Shown: positions 1 through 64,000 of the stretch, piece by piece
Layout: each line of letters begins with the position of its first letter
How positions within the stretch are numbered: position 1 is the stretch's first letter
Source: Phanerodontia chrysosporium
Lineage: Eukaryota; Basidiomycota; Agaricomycetes; Polyporales; Phanerochaetaceae
Assembly (NCBI GenBank): GCA_001910725.1
Contig: MJGA01000006.1
Span: 620,001 to 684,000 of the forward strand
Length of the DNA stretch: 64,000 nucleotides
Direction of reading: 5' to 3'
Notes under the pieces: generated by a model
Databases searched by the model: none
Told to the model about the DNA's origin: nothing
Seen by the model: the letters and a program-made list of their open reading frames with translations, nothing else
Translations under genes and position numbers: made by a program

Positions 1-850
1 GCTTGGTGCCTCTAGGTGGTGGGGTGTAAACGAAGCCAATCGACGGGATGTCTACCTTCCACTCCTCGAGGCGCTCCGCATCGTCCTCAGGGCGGCCCTC
101 TTGTCGGAGACAAAGGACGTCGAGCCATGCGTATTCGGCTCCGGAGTTCAGGAGCTCGATACGAACTTGCTCAAGGTCGACATCGACTGGCAGGGGCACC
201 GGCCATTCGTAGTTGTTGATTGGCGTCATGACCGTCCGTCTCTGACTTGGGTGCACCCAGGCATGTGAGACGCGCCAGATGAGCCGACTGTTGTCCGGCC
301 AATGCATGACAAGGGGATACCTTACGACACGGTTGCTGTACAAGTCCCAGAGACGGCGGGGCGGTAGAAACGGCACCAGGCCCGTCGGATCGACGAAGAC
401 CCTGTCGTCCGTGGTAGCATAGTGGCGGAAGAGTGCTGTCGCGGCCTCAAAAGCAGGGGCGAAGAGGAAGACGAGCTTCTCAAGTCCTTGTTTTCCCAAA
501 GCGGACGCATGTGGCTGTATGCCATCCCAAAATCCCAGCCCCTCGCCATGCACTGTAGGAGATGCATCTTGAGAGAGTGTACATGGATGTCGTACGAGGT
601 GCCATGTATTCTGTTCAGCTGCTCCAGGAGACCGTCCAGCCCGAGATCTGCACAGGGAATCCTGGCAAGATCGTTAGGTATGGCACCGAAACCAGTGTAC
701 CGGCGCTGCTTTGGTACAACGATATGCTGTGCCGACGGTGGGACTAACTCGAAGACAGCGGCTTGCGATCGGGGAAGCTCAGTCCGCGGAATATGGACGT
801 CCTGCCTGACCGATGACTTCTCCAAGAGATGCTTGAAGCGTTGTCGAGCT
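1..850 (-). CDS. HET-related (heterokaryon incompatibility-like) protein, partial
   Basis: The gene runs leftward off the window edge, so its C-terminal part is missing. Translation of the minus strand gives a pattern known from a large Agaricomycete family annotated as HET-domain-like: an N-terminal segment with DFGMAYSHMRPLW, then RRLWDLYSNRVVRYPLV, then SHAWVHPSQRRTVMTPINNYEWPVP, then a stretch ending EYAWLDVLCLRQEG close to the edge. Members are thought to act in self/non-self or stress signalling, but the role of this subfamily is not established. One frame break lies near 482-487: KDLEKLVF is restored if one base is missing there. The 5' end is uncertain because no in-frame ATG lies near 825, so an upstream exon is likely. 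Confidence 0.72.
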
Positions 851-2278
851 GCATCACATGCATGCTGTGTTCAGTCCGAGACTCGAATCATGCTTTCCAG
901 AAAACGGACCTTTGAATGGATCTTCTGCATTCGCCATAATCGGATCCTAACAGCAAAGTCTAGTAGGATGAGCGTGATCGTGAGCGATATGCGAAGCAAC
1001 ATACAGGGTGATGTGTACAGGATGGGTTAACTCGCGGACACAACCCGTGATGCTGCTATACATACCGCAGTGTAGACGACCAGAAAGGTTTTTCACACCC
1101 GTTTTCCGGAAACACAGGGTCCAACTTCCTCATATCTGGGTCTCGGTGTCGGCCGACGACTGAGAAGCCGCCACATTTTGTTTCGTCCTTAATAGTGTCT
1201 AGTTGTGAAAGATTTCCTATGCATCCAGTATGTCTCTTCATTGTAAGTGAAACAGGACAGAGCACGTACCAACGGTGTGTAAGCGTATCCTTGCCGATCA
1301 CATAGAGGAAGCACGGAGACCTGGAGGGTCAGATGTGCGCACGCACATACCTCACACACAGTCGTGTTCAAGGCCGCACGCCTTGAACTTCTTCGCAGCC
1401 ATCAGCGCATCACGCGCTCACGTGGCGGCGAACAGTCCCCTGGCACCCCGACTCATGCCAGCGCCCTTCAATTTCATTCGTGCAATATTATTCATTGTCT
1501 AGCTATCGCTACGAGGGACTCTTCGTCTGAGCACCACCTAGTTCGACACCAGTTCTTTTTCTGGGAAACATCCGGGGCGCGGGCGAAGGTGCCAACGAGA
1601 CCGTGAGTACTCTATTGATGATCCTCGGCACTGGCATCCTCCAATGCAGTTTCAGAACGTTGGCGTAGTGGGTTACCGGTTGTTGCCGTGCATGAGCGAA
1701 GTGACCTGCAAGATTCAGTCAGGTTTGGTCTGTGATCTGCAAAACAGGCTACCTTGACTTGTTACACAATGTCTAACCGCAGGCTTACTCCGTAACCGTC
1801 TGCCTTGGAAGACTACAGATAGACAAACCATCGGGAATCGTAGAGCATGATTCTCACTTTGCCTTGCGTGACGCAAAGTCCACGAGTCAGTCCTAAGATC
1901 TACTTCTCCGTGGCATCCCTTATTATTTTGCAGTTGCGCAGTCGTGTGTTACCATGCTTGACCGAGACAACGTCTTCCGTATGTGCCAGGCCGGCGTCGG
2001 CTTGCACCTCTCATTTTACATTGCAGTTGAAACGGCGCACGATACGTCAAGTGCAATTGTCTCACGACGTTGCTAACGCATGTTGGACACCGTATACAGC
2101 AGCCGCAACCGGAATTATGTCAGGCGGACGCTAGCAACGGACAGTCTGACACAATAAGAGGTCCGAGCATGAGGCTCACCTCGAGCTATAACATAGCTGA
2201 TATGAGCTAGGGCACGCGGAGCGACTCTCACATTCCCCAACATCCCACCCAAAGCTCTGCGGTTCATCATCACTTACA
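851..2278. other. Intergenic region, no gene recognised
   Basis: About 1.4 kb between a leftward and a rightward gene. Only short open frames without family resemblance are present. It probably holds the upstream regions of both neighbours. Confidence 0.5.
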
Positions 2279-3443
2279 ATGTCGCGAGACGTACTAAGCC
2301 CGCTGGCAGGCTTCTCTCCCCTCCTGTCCTTCAACTCTAACAGGCAGCAACGTCAAACACACGTACCTGCGCCGCTCATCATTCCAGGTTATCCAGTCGA
2401 TGAGCATGCAAAGAGAGCTCGCCCGGCTGAGCCTGGTCATTCTGCTCGTGCTGCGCCGCCGCCGTCCGGGTCTACACAAGCTGCTCGCTCTCCTCCGGTT
2501 CGCAAATCGACATACCCTACCAATGCTCAACGACCTGCAACTGCGGCTTTCCCATCGACGCAGCAACCCGCGCCCGCCTACCCTCCACCGCCGTATTCCG
2601 CTGCTCAGTCCGGGTCCGCGTACGCCCAGCAAGCATCTAATGCGGCGTCCATGGTTCCAACGCGCCCGCAGTCTGCCCCGCCGCTTCAAGCCAGGCTCGA
2701 GCCCGTGAACTCAGACACGGTTGATCCAGACGATATAGTCTGGATAAACGGCAAGGCGTACGACAAGGGGGCTTTTGCCCGCAGTCTGACGCCGCAGACG
2801 CGCCTCGAGCTTGCTCAGAGGGTCTTGCAGGACCATCCTGGACGCGAGGTTGCGTGGCTCAAGTGGGAAATTCTCTGCAGGTATGGGTTCGATCCCGACG
2901 ACTACCATGATGTTGCGAGATACATCGAGAGCTGTTATCCGTGCGTTTATTGTTCGAGAGAGCTCGTACCCGTTATTGATCATTGTCCACATCAGGAGGC
3001 AGCCTGCAATGCCAGCCCTGAAGGGTATGCCCACGGAATTCCAGGCATCAGTCCTAGGAGAGTCGAAGGCCAGGTGTCGGAAGTTGTTCAAGCGTGCTAG
3101 AAAGGCCTACACATGCGATGACGTGAGTCTGCCTGCTCCCTCGAGGTGCATGTCAGCGACCACGTACAACGATGGCTGGCCTTGTGCACCCGCCTCTGCA
3201 TATGCGATGAATCCTGTCCCAGGCGTGGTACCTGCGCAGGGTATGTACTAGCCTTCGTGATCTTTGTAATCTCATCACTAACAAATAATTCTCGAAGGCC
3301 CTTCCATAATGACAGCACCTCTCGCAGGCGGCTTCCAGCACCAGTTCATGCAGCCCGCAGCGGGACAGATGGCGTACTATTACCCTGGCCTTCCTGCGCC
3401 TAGCGTGGATCCCACGCAAGGTTGGACGTTCGTTAAACTATAA
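2279..3443 (+). CDS. Unknown proline-rich protein
   Basis: I do not recognise this protein. The start ATG at 2279 opens a Pro/Ala/Gln/Ser-rich N-terminal half, followed by a charged globular-looking segment (DPDDIVWINGKAYDKGAF, later GFDPDDYHDVARYIES). A likely 56-base intron at 2940-2995 joins this frame to a basic segment with CRKLFKRARKAYTCDD. A second likely intron at 3241-3297 leads to a final exon with MTAPLAGGFQHQFMQ and a stop at 3441-3443. Low-complexity flanks around a short folded core suggest a regulatory or scaffolding protein, but that is only inference. Exon borders were placed by eye from GT-AG signals and frame continuity. Confidence 0.5.
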
Positions 3444-3489
3444 CACACCCGGCGAAATTACAGGTTATTTAATTCGTGATCATGATGGA

Positions 3490-4832
3490 CTACAACGACA
3501 GGATTGATTCCAGTTCTATGACGAAGATTCTTCCTGCTGCGTGCATCTTAGGCATGAGTTCTGGGAGTAAGTTCTCCGTATCTACCCTGTACTCGTCCAC
3601 GCAGAGATCAATGGTAAAGCTCCGTCCAGGGGATTCCGAAAGCGACATATCTAGACTGTTGAGTATAACCCGGCTGTCCATGACCCGTTGCGGGTACAGT
3701 TCAAGCTCTAGTTCAACTCGCTCCAGTCTAAAGTAGTCCTGAACCAAGCTACGCATATTCAGTTCCATTCTGATCCAGGGCCCGTGCCCGATGGTAGTGA
3801 TGATGCTCACTAGTTCTGCGTTAGCCCCGAGTCCGAAGTGTGAAGACCGGGATTCTTGCTTACTTGACATATCGGAAAGACTGTCAACCTCTAGGTCGAA
3901 CTGCTCGCAGGCGTCGAAGGGTCTAAGGAGGGCCTTGTACATGTCGATGATGGAATTTATGTCGTCGGGGTGGATTGGACGTTGTGGAGACCACGAGGCG
4001 ATCGGGAATGCCTGGTTGTGACGGGCATGTGCGGCTGCCCGGAGAGGCAGAGCGTGAGGAGGACGGGTAGAGAGTGACAGGATAACCTGCAATTGTCCAG
4101 TTCCAGCAGATGTGGAGGGCACTTCAGCACCGAAGCAGGCCAACATAGAGGTCGCCCGATGCCTTCGATGCGCGCCCGCACCATGCTCAGAATCTCCAGA
4201 CAATCAATGGCACGGATGATGCGCAGGAGCTCCGCTGACTTGCATGTCCAGTTGACTATCTCCAGACACTTGAGGCTGCGTAGGGGGTGGAACAGTGCCG
4301 ATAAAGCGGAGTGTACGCGTGGAGGGGCTGGATGCTGCAGATCGTGTGCGACCCATCTCAGGTGGGTCAGATGTTCAAATCGCCATGCAAGAGAAGCAAG
4401 CACGAGATGGAGGCTAGGCGTGACATCGCCCACAGCGCCGTCAACTTTCCAATGTCGAGTCGGCCGAATATCCAGCTCTTTCACGAGAGGACCAACGCCG
4501 TTGTCGGAAAACCCGATGGTGTGGCAGAAATGGCGGAACTGGGTCATCCGTTCCAGGACAATCTCTTGAAAGATCAGAGGGCGGAAGATTTTCGACCAGC
4601 TGCGGCACACAACGGAGAGCGAAGTCCAAGGCCATCGACTACGTGCGTGCACGGTGAAAAAAAGATCCGCGTGCATGACGGTTTACACACACCTCACAGG
4701 GTCGATCCGAGTACACTCTTCGTCCGCGAGAAGGGTTGCAATTAGCATCAGAATTTCTGGAGGAAGGAGCGCTGCGGTGCGCCGAAATCGATCACGTCTT
4801 TGCACCCAGAAAGATGTCGACAAATCAACCAT
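3490..4832 (-). CDS. F-box protein with leucine-rich C-terminal region
   Basis: Three exons read leftward (4693-4832, 4079-4638, 3490-4034), with introns of 54 and 44 bases. The N-terminus carries an F-box-like motif, LLPPEILMLIATLLADEE, continuing across the first intron into WPWTSLSVVCRSWSKIFRPLIFQEIVL. F-box proteins bind Skp1 and present substrates to SCF ubiquitin ligases. The remaining ~300 residues have the Leu-rich, irregular repeat character of Agaricomycete F-box/LRR proteins (for example LRSLKCLEIVNW, HLLELDNCRLS). The start at 4832 (MVDLSTSF) was chosen because it sits shortly before the F-box; a longer upstream frame exists to 5114. The substrate is unknown. Such genes are heavily expanded in mushrooms and polypores. 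Confidence 0.72.
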
Positions 4833-5378
4833 ATCGAATGCGAATCCAACTTGCCCGAAATTTGTCAGAAATAGGATTGGAGTTTGATATCTAGAAGCTG
4901 TGTGGTAATCCAGTGAGGCGATGCACACGAGAGGACGGAGCAGCATCTGGGCGTCATTGAAGGCAGGGTACTGTGAGTGTCCTACATGGCTCGAAGTCAG
5001 TAAAGCTGTGTAATTTATTGTGTTCAACTGTATCAGCGGGCAAAAGCTCACCCAAGTGTTTACCGTTCTTTGTGTAGAATATAGTATGGTGGGGTCGAGA
5101 TATGCCGCATCCAATGATATCTCCGGCTGAAACGTCCTACATGAGTAAATACAATAAGCCTAGTACTTGAACAGTACTCACCTTGAATGCCATGCTCTCG
5201 AGTTCCCTGTGCAAAACAGTCACCGTAGTAGTATGAGTGTTTGCTCCGATTTTGATCATCCCATACTAGTCTAGAGTACGCGGTGCAGACAAATCAGAAG
5301 AGGATAAATAGTAATAAGTTATCAGAGCGAACCCTACTGTCATCCTCACGCTGTGGGCCTGCGTTTTGAGTTTACATT
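4833..5378. other. Intergenic region, nothing clear
   Basis: The frame of the upstream F-box gene stays open to 5114 on the minus strand, so part of this stretch may be its 5' exon. Otherwise no supported feature was seen. Confidence 0.35.
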
Positions 5379-5774
5379 CTAGACATCAATACGTGTTCTC
5401 GGAAGAAGCACTGACTGTGTGGTGTCTCGCAGGTGGACTTCCTTAATGAGAACCTCGTAATAGAAAAATGGGCAGGCTACATGGATGCAGCATCTGCTGG
5501 AATACGTCTTGGTATGCTTGTACTGGGAGTAGAGTCCATATGCGGTCGCCTGAGGCAAGTATTGAGATTCGCGATACCAGGAGCCTTGCGCGAGGTCGAG
5601 CTGTATCGGATAGCCATCAGCAACGTCCAAGCTCTGTGGTAGCTGCCAATGGAGTATCGGTTGGGGAAGCGCTGGATCTAGAATTGACCCAGCGAGATAG
5701 TTGCGCATATGAATTGGAATGTGCACCAGGTGAGACATTCGAGAGGAGGGTATAGGCGGAAGACCCTCGAACAT
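5379..5774 (-). CDS. Doubtful small ORF, unknown protein
   Basis: An open frame of about 130 codons with protein-like composition, including LVHIPIHMRNYL, LPQPILHWQLPQSLDVADGY and QYLPQATAYGLYSQYK. The central PILHWQLP...LDLAQ piece faintly recalls DUF6699-type fungal proteins, but not enough to assign it. An overlapping plus-strand frame (5433-5642) is also protein-like, so the coding strand is uncertain. It could be a decayed fragment. Confidence 0.25.
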   Translation of the reverse strand: MFEGLPPIPSSRMSHLVHIPIHMRNYLAGSILDPALPQPILHWQLPQSLDVADGYPIQLDLAQGSWYRESQYLPQATAYGLYSQYKHTKTYSSRCCIHVACPFFYYEVLIKEVHLRDTTQSVLLPRTRIDV

Positions 5775-6553
5775 TAGGAGGAGAGCTGCATTTGTAGGCC
5801 ATAGGAATCAAAGAATACGTAGGCCTACAGGGGGCGGTGGGTCTATGAGTCAAACTGCGACCGATACCCTGAGGGGGCAACGCACCGCTCACGCCAATCC
5901 AAGGCAGTGCCTTTCGCATCCCGGACCTCAGGCCCAGTATCCAGGACATGGATGGCATCCTGAAAGGCAGACACCAGCTCAAGGCAATGCCTACATTCCT
6001 GCAGTATCCTGATGCATGACTGCGTTGCACAGGTTGTCTAGTCGCAATTTGGCACGTCCATGCGGCAGTCGTTGTTAGAACTCGCGAGATTCTCACGTGC
6101 CGGATGAAGTACGCACTGCTTTAGTTATTAATATAGACGACTAAGGACGTTGTTCGAGCTCTGGGTCTTCAAGAGAAGTGTGCAATCGCTGATATGTAAG
6201 ACTTGCAGGAAGACTCGTTGAGGAGTACTTAGCGTTCGCGACCAGCGGCGCTCTCAGTATTAGTGCTATGCATAAGCAGGCCAAAAGCCCGGCGAGTTCT
6301 GATGGGGTTTGTTCATTCGTTCTTGCTGAAGATATATACATGCTGTTAAGGAGAGGCTTCTATGTGGGAGGTGGGTACTAGAGAGGCATGTGTATACGTA
6401 CCTTCGTGGTCAGAGAGTACTATCCGCGGCATGCGCAGGAAATGATAGACGCCATGGTAATGGTGCTTACGCGCGCGTACGCGTAATGGACGCGAGTTTC
6501 CAGAACTCATTTTAGTAGCACTTGCAAACACCCGTCACCTATCCGCATACAAC
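5775..6553. other. Intergenic region upstream of UFD2
   Basis: About 780 bases holding short open frames on both strands with no recognisable protein. The part next to 6553 is the presumed UFD2 promoter and 5' leader. Confidence 0.45.
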
Positions 6554-9500
6554 ATGTCAACCAATCCTCAAGACGATGCTGAGAGGGTGAGTTACCTGCG
6601 AGTTTCCTTACGAATCCACACGCCGAACTGCCTACAGATTCGCTTGAAACGACTCGCAAAGCTTCAAGGCGTAGCTTCCTCTTCTCCCTCCCCCGCACCG
6701 ACCTCTGGTTCTACATCTACTACCCCGCCAGCTTCCAAACCTCAAACACCGCCACCTCAGACGAAGCCAAAGCCTGTCCCAATAACTATCAAGCGACCGC
6801 GGAGTCTCAGGCACAGTCTACACCGCCGCCACCGAAGAAGAAGGCACCGACCGCACCAGCGCAGTTCGATTTACCGACATGGGAGAACGAGACGATACAG
6901 GCTGTGCTGAACGTAACTTTGGACGTATGTATGAGCCTTATCGGCTGTGCGGAGTGTCATAAACCTGTCTCGTCTTCAGAGAGAATACGCAGAGAAGACC
7001 GGATGGGAAGTCGTGTGGCTGAAGTCTCTGGCTGCAGAGTTAGAATCTGAGGCACCAGGTGCGTCTCGGAAGACTGCTATATCGTAGATGTTAGCTAACA
7101 TCGGTGCAGACGCTTCCAGACCACCCGTCTGAGCAGCGATATCATTGACCGCCTGCTCATTGCGAGGCTAGAACTTGACCCTCAAGGCATGTCGTAAGTC
7201 CCTATTTATATAGTCGCTACACACATACTCAATATTAGCAGAGATGACCTCGAGTATCTCCCTGTCCTTGCATCCATCCAACCTCAGACTGTCTTCGAAT
7301 ATCTCGTGGCATGCTGGAAGCGAATCAATACTGCGAGATCGACCCTGGTCAAGAAGGTTTGCCTCTTTGCCTCCTCGTGTATCCAATAAATCGTAATCTG
7401 AAATCCGTTACAGGGATACTCGCCTCAAGATACACAATGCGCCTCGGACGTTCTGGACAAGCTGCGGGATTTGGTCATCAGCTATGCAGGTCTTACGCTT
7501 CAAGAGCCAGAAATGTTCCCTCAACCGCCTGGGTACTGCGTCACGCCCAAAACGTGTCGCTACATTGCTGACTCTGTTCTTGTAGCAAGGCGATAGGCGC
7601 GCCGGAGTTTGTTGCGAACCTGATCAACCTCTCCTCCTTGGCCGCCCCATTGCTCTCTGTACAGAGCTCAAGCAACGCTGTCCTGTACCCGTCAGATTTG
7701 CAGCCCTTCCTGCAGGACCTTGTCAGGCGTTTTGACAACGAAGACCGCGAGCTGGATGCGGTCCTCGGACCAGTCGTACGGGGTCTCTGCTTCCACGAAT
7801 CGCTTTTCCGTCCCGAAGGTCTGGCAGGCGGGGATGCAAGCTGGCGTGGCGTCATCAGCGGGCTCGAAGCCCTAGTCAGCGTCAAGGCGGTCGCAAACAT
7901 GATCATTCGCCTGGAGGACTTCAATCCACCGAATGCACAGGCACATAATATCGAACTCATCAGCTTGTTCGGGCCTGTTCTCAGACTAGGTGTCTTCGAC
8001 AGGGAATGGGTGCGTGACTTCCTGTCTATGACAACGAATCCTCTGACTGTCCTTAGCCTTCCATTGCTGCAGCGTACTTCACGAAAGCCGAGGGACGACC
8101 AGCCACAGATATCGAGTCTGCGCGTGCAAGCTTGCGCGGAACATTGAAGAGCTTGCAGGTGAGCTTAACACCTCAAAAGCCCTCTCATAGAACCCAGATG
8201 AACGTCCTTTGAAGGCTTCAATGTTCCAAATATTTAACACCCTAGTTCGTTGCTCAACAGAGGCGCGAGAAGCCGTCCTCAACTATTTCGCAAGGATCAT
8301 CGCGCTGAACATTCGCCGTGCAGGCATGCAAGTAAGTGCAGTAGTAGTGGCAATTATAGTTTTTTCTGATTCACTTCGTCAGGTGGAGCCAGATACGGTC
8401 GCGTCTGATTCCTTCATGGTGAATCTGCAGGCTATTCTGTTCAGGTTCTGTGAGCCTTTCATAGATGCCAACTACTCGAAGGTCAGTGGCTACCATGAAC
8501 CACCTATCGCAATTCTGAACGAAGTATAGATTGACCGTATTGACCCGCTGTACTACGCACATTCTACCAGGCTTGACCTGAAAGATGAGACGCGCATCAA
8601 CGCAACTAGCCAAGAGGCAGAGGAGTGGAAGCAACAGCATGTCAATGACGGGGGTACGTCCCTGCTGTAACATGAAAGTCCGAGGCTTACACCGTCATTA
8701 GCCCCTGCTCCGACATTCATCTCGGATATCTTCTACATCACGCTCGCAATGAACCATTACGGTTACCGGAAGACGATCACGACTTTCGAGGAACTTGCTC
8801 GGCAATACGATGAGATGGAGCGGCACTTGAACAGCTTGAAGGTGACGGCTCGTGGCGCACTGTACATTTCGTTCACCTCCCGTTCAGGGACTCCACGCTG
8901 ACTATCTGCGGATCGTTTGATAGACTCCTCTGCGGGCGCGCATGGAGGCCGCCATCAACGCAGTAAAGACTGAGATGGACAAGGTGCAAGCGGCACAGAT
9001 GGCATTCCAAACGCAGCTCGCGGAGCCTGAACTCGTCTTCCGCGCTATCAGCTTCACGAACTTCGTATCGACCTGGCTGATACGTCTGGCGGACCCTAAG
9101 CACCAGCATCCAAACCAAACCGTAGAGTATATATCTTAGAACATTCTCGTTCCGCAAGGGCATGACTTACTGAAACGATCTCTAGGCTGCCGCTTCCCAA
9201 AGACGTGCCAATATCCTTCAGGGTTCTGCCCGAGTATGCAGTCGAGGATGTCGTGGAATTTCACTTATTTGCCATCCGGTAAGCTTCCAATCTCTCACCG
9301 TCGGAGTGTAGCTAACCATAGTGTAGTGCAGCGCCGGACAGCCTTGAGCTTACAGGCAAAGTGGAGCTGATGATGTGGGCACTGACATTCCTCACCTCGA
9401 CATGGTACATCAAGAATCCGTTTTTGAAGTCCAAGATGGTCGAGGTGTGTACATTAGAAGCAAGTATCTCTACTGTCAGCGCTGAGTTGCATGCTGCCAG

Positions 9501-10993
9501 GCGTTGTCGTATGCCTGCTGGAAATACGACGGGCGAAGAAGCGTCCTAGAGTCTACATTGAACACACACCCAATGGCGCTCAAGTATCTGATGCCGGCTT
9601 TGATTCACTTCTATATCGGTACGTATAGTCCAGCTTATGCCTGCCTCTTGGATCGACATTGACTGGGGCTAGAGGTCGAACAGACTGGTGCAAGCTCGCA
9701 ATTCTACGATAAATTCAGTAAGTGCCTTCGGCTAGTTTGTACAGCTTTTGTTAATGCAAGTTGTTTCAGACGCACGGTAAGCTCTCATGATTGGAAAATG
9801 TCTCTCAGAACCTCACATAGCATCTAGGCGGGCCATTGCATTGGTATTCCGCACGATTTGGAATAACCCTCAACATCGCGACGCCCTCAAGGCTCAGACC
9901 ACGTACGTCTGGAGAATGATCGTGTGCAGAGAGTTTTTGACAGGAGACACACAGAACGAACATGGACCGCTTTGTCCGCTTCGTCAACCTCATGATCAAC
10001 GATGTGACCTACCTCTTGGACGAGTGCTTGACTGACCTCGCGAAGATCCACGAACTACAGACCGAGATGGCAGATACAGAAGCCTTCAGCCGTCAACCTC
10101 TGCAGTACCGTCGCGAGCGCGAGGGAACGCTGCGCTCGCTGGAACGGCAGACCACCACTTATACGCAGCTTGGGAGCTCGACCGTTGCACTGCTCAAGAT
10201 GTTCACCGCCGAGACCAAGGAGCCATTCATGGTGCCCGAGATCGTCGACCGTCTCGCTGCAATGCTCGACTACAACCTCGACGCACTCGTCGGCCCGCGC
10301 TGCCGCGAGCTGAAGGTGAAGGACCCGGAGAAATACAAGTTCAAGCCTCGCGAGCTGCTCGCCGATATCCTTCAGGTGTATCTCAACCTTTGCGAGCAGG
10401 GCGAGTTTGCCCGTGCCGTCGCGAATGATGGGCGGAGCTATAAGAAGGAGATCTTCGAACGGGCGGCAGCATTGGCGACCAAGCATTTCTTGCTCAAGAG
10501 CGAGAACGACGTCGAACGCCTCAGGTTGTTCGTGGTCAAGGTCGAGGAGACAAAGGCAACTATCGAGGCTGAAGAAGACCTCGGCGATGTGCCTGATGAG
10601 TTCCTCGGTAAGTGCTCGCCCGTAAAGGCCCAGACTGCATTCTTACAAACCTCTTCGCTAGACCCGCTCATGTACACCCTCATGCGCGACCCCGTCATCT
10701 TGCCCAGTTCGCGCACTGTGATCGACCGATCCACGATCAAATCGCACTTGCTGTCTGACTCCAAGGATCCCTTTAACCGTATGCCGCTGTCGCTCGAGGA
10801 TGTTATACCTGGTATGTTGCTTCGGACGTCGAGAAAATGAACATACTGAACAACGAATGCTGTAGATGTTGAACTGAAGGCCAAGATAGACGCCTGGCTC
10901 GCGGAGCGCAAGAACAAGAACACTGCCTTCGATAAGCCAGAGTCTGAAGTAGTCGACATGAACAAGGATGCGGATGCCATGGACACTTCATGA
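6554..10993 (+). CDS. UFD2: Ubiquitin conjugation factor E4 (Ufd2 family, U-box ligase)
   Basis: Ufd2 extends ubiquitin chains on substrates already carrying ubiquitin and works with Cdc48/p97 in proteasomal degradation. The gene has well over a dozen short introns. The N-terminus ([11 protein letters not shown], then [11 protein letters not shown]) leads into a Pro-rich linker. The long Ufd2 core follows, with hallmarks such as [39 protein letters not shown]-type [18 protein letters not shown] and [11 protein letters not shown]. The C-terminal U-box reads [18 protein letters not shown]...[16 protein letters not shown], the fold that binds E2 enzymes. Two places near the 5' end need care: the shift of frame near 6780 fits an 86-base intron (6708-6793), and the junction near 7060-7110 needs a less canonical donor. 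Stop at 10991-10993. The start is well placed: Ufd2 proteins begin just before the LKRLAKLQ motif. Confidence 0.95.
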
Positions 10994-11215
10994 AGTAGCT
11001 TCAGGCCTACAAGCGCAACAACAAGAGATTGTATAATGTGTAGCAATGATGATTTCTGATTGGACTGTATAAGCGTGCATGCATGATATATTCAGACAAG
11101 TGGCATAGGTGCATATGAACATGTAGGAGATACCGACAGCTGATCCTTGTGCGGATGTAGTACAGGTGAGCATAGACATAAGGAGAGACGTTCAGCCAGC
11201 CAAGTTGATGCGGTC

Positions 11216-12150
11216 TCAGTGCCTATATCTCATCTCCACGCTGTAGATGTGCGTTGTCTCTCCGTGCCTGGTATGGGTCATGCTGCTCGCCCTCACGCGG
11301 TAGGGATTCCCAGCCTGAGCCGGCGACAAAAGCGCCATGCCTGAGTGTTGCGCGGCGGTGCCCGGAACTATCTGATGTCCACCCGTCGGGGTCATCGTCC
11401 GCACGATACGGCTGTACCGCGCCGTCATCATAGGAGGGTACCCAGCTGCCGCATGCGTCATCTGCTGCGGGCTGGGCGCCATCGGAGACGTTACGACCCA
11501 AGCAGGGACAGGCTCGGACGCTCCCTGGTTGACTACGGAGCCGGCGTACGCAGCTGCGAACGGAGCGGCTTGAACTGGACTCGTCGCCAGGGGTGCGTTC
11601 ACCGCAGGGGTCACTGGGCTGGCGTAGAGCGTCGCTGCGCGAGATCTCAGCGTCTGGCGGTCATGCGGGGAAGACGACGCCACGATGGATCGCTCACCTG
11701 TGTAATAGCCCACTGGCACGCTGCCGGAGGTCCGCGCTGCCCCATGTGCGCGAGATTTTGCGGGCGATGGCCGCGTTGCTGCGCCGCGCGCTGACATATG
11801 ACAGTGAGTCACTCGGGGCGAGGGTTGCGCTGTCGTCGTTGTCATCGTCGTGGAAGCTGTGGTGGCTGCGTGGCGCCGCGGGACTGCGTGGCTCTGGCAC
11901 ATTGAGCAGCCCGCCGTGACCTGCTTGAGGAGGAGGGCCTTCCCTGAAGGAGAGACGCCGTTTTAGCTTCTGGATAACAGACAGGCGGGCTGCAGGAGCG
12001 ACTGACGGTGCATGTGCATGGTAGGCGTCGGAGGACGGTAGCCCGGCGTTGCTGCGCGTGGCTCTGGGGTGAGGGCCAGCCGTCGTTCTGTGGCTCGACA
12101 GCAGGAAAGCGTTGGGATGGGGAGTTCGGCATTTCGCTCAGGTAGCCCAT
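11216..12150 (-). CDS. Unknown low-complexity protein (Ser/Ala/Pro-rich)
   Basis: I do not recognise a family. The frame starts at 12150 (MGYLSEMPNSPSQRFPAVEP) and continues in another frame with LSVIQKLKRRLSFREGP, PRSHHSFHDDDNDDSATL and ARKISRTWGSADLRQRAS. After a likely short intron beginning GTGAGC near 11700, a Ser/Ala/Pro-rich tail follows. The change of frame near 12053 has no good splice signal and fits a missing base. The KLKRRLSFREG piece resembles a basic kinase-site or nuclear-localisation patch. Two frames are open over the last 280 bases and I cannot decide which is used. It is probably an intrinsically disordered fungal protein. Confidence 0.4.
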
Positions 12151-12877
12151 GGTGTGAGTTGTAAGTAGTGTGAATGCTTGGAAGGAATGCTTGTGGTGGT
12201 GGCTCTTGCTGCTACCTCCAACCCGTTTTATACGTGCCACAAACCTCACTTGGGAATGTTTACCGTTGCAGCGCCACGAAAGTGTTGGCATGACGAGACG
12301 AAAAAGCAAGGTGTCGTTGGTATATTCGTTTGTGCTCCTGCGTGTGGCGGCGCAGCTCGTTGTACAGACCGTCACAGCGACAACGGTCTTGTTTCTGCGC
12401 CACACTGTTGCAAACACCCAGTAAGAATTGGTCGTTTCGCCTACGGCCTCGCAATCGTCATCGACTTGTAGCACACGTGGTTGCACGCAGCCTGCGCTGT
12501 GTTACAGGCCGCGACTTCAATAGGCATGTGTCATATAGAGAAACATTAGACATAGCATGTGCACGGCAGGTTCAAGATCAATTACGACACCTGTGCTACA
12601 GAGGCGCAGATTGCTTAGCGTATCCGAGCCCTGCAGATCGAGAAGCTTGAATGGTGATACATTGATGAGGTACAAATCTCTCGAGTCCTGGTAGCAACTC
12701 GTGCTACGTACAAGAGGCCATAGAATGTCCGTTGTCTTGTGCTACAGAGAGGCCATCGTACTGCGATAGTGATGAAGGTATAGATAAATAAAAGTTCAAC
12801 ATAAAGCATGCTGCAGGACTAGAGGTCTGTCCACATGACACCGGACCAATAGAATCAGGAGCAGATAAGCTGTCCCG
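12151..12877. other. Intergenic region, nothing clear
   Basis: About 730 bases between two leftward genes, with several overlapping open frames on both strands and no recognisable protein. Confidence 0.4.
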
Positions 12878-13143
12878 CTACTTCTTGAGCCATTGGCACT
12901 CAGCAAGGTCTTCGGCGAACTTAGTCCCAGTTGGATTACCTGGAATCGTAGCTGAGAGGATGTGGTCAGCTCGGTTCTGATGGACGTTGAAATTAACCAC
13001 GTACGTGCGGATGGCGCGGCTACCTGGCCACTGCTGCCACCATACGCCGAATACAGGCTCGACGCGCTTGGGGTCACCTTATGTCCGCTGACCACGATAA
13101 AGGAGCTAGAGGACGAGACGCTAGCGGAAGAGTGGTGTGGCAT
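12878..13143 (-). CDS. Small unknown protein (~88 residues)
   Basis: ATG at 13141-13143 begins MPHHSSASVSSSSSFIVVSG. The frame then needs one extra base near 13078 to continue as GDPKRVEPVFGVWWQQWPGS, RAIRTYVVNFNVHQNRADHI and GNPTGTKFAEDLAECQWLKK, with a TAG stop at 12878-12880. The second half looks like a compact alpha/beta domain and is clearly protein-like, but I cannot name the family. No signal peptide is seen. The frame break is of the same one-base type as in other genes of this window. A short intron is an alternative explanation. Confidence 0.42.
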
Positions 13144-14048
13144 GTTGCTCGCTGCGTATGAGTGTGGTCGTGCGCGTACGATGAGTTGATAGGTGATTGT
13201 TCTGGAGAGAGAGAGCAGGCGAGTCCGGGCTGGGACCCTTATAACGGGGGTGAGGCGACCAAAGCGAAAGCGAGCGGTACCGCCACGGGCCACCTGGGAG
13301 GCATGGAAAAGGGGTGCAACCCCAGATGGCTTCGGGTACAATGCAAGACCGCCTCAAAGCATGTGTAGTTGCGCTTCAACTTTGGCTTTGGCGACGCAGT
13401 GCTTGTGATGATTTGTTGTGCGAAATGCGTCGACGTCGCCAGGGGGTTTACCTTCTCATGTAGCGTTGGGGACCCCTGTTTTATCCAGCTGCCTCCCAGA
13501 GAAAAATAAAAAGCAGAGTTGAGTGTCGCTGCGTGTAAACGGAAAAGATACGCCGGTGAGGAGACGAGTGGAGATGGCGACGAGCACAATAGACGCCGCG
13601 TTGAACGCCGAGCTAGCGTGTTTGTCACTATTTGCCCACAGCTTTGTGGCGTGTCGGCAATTTATATTGTTGAATTTATCTTGCCTTTCGTTGTTCGAGG
13701 TATGCAAGCTACGCTCTACGTTGGCACTGATGTGCAGTTCGCGCGCGAGCTCTGCAGATCGTATCTTGTTCCCGGACTCGTGTCGGATCAACATGTCAGT
13801 CTTTCTCGTGTGGCGTCCGGAATCCGGATCAGCTACACGTCGGACGTCAAGCATCAAATATTCCGACGTCATGATATCGCCCAGATTACTTTCCATCAAA
13901 CGTCGATCCTTGTGTTAATCCAATTATGGGCGTGCTGCATGCGCTATCAAGGACAGAGGATCTCAGGCCATGCTGAGTCGCTGCTGCATCGCCCAAGGGG
14001 ATTCTTTCCGCACTGGTTTAATCTGCGAATAGAGATCATGTTTCAGTG
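13144..14048. other. Intergenic region with uncertain open frames
   Basis: Plus-strand 13519-14070 and minus-strand 13456-13899 frames overlap each other. Neither resembles a known protein or shows convincing splice structure, so no gene is called. Confidence 0.35.
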
Positions 14049-15729
14049 TCAATACCCTAAACTAATATAGGTAACTTGCCTTTCCCCACGCTGTTGGTAG
14101 TACTCGGGGATATAGCTTTGCACAAACGCTTCAACGTCCAGATTGCACGGGACTGCCTCTCCGGCCGCGAAAAATACATCCAGCGTCCCGACGAGACATG
14201 ACAGCACTGTGTCTATCCTGTCAAAGATATGCTTATAGGTGTCGATGTTACGAATAAGCATCTGGTGCCCTGGGGACCCGTGCACCGATTGTAGCGTCGC
14301 AACCTCGAAATTGAGCGTCAGCAGGCGCAATGACGGCAGCCGCGCGACATCGCGTTCAAGAGATTCAAGGAGGCGCGCAGTGTTTTCAAGCATCGATTCA
14401 GTCCGTGCTGGGCGTTGTGAAGAAATAGACACGGTTATTGCCAGAGACTGTAGCTCGGGGCAGCATGCGAAGGTAATATCGTGAATAACGCGATCCGTAG
14501 AGACCCCTACAAAGCTTGCGTCATGATGACAATGTACTAGTCCACATGCGGATTGACTTACCAGCAAGAAATATTGAGTGGGCAAAAGTCATGGCACCCA
14601 GGCCCAAATGTGACAGTCGGTCACCCGAAGCAACGAGCAACCCCCTCAGCGACAACACAACGGCTTCATCGATTGTGTCTTCATCCACGACTGAGCCTAC
14701 GTCCTCGATCCCGGCGTCCCAATTGTTTCTCTGCACCACCCTTTTGGCCCAAGGGTCCCCAAGGTCCAGAGATACACACGACATACGAGGCGCAGCTGCT
14801 AGCGCCGCCAGTGTCCCTTGCATTGGCCACGGGTTCCGGAGAAAGACTGAACGGACCATCACGTTGGATGGAAAATAGAATTCCAGAGCCGCTCTCAGAA
14901 GTCAAGAGGGGACTTAGGTGAAGCGTGCCGACCTCGCGAAAGAGATAGAGGGCATCGAGTACATGTTGGGTGTCTCCATCCCATCGCGCGCCCCTTGAGT
15001 ATGAGATCCGCAGGTGCTCAATGGCGATGTGTCCAGCGTAGATTCTGTCACACCTCTGAGAGGTACATCAACGAGCTGCAACGCTTGGAGGGAAGGTAGT
15101 CGCTCAAGGACGGTGCACAACAGGCCGGAGTCGATCGCACGATCAGCGGCGTCGACGTCCGCACACAATCGCTCGCCACAGTGCGGGCGCTCGAGCGCAA
15201 GTGCGAGCACCCTCACGAGCGGCGCAATATGCGGGCTGTCCTCAATGAAGCGAAGGAACGCCTCCAGTGTCGGCACACCACTGCTCGGGCGTTGGTCCGC
15301 GCGGTACGCGTGCTGCCGCTGATGTGCTCGCAGACGGTGCGCGGCACGACGGCGGGAGACCCGGGTCGGTGCACGCGAGTCTCGCGTCGGCCTCGCGCGC
15401 AAAGCGCAGCCGAAGATCCCGGAAGACGTACGGGAGGCATATAGCGCGCACAGCCCGCGACGTGCTCGAGAGCGCTACGATGTCTCGCTGTCGGAAGTGG
15501 ATGTATAAGGGCTTCGTGGGAGCGACGTGCTGTGCAATGAGGTGGAGTATGTCGTCCGGTAGGTCGCACAGAGAGCGGCCTGGCGATGAGGGCGAGACGA
15601 CGGATGCTGTTAAGCAGGAGTCGTGAGCAAAGGCTGGCCGGTGTCCATGCGACTCTTACCGACAATATCACAGAACCAGACAAAATTGTCCTTTGCAAGA
15701 GCACTCAAGTTTGATGCCATGGGACTCAT
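14049..15729 (-). CDS. F-box-like protein A of a tandem pair, multiple frame breaks
   Basis: Start ATG at 15727-15729 (MSPMASNLSALAKDNFVWFC), an intron, then the F-box-like core CDLPDDILHLIAQHVAP...QRDIVALSSTSRAVRAICLPYVFRD. It parallels gene B (16078-17717) block by block: VPTLEAFLRFI, LERLPSLQALQLVDV, IAIEHLRIS, LYLFREVGTLHL, LSHLGLGAMTFAHSIF, then an intron and CPELQSLAITVSISSQRPARTE. Between blocks the frame changes at least three times (around 15320-15400, 15030-15050 and 14860) without good splice sites, so this copy is either a decaying pseudogene or carries sequence errors. The expected role is substrate adaptor for an SCF ubiquitin ligase, target unknown. Confidence 0.62.
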
Positions 15730-16077
15730 TGCAGAGCTTCTCGTAGACGAGAGACAAGGCGGCGGAGAAGTTGTCGCAAACCGCAGCGTGTTGGTGCCTA
15801 GCGGCAATCACCAAGGGCCAAATAGTGGGACAAACAAAGCGCGACCAGGCGAGTGTCATTCGATATCAATTGGATTGATAGATTCCATACATAACGATAG
15901 CCAAGAGTTCGAAGTACATAATGTGACAGACATCGTATATCATCGAAAGCCTGAGTTCACCAACAAGACCATCATTGCAAATGCACACCTGATAGTAATT
16001 ACGCCGCACTCAGCCTGCGTCTCATGGCCCAGGGCGAAGCTTCTGACACGTCTCTCATCTGCGAACGCACCGACGGA

Positions 16078-17717
16078 TCAGTAAGTCATACAGTGCAGTG
16101 GTGACGCTGGGCTGCTCACCGAAGTCCATGCTGTGGGAAGCATACTGGCAAAGTAGCGGTTCATGGCGTCAACGTCTAGCATGCACGGATTCGCTTCCTG
16201 TATTTCGAGATAGACGTCGAGTGCAGCCGTCAATTTCGCAAGCACCTTGTCCATGGGCTCAAAGATTTCCTTGTAGCGATTGAACTCGTCCAGGAGTGGC
16301 GTAGCCAGCTCGAAGTTTAAGATCACGGCTCGCAGAGATGACGGTCGTGGTGCCCTGGACGCCGCAAGTACTTCAAGCGCCGACATCGTGTTTTTCAGCA
16401 CCATCTCGGTTCTTTCACGGTAGTGCGCCGTCACCGACACGTTCAGGGCAAGAGTCTCGAGGTTCGGGCACCACCTATAGAGGTGTTCGAAGATGATGGC
16501 CTTCACACCACTCGTCTTGGAGTGTCGGTCTGTGCAAGTCGTGTTAGCGTCTGTCACGCTGAAACACATGAGAACGCACCTGGATTGAAGACAGGATGGG
16601 CGAGGGTCATCGGTCCGAGTCCAAGATGCGTTAGCGTGCTGCCTTGCGCGCGCAGGAAGTCCCGCAGGATGAGGACTACGTCACCCAAGAGAATATCATC
16701 TTCGGCGACACCCGCCATATTGGAATTGTTTACGATGAAGATGCGGTTCCTGGATGCCCCTCTCCACGCATCTGAAATATCCAGCGAGGACAAGCTCAGC
16801 TGCGCCTCGCGTCAGCTCTACGAGCGTCGTGTGCATCATCCAAGGAGATCGCATGAAGACCCCACTGACACGGGAAGACCATGGCCGGGGCGCGATGTCG
16901 TTGGGAGCCCGGAGCGGGCCAAGGTGGAGGGTCCCGATTTCTCTGAAGAGGCCAATGACGTTGAGTGCGTGCGAGGGGTCTATTCGCGTCATTTGGAAGT
17001 TTTGGGACGTGCTCGGGAATGATATGCGTAGATGCTCGATCATGGGAACACGGTCGAGCTCCAGCTGTGGCCGACTGACGTTCGTTAAGTCGGGAAACCA
17101 GATGTCCACGAGCTGCAATGCACGGAGACGCGGCAGCTTGTGCAAGATCACCAAGAACGGCCTAGGATCGTACTCCGCTTGTGGCGCGGAGGTGGATGCG
17201 GCTGAAGGTTGCAGAGTGAGCAGACGAACAAAGGATGCGATGTGTGGGTTGGTATCCAGGAAGCGGAAGAAAGCCTGCATGGTCGGAGGGCCATTCTCGG
17301 GGCGTAGCACAATTTGATACGCGTATACCTGTCGCACGACTAGTCTCGATTGCTCGCAGTGATTATTGTTGTCATTCACAGAGGCGAACCGGAGGCGCAC
17401 GTCTCTGAAGATATACGGTAGGCACAGCATACGGAATGCTTTCGACGTGTTGGATAGCGCGATGATGTCTTGCTGACGCTTCGAATGCATGTACATCGGA
17501 TGTGTAGACACAAGGTAGGTGACGATAACACGGCAGACTTCCTCTGGAAGGTCACAAAGGGAGGCCTTGGACTTGGACTCTGGTGGTCTGTACAAGCCAG
17601 TTGATACTGAAAGTACATCGTTATCAGCTTCGCTATTGCAGCTATTAAAGATGACCTACCAGTGTTACAGAAAGAGCTGAAGCTCTGGTTATAGTAGCTT
17701 CCTAGCAGCGACGACAT
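16078..17717 (-). CDS. F-box-like protein B of a tandem pair
   Basis: The first exon from 17717 encodes MSSLLGSYYNQSFSSFCNT. After an intron the F-box-like segment CDLPEEVCRVIVTYLV...RQQDIIALSNTSKAFRMLCLPYIFRD appears, followed by a Leu-rich region (LHKLPRLRALQLVDIWF, MIEHLRISFPS, LFREIGTLHLGPLR, LTHLGLGPMTLAHPVF). An intron near 16530-16580 precedes RWCPNLETLALNVSV and the end at 16078. One break at 16792-16794 shifts the frame between RGAAEL and SSLDISDAWRG; removing one base of a double T restores it, so I read the gene as intact apart from this. It is a tandem paralogue of gene A upstream of it on the same strand. Confidence 0.7.
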
Positions 17718-19027
17718 GGTCCAATCCTGGGTTGTGATGGAGGTGAAAGACTAGATGTTGCCACTCATTGAGTCGCGCAGCGCGTCCTGTACGCGTGCTC
17801 AAGCGGCAATCATGAACGAACCAAACACGGCGACACACAGAGCGCGCCCAGAGTCACGGCCGTTTAGGCCCTCGACAGCCTCATGTGAGATGGCAGCTCG
17901 CGAGACGGCATGAGCATGTCGAGCAAGACGACGACCAATGAGCGGAGCCCTGATTACAGCGCGATTCCACGATTATGTATCGGCATTTGCGCGCCGTCGA
18001 CCCGAGCCTGGATGCGCAGCGAAGCTTTCGACCGGGAGAGCTGCGGGAAGGCGGAGTCTAGTGCCTGCCAAGTATCGGTGAGGGCTCACTCTGTCCCCTC
18101 GAATGCGATCGTGACGAACCGTTCTTGGTGTCTTCTGACATCGCTGAGACCCCTACAGCGATGAGCAATGTGTGCGAGCAGTGCCGCAACGAGCACAGCG
18201 GCGTCCGTGCGGGAGCGTTCCGTACGAGCACGCGAGCCACGCCACGGTAGAAATAGATACTGAATAAAGGCCTCGGCGCGGCCGCTACGGCATGAGCACG
18301 GCGATGCCTGCAGGCGTCTTGACCGCCGAGCGGGCTATTCAACAACCTGGACAGGTAGATCAGAAGCGGATCCAGTGGAAGCGGTGCACGGAAGAAGCGA
18401 CAACCCTACCCGTGCCTGCAGGAAGCCAAACACGTTCCTCGCGCCAGCGTCCCGCCCGTTCGCACACCTCGTCCACCTGGCTGTGGGGCATCATCTCGGG
18501 TGGCAGCTCCGTGTGGGCACCATACAGATAGACCTGAGTCCCGGTGAGCACTAACTGGCACTAAACTGTAATGAGCGAGTGCATCCTCTTCGGAGGTGCT
18601 GCGCCTGTGGAAGGAGCCAGCCCCAAGGGTCCAACACATGTAACGGCCAGCCTGGACTCGGCACGGGGCAGCATGCGTAGGAAGAGGACTGCGTACGCGG
18701 AAGAAGACAGAGCCAATTTGCACTCCGAACCCGCGAGCTTAGATCCCAGCTTCGAGGGTGCACATGGGCAGATAGAGAGGGAAGGGCCGCGAAAGGCGCG
18801 GCCGAAATTAGGCCGGGGTAAGATGCTCTCACAAAATCGCAATTCTGAGCAGCCCACCAGCGCGATGTGTGAGAAGTATCGCACGCGATGCCGTCCGGAT
18901 GGCGGTATAGAAAATCGTGGCATCTGTACTATACAATCTGTCCGTCCGAAAGATCATCCAAGATACAAACACAGTCGTACGCTCTCGCGTACTTTTAATA
19001 GAAGCGTACCGCAGGAAGGGCAATTGC
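17718..19027. other. Intergenic region, possible small ORFs
   Basis: 1.3 kb between two leftward genes. A plus-strand frame at 18571-19041 (MSECILFGGAAPVEGASPKG...) is open for 156 codons but resembles nothing I know. Its 3' end overlaps the ILV3 stop region, so it is not called. Confidence 0.4.
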
Positions 19028-21321
19028 TCAAGCGTCGGTGATGCAGCCGTGGCTAGCGTCCTCGACGACCTTAGTGTACTTGTAAAGGGTACCCTGGGAG
19101 ACCTTGAGGGGAGGCGCTTTCCACTCCTTGCGACGGCGCTCGAGCTCTTCTGGCGACACCTGCAGCTCGATGGTGTTCTTGACAGCGTCCACCGAAATAA
19201 CGTCGCCGTCGCGCACAAGAGCGATAGGGCCTCCGACCTGAGCTTCCGGGACGACATGGCCGATGCAGAATCCGTGGCTCCTGCGCGCCATGAATTAGCC
19301 AACGCGAACGTGCACCGATGTATGCGAACTAACCCTCCGCTGAAACGCCCATCTGTCAGGCATGCAACATCGTGACCCAAGCCGGCTCCCATGATCAAAC
19401 TGGTAGGCTTAAGCATCTCCGGCATACCTGCAGCAAAGTTTTAGAGTTCACGTATCAGGAGTTATACTTGAAGGGTGGCTGACCTGGTCCGCCCTTGGGT
19501 CCGAGATAACGAAGAACCACTACGGTCTTCTCACCCTTCTTGATAGAGCCGCTCTCTACCGCCGCGACAAATTCGTCCTCTGAGTCGAATGCACGCGCCT
19601 TGCCAGTAAAGCCCAGACCCTCCTTGCCAGTAATCTTTGCGACGGCGCCGCCCGGCGCGAGGTTGCCTTTCAGGATACTGCATGTGCCGTTAGATCCGCG
19701 GCAAACAGCGCGAGCGCTCAGGGAATGCTTACCGAAGGTGACCAGTCTCTTTAATCGGCTTGTTGAGAGGGCGAATAACATCTTGTTCCGCAAAGGTGAG
19801 TTCTCCGTGCTGGTGCGTCCACCGCTCCAAGTTCTCGCCGAGAGTCTTGCCTGTGACCGTCATATTATTGCCGTCGATCAAGTTGTTCTTCATGAGGTAA
19901 GCAAGGATTTCTAACGCAATAGTTAGCAGGCGACTCCGCAGCCGTCCAGTGCCAGGAACTCACTTGGAATACCACCGATTTTGTAAACATCCTCCATGAC
20001 ATACTTGCCGCTCGGTTTCAGGTCAGCGATAAATGGCACACGATCCGAAACGGCCTGGAAGTCGTCGATAGTGAGGGTGATTCCCACGGAGTGGGCGATG
20101 GCAATAAGGTGCAGCACGGCGTTAGTTGATCCGCCAAGGATCATTGTCAGGACCTGGGCGGAGCGGAAGTTTTAGGACCCGGTCAGGGGGTACGCCACAG
20201 GCATGTGCGAACGTACCATTGCATTCTCAAACGCGGATCGAGTCATGATATCCCGGGGCAAAATATTTTTCTCGAGGAGGGTACGCATTGCAGGCCCGAC
20301 GGACGCACATTCCTGTAATTTTTCAGGATACTCTGCTGGGAAGGATGAGGACCCCGGAAGTGTCATGCCGAGAGCTTCGGCACAGGAGGCCATCGTATTC
20401 GCCGTGTACATCTAGAAATAGGATGTGTCACAACGGCTTGCGGGCATGCCAAGTTTGGGAGACTTACACCGCCGCAAGCGCCAGGTCCCGGGCAAGCATG
20501 ACGGACAGTATTGTAACGTTCGCGCTCAGCGTTCTCCGTGCGACCCTCCTGGAGGTACTTTCCGTAGGATTGGAACGCAGACACGATGTCCAACTGGGGC
20601 GCGCCTTCGCAGGAGCCAGGACGGATGGTTCCGCCATAGACCATGATGCCTGGTCGGTTCAATCTGCCGACTATATGCGCTCAACGCGTAGTTCAAATGC
20701 ACGACATTGAGGTACTCACGCGCCATCAACACGCCGGGCATGTTCTTGTCGCAGCCAGGAAGGACGACCATGCCGTCCAGCCAGTGACCGCCGGCGGCAG
20801 TCTCAACCTGGTCCGCAATCAGGTCCCGCGACTGCAGAGAGTACGACATCCCGCGAGTACCCATACTGATTCCGTCGCTGACACCGACGGTACCAAACTG
20901 GTATCCGATGATGCCTGCTTCCGTGAGTGATCTCTTGACCAGCTGGCCGAGTCCAAGGAGATGGCGGTTGCATCTGGACGGATGAACGGACACAAATAAG
21001 TCTCCGTCGGATGTAAACCACGGAGTGAACGTACGGGTTGCCTTCGTACCTGCGTGGAGGTTAGAGCGCGTCGTCAAGCGGAAGTATCGCCACATACCAG
21101 ACGCTGGCTACACCAACCATGGCCTTGTCGAAGTCCTCGTCACTCGAGATGCCCTCCGTCGCGTACAACATGGCCTGACTCGCGCCCTGGGTCTTGGGCT
21201 TGGTCACCGTGCGGCTGTAACGGTTCATGACGGGTTTTTCTGCACATCTTGCTGCTGATGTCGAGAAGAGACGGCCTTTGAGGCCATGGCGGCCGACGAG
21301 GAGAGGTGATCTGGCTGGCAT
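19028..21321 (-). CDS. ILV3: Dihydroxy-acid dehydratase, mitochondrial
   Basis: The enzyme dehydrates dihydroxy-isovalerate and dihydroxy-methylvalerate in valine and isoleucine synthesis, using an iron-sulfur cluster. The start at 21321 gives an Arg/Ser-rich mitochondrial-type leader ([20 protein letters not shown]), then [20 protein letters not shown]. Splicing through about nine short introns gives the family blocks in order: [137 protein letters not shown] and a C-terminus ending GCITDA. The cluster-ligand cysteines in GNPC, GCDKN and CPGPGACGG are present. All splice junctions keep the frame, so this copy looks functional. Confidence 0.95.
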
Positions 21322-23035
21322 GGACGTTCAGAACAACCTGAGAGCCCGAGCGCGCGAGCGCGTACCGGTGACCGGTGACTCATGTGGCGGAGTCACGACG
21401 ATCACGTCACGCTTTGCACGGCCTGGCGAATCATCGCGACGCGGTTTGCGCGGGTCGTATCTCCGTGCAACACTCGCAAGAGACGGTCATTTGTGGCGAC
21501 GCCAACAAGTCGGCATATTCCGCTCGAGAGTGGGAGGGCGACACTACTATAACAGAGAGCGGACAAACGACACTAATGCCGGTGATACGTGCGCACGCGC
21601 GTACCTCTCCGGATCCTGCTGACGTTCGGAGCAAAGCTCGATGCGGTGCAACTACCGGCGTATGACGACGTCGTATCTACCGTCATCCGCGTGGAGGTCC
21701 GAGATATTCACCATGGACAGTTGGAGCGAGCGCAGCACGGCACGCATAGCCTCCGCCACAGCCGGGTGGGCCCAACGCTAACCTCGCGGCTGCTGCTTTC
21801 GCCTAGGGGCAGCTGTGCTGGATCTCGGATGGTTGAGGCAAAAGGAGCGGACCTCGCGATGACGCGGCTGGTGGGCAGGTACGATTTGCAGCACTGCACC
21901 GTCGGAAGCCGAGGAGTACCGTCAAGATATGGTGTGGCTTGCAGACTTCGGCGATACGAAGAATGATGCGCCTTGCCCATGGAAATGAAGCAGATCGAGA
22001 TAGCATTCTGAGCAGCGGGGGATTAGACGCTTTGACGTCCGCGTAACCTGGGCTCGCTTGGAAAAAAGGAGCTTGCAGTCTCGCTCTGCGGCTGTCTCAG
22101 CCACAATTCCACCTGTTCAGAGCGCGAGAAACAGGGTGTCGACTTACTCAGACGTAGCGCGACTAGCCGCTGAGCTCAACCACCATGTCGTCTTCACGCG
22201 CCGCCGCGGGGTTGCAGAAAGTCGAAACATATTTTCTCGGTAGAAGTCCTAACATGGAACGTCTCCACTGCAGTGGCTCGGAACATCATTCCAGGGGAGC
22301 CCAGGCAGAAATTGCGTCGATCAGGCTTCGAGAATTCCTGGCAGGGGCCTCTATCGTGCCTATGGAAGGGAGAGGGACCGACCTCGGCCTCAATACGATC
22401 ACAGTGGGCGCGGCGGACCCACAATACGAGCGGTTGAAACGGCATGCAAAAACCGCGACTTAGATCGAACGAAATTTATCATGAATAATCCGTAAAAGAA
22501 TTGATTATAATTGATTGCGTACCGCCATGTGTCGCAGTCGGCGAACTGACCACATTTGGTATAACCGCCCGCGCACCCTGAGCGAGGACGTGCTCCGCCA
22601 CCGCAACCAGGGCAAGCCCTACGGTGAAAATTGCCTTGCACAGCGTCCTGCGCACTCACAGCGGTGGATTAAACTGCAGATCGACAGTCGCGAGGATGAC
22701 TCCGGTGGCGGAAATGAACCCTTGATTTTTGGGCACGTCCCCGAGCACCGAAACCAACAGCGGAAGCAAACCTTAGCGGGTCGTCCTTTTCAATCTTGCC
22801 ACAAGTCCGGCCCTTCCCTCGACTGTCAGGAGCTCTGGTTCTGCCGCTCCCTTCCCCCTCTTCCCCGGCGAGAAAAGCGATCCCTCTCGGTCTCTGCTGC
22901 AGTGCATTCCCTGGTCGGCGAATGGGCTCTCTATCTTCACTATTTCTCCTTTCCGCTTCGCTACCTAGAGCGAGACCTTCCGCCCATCCACGGGGAGATA
23001 CAGGGAGCAGTTGAGGGAAGAGACGCACTGTGAGT
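21322..23035. other. Region between ILV3 and the Zn2Cys6 gene
   Basis: A short minus-strand frame ending at 21652 contains HPAVAEAMRAVLRSLQLSMV and NISDLHADDGRYDVVIRR, which look like the end of a small protein whose 5' exons I cannot place. A plus-strand ATG at 22185 opens MSSSRAAAGLQKVETYFL followed by a GTAG-type donor, possibly the first exon of another gene, but no continuation was found. 22800-23030 is pyrimidine-rich and probably the promoter/leader of the next gene. Confidence 0.35.
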
Positions 23036-25181
23036 ATGGATCGAGGAGGAGGGAGTGGTCGAGGTGGTCCTTCGAGGCAGGGAAGCTCCCTTCCGAGGAC
23101 GCTTCACGGTAGTCTGCTACACACAGACACCGGGGAAGAGGGAGACGTCTTCGCGGAGGAGCCCCAAGCAGTCGAAGCCCTGGAAGCCGGCCAGGATGAG
23201 CCCCCACCGTACCCAGTCTACGTCCCCAGCACCACACGGCCTGCATCGGTCCCATACTCGACGGCGGCAGTCCCCGGCCCCTCGTCCTTCCCAACCTTCG
23301 AGCAAGGCAGCAGCAGAGGCCCCGGCGAGCTATCAAGAGCCTACCCTTACAGCATCGAAACGCATGCCGAGCAGCAGCAGCCCCCACGAGTGCGCCAGGA
23401 ACGGAACCTGGCCCTGCCGCCATTCCGGACACAGGCAGCGCCGAGCACGGATCCAGAGCTGTATGCCTCCTCTGTGGCAGCCTCCCGCCTCAACTTCAAT
23501 TATGCATCACCAGCGCCGCCACCGCCTGGTCGCCCGAGCTTGCCACCAGTGTCGTCACTGGACAGCGCCCTCGGGACGACCTCGTATGCCGGATCGTCTG
23601 CCCAGGAGTACTATTCCACTCCTCGAGGAAACACTTGGGACACTGCTCCGAACCCGTATGTCACCGAACGTCCGATGGCGAGGACAGCCTGGTCCTATCC
23701 TGGCCTGTCCGAGCACAGCCCGCCCACACGAACATACCCAGCTCCTTCAGAGATTTCGGGGTACTCAGAAATTGCGCGATGGGGCCAGTATACGAGAGCG
23801 GAAAATTTCTCGCAGGAGGAGGGTCGAAGTACCGCTGCTCACCGTGCGTTTTTTCTGTTTGCAGTCGGCTTTCGTAGTGGTGGCTGACGAGACCATACAG
23901 TGAGTGCCGCCCGATCCACGATACTCGAGTCGCAGCAGCTATCCGACCAGGCGCGAGCCGCCCGCCTCTATCAGCCCCAGCCGCAGGTTCCGATGCAGCC
24001 GAGTCAAATCCCTGTGCCGTCAGTCGAGCTAGCCCAGCCGTTCTACGAGATCGCCGAAGCGCGGGAAGGATACTCGCAGGTCTCCTCGGAGTTCTCGCCT
24101 GCCTACAGCGGGAGGACGCGCGAAACGACCTCCCCGTCCGCTTCGGATGCGAGTCCATTAGCCCATCGCGGCAGAACGACGTCGACGTCTGCGCCGCTGG
24201 GATGGCAGGAGCCGCGACGGGTGGAGATGGGGAGCAGCCGCTCGCCTCGACGTCAGCCGCGCAACGGCCGTCCAGCACCCAGCTTGGGAAGCGCAAGGCC
24301 AGCGACCACGATGACGACTCGTCGGAGGACTCACCGGTGAGGAAGGTGCCCAAGAAGACACCGATCGCGTGCAACTTTTGTCGCGGTAAGTGCAGCTCGA
24401 CAAGGCCAGCCTAGTCGCTCACGCGCTGACCGGTTGCCTCTTAGGGCGCAAGCTGAAATGCGACGGGCGCACGCCAGCCTGTGGGCACTGCGAGAAGAGG
24501 CGGCAGCCCTGCACGTACGTGGATGCAGTGAAACGACGAGGACCGGGCAAAGCGCCAAAGGGCCATCGGAAGAGCCAGCAGCAGAAGCCTGATCGGTCGA
24601 AAAGCGCTGCTCAGGGTCCTGTCCAGGCGGGCCCGTCCTCGTCGCCCGCCTCCGCCAGACAAAGCCAGCCGCTGCCCGCGAGCGTTTCTCCCGAAAACCC
24701 CTACACCCGATACCAAGGCATGTACCTGTCGACGGCGCCCGTGACGACACAAGCGGGGCCGGCGATGGGGAGCCTGCCGTCCAGAATACCTGTGCAACCT
24801 CCATACCCGTCGACTCAGTTCGAATTCACATACCCAGCACCGCGCCAGGCGACGAGCACCGGCGCGCGGGCTGCTTACGAGCGGACGACGTTCTCGGACG
24901 ACTTTGGTCTGCCGCAGCAGCTGCCATACCCCGCGGCGGGGTCGTCGCAGGTGCAGACGCACGCGTTTGAGCCGCCACGTGTGCAGAGCACGCCGCAGCT
25001 GCAGGCGGGGTGGCCTGCGGCGGCGAGCAGCGAGAGCCCTGCGACGAGCAGCGCGGCGGCGGCCGTCCACGACCATGACGACGAGCGCGGCTCCCGGGCG
25101 CGGGAGCTGCACGAAGCTGAATATCCTTACGATACACCCGCGGGGTCGGCGCGCGCACCTGGGCCTGGCCGCGAGCGTTAG
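23036..25181 (+). CDS. Zn(II)2Cys6 transcription factor
   Basis: Exons 23036-23843, 23901-24385 and 24445-25181. The first ~450 residues are low-complexity (Pro, Ser, Tyr, Gln). Then comes a basic patch, GKRKASDHDDDSSEDSP, and a fungal binuclear zinc cluster CNFCRGRKLKCDGRTPACGHC...C with canonical spacing C-x2-C-x6-C-x6-C-x2-C-x6-C. RRGPGKAPKGHRK follows, a tail typical of PRIB-like basidiomycete factors. The cluster binds DNA; targets are unknown. No fungal-specific middle homology domain is visible. An intron interrupts the cluster after CNFCR in phase 1. One base appears to be missing in the G run at 24229-24232; with it the total coding length becomes a multiple of three. An earlier start exon at 22185 is possible but not shown. 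Confidence 0.82.
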
Positions 25182-25698
25182 GCCCGGCGTGCGAAGGGGG
25201 CGTCCCTGCGGCGAGGCCTGCAAGTGCATGCCCACGGACGCACTCGCACGCGTCCGGAGTCGGCTGAGCCGTGTGTCCCCTCTATCGGCGTGCTGTGTGC
25301 CATCATTGCTTCTGCTGTTGCCGTGCCAGTCGAACAGCGGCAGCGGGGCCGTCTGATCCTGGCGGAAAGCCTCCGTTCGTTTCTGTGCCGCCTTGTTTTC
25401 TATCTAGTAGTACTACTCTACCTCTACAGGCTGTTGTGTGTATAATGTCGTATGCTACTGTGTACAGTGACCGTGTAATTTCTGGTATAATATGCTGAGA
25501 AGGGATGATTTACGCCGGCTCGCCGCCAATCAGCAGACGGGTCGTCTCCGCTCTGCGATCCGACGGTTGATGGTTCGCCAAATTGTGCAGCGCTAGAGCT
25601 CTAGATCACCCTCCTCCTTCCCGGCACCGCTCCGTCCACGCCTCTCGCTAAGCCTTGTCTCCGGCCAACACGTCCTCGCGTCCGTCGCCCCGCCTGCC

Positions 25699-28623
25699 AT
25701 GGACACCGCCGACCAGAGGGCCCGCCGCGAGCAGGCCGACTACCGCGACCTCCCCCGCACCGCCCAGGACGCCTCGCGGCCCCGCGACGACCCGCCCCAG
25801 GACCCGAGGTGCGACAGCGAGCCCCCCGGCTACACACTCATGGTCGCAGGCAGGCGCACCGGCAAGACCTCCTTCCTCCGCCTCCTCCTCGACACCAGTG
25901 TCATCTCCCCCTCCGCGACCCACGACCAGCTCCAGTCCGTCGCAAAGTTTATCCAGGGATGCGCGGGGTTCACCCCCCACGTCAGGTCCGTGTCCGTCAA
26001 CATCGACCAGGCCGTCGCGGACGACAAGGGCCGCCAGGACATCCAGACCCTCAACCTCACCCTTATCGACACTCCCTCCCTCGACTACGACGACGAGGTC
26101 GGCTCCCAGCAGGTCGTGAGCGAGATCCTCAGGCACCTCGACGCGCGGTTCTCCGAGAGCATCGAAGACGTGAGCATCTTCTCTTTCTCTCTCCCCCTTG
26201 CCGTGTCCGACCGATCTGCGTTGTGCTCCAGGACCGCAAGGCTTTGACCGGCGACCACCACGTCCACCTGTGAGTAGCGGGAGCAGTCCACACGCGGCGG
26301 CTAGATTGAAAGCGTCTTTCCCCCCTTCCCCAGGTGCATCTACTTCCTCGACCCCGATGCCATTGTCCCGCCCTCCGTCGTCCCTCCGGCGCCTCTCATG
26401 TCTCGGACGCGCAACAACAGCCTCTCCAAGCCGGAGCTCGAGCCTGTCATCCTCGAGCCCCCGGTGACCACGAACCCGCTGCTCTGTCGCCCAACCCTCC
26501 CGCAATCCGACATTTCCACCATTCGGCGCCTCTCTGGCCGGGTCAATGTACTTCCGGTCATTGCCCGCGCGGATGTCCTCTCCAATGATCGGCTCGCGGC
26601 CGTCAAGCTCGCCGTCCGCCGCGACCTCGCCGCCGCCGGCATCGGCTTTGGCATCTTCGACGGCGAGATACAGGGCCAGTACTCCTACGGCAGCGACGTC
26701 CCCGACATTATCGTCCCCAAGGTCAGCCCCGACCACGCTAGTGTGTACAACGGCACATCCAACGGCTCATCCTCAGGAGGACCCTCGCCCCCGTCGACGC
26801 CCATCACTCCCCATCTCCTTCGTCTTCCGTTTGCCTTGATCTCGCCCGATATCTATTCTCACAGCGACGGCGTGGCGCGACCAGCGCCCCCGCGCCATGA
26901 GCTACTCAAGGACTACATGCCTGCCAACGAGAGAACCAGCAAACAAACCGCTGCCAACAAAATTGTCCGTGGCAAGTGGACCAGGAGCTACAGGTGGGGC
27001 AGCCTGGACTGCATGGACATCAACCATTGCGACTTCCTGCACCTGCGAGGCGCCGTCTTCTATCACATGCGGGTTCGTATTTTCCCTCAAGCTGCGGCTC
27101 TCGTTTTGATGACGATTTTGCGACGGCTGCCCGTCCTTCCCCTCAACAGACCTTGCAAAAGTACACTCGCGAGTACTTGCTCGAGAAGTTCCGCGTGGAA
27201 TACCAGCCGACATACGCGGCTAACGTGGCGCGCATGCAGCGTTCATCTCCGGTGGTCAATCGCATGCCGCAGCACATCCCGCAGGCTGCCCGGCCGGTCC
27301 TGGCGATAGACACTGCTCCGAACCACGTGCCGAACAGGCACGCGTCTCATTCCATCTCCCACAGTGCGGAGAGCGGTATGTCGTCGGGAAGGACCGCTGT
27401 CAACCCCGAACTCTCGCCCGTCACGTCGTCCTCTGCGGGTCAGTGCTCTCATTTTACGTATGCCGTGGCCTCCCTCCGCGGAGATGGAAGACTTCCCTGC
27501 GTACTGACCCTTCCTCTCCAGTGGGCTCTCAGCGCGTACGGACGAAGAAGACCAACGTGGCATGTAACTTTTGCCGCTGTGAGTGTGCACTCTGTTATCA
27601 AGGATAGTGCAGCCCTGACACTTCTATCAGCCCGAAAGCTCAAATGCGACGGCGGCCGGCCTGCTTGCAGTCAGTGCTTCAAGCGTTCGCACCCCTGCGA
27701 TTACACGCCGAGCCACAGGCGTCGCGGGACCAAGAAGCGCAAGTCGGACGATGGGAGCGAGAGCGACCTGGAGATGGACATGGAGAGTGGCGAACCGTCG
27801 GGCGACATGGAACCCTCGATGTCTCCCGACATCCCTTCACAGCCTCATTCCCGCAGGAACTCGAATGCGGTCGACATGATGATGGAGAACAAGCTACCGC
27901 CCATTGATCGCCCTGAACAGCACAACACAGTCCTTCCGCCAATCTCCCATCCATCATCCATGATGATGCAGGGACCACCCCAGGACCGTGGGTACCCCAT
28001 GCAGCACGAGCTGCCGCCTATCGCCACCCTTCCGGCCCCTACGGCGAACGACATGCAGGAGATGCAGACACTGGCGCCGCTGCGGAACCAGGCCGACATG
28101 CAGCCTCCGTCTCAGCAGCAGCGCCGGCGCACGTCTTCCGCAGCGTCCACGAAAGGACGCCAAAATGGCTACGGCTCGAAGATCGTGGCTTGCAACTTTT
28201 GTCGGGGTACGTCTTCCCGTGTGGTGCCCAGCTGCATTTTCCTAACTATGTTCTACAGCGCGCAAGACTCGGTGCGACGGAGGCCATCCTGCGTGCAGCA
28301 GCTGTGCGCGGCGCCAGCTGCCGTGCAACTACGTGAACGACCCGTCTTCGGGCAACCCCAAGGGCCGCCCGAAGACTGCGGGAGGGTCCTCGGCAGGACC
28401 CTCCGCTCCGCCGTCGAGGCGTTCCTCCCCTACGGCCCAGACTCAGGGAGGAGGGCCCTTGGCAGGGATCCCGAACGGCTTCATGCACCACATACGCGCT
28501 GCGGATGTTCCCGATCACCGCAGCTTCGACATGGACGTGCCGCCTTCGAAGAAAATGAGGATCACGGACGATCTGCCGCCGATGCCGACGGCGCATGCCA
28601 TCGCCGTCTCCTCTGCTAATTAG
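25699..28623 (+). CDS. Septin-type GTPase fused to two Zn(II)2Cys6 clusters
   Basis: Seven exons (25699-26169, 26232-26269, 26334-27072, 27150-27438, 27522-27578, 27631-28206, 28259-28623) give 844 residues with every junction in frame. The N-terminal half is septin-like: P-loop GRRTGKTSF (~51-59), LTLIDTPSLDY (~120-130), the septin G4-type VIARAD (~245-250), and the septin unique element YRWGSLDCMDINHCDF before residue 416, then LQKYTREYLLEKFRVEY. The G3 glycine is replaced by Ser, so GTP hydrolysis may be weakened. A Ser/Pro-rich linker of ~90 residues leads to zinc cluster 1 (~527-554) and cluster 2 (~719-746), both with perfect six-cysteine spacing, and basic tails. The role is unknown; membrane or filament association combined with DNA binding is conceivable. 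A transcript starting at a Met codon in exon 4 could make a factor without the G domain. Confidence 0.8.
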
Positions 28624-29238
28624 ATGTGTCCCTAAGTCCTGCGCAATCCACCGTCAACGCTAAATGTCACACAAGAACCAGCAAGCGACCTCTTCTTCGT
28701 CTCCCGCAGTGTGAATACTGTCATAAACACTTTCTCTCCTCTTGCCACACCCACCGTGCATGTCTGAACCTCATTGATTAACGCATATTCTGTAGACATA
28801 TCCTGGCTCGTGCCTCCCATTTTCTTGCTTGAATGTGTCTTGTGATATCAGTAGTTTGCGCTCCATTTGGGTTTTAGGGTGTGTCCTAGTCCTGTCTCTC
28901 GATATCTGCATTGGAAAAAATGTACTAGTAGCCTATCTCATTTGCGAGCTGGCGCGAGGACAAGGACACCTCTCCCTCCCTACGCTCGTGTGGCGAGCGC
29001 GTGGCGACGCTTGCCCTGGTCTGCCCCTGTCCATAGGCGCCAATCACGGTATATTAGGCGCGCATTAGCCATTCGAGCGGTGATTGGCTTCGCAAACAAA
29101 GTTGGACCTGCCCCGCCAACTGCTCCCACCGTAACCTCCTGCGCTGCCTTGCCTGCAGTCGCTTTCCACTCTTTTCTCCTGTAACCTCTCTCTTTCTCTC
29201 TCTCGCCCTGAACACATACCACGCGTAGGCTGGGGGTG
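28624..29238. other. Intergenic region between the two septin-like genes
   Basis: 615 bases that hold the 3' end of the fusion gene and the promoter of the next. A CT-rich tract at about 29170-29220 lies just before the start codon at 29239. No other feature was seen. Confidence 0.5.
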
Positions 29239-31359
29239 ATGTTCGCGTCCATACGCCGCAGATACCAGAAGAAGCAGGAGCGCGGAGGGCCTCCGTACAT
29301 TCGCGCGTCGCCGTCGCTACCGGAGCTCCACACCCAAGGGATACCATGGCCCGAGGACTTTATTGATACCTCGGAGGCACCCAAGGCTCCTGAGCCTGTC
29401 ACTTCTCCGCGAGGTGCGTCTGTGTGCCGCCGCTCGAGTATGCTACTGCGTCGCTGACGCGCTGCAGAGACGTATGGTAGGCCCGCAGGCGGGCCGATAT
29501 CCACGCTCTACACCTCACACCCGCCGTCTGCGTTTGATAATCGAAAGTCTGGATACAAGGCGCGGCTGAAGCCCAGTCAGAGGCGTAGCCGTGAGCCTAC
29601 GTCGTTCAACATCATGGTGCGTGTCTCTGTAGCTTGCATGTGCGGTACTCTGAAATATGGCCCGATCAGGTCGTCGGTGGGCAGGGCACTGGAAAGACCT
29701 CACTTCTCAGGTTGCTACTAGAGACCGCAGAGATATCTCCGAATGCTTCTCCCGAACAGAGGCACGCTTTGGACGACTTCCTCCGCGGCGCGCCCAAGCG
29801 CACGCAAGATATCCACAGCTGTCGTATCGAGATATGCGAGTCCAAACACGATCGCCTCCTCTTCTCTGTGATAGACACCCCCGGACTGGACTTCCGTGGC
29901 GGTCACGAGCTGACTCTCGAGCGTCAAGTCTCTGCCATTGTGAGATATATCGATACTCACTTTGCCGATACTCTCAACGAGGTGCGCTTTGCACGTTGTT
30001 TATGGTTGTCTTACTGTCTCATGCGAGCTTTGTGGGCGCATATATCAGGAATCCAAGGTCGTGCGTCAGAATAAAGGCGACAATCACGTTCACTTGTGAG
30101 ATCATGCATCGATGTATATGCTGTCACACAGGCTCACATTCGCGTCCTCAGGTGCATATACACCATTGATCCGTCAAGGATCGTCTCTTCTGCTGAACGC
30201 AGATCCCACTTGTCTGTCCACACCTCGATGCGTTCGGATTTGACGGTCTCCAGTCAGACGCCGACCCAATCGCCAGTCTCTTCTGATTACCCTTCGCATG
30301 CGTCAGATGACGATACACCCGAGGAACTTTCTCTGTCTCCCGCCGATATCGCTGTCATGCGGCGGCTTGTCAAGAAGACGAACCTGTTGCCTGTCATTGC
30401 CCGTGCGGACACCCTGACGGACGACACCCTGGATGCGATAAAGAAAGCGGTGCGGCGGGATCTCGACGCTGCAGGGCTTGATCTCGGCGTGTTTGGGGCT
30501 GGCAAGGCTGCCGATATGCACGACTCGCGGCGTGACTCCCACGCTACTGGGAATGGCACCGTTGACGGCCATGCGGAGCGTTCACACAGCCCAAAGGACG
30601 ACGCCCATGGCGATTCCGAGGACGAGGAGCGCCGCTCACGCCCGACGATCAAGCTCAGGGGCCCGCGCAGCACGTTCAAGATGCCCTGGAACCGCTCGCG
30701 CTCCCGCACGCGTATCGAGGAAGCCGAGCCTACGGACGAACCAACAAGCGTCGACACGATGGATACAGAGAGCGTCGCCAGCGTCCGCTTTTCTGCCAGG
30801 CGCGTCGCCCAGACCGACATCGCTGAGATGCTCCCCTTTGCGTTCATCGCGCCCGAGACGTCGCGGCGGCGCCGTGTGGCGTACGCCGCACCGCTCGCGG
30901 CTGATCGCCAGTCTATCATGACGGGTGAGGGCCCTGCGTCGCCCTCTGAAGACATGCACAGCACCGAGTCGGCGATGTCCTCCCCCGTCTCTGGCCCACG
31001 TCATGGACCGCTGCTGTCTGGCCCGCCGGCAGACCTGCGCGGCGTCTTCGTGCGCAAGTACCGCTGGGGCACGATCGATGTACTCTTGCCTGAGCACTGC
31101 GACTTTGCGGCGCTGCGCACAACAGTGCTGTCCACGCATATGAAGGTGAGCATCTGAGCTATGGCACTGATGTGGACATGTGTGCTGACGAAGCCGGCAG
31201 ATGCTCAAGATTCGGACGCGGGAGGTCCTCTATGAGCGGTACCGTACCGAGAAGCTCCTCGCGCGCAGAGCGACGAAGAACATCCACCCAGAAGAAGCCC
31301 GCAAGATGCTTCAGGGCATGCTAGATGCTCCCCCAGTGCCTGGGACAGACCTACTCTGA
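29239..31359 (+). CDS. Septin-like GTPase
   Basis: The start MFASIRRRYQKKQERGG leads through two short introns to the P-loop VVGGQGTGKTSLLRLLLETA. Then come FSVIDTPGLDF (canonical G3), a conserved exon junction at NHVHL/CIYTIDPS, the G4-type NLLPVIARADTLTDD, a long Ser/Arg/Asp-rich insert (~220 residues, not found in classical septins), the septin unique element RKYRWGTIDVLLPEHCDF, and a short C-terminus REVLYERYRTEKLLARRAT. Septins form filaments at the membrane and bud or septum sites. This one is larger and more divergent than core fungal septins and lacks a clear C-terminal coiled coil, so it is probably an accessory septin. Introns fall at the same places as in the preceding fusion gene, which makes the two tandem paralogues. 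Stop at 31357-31359. Confidence 0.85.
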
Positions 31360-31605
31360 CAGGTGCAGGTTGCCGCAAGTCAGGTCAAGTCCAGCCTTAT
31401 TTATACCCACCGCCTCGACTACTCGTCGCGATCTCCGTTCTCTATCTATCGGATGGATTCGTTCCTGCTGTGCAACTATCTTACCGCTTGTATACTTCTA
31501 GGTCCATCAGCTTATATTTTGTACGCCTTGTTCTTTTGGATGGTCATATCCACTTTGCTTCTGGTATCATACACATGCATATGCCCACCTGCCTGTACAC
31601 AACTA

Positions 31606-32724
31606 TCACTGCTTCTTCCTCTTTGCCAACTCGTCGATTTCTTCCTGTGATAGGCCGTTAAGGCGCTCCAGAAGGTAGTCCACCTGGGAGAAGATTCAGT
31701 CCTGCATTGAGGTAGGTCGCAGCGGCGAACTTACCTCGACTTCCCTTGTTAGTGGGATAATGTAGTACTCGTATAACTCGACCACGCCGTCGACATCGAT
31801 CTTGAACGTATCACCTTTCGGCTCGCCGTCAGGGGCAAAGTCCTGTGCATAGACGGCAGCCTTCTTGCGTAGCCGCTGCAGCAAAGCGCGCTCGACCGCA
31901 GGTTTCGTAATCAGTGCCTCCAGCGCCTGGCGGTTTGGGTTGAGGATGTGGGGGATGAACGCGGCGGGGTCGTCCATAAACTTCGACTCGGACACGAATT
32001 TGCCTGGACATGACATCAGCTTCGCCACGCTCTTAGTACAATAGATCGGGACGCACCGTAATGCACACGCTTGCTGATCGCCTGGAGGACCTCCACGTCG
32101 ATGGCCGCGGAGCTGCCGTAATTCCCGTCATCCTCGTACTCATCCTCCCCGACGATGCCGTTTGCACGCTTGAGCGCGGCGAGTGCGAGCGTCGCCTGCT
32201 TCGTGATGCGCGGGATGATGGCCCGCGTGTAGAACGAGAGGATGCTTGGGTTTGCGTTTACGGTGTTCGGGTAGAGAATCTGAGGGTACTGGATCGGCTT
32301 CAGCACCGGCGCAGGTAGCTCTGCGAGCGGCGTGAACGGGTACTCGTCCGGGCTGTGCGGCGCGTGTCAGTCGCGCGTCCATCAGACAAAACAGGAGCGG
32401 AGCAGGCGCACCTGGTGTATCTCCGGGCCTTGGCTGCACAAAACGCGAGACAATAAGCGGACAAGCACGGGACGAAGGGCGTGACCACGTACCTTGGAAC
32501 GACTCAGTCTCCTTGAGGAACCAGTCAAGCCAGCTGCCCTCGAAGCCGATGGCTTTCAGCTCAGGCAGCGCGCCGCGCTGGTACGCCTTCGGGTTGTGCG
32601 CGAACTGGGCGCGTTCGATGAGGGCGAAGATGATTGTGTCCTCGAGGCGCGTGAGGATGCCGCGAATGCGGTCGAGGTTGAGTGGGTCCCCGCCGAGTGT
32701 GAAGTTGAAGAGCGTCGTGGACAT
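31606..32724 (-). CDS. ARO7: Chorismate mutase
   Basis: It converts chorismate to prephenate, the first committed step to phenylalanine and tyrosine. ATG at 32722-32724 begins MSTTLFNFTLGGDPLNLDR, with RGILTRLEDTIIFALIERAQ as the N-terminal helix. Later exons give RRYTSPDEYPFTPLAELP, PNTVNANPSILSFYTRAIIP, NYGSSAAIDVEVLQAISKRV followed by HYGKFVSESKF, then the C-terminal helix ending VDYLLERLNGLSQEEIDELA. The Arg and Lys of the ISKRVHYGKF segment correspond to active-site residues of the yeast enzyme, and the NYGS region matches its regulatory-site neighbourhood. The length (about 260 residues) fits the fungal AroQ type. Introns are short and keep the frame. Confidence 0.93.
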
Positions 32725-34494
32725 AGTCGTGGTCGTGGTCGAGGACGCGACCCTTATGCGACGGTAAGTACAGGGGACTCACGCGCGGATGCGCAAGCTG
32801 CAAGAGCTACCCACCAGAGATAGCGTTGCGAATGGACCGGAATGGCTGTTATCTGAAGTCGAGAGAGAGATCTGAGGCGGAAGACGTAGAGACACAGGCG
32901 GTGTGTAGTATTTGAGTCATGGTCAACGGAGCGACTCTTGGTATTCGCTCGCTTCACACCGGCAAATACCCGGCGCCTGCAACTTTTGTCTCGTCTCTCG
33001 ATCACAAACCGACGTCAAACAACGAACCTTCGCTGTTTCGTGTGTGCAGCCCCAGAGAACCTGTAGACTGCGTGGTGTCAGTGTATTGCGCGAGCTGCAC
33101 AGGTTCAGTTCCGGCCCATCCTCCTTTCACACAGTTCAACGCCTTTCACACGGTATCGGAGCCTCGTCTCATTCCCTCGGGGATGCAGAGAGGCGTTGGG
33201 AAGTGAAAATACACGGTATCTGCGTACGGCTCTTGTCCAGCGTATAGCATGGCGTTTTTTGGTGCGATACCTTATCTACGGTGAACTGACCCCGCAGCCA
33301 CAAGCTGAGGTAAGGCCTAGCTCCTAATACATCAAAGAAACTGCCTAGTATCGACTAAGGAAGGTTAGACCAAGAGGTGAGTACTTTCTCTGGAAAGACG
33401 TGAGTATGCTCATCAGTCATATTAGTCAACGATTGTCCTGGCCGGGCCATCGCCAGGACTCTGGCTTCGACGCTTCAGCCTTGGTCGCAGCTGCCAAATG
33501 ATACAAATGAAGTGTTAACTTCTGCCAGGAGACTGTGGAGCAAACAGGACGGTGTATCTCCTTCTACATCCCCCGGCGATGCGCGGGGGCCAGTCGATGC
33601 GCGAGCGCCCCATGTGGTGACCTAGCTCAGGAAGCCAACCGTATGCAACCGCCAGCCTCCATGCCTGCTCAAGTTATTCGGAGGGTACATCATGGTTGAT
33701 CTCCAGGTCAGAAGTTGACAGTGGGGTCGACGCTCTGCAAATCTGAAAATCCGGACAAAGTCAATGTAGCTCAGGGGGTTGCTGCTGATAGAATTGAAGT
33801 CGCAAGACTCTCATAAACATGGCGGTATAGAAGAGCGGCCGAACTGCCCGACTTCGAGTCACAAACAGGCGAGACAACGAGCGTTGGGACGCCGACAAGA
33901 GGAGGATGTCGGACACAACGTTCGACTGCAGATGCTGGCAATATCACTACGGCCGTCTCCGAGGTTCCAGCTCAGGCGCCTGATATACAACCTCCTGTCT
34001 TCAGCCAATAACGAGCCGCGAATGAGGTGCGTTCTGCGTTCACAAATCGTCAACCTACCGCCTGAAACAGACCGCGCCCGGGCGCGCAGCAGGCGTGAAT
34101 GGCCCCATGTTCGTTGGCGGCCCGGATGGAGGCCAGATTACAGACATTGTTGGAGCTCCATGGGATGCGATCTCGCGATAGAAGCACAGAGACCCTCCGC
34201 GAGCAGGGTCGAGTCACTTGCGCCTGCATTATCGTGATGGCGAGACCGTGCTCCGGCCAAACGCACTGCTGCGTTGAGGGTCCCCTTGGGAAATAGGGTC
34301 ACCAATGATGCGTCAGGCTGCACTATAGGCCTGCAACAGTCCGACAGGGCAGGCCCAACTACGGGCCCGACGGCGTTCCACGGTCCCCCGTATTTCGCAA
34401 GCTGCACCGCGCTCCCCAATGGGAGACGGTATATAAGGCTCGTGCTAGGGGCTCCAGGGAAGGCACCCTTCTCGTCTGCCATCCATCTTCTGCC
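32725..34494. other. Intergenic region, 1.77 kb, no gene seen
   Basis: Between divergently placed ARO7 and THI4. Short frames on both strands (for example 33779-34237 plus) have no recognisable content. A TATA box for THI4 lies at its right end. I looked for a thiamine-pyrophosphate riboswitch upstream of THI4 and did not find the conserved core. Confidence 0.5.
34430..34436 (+). promoter_or_regulatory. TATA box of THI4
   Basis: The sequence TATATAA lies 59-65 bases before the THI4 start codon, a usual place for a strongly regulated fungal promoter. Confidence 0.6.
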
Positions 34495-35669
<1,175 letters not shown>

Positions 35670-35924
35670 ATCCACAATGGGAAGAATATATGGAAGAACC
35701 AAGTGTATCATTAGCTGTAGCACTAGCATTGCAAAGTCATCCACCACTCGCATCATTGTCCTGGTTGTGCGCCTTGCGGAGCGCCGTACGCCCTCCGAGG
35801 TCTGATCCGCCATCAGCGCCATCAAGCGCCTCAAAGCGAGCCGGAGCCCGGTTTGGGATGGGGCCACGTGTGACATCCCGTCAGCTCCCGGTGATTGGCC
35901 TCCCTCGCACTGACGACTCCCGCC

Positions 35925-36820
35925 ATGGCAGCCTGCCTCCGATTTACGAGACGCGTGAGCCCTGGCGTGTGTGCACCTGCAGAGATGGGCGACTGATGGG
36001 GCGCTGCAGGTCTGGAAGTCGTTCGTCGACAACAAAGGTGCCGTCTGCGATGTGCATCTGCGTTGTGGGCGGGCAGTGACATGTCGCACCTGCAGGCCAT
36101 GACCAGCAGTGCTTCCCGAACGTGCGTTATAGGATCAAGATATCGAGCAGTGAGGATATATACTGAAAATCTCTCCTGCAGCTCAAGATCTTGAACGCAA
36201 AACCCGGTCTTCTCGAGGCCTCGCTCAAGATTGAGCCGTACAACCGTACGTGTGCCAGTTCGCTCCCTCACTCGGTGTCCATACGCTGACACGCCCGACC
36301 AGTGAACCGCGTCGGAGTACGCCCTGCCCCGCATACCCGATAGCGCTAGCTGACGCCTTGCCGCAGACCGTGCACGGCGGGCTGATCATGTCGCTGACCG
36401 ACACGCTCGGCTCGCTCGCCGTCGCGACGCACGGGCAGTACATGACGGGCGTCTCCGTCGATATCGGCACGTCCTTTGTCAAGCCCGGCGGGCGCGCGGG
36501 CGACGTGCTCACCGCGAAGGCCGTCGTCACCGGCATCGGTGCGTCCCGCCCGTGCAATCTGGGCGTCTGCAGCTGACACGCGTGTCCGCAGGCCGGTCGC
36601 TCGCGTACACGCGCGTCGACTTCTACAACGCAGCGGGGCAGCTCGCCGCGTACGGCCGTGCGTTTCTGCCTCCTTCCTTCCCGGTGGCGCGGGCCGTGCT
36701 GACGAGCGTGCGCCAGACCACACCAAGTACATCGGCAAGTCTGCCGGGCACAAGCACGACGTCAAGTTCTCCGAGGACGGCGAGACGGTGCTCGAGGGCG
36801 AGGACATCGACGTCGACTGA
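35925..36820 (+). CDS. THEM2-like hotdog thioesterase
   Basis: A small acyl-CoA thioesterase of the PaaI/THEM2 (ACOT13) type, expected to hydrolyse acyl-CoA esters, possibly in mitochondria. Splicing gives MAACLRFTRRVWKSFVDNKG, HDQQCFPNLKILNAKPG, EASLKIEPYNLNRVGTVHGG, then LIMSLTDTLGSLAVATHGQY, MTGVSVDIGTSFVKPGGRAG, RSLAYTRVDFYNAAGQLAAY and HHTKYIGKSAGHKHDVKFSE, with a stop at 36818-36820. The HGG motif and the following Asp are the family's active-site landmarks. There are about six short introns. The first exon is short and the start at 35925 is my choice because it splices in phase to VWKSFVDNK. Confidence 0.85.
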
Positions 36821-37198
36821 ACGCTGTGCCTATTGTGTATGCCCTGTGCGCGCTAGAATGCCAGCATTCCGTTTCCCGCGCGTGCGGCGCGCCCAGAGTT
36901 TGCGCTGGTTCTATTGTCCGCTGCGGATGCCCGTCCCGCGAGAGCCTATCTACACCCAGGGAATCTGGCGTGCCCCAGTCTGGACTCTCCGACCTCCCCC
37001 GCACACACGCAGCGCGCTGCATACATGCGCAGGCCGCGTGGACAAGCACGCTCTCGGTCCTGTGCGAAACACACAGTAGAGTACGTCCCCGCGCACCGCA
37101 CTCTCACTCTGTACCCCACCCCACGCAGGCTCTCCGGACACGACGAGCCTCCGACCCACACAGAAACAGATCGAAGGAACCCTAACGCTAACGAGCAG

Positions 37199-37870
37199 AT
37201 GGCCGAGCCAGGACCGCGGCCCCGGGGCGCCGCCGGCGGGGCGCCCGACGCGCGGCGCGCGCTGGACGAGATCGCGGAGATCGTCGACGAGCTGTACGCG
37301 CTCGAGGACGCGCTCGCCGCGCGCGTCGCGCCGCGCCTGCACGCGATCCGGGACGAGCTCGCGGGCGTGCTCGAGGACGCCGTCGCAGGCGCGGCGCCGC
37401 CGAGCGGCGGGCGGACGGCGAGCGAGCTGAGCTACCTGGACGACCCGGCGCAGGAGGCGCACTGGCAGGAGCCGGAGCAGGGCCGGAGCGTGCGGCGTCC
37501 GCGGAGCCCGCTGTCGACGGGGAGCGCAGGGCGCGGGCCGACGCGCCTCGTGGTGCGTGTCACCTGTGTCTTCGAGGCACGCTGACGTCGATGTACCGTG
37601 TTGCCCGCAGCGCCGCGGCAGGTCTGCCGCCACCACCGCAGCTTCTGCAGCTGCAGCACGCGGGGCCCTGGAGGAGCTGCATGCGCTGCGGATGGAGACA
37701 TGGCGGGGCGCGATCGATTTCGTCGCCGGTGCGTTGATCTCTCTTGTTCTCCATTGTGTGTGTTCTCCGATCGTCTACCAGAATGCAGGCAGGCGCAGCA
37801 GCAGCAGTTTGCCGAGCTCGTGCGCGCGATTGTGCAGGCGCGGCGCGGGCGGCGGCGGCGGTTTGTTTGA
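37199..37870 (+). CDS. Unknown coiled-coil protein
   Basis: Three exons read from MAEPGPRPRGAAGG through ALDEIAEIVDELYALEDALA and ARVAPRLHAIRDELAGVLED, then after an intron ALEELHALRMETWRGAIDFV, and after a second intron QAQQQQFAELVRAIVQARRG with a stop at 37868-37870. The heptad-like Leu/Ala spacing predicts two or three helices forming coiled coils. There are no cysteines, signal peptide or membrane segment. G+C and Ala/Arg content are very high. The last acceptor was chosen (TACCAG) because it keeps the coiled-coil frame; using the next AG would give a low-complexity tail. Function unknown. Confidence 0.55.
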
Positions 37871-38245
37871 GGGGCGCAGAGAATAGCTACGAGAATATTA
37901 GAGTTGGCTCGGGGTCTGGAGCGGGGGTCGACGAATCGGGCGGCGAGGATTGGGCACGGCGGGTGCCGAGGCTGGTGGAGCGGGGGCGACGGAGCGCTGG
38001 ACGCGAGCCCCGGCGAAACGATCGATGGGCCCGTCCAACGGGTTATCGATTCCGGGCGTCCCCCGGCCTCACTCGCGTTCGTCCCTGGAAAAACAAGCGC
38101 AGTGCGCACGTGAAGGTTGTATGCAGAGGATTACTGGTACACGGAGGGGTAATGCGAGTGGTACTACATGATGCTACAGCGAAACCGAATGACCCGTCGA
38201 CAATCGTGGTGGTGCGGCGCCGCGCCGCCGTCCGCCCGTCCGCAA
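37871..38245. other. Intergenic region between convergent genes
   Basis: 375 bases separating the 3' ends of the coiled-coil gene and FPR1. Nothing was recognised. Confidence 0.5.
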
Positions 38246-38882
38246 CTAGTTGATGCTCAGAAGCTCGACCTCGAACTTGAGCGTCGAGTTCGGCGGGATG
38301 ATTGGTGGGAAGCCCCGCGCGCCATACGCCTGTTGGGTCCCGTCAGCACACGCAAAGGACACGCTCCGGAAGGTGGGACGCGACGCACGTAATCGGGGCT
38401 CGCCGTCAGGATGGCCTTCGTGCCAACAGACAGCTGGGGAACACCTGCGGCGGGAGAAGCAGCGTGAGCAAGACGCGCACGCGACACGCAGCGGGAGCAC
38501 GCACCCTCGTCCCAGCCCTTGATGACCTTGCCGACACCGATCTCAGTCTGGAAGGGGGCGCCCCTGTGTGGCGGGCGCGTCAGCGTGCGGGGCAGCGCGG
38601 CGGGCGGCGTGGCGCAGCGTACCTGTCGCGGCTCGAGTCGAACTTTGTGCCGTCCAGGAGCGTGCCGACGTAGTGTATTGAGACACGGTCTGCGGGAGGG
38701 CGTGGCGGCGTGAGCGGGCGCGTGCGCGTGGGCGGGGGCTGGACATAGGAGCAGGGAGAGACTCACCGCCCTTCTTGGGGAAGGTCTTGCCGTCGCCGGG
38801 AGAGAGGACCTCGACAGTGACACCCTAGGACGAGAAGGTGAGCTGGTGCGGCGGGCGCGGACGGCGGCACGCGACTGACCAT
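38246..38882 (-). CDS. FPR1: FK506-binding peptidyl-prolyl isomerase (FKBP12)
   Basis: It catalyses cis-trans isomerisation of prolyl bonds and is the receptor of FK506 and rapamycin. The exons give [80 protein letters not shown] and [20 protein letters not shown], ending VELLSIN. The drug-pocket residues (Tyr, Phe, Asp, Val-Ile, Trp, Tyr, Phe) are all present. The total of ~108 residues is standard. The start codon at 38880-38882 is followed immediately by a donor (GTCAGT), and the next exon begins at 38824 with GVTVEV, so the first coding exon is just ATG. Four further short introns, all in frame. Confidence 0.93.
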
Positions 38883-41469
38883 GGCTGTAGCGGAGAGAGC
38901 AGGTACGGTTGGACTGAGTGAGGGGGCGGTGGAGGACAGACCAGTGAGGAGGCAGGATTTAAGTATGCCGGAGGCGGAGAGCGGATCTTGATCCGATCTG
39001 GCGTCAGAGGGCTGATTGCAGACACTCGATCTCGCGCGTTTGCCATAAGAAAGTGCTCAAGAGGGCAAATCCATAATCATTAAATGTCCTTGGCCAGACC
39101 CAAACGTTATCGATGTCGATGAATGGCTGGCTGTCTTTCCGCGTGGCTGCACATCGATCCCGCGAGTGAGAGGCGGCGGATGCGGCGGGTGCGGGTGCGG
39201 GGCGGGTGCGGGGACGGGGGCAGGGGCAGGGATTGGTGAGCAAACAAAGCTGGGCAGCGAGCAGAGGGCTAAACCCGGCGAGCGAGGCCAGCCCCGGTGA
39301 GTGCCGCGACAAGCTGGAAAGGCTGCCCCGCGCAGAGATCGTCTCGCCCCGCTCGCCACCCCCGGGCACGGCGGACGCGCATGACGCAGATGCTGGCCTA
39401 GCCCCTGCGGACACGGTGGCGGGACCGATAAGCCCTGCGAGAGGAGATGCACCCCAGAAGTTGGCAGGACAGGAAGAACACTTTCGAGCACTCGATCGTG
39501 GCGACGTTCCAGACACAGCCAGTCTTGCCATTCAGGGTGCGATCCCCATCGATGAGCGCGAGATGCGACGCTCCTCCTCCCACCGCGTCGGCCGCCTCCA
39601 GCGAGAGTGAGACAACCCCAGACCCGCGCGACGCGTCCCGCTCCTCCACACACCCGCGAAAGGCCCCGGATCCATCCAGCCCTACTCCCTCAGGCAAGAC
39701 CGCCCCGGCCCACTGGTCATCCCCTCCAAGTGACCGACCCGCTAATCGCCACGCCCTCCTACTTCAATCACCGATCAAAACCTACATCGCTCCCTCCACC
39801 TATGGTCGCCGACGGCGCCCAACCGTCACATACTTGCCGGATTCGTGTCCCACCACGCGACGCCCAAGCGCGAGAATGAGACCGCGCCTACATAAGTGTC
39901 CACGCCGCGTCCTGCAATATCAGTACAGCCAGTGCGTGTCCCCCGTAGCGAGACAGACCCATCACGCTCCGCGACCGGCCGTCAGCTGGACGCGCCAGCG
40001 CTGCACAGACAACCGCGCGAGCCGAGAAGCCGCTAACGTTACTCGCACCTTCCATGGGCTTCCTGCGTCGATAGGCTTTCAAATAAAAACGAGGACAGCG
40101 AGGTCCGCGAACGTGGCACCAGACTCCGATAACGTACCTGACGTTCTCAGTTCTGCGCACCGCACATTACCAAGAACGCACGCCATGAGAAAGGGTCCTG
40201 CGCGGAGCGACGAGCAACTTGCCCAAGCTGGCAGAGCACTCTACCTCACGCCCGTACGATAAGTATAGGGTCTATGGCGCAACCTCCGATAGAACTCCCG
40301 CAGGTCGCCTCAGAAGGGCCGGCGGGTGCCAAGGTGGGCATCGTCGATGCCAGCCAGGGTCTGGTTCAAATAAACGTGTTAGAGTTGACGCAGGATTTTC
40401 CGTGGCGGGCTCTCACGTACCGTGTACTCCTTGCCGTGCCGGACTAAACGCGCCCGTCGCGCTCCGAGGGCCTTGCTCAGCGCGCTGTCAGCACCGAGAA
40501 GCTGCGCGCAATTGAGCCGTGCGGTGCGCACCTTACGTATAACGTACGCGTTACGTCCTGGCGGACGTGACGAGGGCTATCTATCCGGTCGCGCATCCGA
40601 CCATCTGAGACACCCGCCACGACTCCTCCGCGTTGCTCGCCAGGAGCGGAAGACGGGCCAGCGGGAGGGGGTCGCGCGAACGGGCGAGACCCGCCATCAC
40701 GCGATCGATGCAGCCTGGCCTGCCTCAGGGTGCCGGCTTCGTGGCTTCCTCGAGTGCACGACGTCCCGGCAGGGATCCACCTGTGGGCTCGGGAGAAGCA
40801 GGCGGTATGTTGATTACCTATCGGTGTCGGCCGCCACGTAGGTCATGCGCGGGGGCTTCTGTGCGCACAGCAGCATTGCGTGCACAGCGAGGGGTCCTGG
40901 CGGTAAAAGGTCCGACTGAATGCCAGGCTACGGGGAGAGAGGCTCACCGTTTGGGACGATGACCTGCCCAGGGATGCAACACGTACGAGGGTGCAAACAC
41001 AGCTATACACGAGCTCCAAATGCGCCGCGGGTCGTTCACATGTCCGGGAATTGTGCTGTCGAGTGCCGCATCGAGGCAGGGGGCGATCGTGCGTAATGAC
41101 GGGCCAGGCGGAACAAACCGCATACAGTCAGGGACGTGGTGCGTATGTGGCGATATATTGGATAAGAGAGCAGCCTCTACTTTCATCCGCAGCGTGCAGA
41201 ATGCGAGCAGATGAGACGGAAAAGGTGGAATCCGATTCAGGGTTGGCCAAGGGTCATGGAGGTGAAAGCGAAAGGGCTGGCAACCGCGCGCGCGAACGCC
41301 ACGCGAACATCTCCTCCGTCAGCGAGACGCCCTCTCACGTGACTCATCTCCGCGTCTTTGCCAAGGCTTCACTCTGTCTTTCTCCCTGCAGCGCAAAACG
41401 ACCTCAACACCAAGTAACGTACAAACCTGGAAAAGAATGTGCCTTCACTGACATCTAGCGCAGTTGACC
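38883..41469. other. Long region without a confident gene
   Basis: 2.6 kb between divergent FPR1 and SEN15. It is very GC-rich, so long frames are open by chance on both strands. The longest is plus 39447-40262, with a Ser/Pro-rich segment from a possible ATG at 39552; the opposite strand is open over the same stretch. I do not call a gene. A G-rich tract lies at 39174-39236. Confidence 0.4.
39174..39236 (+). repeat. G-rich tract (GCGGGT/GGGGCA-like units)
   Basis: An irregular run of G3-G5 blocks separated by one to three bases on the plus strand, including GGGTGCGGGTGCGGGGCGGG. It could form a G-quadruplex. It lies about 300 bases upstream of FPR1. Confidence 0.6.
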
Positions 41470-42066
41470 ATGGAGGGACACCCCTCAGTACGTTACTCCG
41501 TCCCTTCCACAGCCCCTGCGAGCTCACTCTATTTCCCCTGGCACAGTTTCCAGAGCTCGCAGAGCTCGTGCGAAAGTACCCGCACGCGGCCGGATCGCTG
41601 TTCCAGACGTACAACGACCTCAAGCACGGTGCGGCGTCCCTCCCTTGCGCCTCACTGCTCGTGCTGAGCGCGCCCCTCTAGCGCAGCAGTGGGAAGACCT
41701 CGCGGTGCTCGACGTGCCCGCGTGCGCGCGCGGGGCATTCAGCGGGCGGCGGCCCAAGACGGTGCGCACGGCCCCCACGCGCGGATCGATGGCGCTGCTG
41801 ATCCAGGAGTACAGGACGACACGCTCTTCGTGGTCCCGTGCTCGCTCGCCGAGTCGCTGAGCATGGAGTGGTGCGTCCTGCCCCCCACCTTCGTGCTGAT
41901 CTGCGTGGCCCGCTGACGAGCAGCGTGTGTTGGGGGCGCAACCAGGTTCCACCAGGCGTTCGTCGACCTCGGCCGGCCCCCGCACATCTATCTCGCGATC
42001 AACGCTGAGGACTCGAACATCGTGTACTACAAGCTCAGCCCCGGAATCGTAAAGCCTCCGGTCTAG
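41470..42066 (+). CDS. SEN15: tRNA-splicing endonuclease subunit Sen15
   Basis: Sen15 is a structural subunit of the heterotetrameric endonuclease that removes introns from tRNA precursors. The first exon is tiny (MEGHPS). Then follow FPELAELVRKYPHAAGSLFQ, TYNDLKHAQQWEDLAVLDVP, RRPKTDDTLFVVPCSLAESL, SMEWFHQAFVDLGRPPHIYL and AINAEDSNIVYYKLSPGIVK, with a stop at 42064-42066. The VVPCSLAESL and DSNIVYYKLSPGI blocks are the family signature. The intron from GTGCGC to CAG before GACGACACG (53 bases) is needed to join the third and fourth coding blocks. About 125 residues, as usual for fungal Sen15. Confidence 0.85.
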
Positions 42067-42309
42067 CCTCTGCATTCACGACCCGCCGCACACCAGCTGC
42101 GCCATATGACTTCGGCCGCATTTATTCCGTGGCGCACCGCACAGGGTGCCGCACTAGCAGGCCCTCAAGAAGGCTGCGAAGCCCGGAAGCGGTTGCGGTT
42201 GGCCCTTCCAGGCTCGACGGGATCTATCGATAGTAGGGGATTACAGTTACAGTAAGCTACAGATAATACACACGCATCAAGAAGCGGAAGCAGGTCCGCA
42301 GATGAAGGC

Positions 42310-45008
42310 TCAGTGCATCATTCCACCGGAAGCCCCTCGCTCGCCTTCCTTCTCGCGCAGCAGAAGCACGCAAAAGCCGGCGATCAGGAAGATGACCACG
42401 CTCGCGTACACGGGGAAGGAATTGTCTATCACGAGGAGCATTCCACCAAGTATCGGAGCAATCATGCCGCCTCTGTGGAAACGGAGATGGGCGTGAAGTC
42501 TATCTGAGGATGTAGAAAACACTTACATTCGTGAGAGAGCGGAGGCAATGCCGCAAGCAGTTCCGCGGACTAGACCTCGAATTTAGCACATGACTCTTGT
42601 GCTCTGCAGTGCAGGGTGCGACATACCTTTTGTGCCAAAGATCTCAGGTGTCCATCTAGAAGTACGATTGCCGTAAGGACCATTGTCACGTCACAAATTA
42701 CGTTCCAAGCTTACCCATACAAGACTGCCCACATCGCCTGAAAAGTAATATGTTAAAACTTTTACCGCAGAAGATAGGGCGTTGGTTCGCACTTACCGTG
42801 GCACTCAGGCTGATACCCAGTGTGCTGATACGGACAGCAAACGAGCCTTGCGCGAGGACGAAGAAGACGCAGCACAGGGCCGTGAGGAACGTGCTGCCAG
42901 CGAGCGACCACCGCCGGCCCAGAGAAGAGTCCACGAGATACGCGCCAAGCTGCAGGGCACCAGATCAGGCACTCAGGACCCTTCGACGAGTGAAGAGCAT
43001 ACGCACTATGGCCCCTGGACATCCGCCCATCGAATAAACCACGACGTCCCACAGGCTGTCCGTCAGGCTTCGCGGCGCGGCGTCGCCGACGGCGCCCCTG
43101 CCCTCGAGGAGCTTGGGCAGATAGATGTTGAACATCGTGTATGCTGCCAGCCGCATTGACGTGAGCTCCCACACGTAATTCCGGGCTGCACAGCCTTACC
43201 GAGAGACATCGTCCACCAGACGATCCATACGAGGACAGTCACTCTGATCCATTCAGGCGACAGGACCGATGAGACCCGCTCCAACCATGCCAACGCGGGC
43301 TTGCGGAACCATCGCGGCAGCTTCCAGCACAGATTCGTGCCCTTCTCTCCGATGATCGATGTAGGCCGTTCCTCTCGTCGTCGGAAAGATCTGGCAGAGT
43401 ATACCGACGTACTCGAGTTCCGCCTCGATATGTCCTTCAGGTAGGGCTCGTCGGCAGAAACGGGCGATGGTGGAGCTTCTATGGTCGGGGTTTGGAACGC
43501 ATGTCCGTTCAATGAGACATTATGCTCGCCGGTAGAGCTGTAGTCGGGCAAGTCGTCCTCCTGCGAGCTTCGCAAGGCCATGCGGCTCGTTTTGGGGAGC
43601 AGCTTTGGACGGGTTTCGTCCAGCGATGAGGTTCGTTCCTCGTCGTTGGCGTCGAAGACGACCGGTCCCTCCATTGAAGTCGGGCTGGCAGACAGTCGTT
43701 CCCGGGCAATAATCTCTGACTGCGTCAGGTGGTCTCTGACATCCTCGACATCAAGGTCCAGTCGATCGCCGTTGAAGGCGGATATCATCTGGAGTGATTC
43801 GATAGCTTCCTGGTGGCGGCCCGCGTGGACCAGATAGCGAGGCGACTCGTGTAGGCGGAAGAAGACAATGCGGGCCAAGAACATCAGCAATGTCTGCGCT
43901 ATTAGTTAGCGATTACGTTACAAAAGGAGGACAGACACCCACGAGTAGCCCGAGAGCCATCAGCAGGTATCTCCAGCCCATGTTCTGTGTCGCGACATCG
44001 CAGGATGCAGGCTTAGGTGGACACGATCTGCTTGGGATGAGGATCAAGCCCGCTATCGCCGCCACAATGGATCCGAAGGAGAAGAACACGGAAAGCGCGG
44101 TGACCAGGTACTGCTTCCCGTTCGGCATGTGTTCGAGAAGGAGAGTGCCGTCGGTCGGCATAGAGCCCTGCGAACCGCCTCATCAGTGAACGGTCAAGAT
44201 AGGGGATTGTGTTCCGCTCACTCCGACCGCACTCCCCAGGAAGAACAGGGCTGCGCAGAGCAAAGGAAGGTGTTCGCTAGGGATGCCATGACCCCGAAGA
44301 TGGCGGTGAGGAAAAGGGTCGCGTTGAAAGCAGCCGTGCGTCCAATCAAGTCAGAACCTTCAACGAGCTCAAGTCAGTCAAGCATTACGTGGAAAATGGG
44401 ATGAGTATTCACATGTTCCCCAACCTACTGCTCCCAGCATCATCCCTGCAAACATGGTTGACGAGAGGAGGCCAATTTGGGAATCCGGGACTGCGCTCAG
44501 TCAACGTCAGCCGATGAAGTGAGGATGTCCACAGGATTGTGACTGACTGTCAAAGTGCTGCTGCACTCTTGGGAGTATTATGGCCACGGCTTGCATCCAC
44601 ATCTAATACGTGCCTTTGAGACCTGGTCCTTGGTCAGCTGATGGTACAAGGTAGGACTTACGTTGTCCGCAAGCCATCCTTGTTTCCCATGTTATTTCTC
44701 GTTGGATAATGCTAGCTCTGCGCGCGCAGGGGACTCACCGAACCCACACAGCGACAGCAGCGTCCACTGGTAACTGCCTTCGCGCAACGCGGTCAGCTCG
44801 CACGCAGACTGAGACAGAAGCGGACGTGCGCACCCATTCCAATCCTGTCAATCGTCCTGTCCAGGGGCGTCCGGCCGTCTGGCACGCCACCCATCTCCTC
44901 ATCTCCATCCTGCACGAGCCCTTCGCTCTCCTCCTGATCGCCGCGCTCGTAGTAGCTCATTCTCTCGTCCGTGGACCAGAATCCGGAGAGGCGGGGGTTG
45001 ACTGACAT
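42310..45008 (-). CDS. MFS transporter, SV2-like
   Basis: A 12-helix transporter of the major facilitator superfamily, of the group related to synaptic vesicle protein SV2 and phosphate/sugar permeases. Its substrate is unknown. ATG at 45006-45008 starts a cytosolic N-terminus, then TPLDRTIDRIGMG. Family blocks follow in order over about ten exons: SYQWTLLSLCGFGW, WMQAVAIILPRV, IGLLSSTMFAGMMLGAVGWG, DLIGRTAAFNATLFLTAIFG, GSMPTDGTLLLEHMPNGKQY, and FRLHESPRYLVHAGRHQEAI at the start of a long Ser/Glu-rich central loop. The second half has EWIRVTVLVWIVWWTMSLG, YTMFNIYLPKLLEGRGA, LGAYLVDSSLGRRWSLAGS, LYGWTPEIFGTKVRGTACGI and GGMIAPILGGMLLVIDNS. The loop between helices 6 and 7 is unusually long (~180 residues) and likely a phosphorylation target. 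Stop at 42310-42312. Confidence 0.88.
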
Positions 45009-46169
45009 CTTGCGATCGGCCCCGGCGTGCGGTATTTAAGCCTAGTTTTGTTGCACGAGTTACCGCAGAGATGCTTACGCGAAACGAGGGCACTGGATTG
45101 CGAAATTGGCGCGCCCGGGTTCCGTCAGCACCAACGCTGTCTCAGCCCGTTCGAGCGCCACCGGACGCACCACGCTTGTGCAGGTCGCTTTAAAAAGAGC
45201 TGCTGCTGTGTAGAATGGAGTGAGCTGGGATGTCTGTGGGTGGGAAGCAAGCAGAGAATCAGAGGACGCGAGCCAAGGGCTGACTTTCCTGTCCGCCGCG
45301 CGCCAAGGGATGTCATTGATGGTGCCCGGGGTCCCTGGTCCCTTCCCCGCACCCGGCGTCGGGGTCTCCAAATTGCGGGGTAATATAACCGAGGTGCCTT
45401 GCCCTGGCGATCCTTCCTCGACCCCTTACTATCTTGCGAAGCTTTGCACAGATATGACCATGTCTAAGACTTAGAGCTCCAGCCCAAAATCACGCAGTGG
45501 CGCTGGATGCAAGGGGAATTTCCAAGTATGCGAACCGCCTCTCAAGCGATCAAGGGTACTCATCCTGACATTGCCGCGCTCTGTCAAACACCCGAACATG
45601 ATTCAGGTTTGTTCTCGACGCCCTGGTAGTTTGAAGGTAACTAAGGCCATGGTGACTTGCCTTACTTTCCGACATCTTCTATTTCTTCGTCAAGAGCAAT
45701 GTCATACTAGTTTTCGTAGCAAATCCTGACCGCTAGACGCCCACCCCACGCTGGTGGTTCGCAAAGTCGCACTTCGGTAATCGGCCTGTCCGTCTCAGTG
45801 AGTAGAGGTGAGTACTTGAGCAACTGCGAAAACAGAGATAGTAGCAATGCTAAAATAAATCTTTCTTCCTCCAGTGCTCCTGAGAATGTCGTCCGCTGCT
45901 TCAGCTTCCTAAGCTCGGAGCTTTGCTCTCGGTGCCAGGGAGGCGCTGCTCCTCCTGTATCAGGCAAGCGATATTTCTTTGACGGCGGGGAGTCGCAGCG
46001 CCGGTGAGTAGGGCTGTTATTCTAACTCTCATTTCGCATTAGCATGCTTAATCTCAGTCCTTTAGTGCCGGGAGGCGGATTTCGGCCGGGGGCCAGCTCG
46101 CGAACTGCGGCGGCTGCCCGCGAGAGGGTGCGGCTCGATTGTCGGGGCCGATGCGCGCCCTAGCCGTGT
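45009..46169. other. Intergenic region, nothing recognised
   Basis: 1.16 kb upstream of the MFS gene and left of the transposon block. Only short frames without resemblance to known proteins. Confidence 0.5.
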
Positions 46170-46287
46170 ATGGGACGCGCGCGGGGCGGCGGGGGGCGTC
46201 CCCACCGACGTTTCCGCGGAGGCCGACAATCGAGCGGCTTTCAACAGGCCGAAATACCGCTCGATGTAACCCTGCGGGTTATCCACA

Positions 46288-46304
46288 GACATTTTCTCTT
46301 GGAC
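46288..46304 (+). repeat. 17-bp direct repeat, copy 1
   Basis: GACATTTTCTCTTGGAC; the second copy is at 46535-46551, at the break of the Gypsy integrase frame. Confidence 0.8.
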
Positions 46305-46534
46305 TTTCTCCTCACCGGACTACAGGCTCTACGGAAGGGACTACTCGATGGTCGTGAGAAACACGGGATCGTGGTACGCAGTGGCCTCCTTTACGTCGGT
46401 CAACGCTTGTGCGTCCCTCGCGTTACTGACCTGCGCGAGGCCCTTTTCCGCCTCGCCCACGATAGCCTCGGCCATTTTGGCGGAGAGAAATCTTACGCTG
46501 CCCTCCAGCCCTCCTACTATTGGCCACGCATGCG

Positions 46535-46551
46535 GACATTTTCTCTTGGAC
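46535..46551 (+). repeat. 17-bp direct repeat, copy 2
   Basis: Identical to 46288-46304. It marks where the Gypsy-like sequence stops. Confidence 0.8.
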
Positions 46552-46711
46552 GTTTCTCCCCCTTTTCCTCTCCTTTTCTTCTCACTTGCCTTTTTCGTAT
46601 GAGCGCGCCACCAGGTGGGCGCTCTTCCACTTTCGGACATTGGACTCGGATATCTCCAGTGCTTCGCGCGCGCGCTGCCCAGAGGCCGCGCACCCTCTAC
46701 CTTCGTTCCTC

Positions 46712-46734
46712 ACTTCTACCCTCACGGAACGAAG
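46712..46734 (+). repeat. 23-bp direct repeat, copy 1
   Basis: Begins ACTTCTACCCTCACGGAACG; copy 2 is at 46774-46796. The segment 46700-46735 is also a hairpin (CCTTCGTTCC / GGAACGAAGG). It may be part of the split direct repeats at the 3' side of the DIRS-type element. Confidence 0.75.
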
Positions 46735-46773
46735 GTATGCATAGTCTATCCTCACCTGTATTTTAGTTTCCTG

Positions 46774-46796
46774 ACTTCTACCCTCACGGAACGAAG
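46774..46796 (+). repeat. 23-bp direct repeat, copy 2
   Basis: Same sequence as 46712-46734, 62 bases further on. Confidence 0.75.
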
Positions 46797-47161
46797 AATA
46801 AACAGTGTTCCCGTTCTTTCCTCGTCCGAACTTAGTGTTCTCGTCCGCACGTCGCGGCCGGGTTCCACTCGAGCGTGATACGCTGGCGGGGCGTTGCCGA
46901 AACGACTCACCACCACAAGCGGAGCCACCACAGTCGTGAGTCAACGCCCTAGTCGACGTCGACGCCAGCGTCGACTCATGGCTACACCACCACGGGCGCC
47001 ACGAGACTCCAGCCGCCAATCCGGCACCAAGGTTGACGGGCACGCTCGGTGAAGGGAGGCCGATGTACATACAATTAGTTATCAAACGGGCGTGTAGAGT
47101 ATCAAGGCAGACAAGTGCGAAACTACCACCGAGAGAGAGAAAAAACGGTCCGTGCGTGCTA

Positions 47162-48488
47162 TCAAGAATGCGAACAAAACCGCGCCTCGTAGCGCGTCAT
47201 AGAGTCCCGAAGAAGCTGCAAACGGGAAGCTGTAAAGGCGTTGGAAATGAACAAGGGGAGAATGTCGTCTATGCTACGCCAGTATTCTAAGAAGGCTTGC
47301 GACTTCCAGCCGCCAAGCACCTGCACAATCTCCGGCGGGACGCCGCGCAGGAGCAGCTCTGTTGCTCCTCCTATGCGGAACGAGTGCCCGGTGAGGGTTT
47401 GCAGCCCCGCTGCTGCCCATACCCCGTTGCATCGAGCCATGAACCACTCGCGGTTCATCGGTGCCCACCCACGCGGGTCCTCGTTCGTCGCGTACGCGAA
47501 GAACGGGGCTTCGTCCGGGACGCTGGCGTTCACCTGCCGGTGATGCTTGATCGCCGGCACCGGAGCCGTGTGGTCTTCAACCGCAGGGAAGGTCAGGAGA
47601 GCCCCCCTTGTGGTAGTGGTCTTCGTGAACGGCACAGGGAGCGTTGCAAACTCGCCGCAGGCTGGTAGCGTCTTAAACTTAAGGTCAGCGCCCTTGGTGT
47701 GCCTGGAAGGGTCAAAAACGTTCGGCGTCGGCGGCATCAGCTCGCCAAGGCTGCCCGAGAGGGGGGGTCAGTAAGTACAGCCAGGGCGGCGTCGGAAGCA
47801 CATACCGGCGGGCACCCCAAAAGGCCGCACACGCCGACCCGTACACGGAGGAGTCAAGCGACGACGTCAGGTCGAGGCCCTCCCGAAGGGCGTACATGTG
47901 TTGGATGGTGACCGGTGGACGCTTCTCTTTAGGCGTTGGCTGACGCTTCAGAGCCGCCTTACAGACGGCGCGCAGCATGCGGTCACCATTCCAACGGGCG
48001 CCGTGAAGGGCATGCCAGAAGGTTAGGCCCGCTATCCACGTGTCTATCGTGGATCGGCTGACCGCACCCAGCCACCGCGCGACGAACGCGGCCAAAAGCG
48101 CATCGGAGGCTGGCATGCGAGCGTCTTCGTCGACGTCGTGGTGATCGCAGAACTGCGTGAACCGCAGCAGGCCAGCACCGTAGTTCTTTCTCATGCCCGG
48201 CTCGAGTGAGGAGAGCATCGCCTGGGTGAGCGTGACGTTCGCTTCGGCAGAAAGTTGGTTGTTGAGTTCGGAACGGAATCGAAGGCTGAAAGGACTGGTC
48301 CATGCGCCGAGGCAGTCCTCGGCGCAGACGTGAGGTCGGTACGTGGAAGCTTTAATGGCGGATGAAGGCTTCGCCTTCCGGGGAACACGCTGCCCTGGAG
48401 GTCGCGGTAGAGACGCAAACTGCGTCCCTCCTCCAGGCAGCACGCCTGCACGTGCAGGCGTGGGCAGGACGCTGGTGTCCCTAGGCAT
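47162..48488 (-). CDS. Tyrosine recombinase of DIRS/Ngaro-type element
   Basis: Expected to integrate the circular DNA copy of the element. ATG at 48486-48488 (MPRDTSVLPTPARAGV) overlaps the RNase H stop by eight bases. The N-terminal SAM-like core-binding part reads LSSLEPGMRKNYGAGLLRFT and RSTIDTWIAGLTFWHALHG. A 54-base intron (47752-47805) joins ACAAFWGARR to LGELMPPTPNVFD, placing the first catalytic Arg in ARRLGEL. The C-terminal catalytic half has GHSFRIGGATELLLRG (the H-x-x-R), VQVLGGWKS and EYWRS with the nucleophilic Tyr. All catalytic residues are visible, so the enzyme may be active. Confidence 0.85.
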
Positions 48489-50520
48489 GGTCAAGGAAAG
48501 GCGTAAGCTCCTCCGGGAGGGCGATGGGAGGCAGGCGAGCCGCTGAAGGGTCCGATTTACCGCGTGAAACCGGGTCCGCGACGTTGGCGTCAGTCGAGAC
48601 GTAGTTGACAGTGAATTGTATATTGAGGGACATGGCGACGACTTCCGCCCGGCGAATGGACGCGTTAACCTGGTGGTTCCGGCTGCGACCTCGAGTGAAA
48701 GCATCCACGACGCCCATGTTGTCGCTGAGAATCAGCACATTGCAGTCGCGCAGGCCCATGCGCTCAACATGGCGCACCGCGAGCTCGACTGCAACCATCT
48801 CAGCCCACCCGATATCCCTGCGCTCAGCCTTCCAACCCTCGCGCAGGCGCCACGCATCCACTGCACTCCCAATGACGATGCCGACGCCCCAGCTCGTGGA
48901 GGCGTCGACCGAGATGCCAAGGTCCCGCAGGACGCCGCGCGGCGTGAGCGAGCGATAGACCCCGGGGTGCGGAGAGCGTCCAGCCACCAGCGCAGGTCAC
49001 CGGCAAGCGAGTGCGAAGGCCTGCGAAGAGCGAAACGGTTGGGAAATTTGGCCGTGAATGCCGACAAGGTTGTGAGGTACGCCCGACCTTGAGGGTACAC
49101 GAACGCGATGTGTGAGAGCGTCCCGTTTACCGACATGGCATCGCCGTACGGGACCGGTGTTCCCGAGGTTACAACAGCCAACAGGCCCTCGAGCTTGGCG
49201 ACGTACTTGGTGCGCTTCTCCTCCGGCAGCGAGACGGTGCGCGCAGGTAAGTCCCAGAGAAAGCCGAGGTACGTGACGGTGAAGGCATAATCGTAGCACT
49301 TCGCCGCCTTCCAGGGCACCCCGAGGGGGGCAGTCGCGTCAAAGATGTCCTGCACGCCATGTGAGTAGACCCACGCCCCGTCCGCGTCAACCCCAACGGG
49401 TTCGCGCACGTTCGAGAGGTCATCGACCCACTTCTTCGTCAGGCGGATTCCACGCACCGCGAGGACGTCGACGATCGCGTCCATGATGCAGCCCTGAAGG
49501 CCGCAGCCGGACGCTATGCCGAACGGGCACACGTGATCAATGTAGAAAAGGCCATCTTCGACCTGTATAACCAACCACGGCTTGTGGTTGGGGTGAATCG
49601 GAATGTTGCGGAACGCGGAATCGACATCCAGCGAGCATGCCTGAGAACCAGGTGCGCAGGTGGCGATCTGTAGCATACAGGATCAGCAAGACTGTACGAG
49701 CAGCCTGCGAGACGGGCGCCGCGCCCCACCGGGGCCGGGCAGACAACAGCAACGGTCAACCGTGGGTTGCAACCGTGCATAGCGGGCACCGAACTCCCAC
49801 ACGGAGCCGGGCAGGCAACAACAGCGGCCGACCGAAGTCGTACACCGCGCGAGCGCTGACGCGACTCGCCTTCGCCCGAGCAAACGCCACGGCGCGGTAA
49901 CAGTGTGGCGAGCATTGGCTCCAGCCGGTGCGAGCCTTCGCTCCAGCACCACGCGCGAGTGTTCACTCCAGCGCGCTGCGTAGGCCGAAGCCCCGCCCGA
50001 GATTGCGCCAAACGCCGCGCCCGAACAACGGTAGACACTCACAATCTCCGCAAATTCGGCCGCCGTACCCCACTCGGTCGGGAAGTCGTCCGGGTCGATC
50101 CACATGTTGACGGAGACGCCCTGCTCGTTGCGGTATGAGCAGTTTTGTACGAGGCGAAACTTGCCCTTCGCCCCTGCCTTATCGACGACGCTAAGTGGGG
50201 AAGTAACGAATGGGGACTTCAAGATATCCTCCACCTCGGAGCGGGTATAAGGGCCTGACATGCGGCCCAGCGCTGCTTGCTCCGCGGCGTAGTCTTTGAT
50301 GAAGGCAAGATGATCCGGGTCTGAGGCATGATTCTTGGGAGTGCTGGTCTGCAGTAAACGGGGCATGTCGCCAATAGAGAAACCAGAGCGAAGATGAGAA
50401 GGTAGGTCAGAGTACTTGTCAAGAAGCCCGCACGCACGCAGAGTAGACTCGAATGCAGAAGCGTCGTACGGGGTGATAATGCGGTCGCGCTCAGAGGCAC
50501 CGCTTATCCGCGGCGCGATG
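48481..50520 (-). CDS. Reverse transcriptase - RNase H of DIRS/Ngaro-type element
   Basis: The frame enters downstream of gag with ITPYDASAFESTLRACGLLD, SPLSVVDKAGAKGKFRLVQN and WIDPDDFPTEWGTAAEFAEI. A 375-base GT-AG intron (49668-50042) is then removed in phase 0. The RT palm follows with SLDVDSAFRNIPIHP (first catalytic Asp), FGIASGCGLQG and KKWVDDLSNV (the DD pair in a WVDD box). After a likely missing base in the C/G run at 48960-48963, the RNase H part reads LGISVDASTSWGVGIVIG, GWAEMVAVELAV, LILSDNMGVVDAFTRGRSRN and VSTDANVADPVSRG. The start is undefined; it may be reached by frameshift from gag. Confidence 0.82.
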
Positions 50521-51983
50521 ACCGGCGGCGCCACAGAAAGAGCAGATGTGACCTTTGTCGCCGGGGCACCGTTTGTCGCCGTCGCAGGAGCGGGAGTCAC
50601 CCTTGGAGCGCACGTTCCAGAAGACGCAGAGCGCCCGTTTGGTGGCAGCGTCGACGAGCTTGCCTCCAGACCAGGCAGAGAACACCGCGGCGCCTTTGGG
50701 GAGGGTCTCCCGGCGGCAGTCACGGGCGGTGTGCCCACTACCTGCGCAGATGAGACAGAGGGTTTCCCGAGGGGCACGAAAGGACTGCCCCCCTGCCCCG
50801 CCGTCACCGCGCCCAGAGTCCTGGCCCCGAGACGGCCGAGAGTCGTCCCTGTACGGGTGATACCTCCCTCGAGAAGACGAGCCGGCTCCCGAGCTCCCGC
50901 TGAGAAGGAGTTGAACGGCGCGCTGCATGTGGAAGTCGCGAACGTCGCGAAACTTCTGCGCATAGACGTCGCCCCCAGGTCGGAACAGGGCCTTGTCAGA
51001 GCTGAGGAAGAAGGCGCGGCGGACTTGAATGTCGAAATCCAAGATCGCCTTGAAGTTCTCCGCGAAGTCCCGGACTCCGCAAAGCCAATCATAGTGCTGC
51101 TCGAACATGGTGACCACAGGCGGTTGAGCCACGCCCTCCCGAAGAATGCGGAGGAAGTTCCGCCAGCCGTCGCGCCAGTCGTCGGAGGACATTTTGTCCT
51201 CAGGCGGGAAGGAGGACGGGTCCACAAGCTCCTTCTTTACGCCGAGACCGTCCGAGTATTTCTGGAATCGGATAAGACGAGGGTCGGCGGCGGCTCGGCG
51301 CGTGAAATCCGATGTGCAGGCAGTGAGCGGCAGGTGGGCGTTGTTAAGCAACAGCTCCCCGAGGCGGGGGTTCGTTCTGGAGTCCATTCCCACGAAGAAG
51401 CTGCGTTCCGAAGCCCCATAAGTGAAGGCGATTGGGGAGGGACGAGCGGTACGCGGCTCGGCTCCCGACGCTGCTAAGCCAGCTGTCGACGCCACCGGGG
51501 AAGCTGCTCGAGTGGGTACCGAAGAGGGCGCCACGCGTCCACCGACTCCCGTGCCGGAGGAGGGCGCTGCACCCCTCGAAACCGCAGCTGCCCTGTCAAG
51601 TGCCGCCAGCACCTCGGAACGCTTCGAAGGCGAAAGTGTCAGTTCGAGCTGCTGGCGAAGAATGGCGAACGTATCCTGGGTGCTTCCAGACGGCGAAGAG
51701 CCCCGCGCAGGGGATTGTGGCACCTGGTGTTCACCGCGCGCGCCGAAAATCGCTCCCGCCAGGTCCTCTGCCTGGTTATATGCGCCTTGATCGACCTCCA
51801 ACGCGGCTCCCCTCCTTCCTCCGGCTCCTCAGACTCTTCGCGCCTCCCCACTTCGTTCCTATCTCCTCCAGCTCCTCCCGCGCCGCGCTTCGGGGGCGCT
51901 TGCGGGGCGCCAGACCCCCGCGCCGGCTGCAGGTGAAAAATCTCGTGTCCTCGAATGCCGGCTGGGGGACGTCCGTCAACCAT
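50491..51983 (-). CDS. Gag-like protein of DIRS/Ngaro-type element
   Basis: A nucleic-acid-binding structural protein. The likely start MVDGRPPAGIRG is at 51983, with one missing base suspected near 51803-51812 before LEVDQGAYNQAEDLAGAIFG. A conserved middle reads GVKKELVDPSSFPPEDKM, WRNFLRILREGV, WLCGVRDFAENFKAILDFDI and RDFHMQRAVQLLLSG. It ends with two zinc knuckles: CLICAGSGHTARDC (C-x2-C-x4-H-x4-C) and CSFCGAAGHRAADKRC (six residues before the last Cys). Stop at 50491. Confidence 0.8.
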
Positions 51984-52046
51984 GTTACCAACTAGTCAAG
52001 CTTAGGTTAAAGAAACGAGCAAAGCTCAAAACTGTCTGAGCTGTGC

Positions 52047-52121
52047 GCGAGCGAGCCTGGAGAGCGGAAGGGTAGGACGCAAGCCGTGTCCGAGGACACC
52101 TTCCGCTTTCGGCTCGCTCGC
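52047..52121. repeat. Imperfect inverted repeat at the right border of the DIRS-type element
   Basis: Arms 52047-52071 and 52099-52121 pair as GCGAGCGAGCC..AGCGGAAGG with CCTTCCGCT..GGCTCGCTCGC. A second, shorter hairpin (TGTTGGGCT / AGCCCAACA) follows at 52135-52174. Confidence 0.7.
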
Positions 52122-52175
52122 TTAAGTAAGCACTTGTTGGGCTTTCCGCTCGCGGGCTCACTCTCAGCCCAACAA

Positions 52176-52466
52176 CACGCTGCGCAGTGGAGACGGCCGG
52201 CAAGCGTCGCACCCTATAACGGCATTACACAGGTTGATCGAGGTCTGTACCCCCGCGCCGAACATGCTTCGCAGGCTAAGCAGCCACGCATCAGCAACAC
52301 TCGCTTGCAGTCTGTCTAGTGCTGCGCTGTCTGTGCCCGGCGCGAAGACTCTAGACCTGTCGTGGAAATTCACGATAATCGTAGGTCGCGGCGGCAAATA
52401 GTATATACTGGCGTATGCACAGGTCGATGTGGTACCTATTGGTCGAGAGCTGTCCATTGGGAATTG
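52176..52466. other. Spacer between DIRS-type and hAT elements
   Basis: Almost 300 bases with no recognised gene. It is probably part of the original upstream region of the CYSTM gene at 53435. Confidence 0.4.
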
Positions 52467-52474
52467 GTTGCAAG
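52467..52474. repeat. Target-site duplication, left copy
   Basis: GTTGCAAG, repeated exactly at 53235-53242 on the other side of the hAT element. Confidence 0.85.
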
Positions 52475-53234
52475 CAGTGTTGGTAATGACCAGGTCAATG
52501 ACTGGTCGGTCGATAAGTGGTCGAAATCAGTGACCGGTCATTGACCAGTCGATCAAAAGCGGTGGATATATATGGTATGGATGACTAAGCGTTGCTGTCG
52601 AAAGCCCATACTCGGTGTACAGAACGCTTCGAACTAGATGAACATGTATTTAAAGGTCCAAGTGTCTTGTAATATTTATGTAGGAGTCTTTGTACCTTTG
52701 CGTTCGCGTGCTGCAAGCTCGTCGTCAAGATTTTCGATTCCTCCGGATCAATACGTGGTGACCAGCGCCCGACGCGTGGATTCGTTTGCAGACGGTAGTC
52801 ACGAAAGGGTGCGTTGAGGAGAAGGCAGGTCTTGGAAGCGCATGAGGTCTGTGAGGTACTCTGGTGTATATTAAATCTCGATATCGCACTAATGGTGAAT
52901 GAACTGGACTCCGAAGACGTGCACAAAAATCTTAATGGTGTAGTAACTAGCTGATTTATTCGCTATGAAAGCCTTTCGCAACTTACTGCTGCCAGTGTGG
53001 TGACAGCCAGCACCGTCAACTAGACCCCCAGCTATGCATTAACGACGCACGACATGTCATGTCCCTTTCCCAGGCGACATGTACCACTCCTGATGGCTTG
53101 CCTATCTAGGCGGTGGGGCTTTCGGTCGCCACCTTGACCAGTCAATTGACCGGTCATTGACCAGTCGCTCCACACTTTGATTGACCGTCATTCGACCGTT
53201 TGGTTTGACCGGTCATTCGACTTTACCAACACTG
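52475..53234. mobile_element. Non-autonomous hAT-type element (760 bp)
   Basis: The ends are inverted: CAGTGTTGGTAA at the left and TTACCAACACTG at the right. Exact 8-bp duplications (GTTGCAAG) flank it, which is the hAT superfamily hallmark. Subterminal GACCGGTCATTGACCAGTC occurs at 52532-52550 and 53148-53166, and related GACCGGTC/GACCAGTC motifs crowd both ends, as expected for transposase-binding sites. Only a short frame (52585-52926 minus) lies inside and it shows no transposase motifs, so the element would depend on an enzyme encoded elsewhere. The perfect duplication suggests a fairly recent insertion. Confidence 0.88.
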
Positions 53235-53242
53235 GTTGCAAG
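53235..53242. repeat. Target-site duplication, right copy
   Basis: GTTGCAAG, identical to 52467-52474. Confidence 0.85.
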
Positions 53243-53434
53243 GAGCAAAGCGTGTGCCTGCAGGGCTAAATATAGGAAGAGGCCTCCACACGCCAAAACG
53301 GGCAGGACCACGTTTCTATGATCTCACAGGCAAGACTCCTGCAATAAAAGGCGGGCGGGGGCCGTCCCCGCATCTCACCACTGTTGTTCGCTCACCCTCG
53401 CCCTCAACTCCTTCACGAATACCCCAGACACGAC

Positions 53435-53857
53435 ATGGAGGCCCCCAAGCCCGTCATGACCACCGCAACCCAGCCGCAGGCCATCCAGATGAGTGAGTTG
53501 CCCCGCGACCCCCGACGCTCCGCGAGCTTCTGCTTATCTCCGCACAGACCCGATGGCAGCCCCAGCACGCAACAGCACGCAACAGCACCAGCATGAGCAC
53601 GGAAAGGCCTCGCGCCTGAGGGGGGAGGTGCTGCTAGGGTACGTCGGGCAAGGATCTCCGCAGCCGTGCTGGTCTCACTCTGCACCGCTTTCCGCAGGAC
53701 TGCTTCCTCGGCGCCCTCGAGTGCTTCCTCTGCTTCGAGTGCTGCAAGGACTGCTGCGAATGCTTTGCCGACATCATTTGTGCGTACTACGGGTTTGCAT
53801 CATCGTATGCTTTGCTGAACACTTCGTCCAGGCTGCCCCTGCGAGATGTGCTGCTGA
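53435..53857 (+). CDS. CYSTM-type cysteine-rich peptide
   Basis: Four small exons give about 75 residues. A hydrophilic N-terminus MEAPKPVMTTATQPQAIQMN, then PMAAPARNSTQQHQHEHGKA and SRLRG, leads to the cysteine-rich end DCFLGALECFLCFECCKDCC followed by ECFADIICCPCEMCC and a stop at 53855-53857. This matches small proteins with a C-terminal cysteine-rich transmembrane module (CYSTM), which sit in membranes and are linked to stress tolerance and metal response. The exact role here is unknown. The hAT element lies 200 bases upstream in the promoter, so expression may be affected. Confidence 0.78.
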
Positions 53858-54967
53858 ACGATGCTATGGACGCCCACCGATATCCCGTGTTTGTTGTAAA
53901 ACCCCCGTGGGTTATTGTACACTAGGACTCTTCATGCCTTTTTTCTCGGACGCTGGTTATAAATATTCTCGTGCAAAACCGTCTCGTGGCGATCATGGAC
54001 CGAACCTTTTGCCAAGAGCCTGGTGGCGCATACACCCAACGTCTTGGCGACCACGCGGCTCACGTCCTACCCCCAACCTGCCTAGTCTGGTAGTAAGTGC
54101 ATGAGCGTCGTTCGTGTCGATGCTCATTGGGTGCAGATATAGTTCACACTCTCTCGTCGGTTAGAACTTCCTTCACCTATGGTGCGAGCTGCCAAGCACG
54201 GTCTGCACAGCGTTGAGGTGGTCTCGCTGGCAGGTTCGGCTTCACTCTTCGCAGAAATGAAGCCCATGATCAGAGGTGTGACAATTGTTGCAGCGATGTT
54301 CCTTGATGACTGCCAGTGACAAGGCACGTATGAACGGCGTACCTGACTTGTTGTGTCCCAGCTGTCAACCGACAGTGATGCCCAGGGATTCGAATGTCAA
54401 GCACGGTCAACGGACGTAATGGCGCTACGTCGGCCGGGACAACTCCCGCTGGTCTATGGCATGTCAGAGCCACTTTTGCGATACTCGTGTTGACGTTCAG
54501 GCCCCAGGCTGCAGGTTCCGCGGTACACAATGCGCCGGTTCATCTGTTTGCTGACGGTCTAATGGAGCGCCTATAGCTGGGTCCCTACAGGCACTCGCCG
54601 TATCGTCCAAAGGGTTAAGGCGCGGAGAGAACACGGTTTCGGCGTACAGTTGCCTTGCGTCTTGGCAGTACTACGTCTCGAATAGCGGTAAGCTATTGCG
54701 TACGATCCCGACTTCTCTCCTTTCAGGCACTGACATATTTTAGTTCCCGAGCAGCATTCTTCGGATGGTCATCACACCCGCAAACGAGACGCGTACTCTG
54801 CTCGCAGGCACCATGGACGCTCGCAACCGCAACGGCACGCGTTTATTTTGAGTCGCCGGGCATAGGCACGAGCGTATAAAGAGGCAGCACCAACGAGCGG
54901 GGAAAATCAGCAGCGCAAGTAAAAGCACTCGCCAGCAGCTATCCACCGCACCCCCACTCCAGCAAAC
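53858..54967. other. Intergenic region, nothing recognised
   Basis: 1.1 kb with short overlapping frames only. Its right end carries a TATA box for the next gene. Confidence 0.5.
54875..54881 (+). promoter_or_regulatory. TATA box of the small secreted protein gene
   Basis: TATAAAG, 87-93 bases before the start codon at 54968. Confidence 0.6.
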
Positions 54968-55589
54968 ATGTTCTCCACCATGTACGCCCTCGCCATCGCC
55001 GCCGCGCTCTGCAGCGCCGCCAGTGCCGTCACCGTGCGCTCGCCGAACCCCGCGATGCACAAGCGCACCCTGACAGGCCAGACCGTCGCGTTTGCGTGCT
55101 TCGGCGGCGGCGGCGACTGCGAGTGCCCGCTCGACACGAACAATGACCCGGGCGTGCTCATCAACGTCTTTCCCGGCTTCCAGTGCGCGTACCCTCCGGG
55201 GCCTGCACCTGGTCCGATGTCGTGCGTCCTTCCTCCCGTACTCTTTCTGTCACAGGTTCTGATGTGGACGTGAACCAATAGACTGGCGCGCTCGTCAACG
55301 CAGGCCAGGGCAACTGCGTGCCCGCTGCGCCCTGCAGCAGAGACCACGGCTGCATCTGCCCCAAGGACAACCAGAACGACGACGGCGTGCTCATCTTCCA
55401 GTTCACGGGCTACCAGTGCGCGTACCCCGCCGGCTCGTGCACCTGGGATTACGTGCGTAATCTGGTTTCCAAGGGAAAGTGCTGCAGAATGCTGACGTAT
55501 GGTTCCTTTAGTATGGCAATCTCGAGTCGCCGAACCAGGGCAACTGCGTCAACAACGTTCCGTGCACGCAGTCTGGCATCGATTCCTAA
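54968..55589 (+). CDS. Small secreted cysteine-rich protein with internal repeats
   Basis: The first ~20 residues (MFSTMYALAIAAALCSAASA) are a clear signal peptide, followed by a possible KR processing site (MHKR). The mature part is built of two related units: CECPLDTNNDPGVLINVFPG then FQCAYPP, and CICPKDNQNDDGVLIFQFTG then YQCAYPAGSCTWD. Both share C-x-C-P-x-D-x3-D-x-GVLI-x2-F-x-G-[FY]-QCAYP. Each is followed by a QGNCVP/QGNCVN link, and the protein ends NVPCTQSGIDS. Two introns, both in frame (the first donor GTCCTT is weak). I do not know the family. Secretion plus Cys-rich repeats suggest a wall-associated or effector-like role. Confidence 0.72.
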
Positions 55590-55986
55590 GGGCTCACTTT
55601 CATCTTATGCTCGTTTTGAAGGCATCTTGCTGTTGACTGTAATTGTATTCATATCTTGAAAGGGTTATTTGAAGTACTGGGCTGTTGATTGTATATAGGG
55701 CCTAAATGCAGTATCCTCTCCCTCGTATCGGAATTGATGTCCACCGCTGTAAGCACTGAACTGGACAATGAACAGGACGGAATGCGTCACTCATCCAACG
55801 TCGCACTCATACTGGCGAGCTGTGCACAATGGTCGTCACTGACGGATTCCAGGCTCCAAGGAGGCATGCATTCCGGCGTACAGAGAACACAAGACGAGTG
55901 TGACGATGGCATTAGTCCGATTGAGTGCGGTGCAAAGAACGATGCAGTACGCTATCCTGTCAACATATCAATCCTCGAAGCTACAA

Positions 55987-56750
55987 TTACAGGAGAGTGG
56001 GGAAAGCAGGGACGGAAGAAGCAGCGTCAACGGGGACGGAAGACGGGACGTCAGTCGAAGCGGGAACAGATGTCAGGGAGGCGGACGAAGGAGAGGGGAT
56101 GTCCGAGGGAGCAGAGGGAGTCGGGAAGCTCGGGAGGGCGCTCTCCTTCGGGTTCTGGATGGTGAACTCAGGCGAAGCATTGCCCGAGTCACTGATCGAG
56201 CCGACCACTATTGGGAGACCAGGTCAATGACTAGCGTTGCGAAGCAGAGCGGGCTGTGACACTCACAGACAACGATGTAGTTGTCAGCGCTGATGACCTC
56301 CGGGACCAGGAAGGTCACCTCGCCGGCATCAACAGGGAAGTCGGTGGCAAGGGGGTTCCCTGGAAGCGAGAGGGGTTAGCATTAGCATCGGTTGGAGACG
56401 AAATCATAGGGAGGCATACTGATGTCAAGGTACTCGGTCAGCGAGCCGGGGTCCTTGTGTCCGAGGAGGAGACGAGCGGTGGTGTTGTGGCCGTCGTCGC
56501 CGATCCGGGAGACGTCCCACTTGACGGTTTGGTTCGAGCCAGAGGTCCAGACGTCGCCGGCCTGGGGCTTGGTGATTGGGGGGTCGTAAACCTCAAAGGA
56601 GTGGGGCTTGAGGTTCGTGGGCGCAGGCGCAGCGGGCGTCGGCACGGCCGCAGAGGCGGGAACGACGCTGCTGGGGTCGACGCTGGTCGGGAACGCGCTG
56701 GCGGCAGCCGCGAGCGCGAGCGCCGAAATGAAGGTGCGGGGCGCGAACAT
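55987..56750 (-). CDS. Kre9/Knh1-like secreted Ser/Thr-rich protein 1
   Basis: The start at 56750 gives a signal peptide, MFAPRTFISALALAAAASA. Then comes an N-terminal domain of the yeast Kre9/Knh1 type (beta-1,6-glucan assembly): SFEVYDPPITKPQAGDVWTS, GSNQTVKWDVSRIGDD, then after an intron NPLATDFPVDAGEVTFLVPE and VISADNYIVV, and after another VGSISDSGNASPEFTIQ. A Pro/Ser/Thr-rich tail ends abruptly at 55987 without the hydrophobic GPI signal that many homologues have, so the tail may be shortened or another exon missed. Expected at the cell wall or surface. The second copy lies at 57674-58211 on the same strand. Confidence 0.8.
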
Positions 56751-57673
56751 CTTGTGGATTAGGGTATTCGAGACGTGGAGCGGACTGTAAAGGACAGACA
56801 AGGGTATGCTTCAAAGTGGCGGGGAGAAAGAGAGCAGAGTTGCTTGAGCAACAGCGCAACGCGGCGGCATGTTCTTATACTGTTCATACATGGCGAATCG
56901 TCACCCCTTGCAGTCAGCACCGATTAGTGTCGCGCAGGCGGAACCAAACGCACGGTGGAAGCCTCTCGTCGTCACGTAAAAAGATGTCGACGCGACGAGG
57001 GCGAAGCTAAATGAGCTTCAGGAGAGCCGCATAAAGTTATTAGCTACCTCCGACTCAGCGAGGCCAAGATGGAACCTGCCTTCTCAGCCCACCATTGGCT
57101 GAACGGAGGCTCAGTGATGATCCCTCCCCGATCTATGCGTGTATCATTGGGCGAAGCTGCATCGCGAAGCGCGTTCCGCGTAGCCGTCGTAGCAACGGGC
57201 ACCCATTATGCGGAGGGCGAAGCATCGCTCTCGGCGACCAGCGCAGTCTCCACAGCCCCGCAACACGCACCACTTTGCGAATACTTGCACTTTGTGGAAT
57301 GACGAGGCCCACGTCGGGGGTTCGAGCGGGTGTGAGGTTGTCCGCTCCGAATACCTGCAAAGAAGACGCATGGTAACGAACCTGTTCACCAGTGCGATGC
57401 TTATTTGAGCTACACACTATGTCATAAAGCACTCTTCAATCAAGTGAAGATGCTTAACTAGCCTGGCGTACGAAGGTGGTGTCCAGAATGCATGGGAGCA
57501 GCGGAACAAGTTCAACTCTGGCCAAATATGGCACAGGGGGCTCCTGTTTCGGGTGCCTCGCTCTGAGTCGCCTTCCGCAGAACGAGAAATGCAAAGACGG
57601 GTATTCAATCTATTATATACATAACACAACCCCATTATAGTCACGACCACGGGTCCTATCGTAACCACCATGT
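56751..57673. other. Intergenic region, nothing recognised
   Basis: 0.9 kb between two Kre9-like genes. Frames on both strands at 57069-57432 overlap and resemble nothing known. A TATA-like element (minus strand, about 56873-56880) may serve the downstream gene. Confidence 0.45.
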
Positions 57674-58211
57674 TCATAGAAGGCTGATCGTGAAGGTGGG
57701 GCTGTAATTGCCGGAGTCACCAAAGACTGGGTACCTCGCGTCAGTATGCCTGGGAGATCGCGAAATCACAATGAAAGTACTGACGAACGATCTGGTAGTC
57801 ATCGTCAGGAATCGTCCCCTCGGGGATGGTTACAGCTACCCAACCAGCGCGCAAGTCGAAATCTTTCGCGAGTGGGTGTTCTACGGGGCACGCCTTGTCA
57901 AGCATGGATCGGCATGGTCTGAGGTAAAATACTTACCGTAATCCTCGTAATAATCCTTAGCAAGTACGACTCGAGAGCCTTCACTGATGGAGGCCGGGGC
58001 ATCAGAGGTATCCCTGTGCGAATTGTCAAGAAGGGAAGAGGTAATTGGATGTATTTGCATCGTACCAAGTTACATTATATGTGCCACCGACTTTCCAGAC
58101 CGAGGCAGCAGTCGGGAAGTAATTGCCGGGTCCCAAACATCCAACACACGAGCTGATACGCTAGCAGCAGTGGCAAGGAGAGCAGCAAGGATAGCGGTCT
58201 TGGAGAACATG
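57674..58211 (-). CDS. Kre9/Knh1-like secreted protein 2
   Basis: ATG at 58209-58211 begins a signal peptide, MFSKTAILAALLATAASVSA, then RVLDVWDPAITS. One base appears to be missing in the run at 58114-58116: adding it gives PTAASVWKVGGTYNVTW, after which a GTACGA donor and CACAG acceptor join to DTSDAPASISEGSRVVLAKD. Further exons give EHPLAKDFDLRAGWVAVTIP and DDDYQIVLFGDSGNYSPTFT, with a stop at 57674-57676. The order matches the Kre9/Knh1 N-terminal domain alone; there is no Ser/Thr tail and no GPI signal. It is either a free secreted domain or, if the break is real, a young pseudogene. Confidence 0.72.
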
Positions 58212-58271
58212 TCGGTCGATGGAGGGGGAGCTACTGGTGGAGACTGTGGGTTTCCCGCACTGCACTGTGCT

Positions 58272-58280
58272 TTATATATG
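58272..58280 (-). promoter_or_regulatory. TATA box of Kre9/Knh1-like gene 2
   Basis: CATATATAA on the minus strand, about 60 bases before the start codon at 58211. Confidence 0.55.
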
Positions 58281-59554
58281 ATGCGTACTGCGGTCTGGGA
58301 CGCCTACGTGAGCGCGACCACGCACAAACGCGCCGAGAGCAAGTAATAGATTTGGCATCAAGGGAGAAGCGGGGCATTAAGCGAACCCCGCCCGCACCGG
58401 TGCCATGTTTCCGGCCTGGAACATCGGGGTCGTCACATCAGCAACAGAATGACCATGGCAAGATTACAGAAGAAGGCTCACCGTTCAGCCGTGCACCGCC
58501 AAGCTTTCATCTGAGGACCTTACGCTGCTCTCACCAGGAGGCTAATTGAGAGAGCGTAGTTAGGCGTATACCAGGCTAAACGCTCGAGGTAACAAGAATT
58601 CGGGAAGCCTTCGCCTGCAGGAAGGAGTGCAAAGCTTCTGGCCAGGACTGTGACCTGGCCCGGTTTCTACTTCGAGACCGTCCAAAAGTCAGGTCACTTC
58701 GAAGCCCGGGTGGTATTCAACCCATGACAAGCTATGGAAAGTGAGAAAGCGTGCCCTCCATGACGTACCTCATCACGGGAGAATGGCGAGCGGAGGTTAT
58801 GGGATGAGCGGCGATACGATCTTCTTGATGAGACAGGTGTCTAGTACGAGACGGAGAGTAGTCGATGCATCATCTGTGATCAGGCAATGAAGCGGCATCT
58901 GTGACGAAAACCCTTGCTCAGTCAGCCATAGTCGGTGTGCACGCACAGCGTAGCCGCATACTTGCCATTCTGGTGCAGCAATGGGCCTAACACTGCGTCT
59001 GGGCTGACCGGAGTCGCGTGAGAGGGCGGCGAAGAGAACAGCCGAAGAGGAGAACGAGCGGGTTTCTGTTGCACGAGCTGCCTGGGCTGGGACGCTCATG
59101 AGCTGTCAGCTCGGTGATGTGCGGGGGTAAGGACACCCATCGCCGTGCGCAAAAGCCGCTGCGCTCTTCCTGGCTTGTTCTTCATGGAATTCTGTCAGTG
59201 TCGTGCCAACGCGCAATCAGGATGAGCGACGACCGCCTGTCTGCTCAAAGTGATCAAAGGCGAGAAGGAAGAATGCTCTCCGGGGTCGACCTTCTGTCAC
59301 ACTGATCACCGCTATGGCCCACGAGAACGCCTTTAAGCCGTTGCAGCAGAAAATACCTGAGAGAAAGCAGAGCCTCTTGATGAGTTACAGGTGCGACCAT
59401 TAATCAATAGCAGACACACCTTATCCATGGTCTCCCAAACCATTTCATCCAACCAGCGCACGGAAATCACTTCAAACACGCCCCGTGAAAATGAATGACC
59501 GCAAATAAATTTGAGATAATGATATACAGCAGGAAAAGTCGCGGATGGTGGGCA
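58281..59554. other. Intergenic region, one doubtful small ORF
   Basis: A minus-strand frame at 58797-59099 (MSVPAQAARATETRSFSSSA...) is open for 100 codons and has an organelle-leader-like start. It has no recognisable domain and is not called. Otherwise nothing was seen. Confidence 0.4.
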
Positions 59555-61750
59555 CTACTTGCTTCGAGCCGTCTGCTTGATCTTCCGTTTCTTCTCGGCT
59601 TGGGAATTTTGTGTTTACGCTTCTCTCGCGCCTCGGCTTTGGCAGCCTTTTTGCGCTCCTAATGTAGTCCTAGATGAGAACCGTATGAACCCGAAACCAA
59701 GGGAACGAGGCTTACCTTTTTGGCCTCCTTATCTTCATGCCTGTGGCCCCGAGGCTTCCGTTCCTTGAACCCATCCTCGCCCTCTTCACCTTCGTCGCTC
59801 TCGCCATCTTCACCCTCATCTCCACTCCCGCTCTCTTCGCTGCCGCTCTCATCTTCGTCCTTCTCGTCCGCGAACTGCACCGCCTTCTTCTCTGCAGCCT
59901 TTGCACCCTCCTTCTCCTTGGGCACGACGATACCGATCGTGTCTTTGTAGATCAGCTTCTCGCCCTCGCCGGCATTGAGCACACCGACGTCACGCTCGGG
60001 GTCGAACACCTCGTTGAGCGTGCGCGGGATGTATGAGCGCATGAACACTGAGTCCTCGTCCGCCGCCGAGCGCGCGTTGACAGCGTGCGCATCCTCGCCC
60101 CCATCCTCCTCCTTTGCGTCCTCAGCTTCGGCCTCTGCGATGCGTCGCTCGAGCACGGCCTCCGCATCGCCTTCCTCGCCTAGTGTGTCCTTCGTGACGA
60201 ACTCGAAAGCTCGTCGAAGGCCAAGGGTACGAACATCGCGTCGTGAGAAGAAGTCTTCGATGTTCCGCAAGTCAGACCGAAGGAAGTCGAACGCATGCGG
60301 GTGGTCGTGCTCGACGGACTGAGAGACGTCGATGATATACAGATGACCTTTCTCAGGCTCATCGTTTTGACCTTGTTCAGGCGCCTCGGTAGTGATAGAC
60401 GGTTTCGCTTCGACGTGGTACAAGATGTTGTACTCTGACAGATCGGCATGTACGAGCTTGCATTCATGGAACAGTTTGCGAGTGGTCAGCAGCAGCTCGC
60501 GATACAGCCTTGGGAACTCGGTGTAGGGAATGTTCGCGTCCTTCAATCGTGGAGAGGCCCTAAAACGATATCAGCGGACATTCTAGTCAAGTATAACAGT
60601 ACAGCAGCTTACCATCCTTCAGCATCTCCAATGAAACCCATCACGAGGACATTCTCACGGACTTCTATGGGCTCGGGACAGCGTATGCCTGCTGTCTGCA
60701 GACGCTTGAGATTGCGCATCTCCTTCTCAGCCCATACGCGGACCATTTTACGCGGATTGTGACGGCTAGAGACTATATGGTTCTGGTCCTGAACATGGCG
60801 AGTGTAAGATGACGTACCTGTAGCCCTTGCGGAACCTGAACTCCCCAGAAACATAGCGATCACGATCTTTGAAGACCAGGATAGACGTCTTATAGATCTT
60901 CAAAGCGAGGTGTTTACGATCAGGCGTAAGTGCGTGGTAGACATTGGCCTTTTGACTTGTGAGCTTGAGTCGCGCAAAATAAAAGACGGCGAAGTACCTC
61001 CTTACCCGTGCTCACACACCCATTGACCTCGTATAATAACCCACGACCAATCATCTTGAAGAGAATGATGCGAGTACGGGGATCAAGAACCTGTTCAGTA
61101 GTAGCGCGGTCCGCTTTGTCCTTCATGTTGGCTGTCGCAGAGGGACCCTTCCGGTTCACGCCTACACCGAGGTCATAGGGAATGTCGAGATTTCGGAGCC
61201 GTGAAGAGTACTTGGATAGTGCCTGAAGCTGGCTTTCGGTCTTGTCTTTCGAGTGACCAGAGAAGCTCGCGGCCGCTTGCTTTTTTACGGGTCGTGGGCG
61301 ATTTACTGCAGGTAGAGGCGCGACCGCCGCTTTCTCGTTGGTCGTGGATTTAACACCTTGTGCAGCACCAGTATGAACTGCGACATGCTGACGGATGCGG
61401 TTATACTGTTTCGTAAAGTCTGGTGTCGGAATAAATTCGTCTGGGTTGCAGCGAGGATAGAACCAGCGCACCTCGTTCAGCGATCTCCCAATCCTCGTCC
61501 TCTGCTCTCAGTTCTTCGAATGCTGCATGTTCAAGGGCGTCTTCCTCATCCTCAAACTCGTCAGGTTCTTCTTCGTCGTCCTCACTTGAACTCGACCACT
61601 CGAGAAGGTGTTCGTCGGCTTTGTCTTCGTCGTCGATGAAGCGGTGTCCAGCTTGGGCACGTCCGTCTACGGTTTCGATGGGTGAAGAGACAGTGACATC
61701 CTCTGGTGCATCGTCAAACTGCCCTCTTCGACGGGTTCTGCGGTAGACAT
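59555..61750 (-). CDS. RIO1: Atypical serine/threonine kinase RIO1
   Basis: Rio1 is an essential kinase/ATPase for the last steps of 40S ribosome maturation. The acidic N-terminus ([18 protein letters not shown] after adding one G at 61721-61726) leads to [19 protein letters not shown]. Further exons give [40 protein letters not shown] (P-loop-like), [25 protein letters not shown] (catalytic Lys), [18 protein letters not shown], then [14 protein letters not shown] (catalytic Asp and Asn) and [20 protein letters not shown] (metal-binding Asp). The tail is acidic and Lys-rich, and the end [14 protein letters not shown] needs one more base at 59597-59601 before the stop at 59555-59557. All kinase residues are intact. 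The two terminal breaks are unlikely to be real in an essential gene. Confidence 0.94.
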
Positions 61751-61943
61751 GGTTTCACAAAGCGGTGAACGGATGCGAAGGCTTTGTAGGTCTCTCGGCT
61801 AAGTCCAAATTGTCGGTCCTCGGCAACTCCCGACCGGATCGACGATAAGTCAATCTAGAGACCTGTCATGGCGCTTATGTAACCTACTCCCCGCTCGCCA
61901 TCTCGACCACTCGCTCTACGGAGGCAGCGCACGAGCAAACGGC

Positions 61944-62667
61944 ATGTCCATCCGCCAAAGAATTCCGTTCAAGTTCAGCGATGATGGTTATGCAATAGAC
62001 GAGGCTGGACATATTCTCGACGAACAAGGCAAGAAATCACCTGCTGCCCGTGATTGAACAGGCTAACTGAACGTGACAGGATTGCAGAACAAGAGGAGGT
62101 CATACAGCAATTGAGGCAGACGAGCGAGAAGCGCAATGCTCAGTACGCTTTGCTACTTGCAGGCTGTCCTCGCCCTTTCTGTGGTGCTGTGAGTCCACGA
62201 CTCCTATGATAGATAGGGGCTACCGCTTCTGACAGCCTGCCTTCATTCAGGCATTGCATCTTCATTGCCTCACCTTCCAAGCACTCACCTCTTGCTGTAC
62301 TCTATCCACCTTCCCCTACAACTCCTCTTCGCAAGTGCTGCCTCTCGCCTCCATTTTCGCCGTGCTGCACGTCTTCATTCACCTCAACCTGAGCGGGCAG
62401 CTCCTACCACGAGGAAATCACATTCGTGCCGCGCTTACCTCAAATTCTTCAGGAATTCTTCCGCTTCCATATACGGTGCTGTTCGGACTGGCATCCATCG
62501 CTCCAGTCATCGCACTTGTGCTGCGCCACACGTGGCTTGACATCTCGTGGTGGGCTGCGGCGCTGCTGATGACGTGGATAGTGTACAGCGGGCAGGACTG
62601 GGTCCAACAGGAGCAAGAGGTCCTTGCCGAGCTTGAAAGGCTGCGATATGCAGCTAGGGGGGCTTGA
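61944..62667 (+). CDS. Conserved small membrane protein, function unknown
   Basis: Starts MSIRQRIPFKFSDDGYAIDE, continues after a short intron with EQEEVIQQLRQTSEKRNAQY, and then has three or four hydrophobic segments: a helix reading LLQAVLALSVVLHCIFI (frame adjusted near 62154-62158), VLPLASIFAVLHVFIHLNLS, LPYTVLFGLASIAPVIALVL and WWAAALLMTWIVYSG. It ends in a short charged tail, QEQEVLAELERLRYAARGA. The pattern looks like that of a basidiomycete hypothetical family. The first intron would use a GC donor (GCAAGA) and still leaves the frame unsettled; a further frame break lies at 62324-62330. Divergent from RIO1, with a shared upstream region of 190 bases. Confidence 0.65.
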
Positions 62668-63325
62668 CAGTGCACTCGCAACTTACTTTGCGACGAGTAG
62701 TAGGTCCCATCATCATTCTCTAGAAAACATCTCTCAATGCGGACGTAGTCTCGTAGACCTGCCGCTGATTGTACACTATACGTCTTATCACGCATTGCCG
62801 AAACATGTATAACTCGCAATATCATCGCCCTTGAGCATGATCGTAAGTCAACCAGCACAAGGGTGTCATTTCTAAGGGAGAACACATCATCGTCGCTTAC
62901 GTATAAGTCGCAGCGCGAAGAGCCCAGCTATCACACCTGCTAGCTGTATAGGCCTGCCGTGATCCCCAACAAGAAGAAGCGATGCAGGAGAGTGGGTGCA
63001 CGTAGCTGCTGAGCAGTCAGATCATAGTTGGACACCGTCGAGTCTACAAGTTTGGATGAATGTTTCGAGCAACTTTGCCTTCGTATCATGCGCGATCAGG
63101 CACTGGGCTTTTTCTCTTCCCAGGGCAAGTCAATCATTCCAAAAGAAAGAGACGGTCCTCAGTCCCGAGTACCAAACGCTCGGTTTATAAGCAAGGTGCG
63201 TTGCCATCCGGAGTCTGCGTCTCTTCTTTCGTTCATTCACTACACTCCTACAGAGCGTGGGCTTCGCAGGGCGTCCGATTTCGCATTGCCAGAAACTTTC
63301 TGTCTTTACCACTTGTGCTCACGGG
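62668..63325. other. Intergenic region upstream of the GH16 gene
   Basis: No gene seen. TTTATAA at 63184-63190 is a possible TATA box 136 bases before the start codon at 63326. Confidence 0.5.
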
Positions 63326-64000
63326 ATGAAATCCGCTCTTTTGACCCTATTTGCTGCTTCTGTTGCGCTTGCCGCCAATCTGAACCTGGTCAAGGAATAT
63401 GCTGGTAGCACCTTTCTCAACGACTGGGATTACTACGGTCATTGGGATGACCTCAACAATGGTCATGCGGTATGATAAAATCTTCTACTGACCGTCGTTT
63501 CAGGCAACGTGAGATTTGTCAGCAAGATGAACGCGACAAACCTTGCATACGTCGCGCCGTCAGGTCACGCCATCATCACCGTAGACAACACATCGTTCGT
63601 TCCTTCGAACTACCCGCGCAACTCGGTCAGCAGGGTCCTCCGTAGGCTTGCCGCAGAGAAGGCTGATGAGACTATCCGCAGGTTTGAATCAGCTCCCAGG
63701 ATTATTTTGATATCGGCACAGTCTTCGTCATCGACGCCGTTCACTTGCCCTACGGCTGCTCCGTAAGCACAGTCACGCCCACTCAGAAACGACATTGGCG
63801 CGACGGGATTGTCTCTAGGTGTGGCCAGCAATCTGGACCCAGGGCGACAACTGGCCGCACAACGGCGAAATCGACATTGTCGAAGGCGTCAACCTCATGA
63901 ACTACAACTAGATGGCACTGCACACCAACCCTAGCTGCAGTGCGGCGACCGGAACCGCCCAAACGGGTACGACTGGGAGCACTGATTGTTCGCCTGCGTC
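63326..64000 (+). CDS. GH16 family glucanase-like protein, partial
   Basis: Signal peptide [20 protein letters not shown], then [17 protein letters not shown] joined by an intron to [20 protein letters not shown] and [20 protein letters not shown]. Later exons give [40 protein letters not shown] and IVEGVN, which contains the catalytic ExDxxE motif (EIDIVE) of GH16 enzymes. This subgroup is related to Kre6/laminarinase-like proteins that cut or remodel beta-glucans. Two oddities: a TAG stop at 63909-63911 where relatives have Gln (NYN-Q-MALHT), with the family frame open after it, and an unclear junction near 63680-63700. The gene runs off the right edge. It may be a pseudogene or contain base errors. 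Confidence 0.82.

What the first reader, a model, noticed from the sequence alone, without database searches (positions are those of the whole stretch)
25699..28623. Septin-type GTPase joined to two Zn2Cys6 DNA-binding clusters in one reading frame
Seven exons splice without any frame conflict into 844 residues. The first ~435 are a septin-type G domain with P-loop, G4 ARAD and the septin unique element; the rest carries two complete fungal zinc clusters. Septins are membrane-linked filament proteins and Zn2Cys6 domains bind DNA. I know of no described protein class joining them. It could link septation, hyphal tip state or nucleotide state to transcription. Exon 4 holds both the septin end and the linker, so the join does not depend on one weak splice. 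An internal start in exon 4 might also give a zinc-only form.
Basis: partly seen in the sequence, partly recalled or inferred. Interest (0 to 1): 0.88.

Follow-up and report, generated by a model that had tools for sequence, protein, structure and literature searches.

The report
Septin-type domain fused to zinc clusters
Mushroom-forming fungi carry an old, conserved protein that joins a septin-type GTP-binding domain to two DNA-binding zinc clusters, and what it does has not been studied as far as could be found.

Summary
Seven GT-AG exons at 25699-28623 (+) give 844 residues with one septin-type domain and two complete Zn2Cys6 clusters. The join is real: all 120 listed relatives (of 227 hits) carry both Pfam domains, and long open frames on short contigs, one differing from this gene by a single residue over 480, are best read as spliced transcripts crossing the join. 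Two distant sequences, tentatively Sebacinales-like, have the same architecture and group with the other fusions.

"No described class" is not quite right: PoZCP55 of Pleurotus ostreatus was listed in 2020 with septin and two zinc clusters (PMC7295025). No functional study turned up in ten searches.

The parts
25699..26169 (+). exon 1: N-terminus, P-loop (25846-25869, AGRRTGKT), G3 motif DTPS (26068-26079)
26232..26269 (+). exon 2 of the fusion gene
   Evidence: both flanking introns match the downstream septin-like gene in place and phase
26334..27072 (+). exon 3: G4 motif ARAD (26563-26574) and septin unique element YRWG...HCDF (within 26983-27072)
27150..27438 (+). exon 4: last septin helix (to about 27212) and the linker with the ARPVLAIDTAP motif
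27522..27578 (+). exon 5: first half of zinc cluster 1 (first Cys at 27563)
27631..28206 (+). exon 6: rest of zinc cluster 1 (last Cys ends 27698), basic patch RRRGTKKRK, inter-cluster linker, start of cluster 2 (first Cys at 28191)
28259..28623 (+). exon 7: rest of zinc cluster 2 (last Cys ends 28326), C-terminus and stop
29239..31359 (+). tandem downstream septin-like gene (six exons, 611 aa, no zinc cluster reported, canonical P-loop and DTPG)
   Evidence: (PF00735 165.1 bits)
24202..25181 (+). upstream single zinc-cluster gene, 3' part; its true start was not resolved
   Evidence: (PF00172 39.8 bits)

Best explanation
Shown by sequence: one old Agaricomycete gene encodes a septin-type domain, a linker, zinc cluster 1, a basic patch, another linker and zinc cluster 2. 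Inferred: it is a nuclear DNA-binding regulator in which the septin-type domain does the pairing job that a coiled coil or a fungal transcription-factor domain does in ordinary zinc-cluster proteins. The domain most likely still binds guanine nucleotide (P-loop Lys, G3 Asp and G4 Asp kept). In most lineages it lost the G3 glycine that senses the third phosphate, so it should act as a stable nucleotide-bound pairing module rather than as a cycling GTPase. The partner would be a second copy of itself or the septin-like product of the next gene. The two clusters in each chain would then bind paired DNA half-sites.
Against: No experiment shows nuclear location, DNA binding, nucleotide binding or pairing. 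By densest ten residues the window N-terminus holds 4 Lys/Arg against 5 in the downstream gene, so the charge contrast is modest, and other parts could bind membrane. Some relatives outside the 121 rows keep the G3 glycine: P0150, P0152, P0204 and P0218, so the switch-impaired reading does not hold for all lineages. The P-loop also departs from the classical septin form. Four of 121 rows lack part of cluster 1 and four lack part of cluster 2. Linkers are mostly below pLDDT 50, so nothing is known of how the parts touch.
Confidence: 0.5

Rival explanations
1. A cortex- or septum-bound septin relative that holds zinc clusters outside the nucleus and releases them on a signal, as a latent transcription factor tethered to septin structures.
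For: Septin fold and the conserved last septin helix; long low-confidence linkers would allow release by cutting.
Against: No clear basic stretch before the G domain, though the contrast with the neighbour is modest; linker poorly conserved apart from one short motif. No transmembrane or lipid-anchor feature was looked for.
Confidence: 0.2
2. A septin-like structural protein whose zinc clusters no longer bind DNA and serve another role, such as protein or RNA contact.
For: Zinc clusters can be put to other uses: Cep3, a kinetochore protein (recalled), is among the weak structure-sequence matches.
Against: Both clusters complete in 113 of 121 rows, many flanking residues invariant in a chosen set of 95, and both clusters resemble DNA-binding ones.
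Confidence: 0.12
3. Not one protein: two neighbouring genes merged by a gene model, or a read-through transcript.
For: In one search, 67 of 86 hits do not carry both domains. Of 26 organism-named records 11 are zinc-only: three look like the upstream zinc gene, three are marked partial, P0129, P0164 and P0165 begin inside the fusion sequence, and P0188 (Suillus lakei) and P0193 (Schizopora) remain unexplained. The other 56 are unnamed frames, mostly zinc-only, some on short contigs (such as P0155, P0185) that could be truncated or zinc-only transcripts; they were not resolved. P0003 starts at Met365 and lacks the P-loop part.
Against: Both domains in 120 of 120 listed relatives; open frames of 820, 830 and 929 codons on contigs of at most 2592, 2752 and 3138 bases; P0003 matches the splice model across four of six junctions.
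Confidence: 0.03

Closest known systems
PoZCP55 of Pleurotus ostreatus (PMC7295025)
   Same: Reported with septin domains and two C-terminal zinc clusters; a separate clade among 66 zinc-cluster proteins of that species. Very likely the same family.
   Different: Described as 'three septin domains'; in the window protein the three are profile stretches of one domain. A one-species family census; the passages seen give no function. Its sequence was not fetched under that name.
Septins (PF00735)
   Same: Same fold, P-loop lysine, G4 and septin unique element.
   Different: G3 glycine lost in most relatives seen, no clear basic stretch before the G domain, insertions, DNA-binding-type tail.
Zn2Cys6 zinc-cluster proteins (GAL4 type, PF00172)
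   Same: Two full clusters with the standard cysteine spacing.
   Different: Clusters are C-terminal and doubled, PF04082 not reported, fused to a septin-type domain.
Tandem septin-like gene at 29239-31359
   Same: About 34% identical over 408 positions to the fused septin part; three introns in the same places and phases.
   Different: No zinc cluster reported; canonical P-loop and DTPG; more basic before the G domain.

Membership tests
Septin (PF00735) | profile match over the curated cut-off | tested here: met
   102.9 bits against 26.2
Septin (PF00735) | septin G-domain fold | tested here: met
Septin (PF00735) | septin unique element | tested here: met
   YRWG in 115 of 121 rows, FRWG in 3
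Septin (PF00735) | G1 P-loop GxxxxGK[ST] | tested here: inconclusive
   Lys in 117 of 121 rows (3 gaps, 1 Gln) and a Walker-A [AG]xxxxGK[ST] shape, but the first Gly is Ala in 114 and the fourth position Arg in 109
Septin (PF00735) | G3 motif DxxG | tested here: not met
   DTPS 116, DTPA 4, gap 1 of 121 rows; DTPG only in P0150, P0152, P0204 of the 95-row set and in P0218
Septin (PF00735) | G4 motif A-K/R-A-D | tested here: met
   window ARAD; Asp in 120 of 121 rows, second position Arg 97, Cys 17, Lys 5, Thr 1, gap 1
Septin (PF00735) | basic membrane-binding stretch before the G domain | tested here: inconclusive
   net -3 over residues 10-44, median 0 over 68 rows, but densest ten residues 4 against 5 in the neighbour; residue counts only
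Septin (PF00735) | assembly into hetero-oligomers and filaments | not testable with these tools
   needs purified protein or imaging
Zn2Cys6 zinc-cluster proteins (PF00172) | CX2CX6CX5-12CX2CX6-8C motif | tested here: met
   two copies in the window protein; by pattern two in 109 of 121 rows, one in 10, three in 2; by alignment both complete in 113 of 121; Pfam 70.3 bits, two stretches
Zn2Cys6 zinc-cluster proteins (PF00172) | fungal transcription-factor domain PF04082 (usual, not universal) | tested here: not met
   not among families reported at E up to 1
Zn2Cys6 zinc-cluster proteins (PF00172) | sequence-specific DNA binding | not testable with these tools
   only sequence likeness to GAL4 and PPR1 chains
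PoZCP55 family | septin plus two C-terminal zinc clusters in one protein | tested here: met
   against the wording of PMC7295025
PoZCP55 family | orthology to PoZCP55 itself | not tested
   its accession was not fetched; the P. pulmonarius relative P0039 has both domains at 49% identity

The most novel reading that the evidence does not exclude
The three-gene neighbourhood works as one unit. The switch-impaired septin-zinc fusion and the canonical septin-like protein next door form a GTP-controlled heteropair that moves between cell cortex and nucleus, so that septin assembly state directly sets transcription in mushroom-forming fungi.
Probability: 0.12. Interest if true: 0.88.

Novelty: new variant of a known kind. 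Interest (0 to 1): 0.62.

Why it matters
Septins are known as membrane-linked filament proteins and zinc clusters as DNA binders. A family that joins them, kept across many Agaricomycetes, suggests a direct route from a cell-architecture GTPase fold to gene control, or reuse of that fold purely for pairing. Either would be a surprise to septin biologists. It is testable in tractable mushroom models, and the only mention found is one member of a gene census.

Tried and rejected
Merged-gene artefact: rejected on relatives and transcript-like contigs, with the zinc-only records told under the rivals. Zinc-only form from an internal start: no shared linker Met; best column 21 of 95 rows, though 89 of 95 rows have some Met in the linker. 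Shared intron inside the zinc clusters as proof that the upstream zinc gene donated the tail: dropped, because other zinc clusters of this genome appear to carry an intron at the same place (a crude pattern found a cluster in 11 of 29 loci). Outgroups beyond Agaricomycetes: one search was aimed at them and gave, besides fusions and fusion pieces, only one crayfish septin (P0225); it needs shared words and scored only the 7992 closest candidates, so absence there is not shown. Zinc clusters as folds: one search covers only residues 40-440, so their folds were not tested by structure. The second structure job was not used.

First tree included a 16-residue scrap, core_L012; it was dropped and the tree redone with 21 rows.

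Full report
OBSERVATION. All borders are GT-AG, the joined frame has 844 codons and a stop, and each of the six introns would break the frame if kept. Pfam finds PF00735 at 102.9 bits and PF00172 at 70.3 bits, both over their cut-offs. The three septin stretches are one domain interrupted by insertions.

ONE GENE, NOT TWO. A protein search that scored 7990 candidates gave 227 hits; 120 are listed and all 120 carry both domains, down to 45% identity. They include Polyporales, Agaricales, Boletales, Russulales, Gloeophyllales, Jaapiales and Atheliales; the orders of Jaapia and Heliocybe were looked up, the rest are recalled from genus names. The closest named, Phanerochaete sordida and P. carnosa, are 89% identical, so the window is from a near relative. 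P0003, from a 2345-base contig of the source tagged 'lgn' (I take this to be Logan assemblies; recalled), is one open frame of 480 residues that equals window residues 365-844 except N400H and so crosses four of six junctions of the model. It begins at an internal Met and does not hold the P-loop part; some 900 bases of its contig are unaccounted for. P0083 (830 residues, contig 2752 bases) and P0105 (820, 2592) and P0204 (929, 3138) are open frames filling most of short contigs, which intron-bearing DNA would not give. I read them as spliced transcripts; the records do not say RNA. P0199 is a distant fusion whose frame seems to run through a kept intron.

SPLIT FORMS. I searched with the linker and zinc half, so that most full-length fusions fell outside the length range. 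Of 86 hits, 19 carry both domains. Of the 26 with an organism name, 15 carry both and 11 zinc only. Three of the 11 look like the upstream zinc gene (P0198, P0200, P0202), three are marked partial (P0190, P0195, P0196), and P0129, P0164 and P0165 start inside the fusion sequence and look like cut gene models. P0188 and P0193 are not explained. The remaining 56 without both domains are unnamed frames, mostly zinc-only (P0145 is septin-only), which I take for exons or fragments without having resolved them. No species was seen with a clean two-gene form, but this search could not show one directly.

AGE. P0199 was used for a third search: 90 of 94 hits, the query included, carry both domains. 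P0204 and P0218 hold septin and two zinc clusters. Their zinc parts match Serendipita (Sebacinales) records at 110 and 104 bits, 85% over 54 residues at best; the window protein itself reaches 87 and P0199 88 bits, so the Sebacinales label is tentative. In a 21-row tree (14 fusions, 3 septin-like neighbours, 4 core septins) all fusions, these two included, separate from neighbours and core septins (91.9/96), and rooted on the core septins the two distant ones branch first (97.4/98). This fits a single, early fusion. The core-septin sequences in that tree are rough pieces.

NEIGHBOURHOOD. Downstream at 29239-31359 lies a septin-like gene of 611 residues without a reported zinc cluster. It shares about 34% identity with the fused septin part over 408 positions, and all three introns of the fusion's septin region fall in the same places with the same phases. 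The fused part is closer to the neighbour (best tblastn piece 65.5 bits) than to the four core septin loci tested (41.6). For the neighbour the gap is small: 70.5 bits to the fusion, 58.2 to core locus L011. I take the two for tandem duplicates, mainly on the introns. Upstream lies a single zinc-cluster gene. The order seems old: two Tephrocybe gene models run from the fusion into the septin-like gene (P0014, P0030). Two over-long models (P0046, an Amanita, and P0066) begin with an extra zinc cluster to which the upstream gene is a little closer (72.4 and 75.1 bits) than to their other clusters (67.4 and 68.9 at best). In Hohenbuehelia the upstream-type zinc gene and the fusion have consecutive locus tags, HGRIS_006079 and HGRIS_006080.

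LITERATURE. Ten searches were run; held no paper. The only paper found to name this architecture is PMC7295025, of which I saw the outline with abstract, passages and section 14: PoZCP55 has septin domains with two zinc clusters in the C-terminus and forms a separate clade. Section 14, on expression, does not mention PoZCP55. PMC10287680 (passages) counts at least five septin genes in Coprinopsis cinerea. Passages of four more papers added nothing. Other listed papers were seen as listings only. The library holds open-licence papers, so a description elsewhere is possible.

VERDICT. The fusion is real, old and conserved. It is not wholly undescribed, but it seems unstudied. Its role as a DNA-binding protein paired by a septin-type domain is the best guess, at about even odds.

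Noticed in passing
window 29239-31359 (+): Tandem septin-like gene of 611 aa with canonical P-loop and DTPG; likely duplicate of the fused septin part and a candidate partner.
   Followed up: yes
window 24202-25181 (+): Single zinc-cluster gene whose place just upstream of the fusion seems conserved; its 5' exons were not resolved.
   Followed up: partly
P0150, P0152 (Peniophora) and P0204, P0218: Fusion relatives that keep DTPG at G3, unlike most of the family; natural comparison for GTPase tests.
   Followed up: partly
P0188 (Suillus lakei, 244 aa): Zinc-only record with its own start; only one Pfam zinc stretch and the second cluster looks broken; may be a decayed extra copy.
   Followed up: no
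own genome C80:223150-224118 and C126:36243-37211: A core septin gene appears twice with near-identical matches; may be two haplotypes left apart in the assembly. A zinc-cluster pair on C87 and C71 looks alike.
   Followed up: no
window 9941-10840 (+) and 59659-60570 (-): Reading frames with Ufd2 core plus U-box, and with a RIO domain; ordinary neighbours.
   Followed up: no
window about 31696-32766 (-): Spliced gene that reads like a chorismate mutase; name recalled from the translated pieces, not tested by a profile.
   Followed up: no
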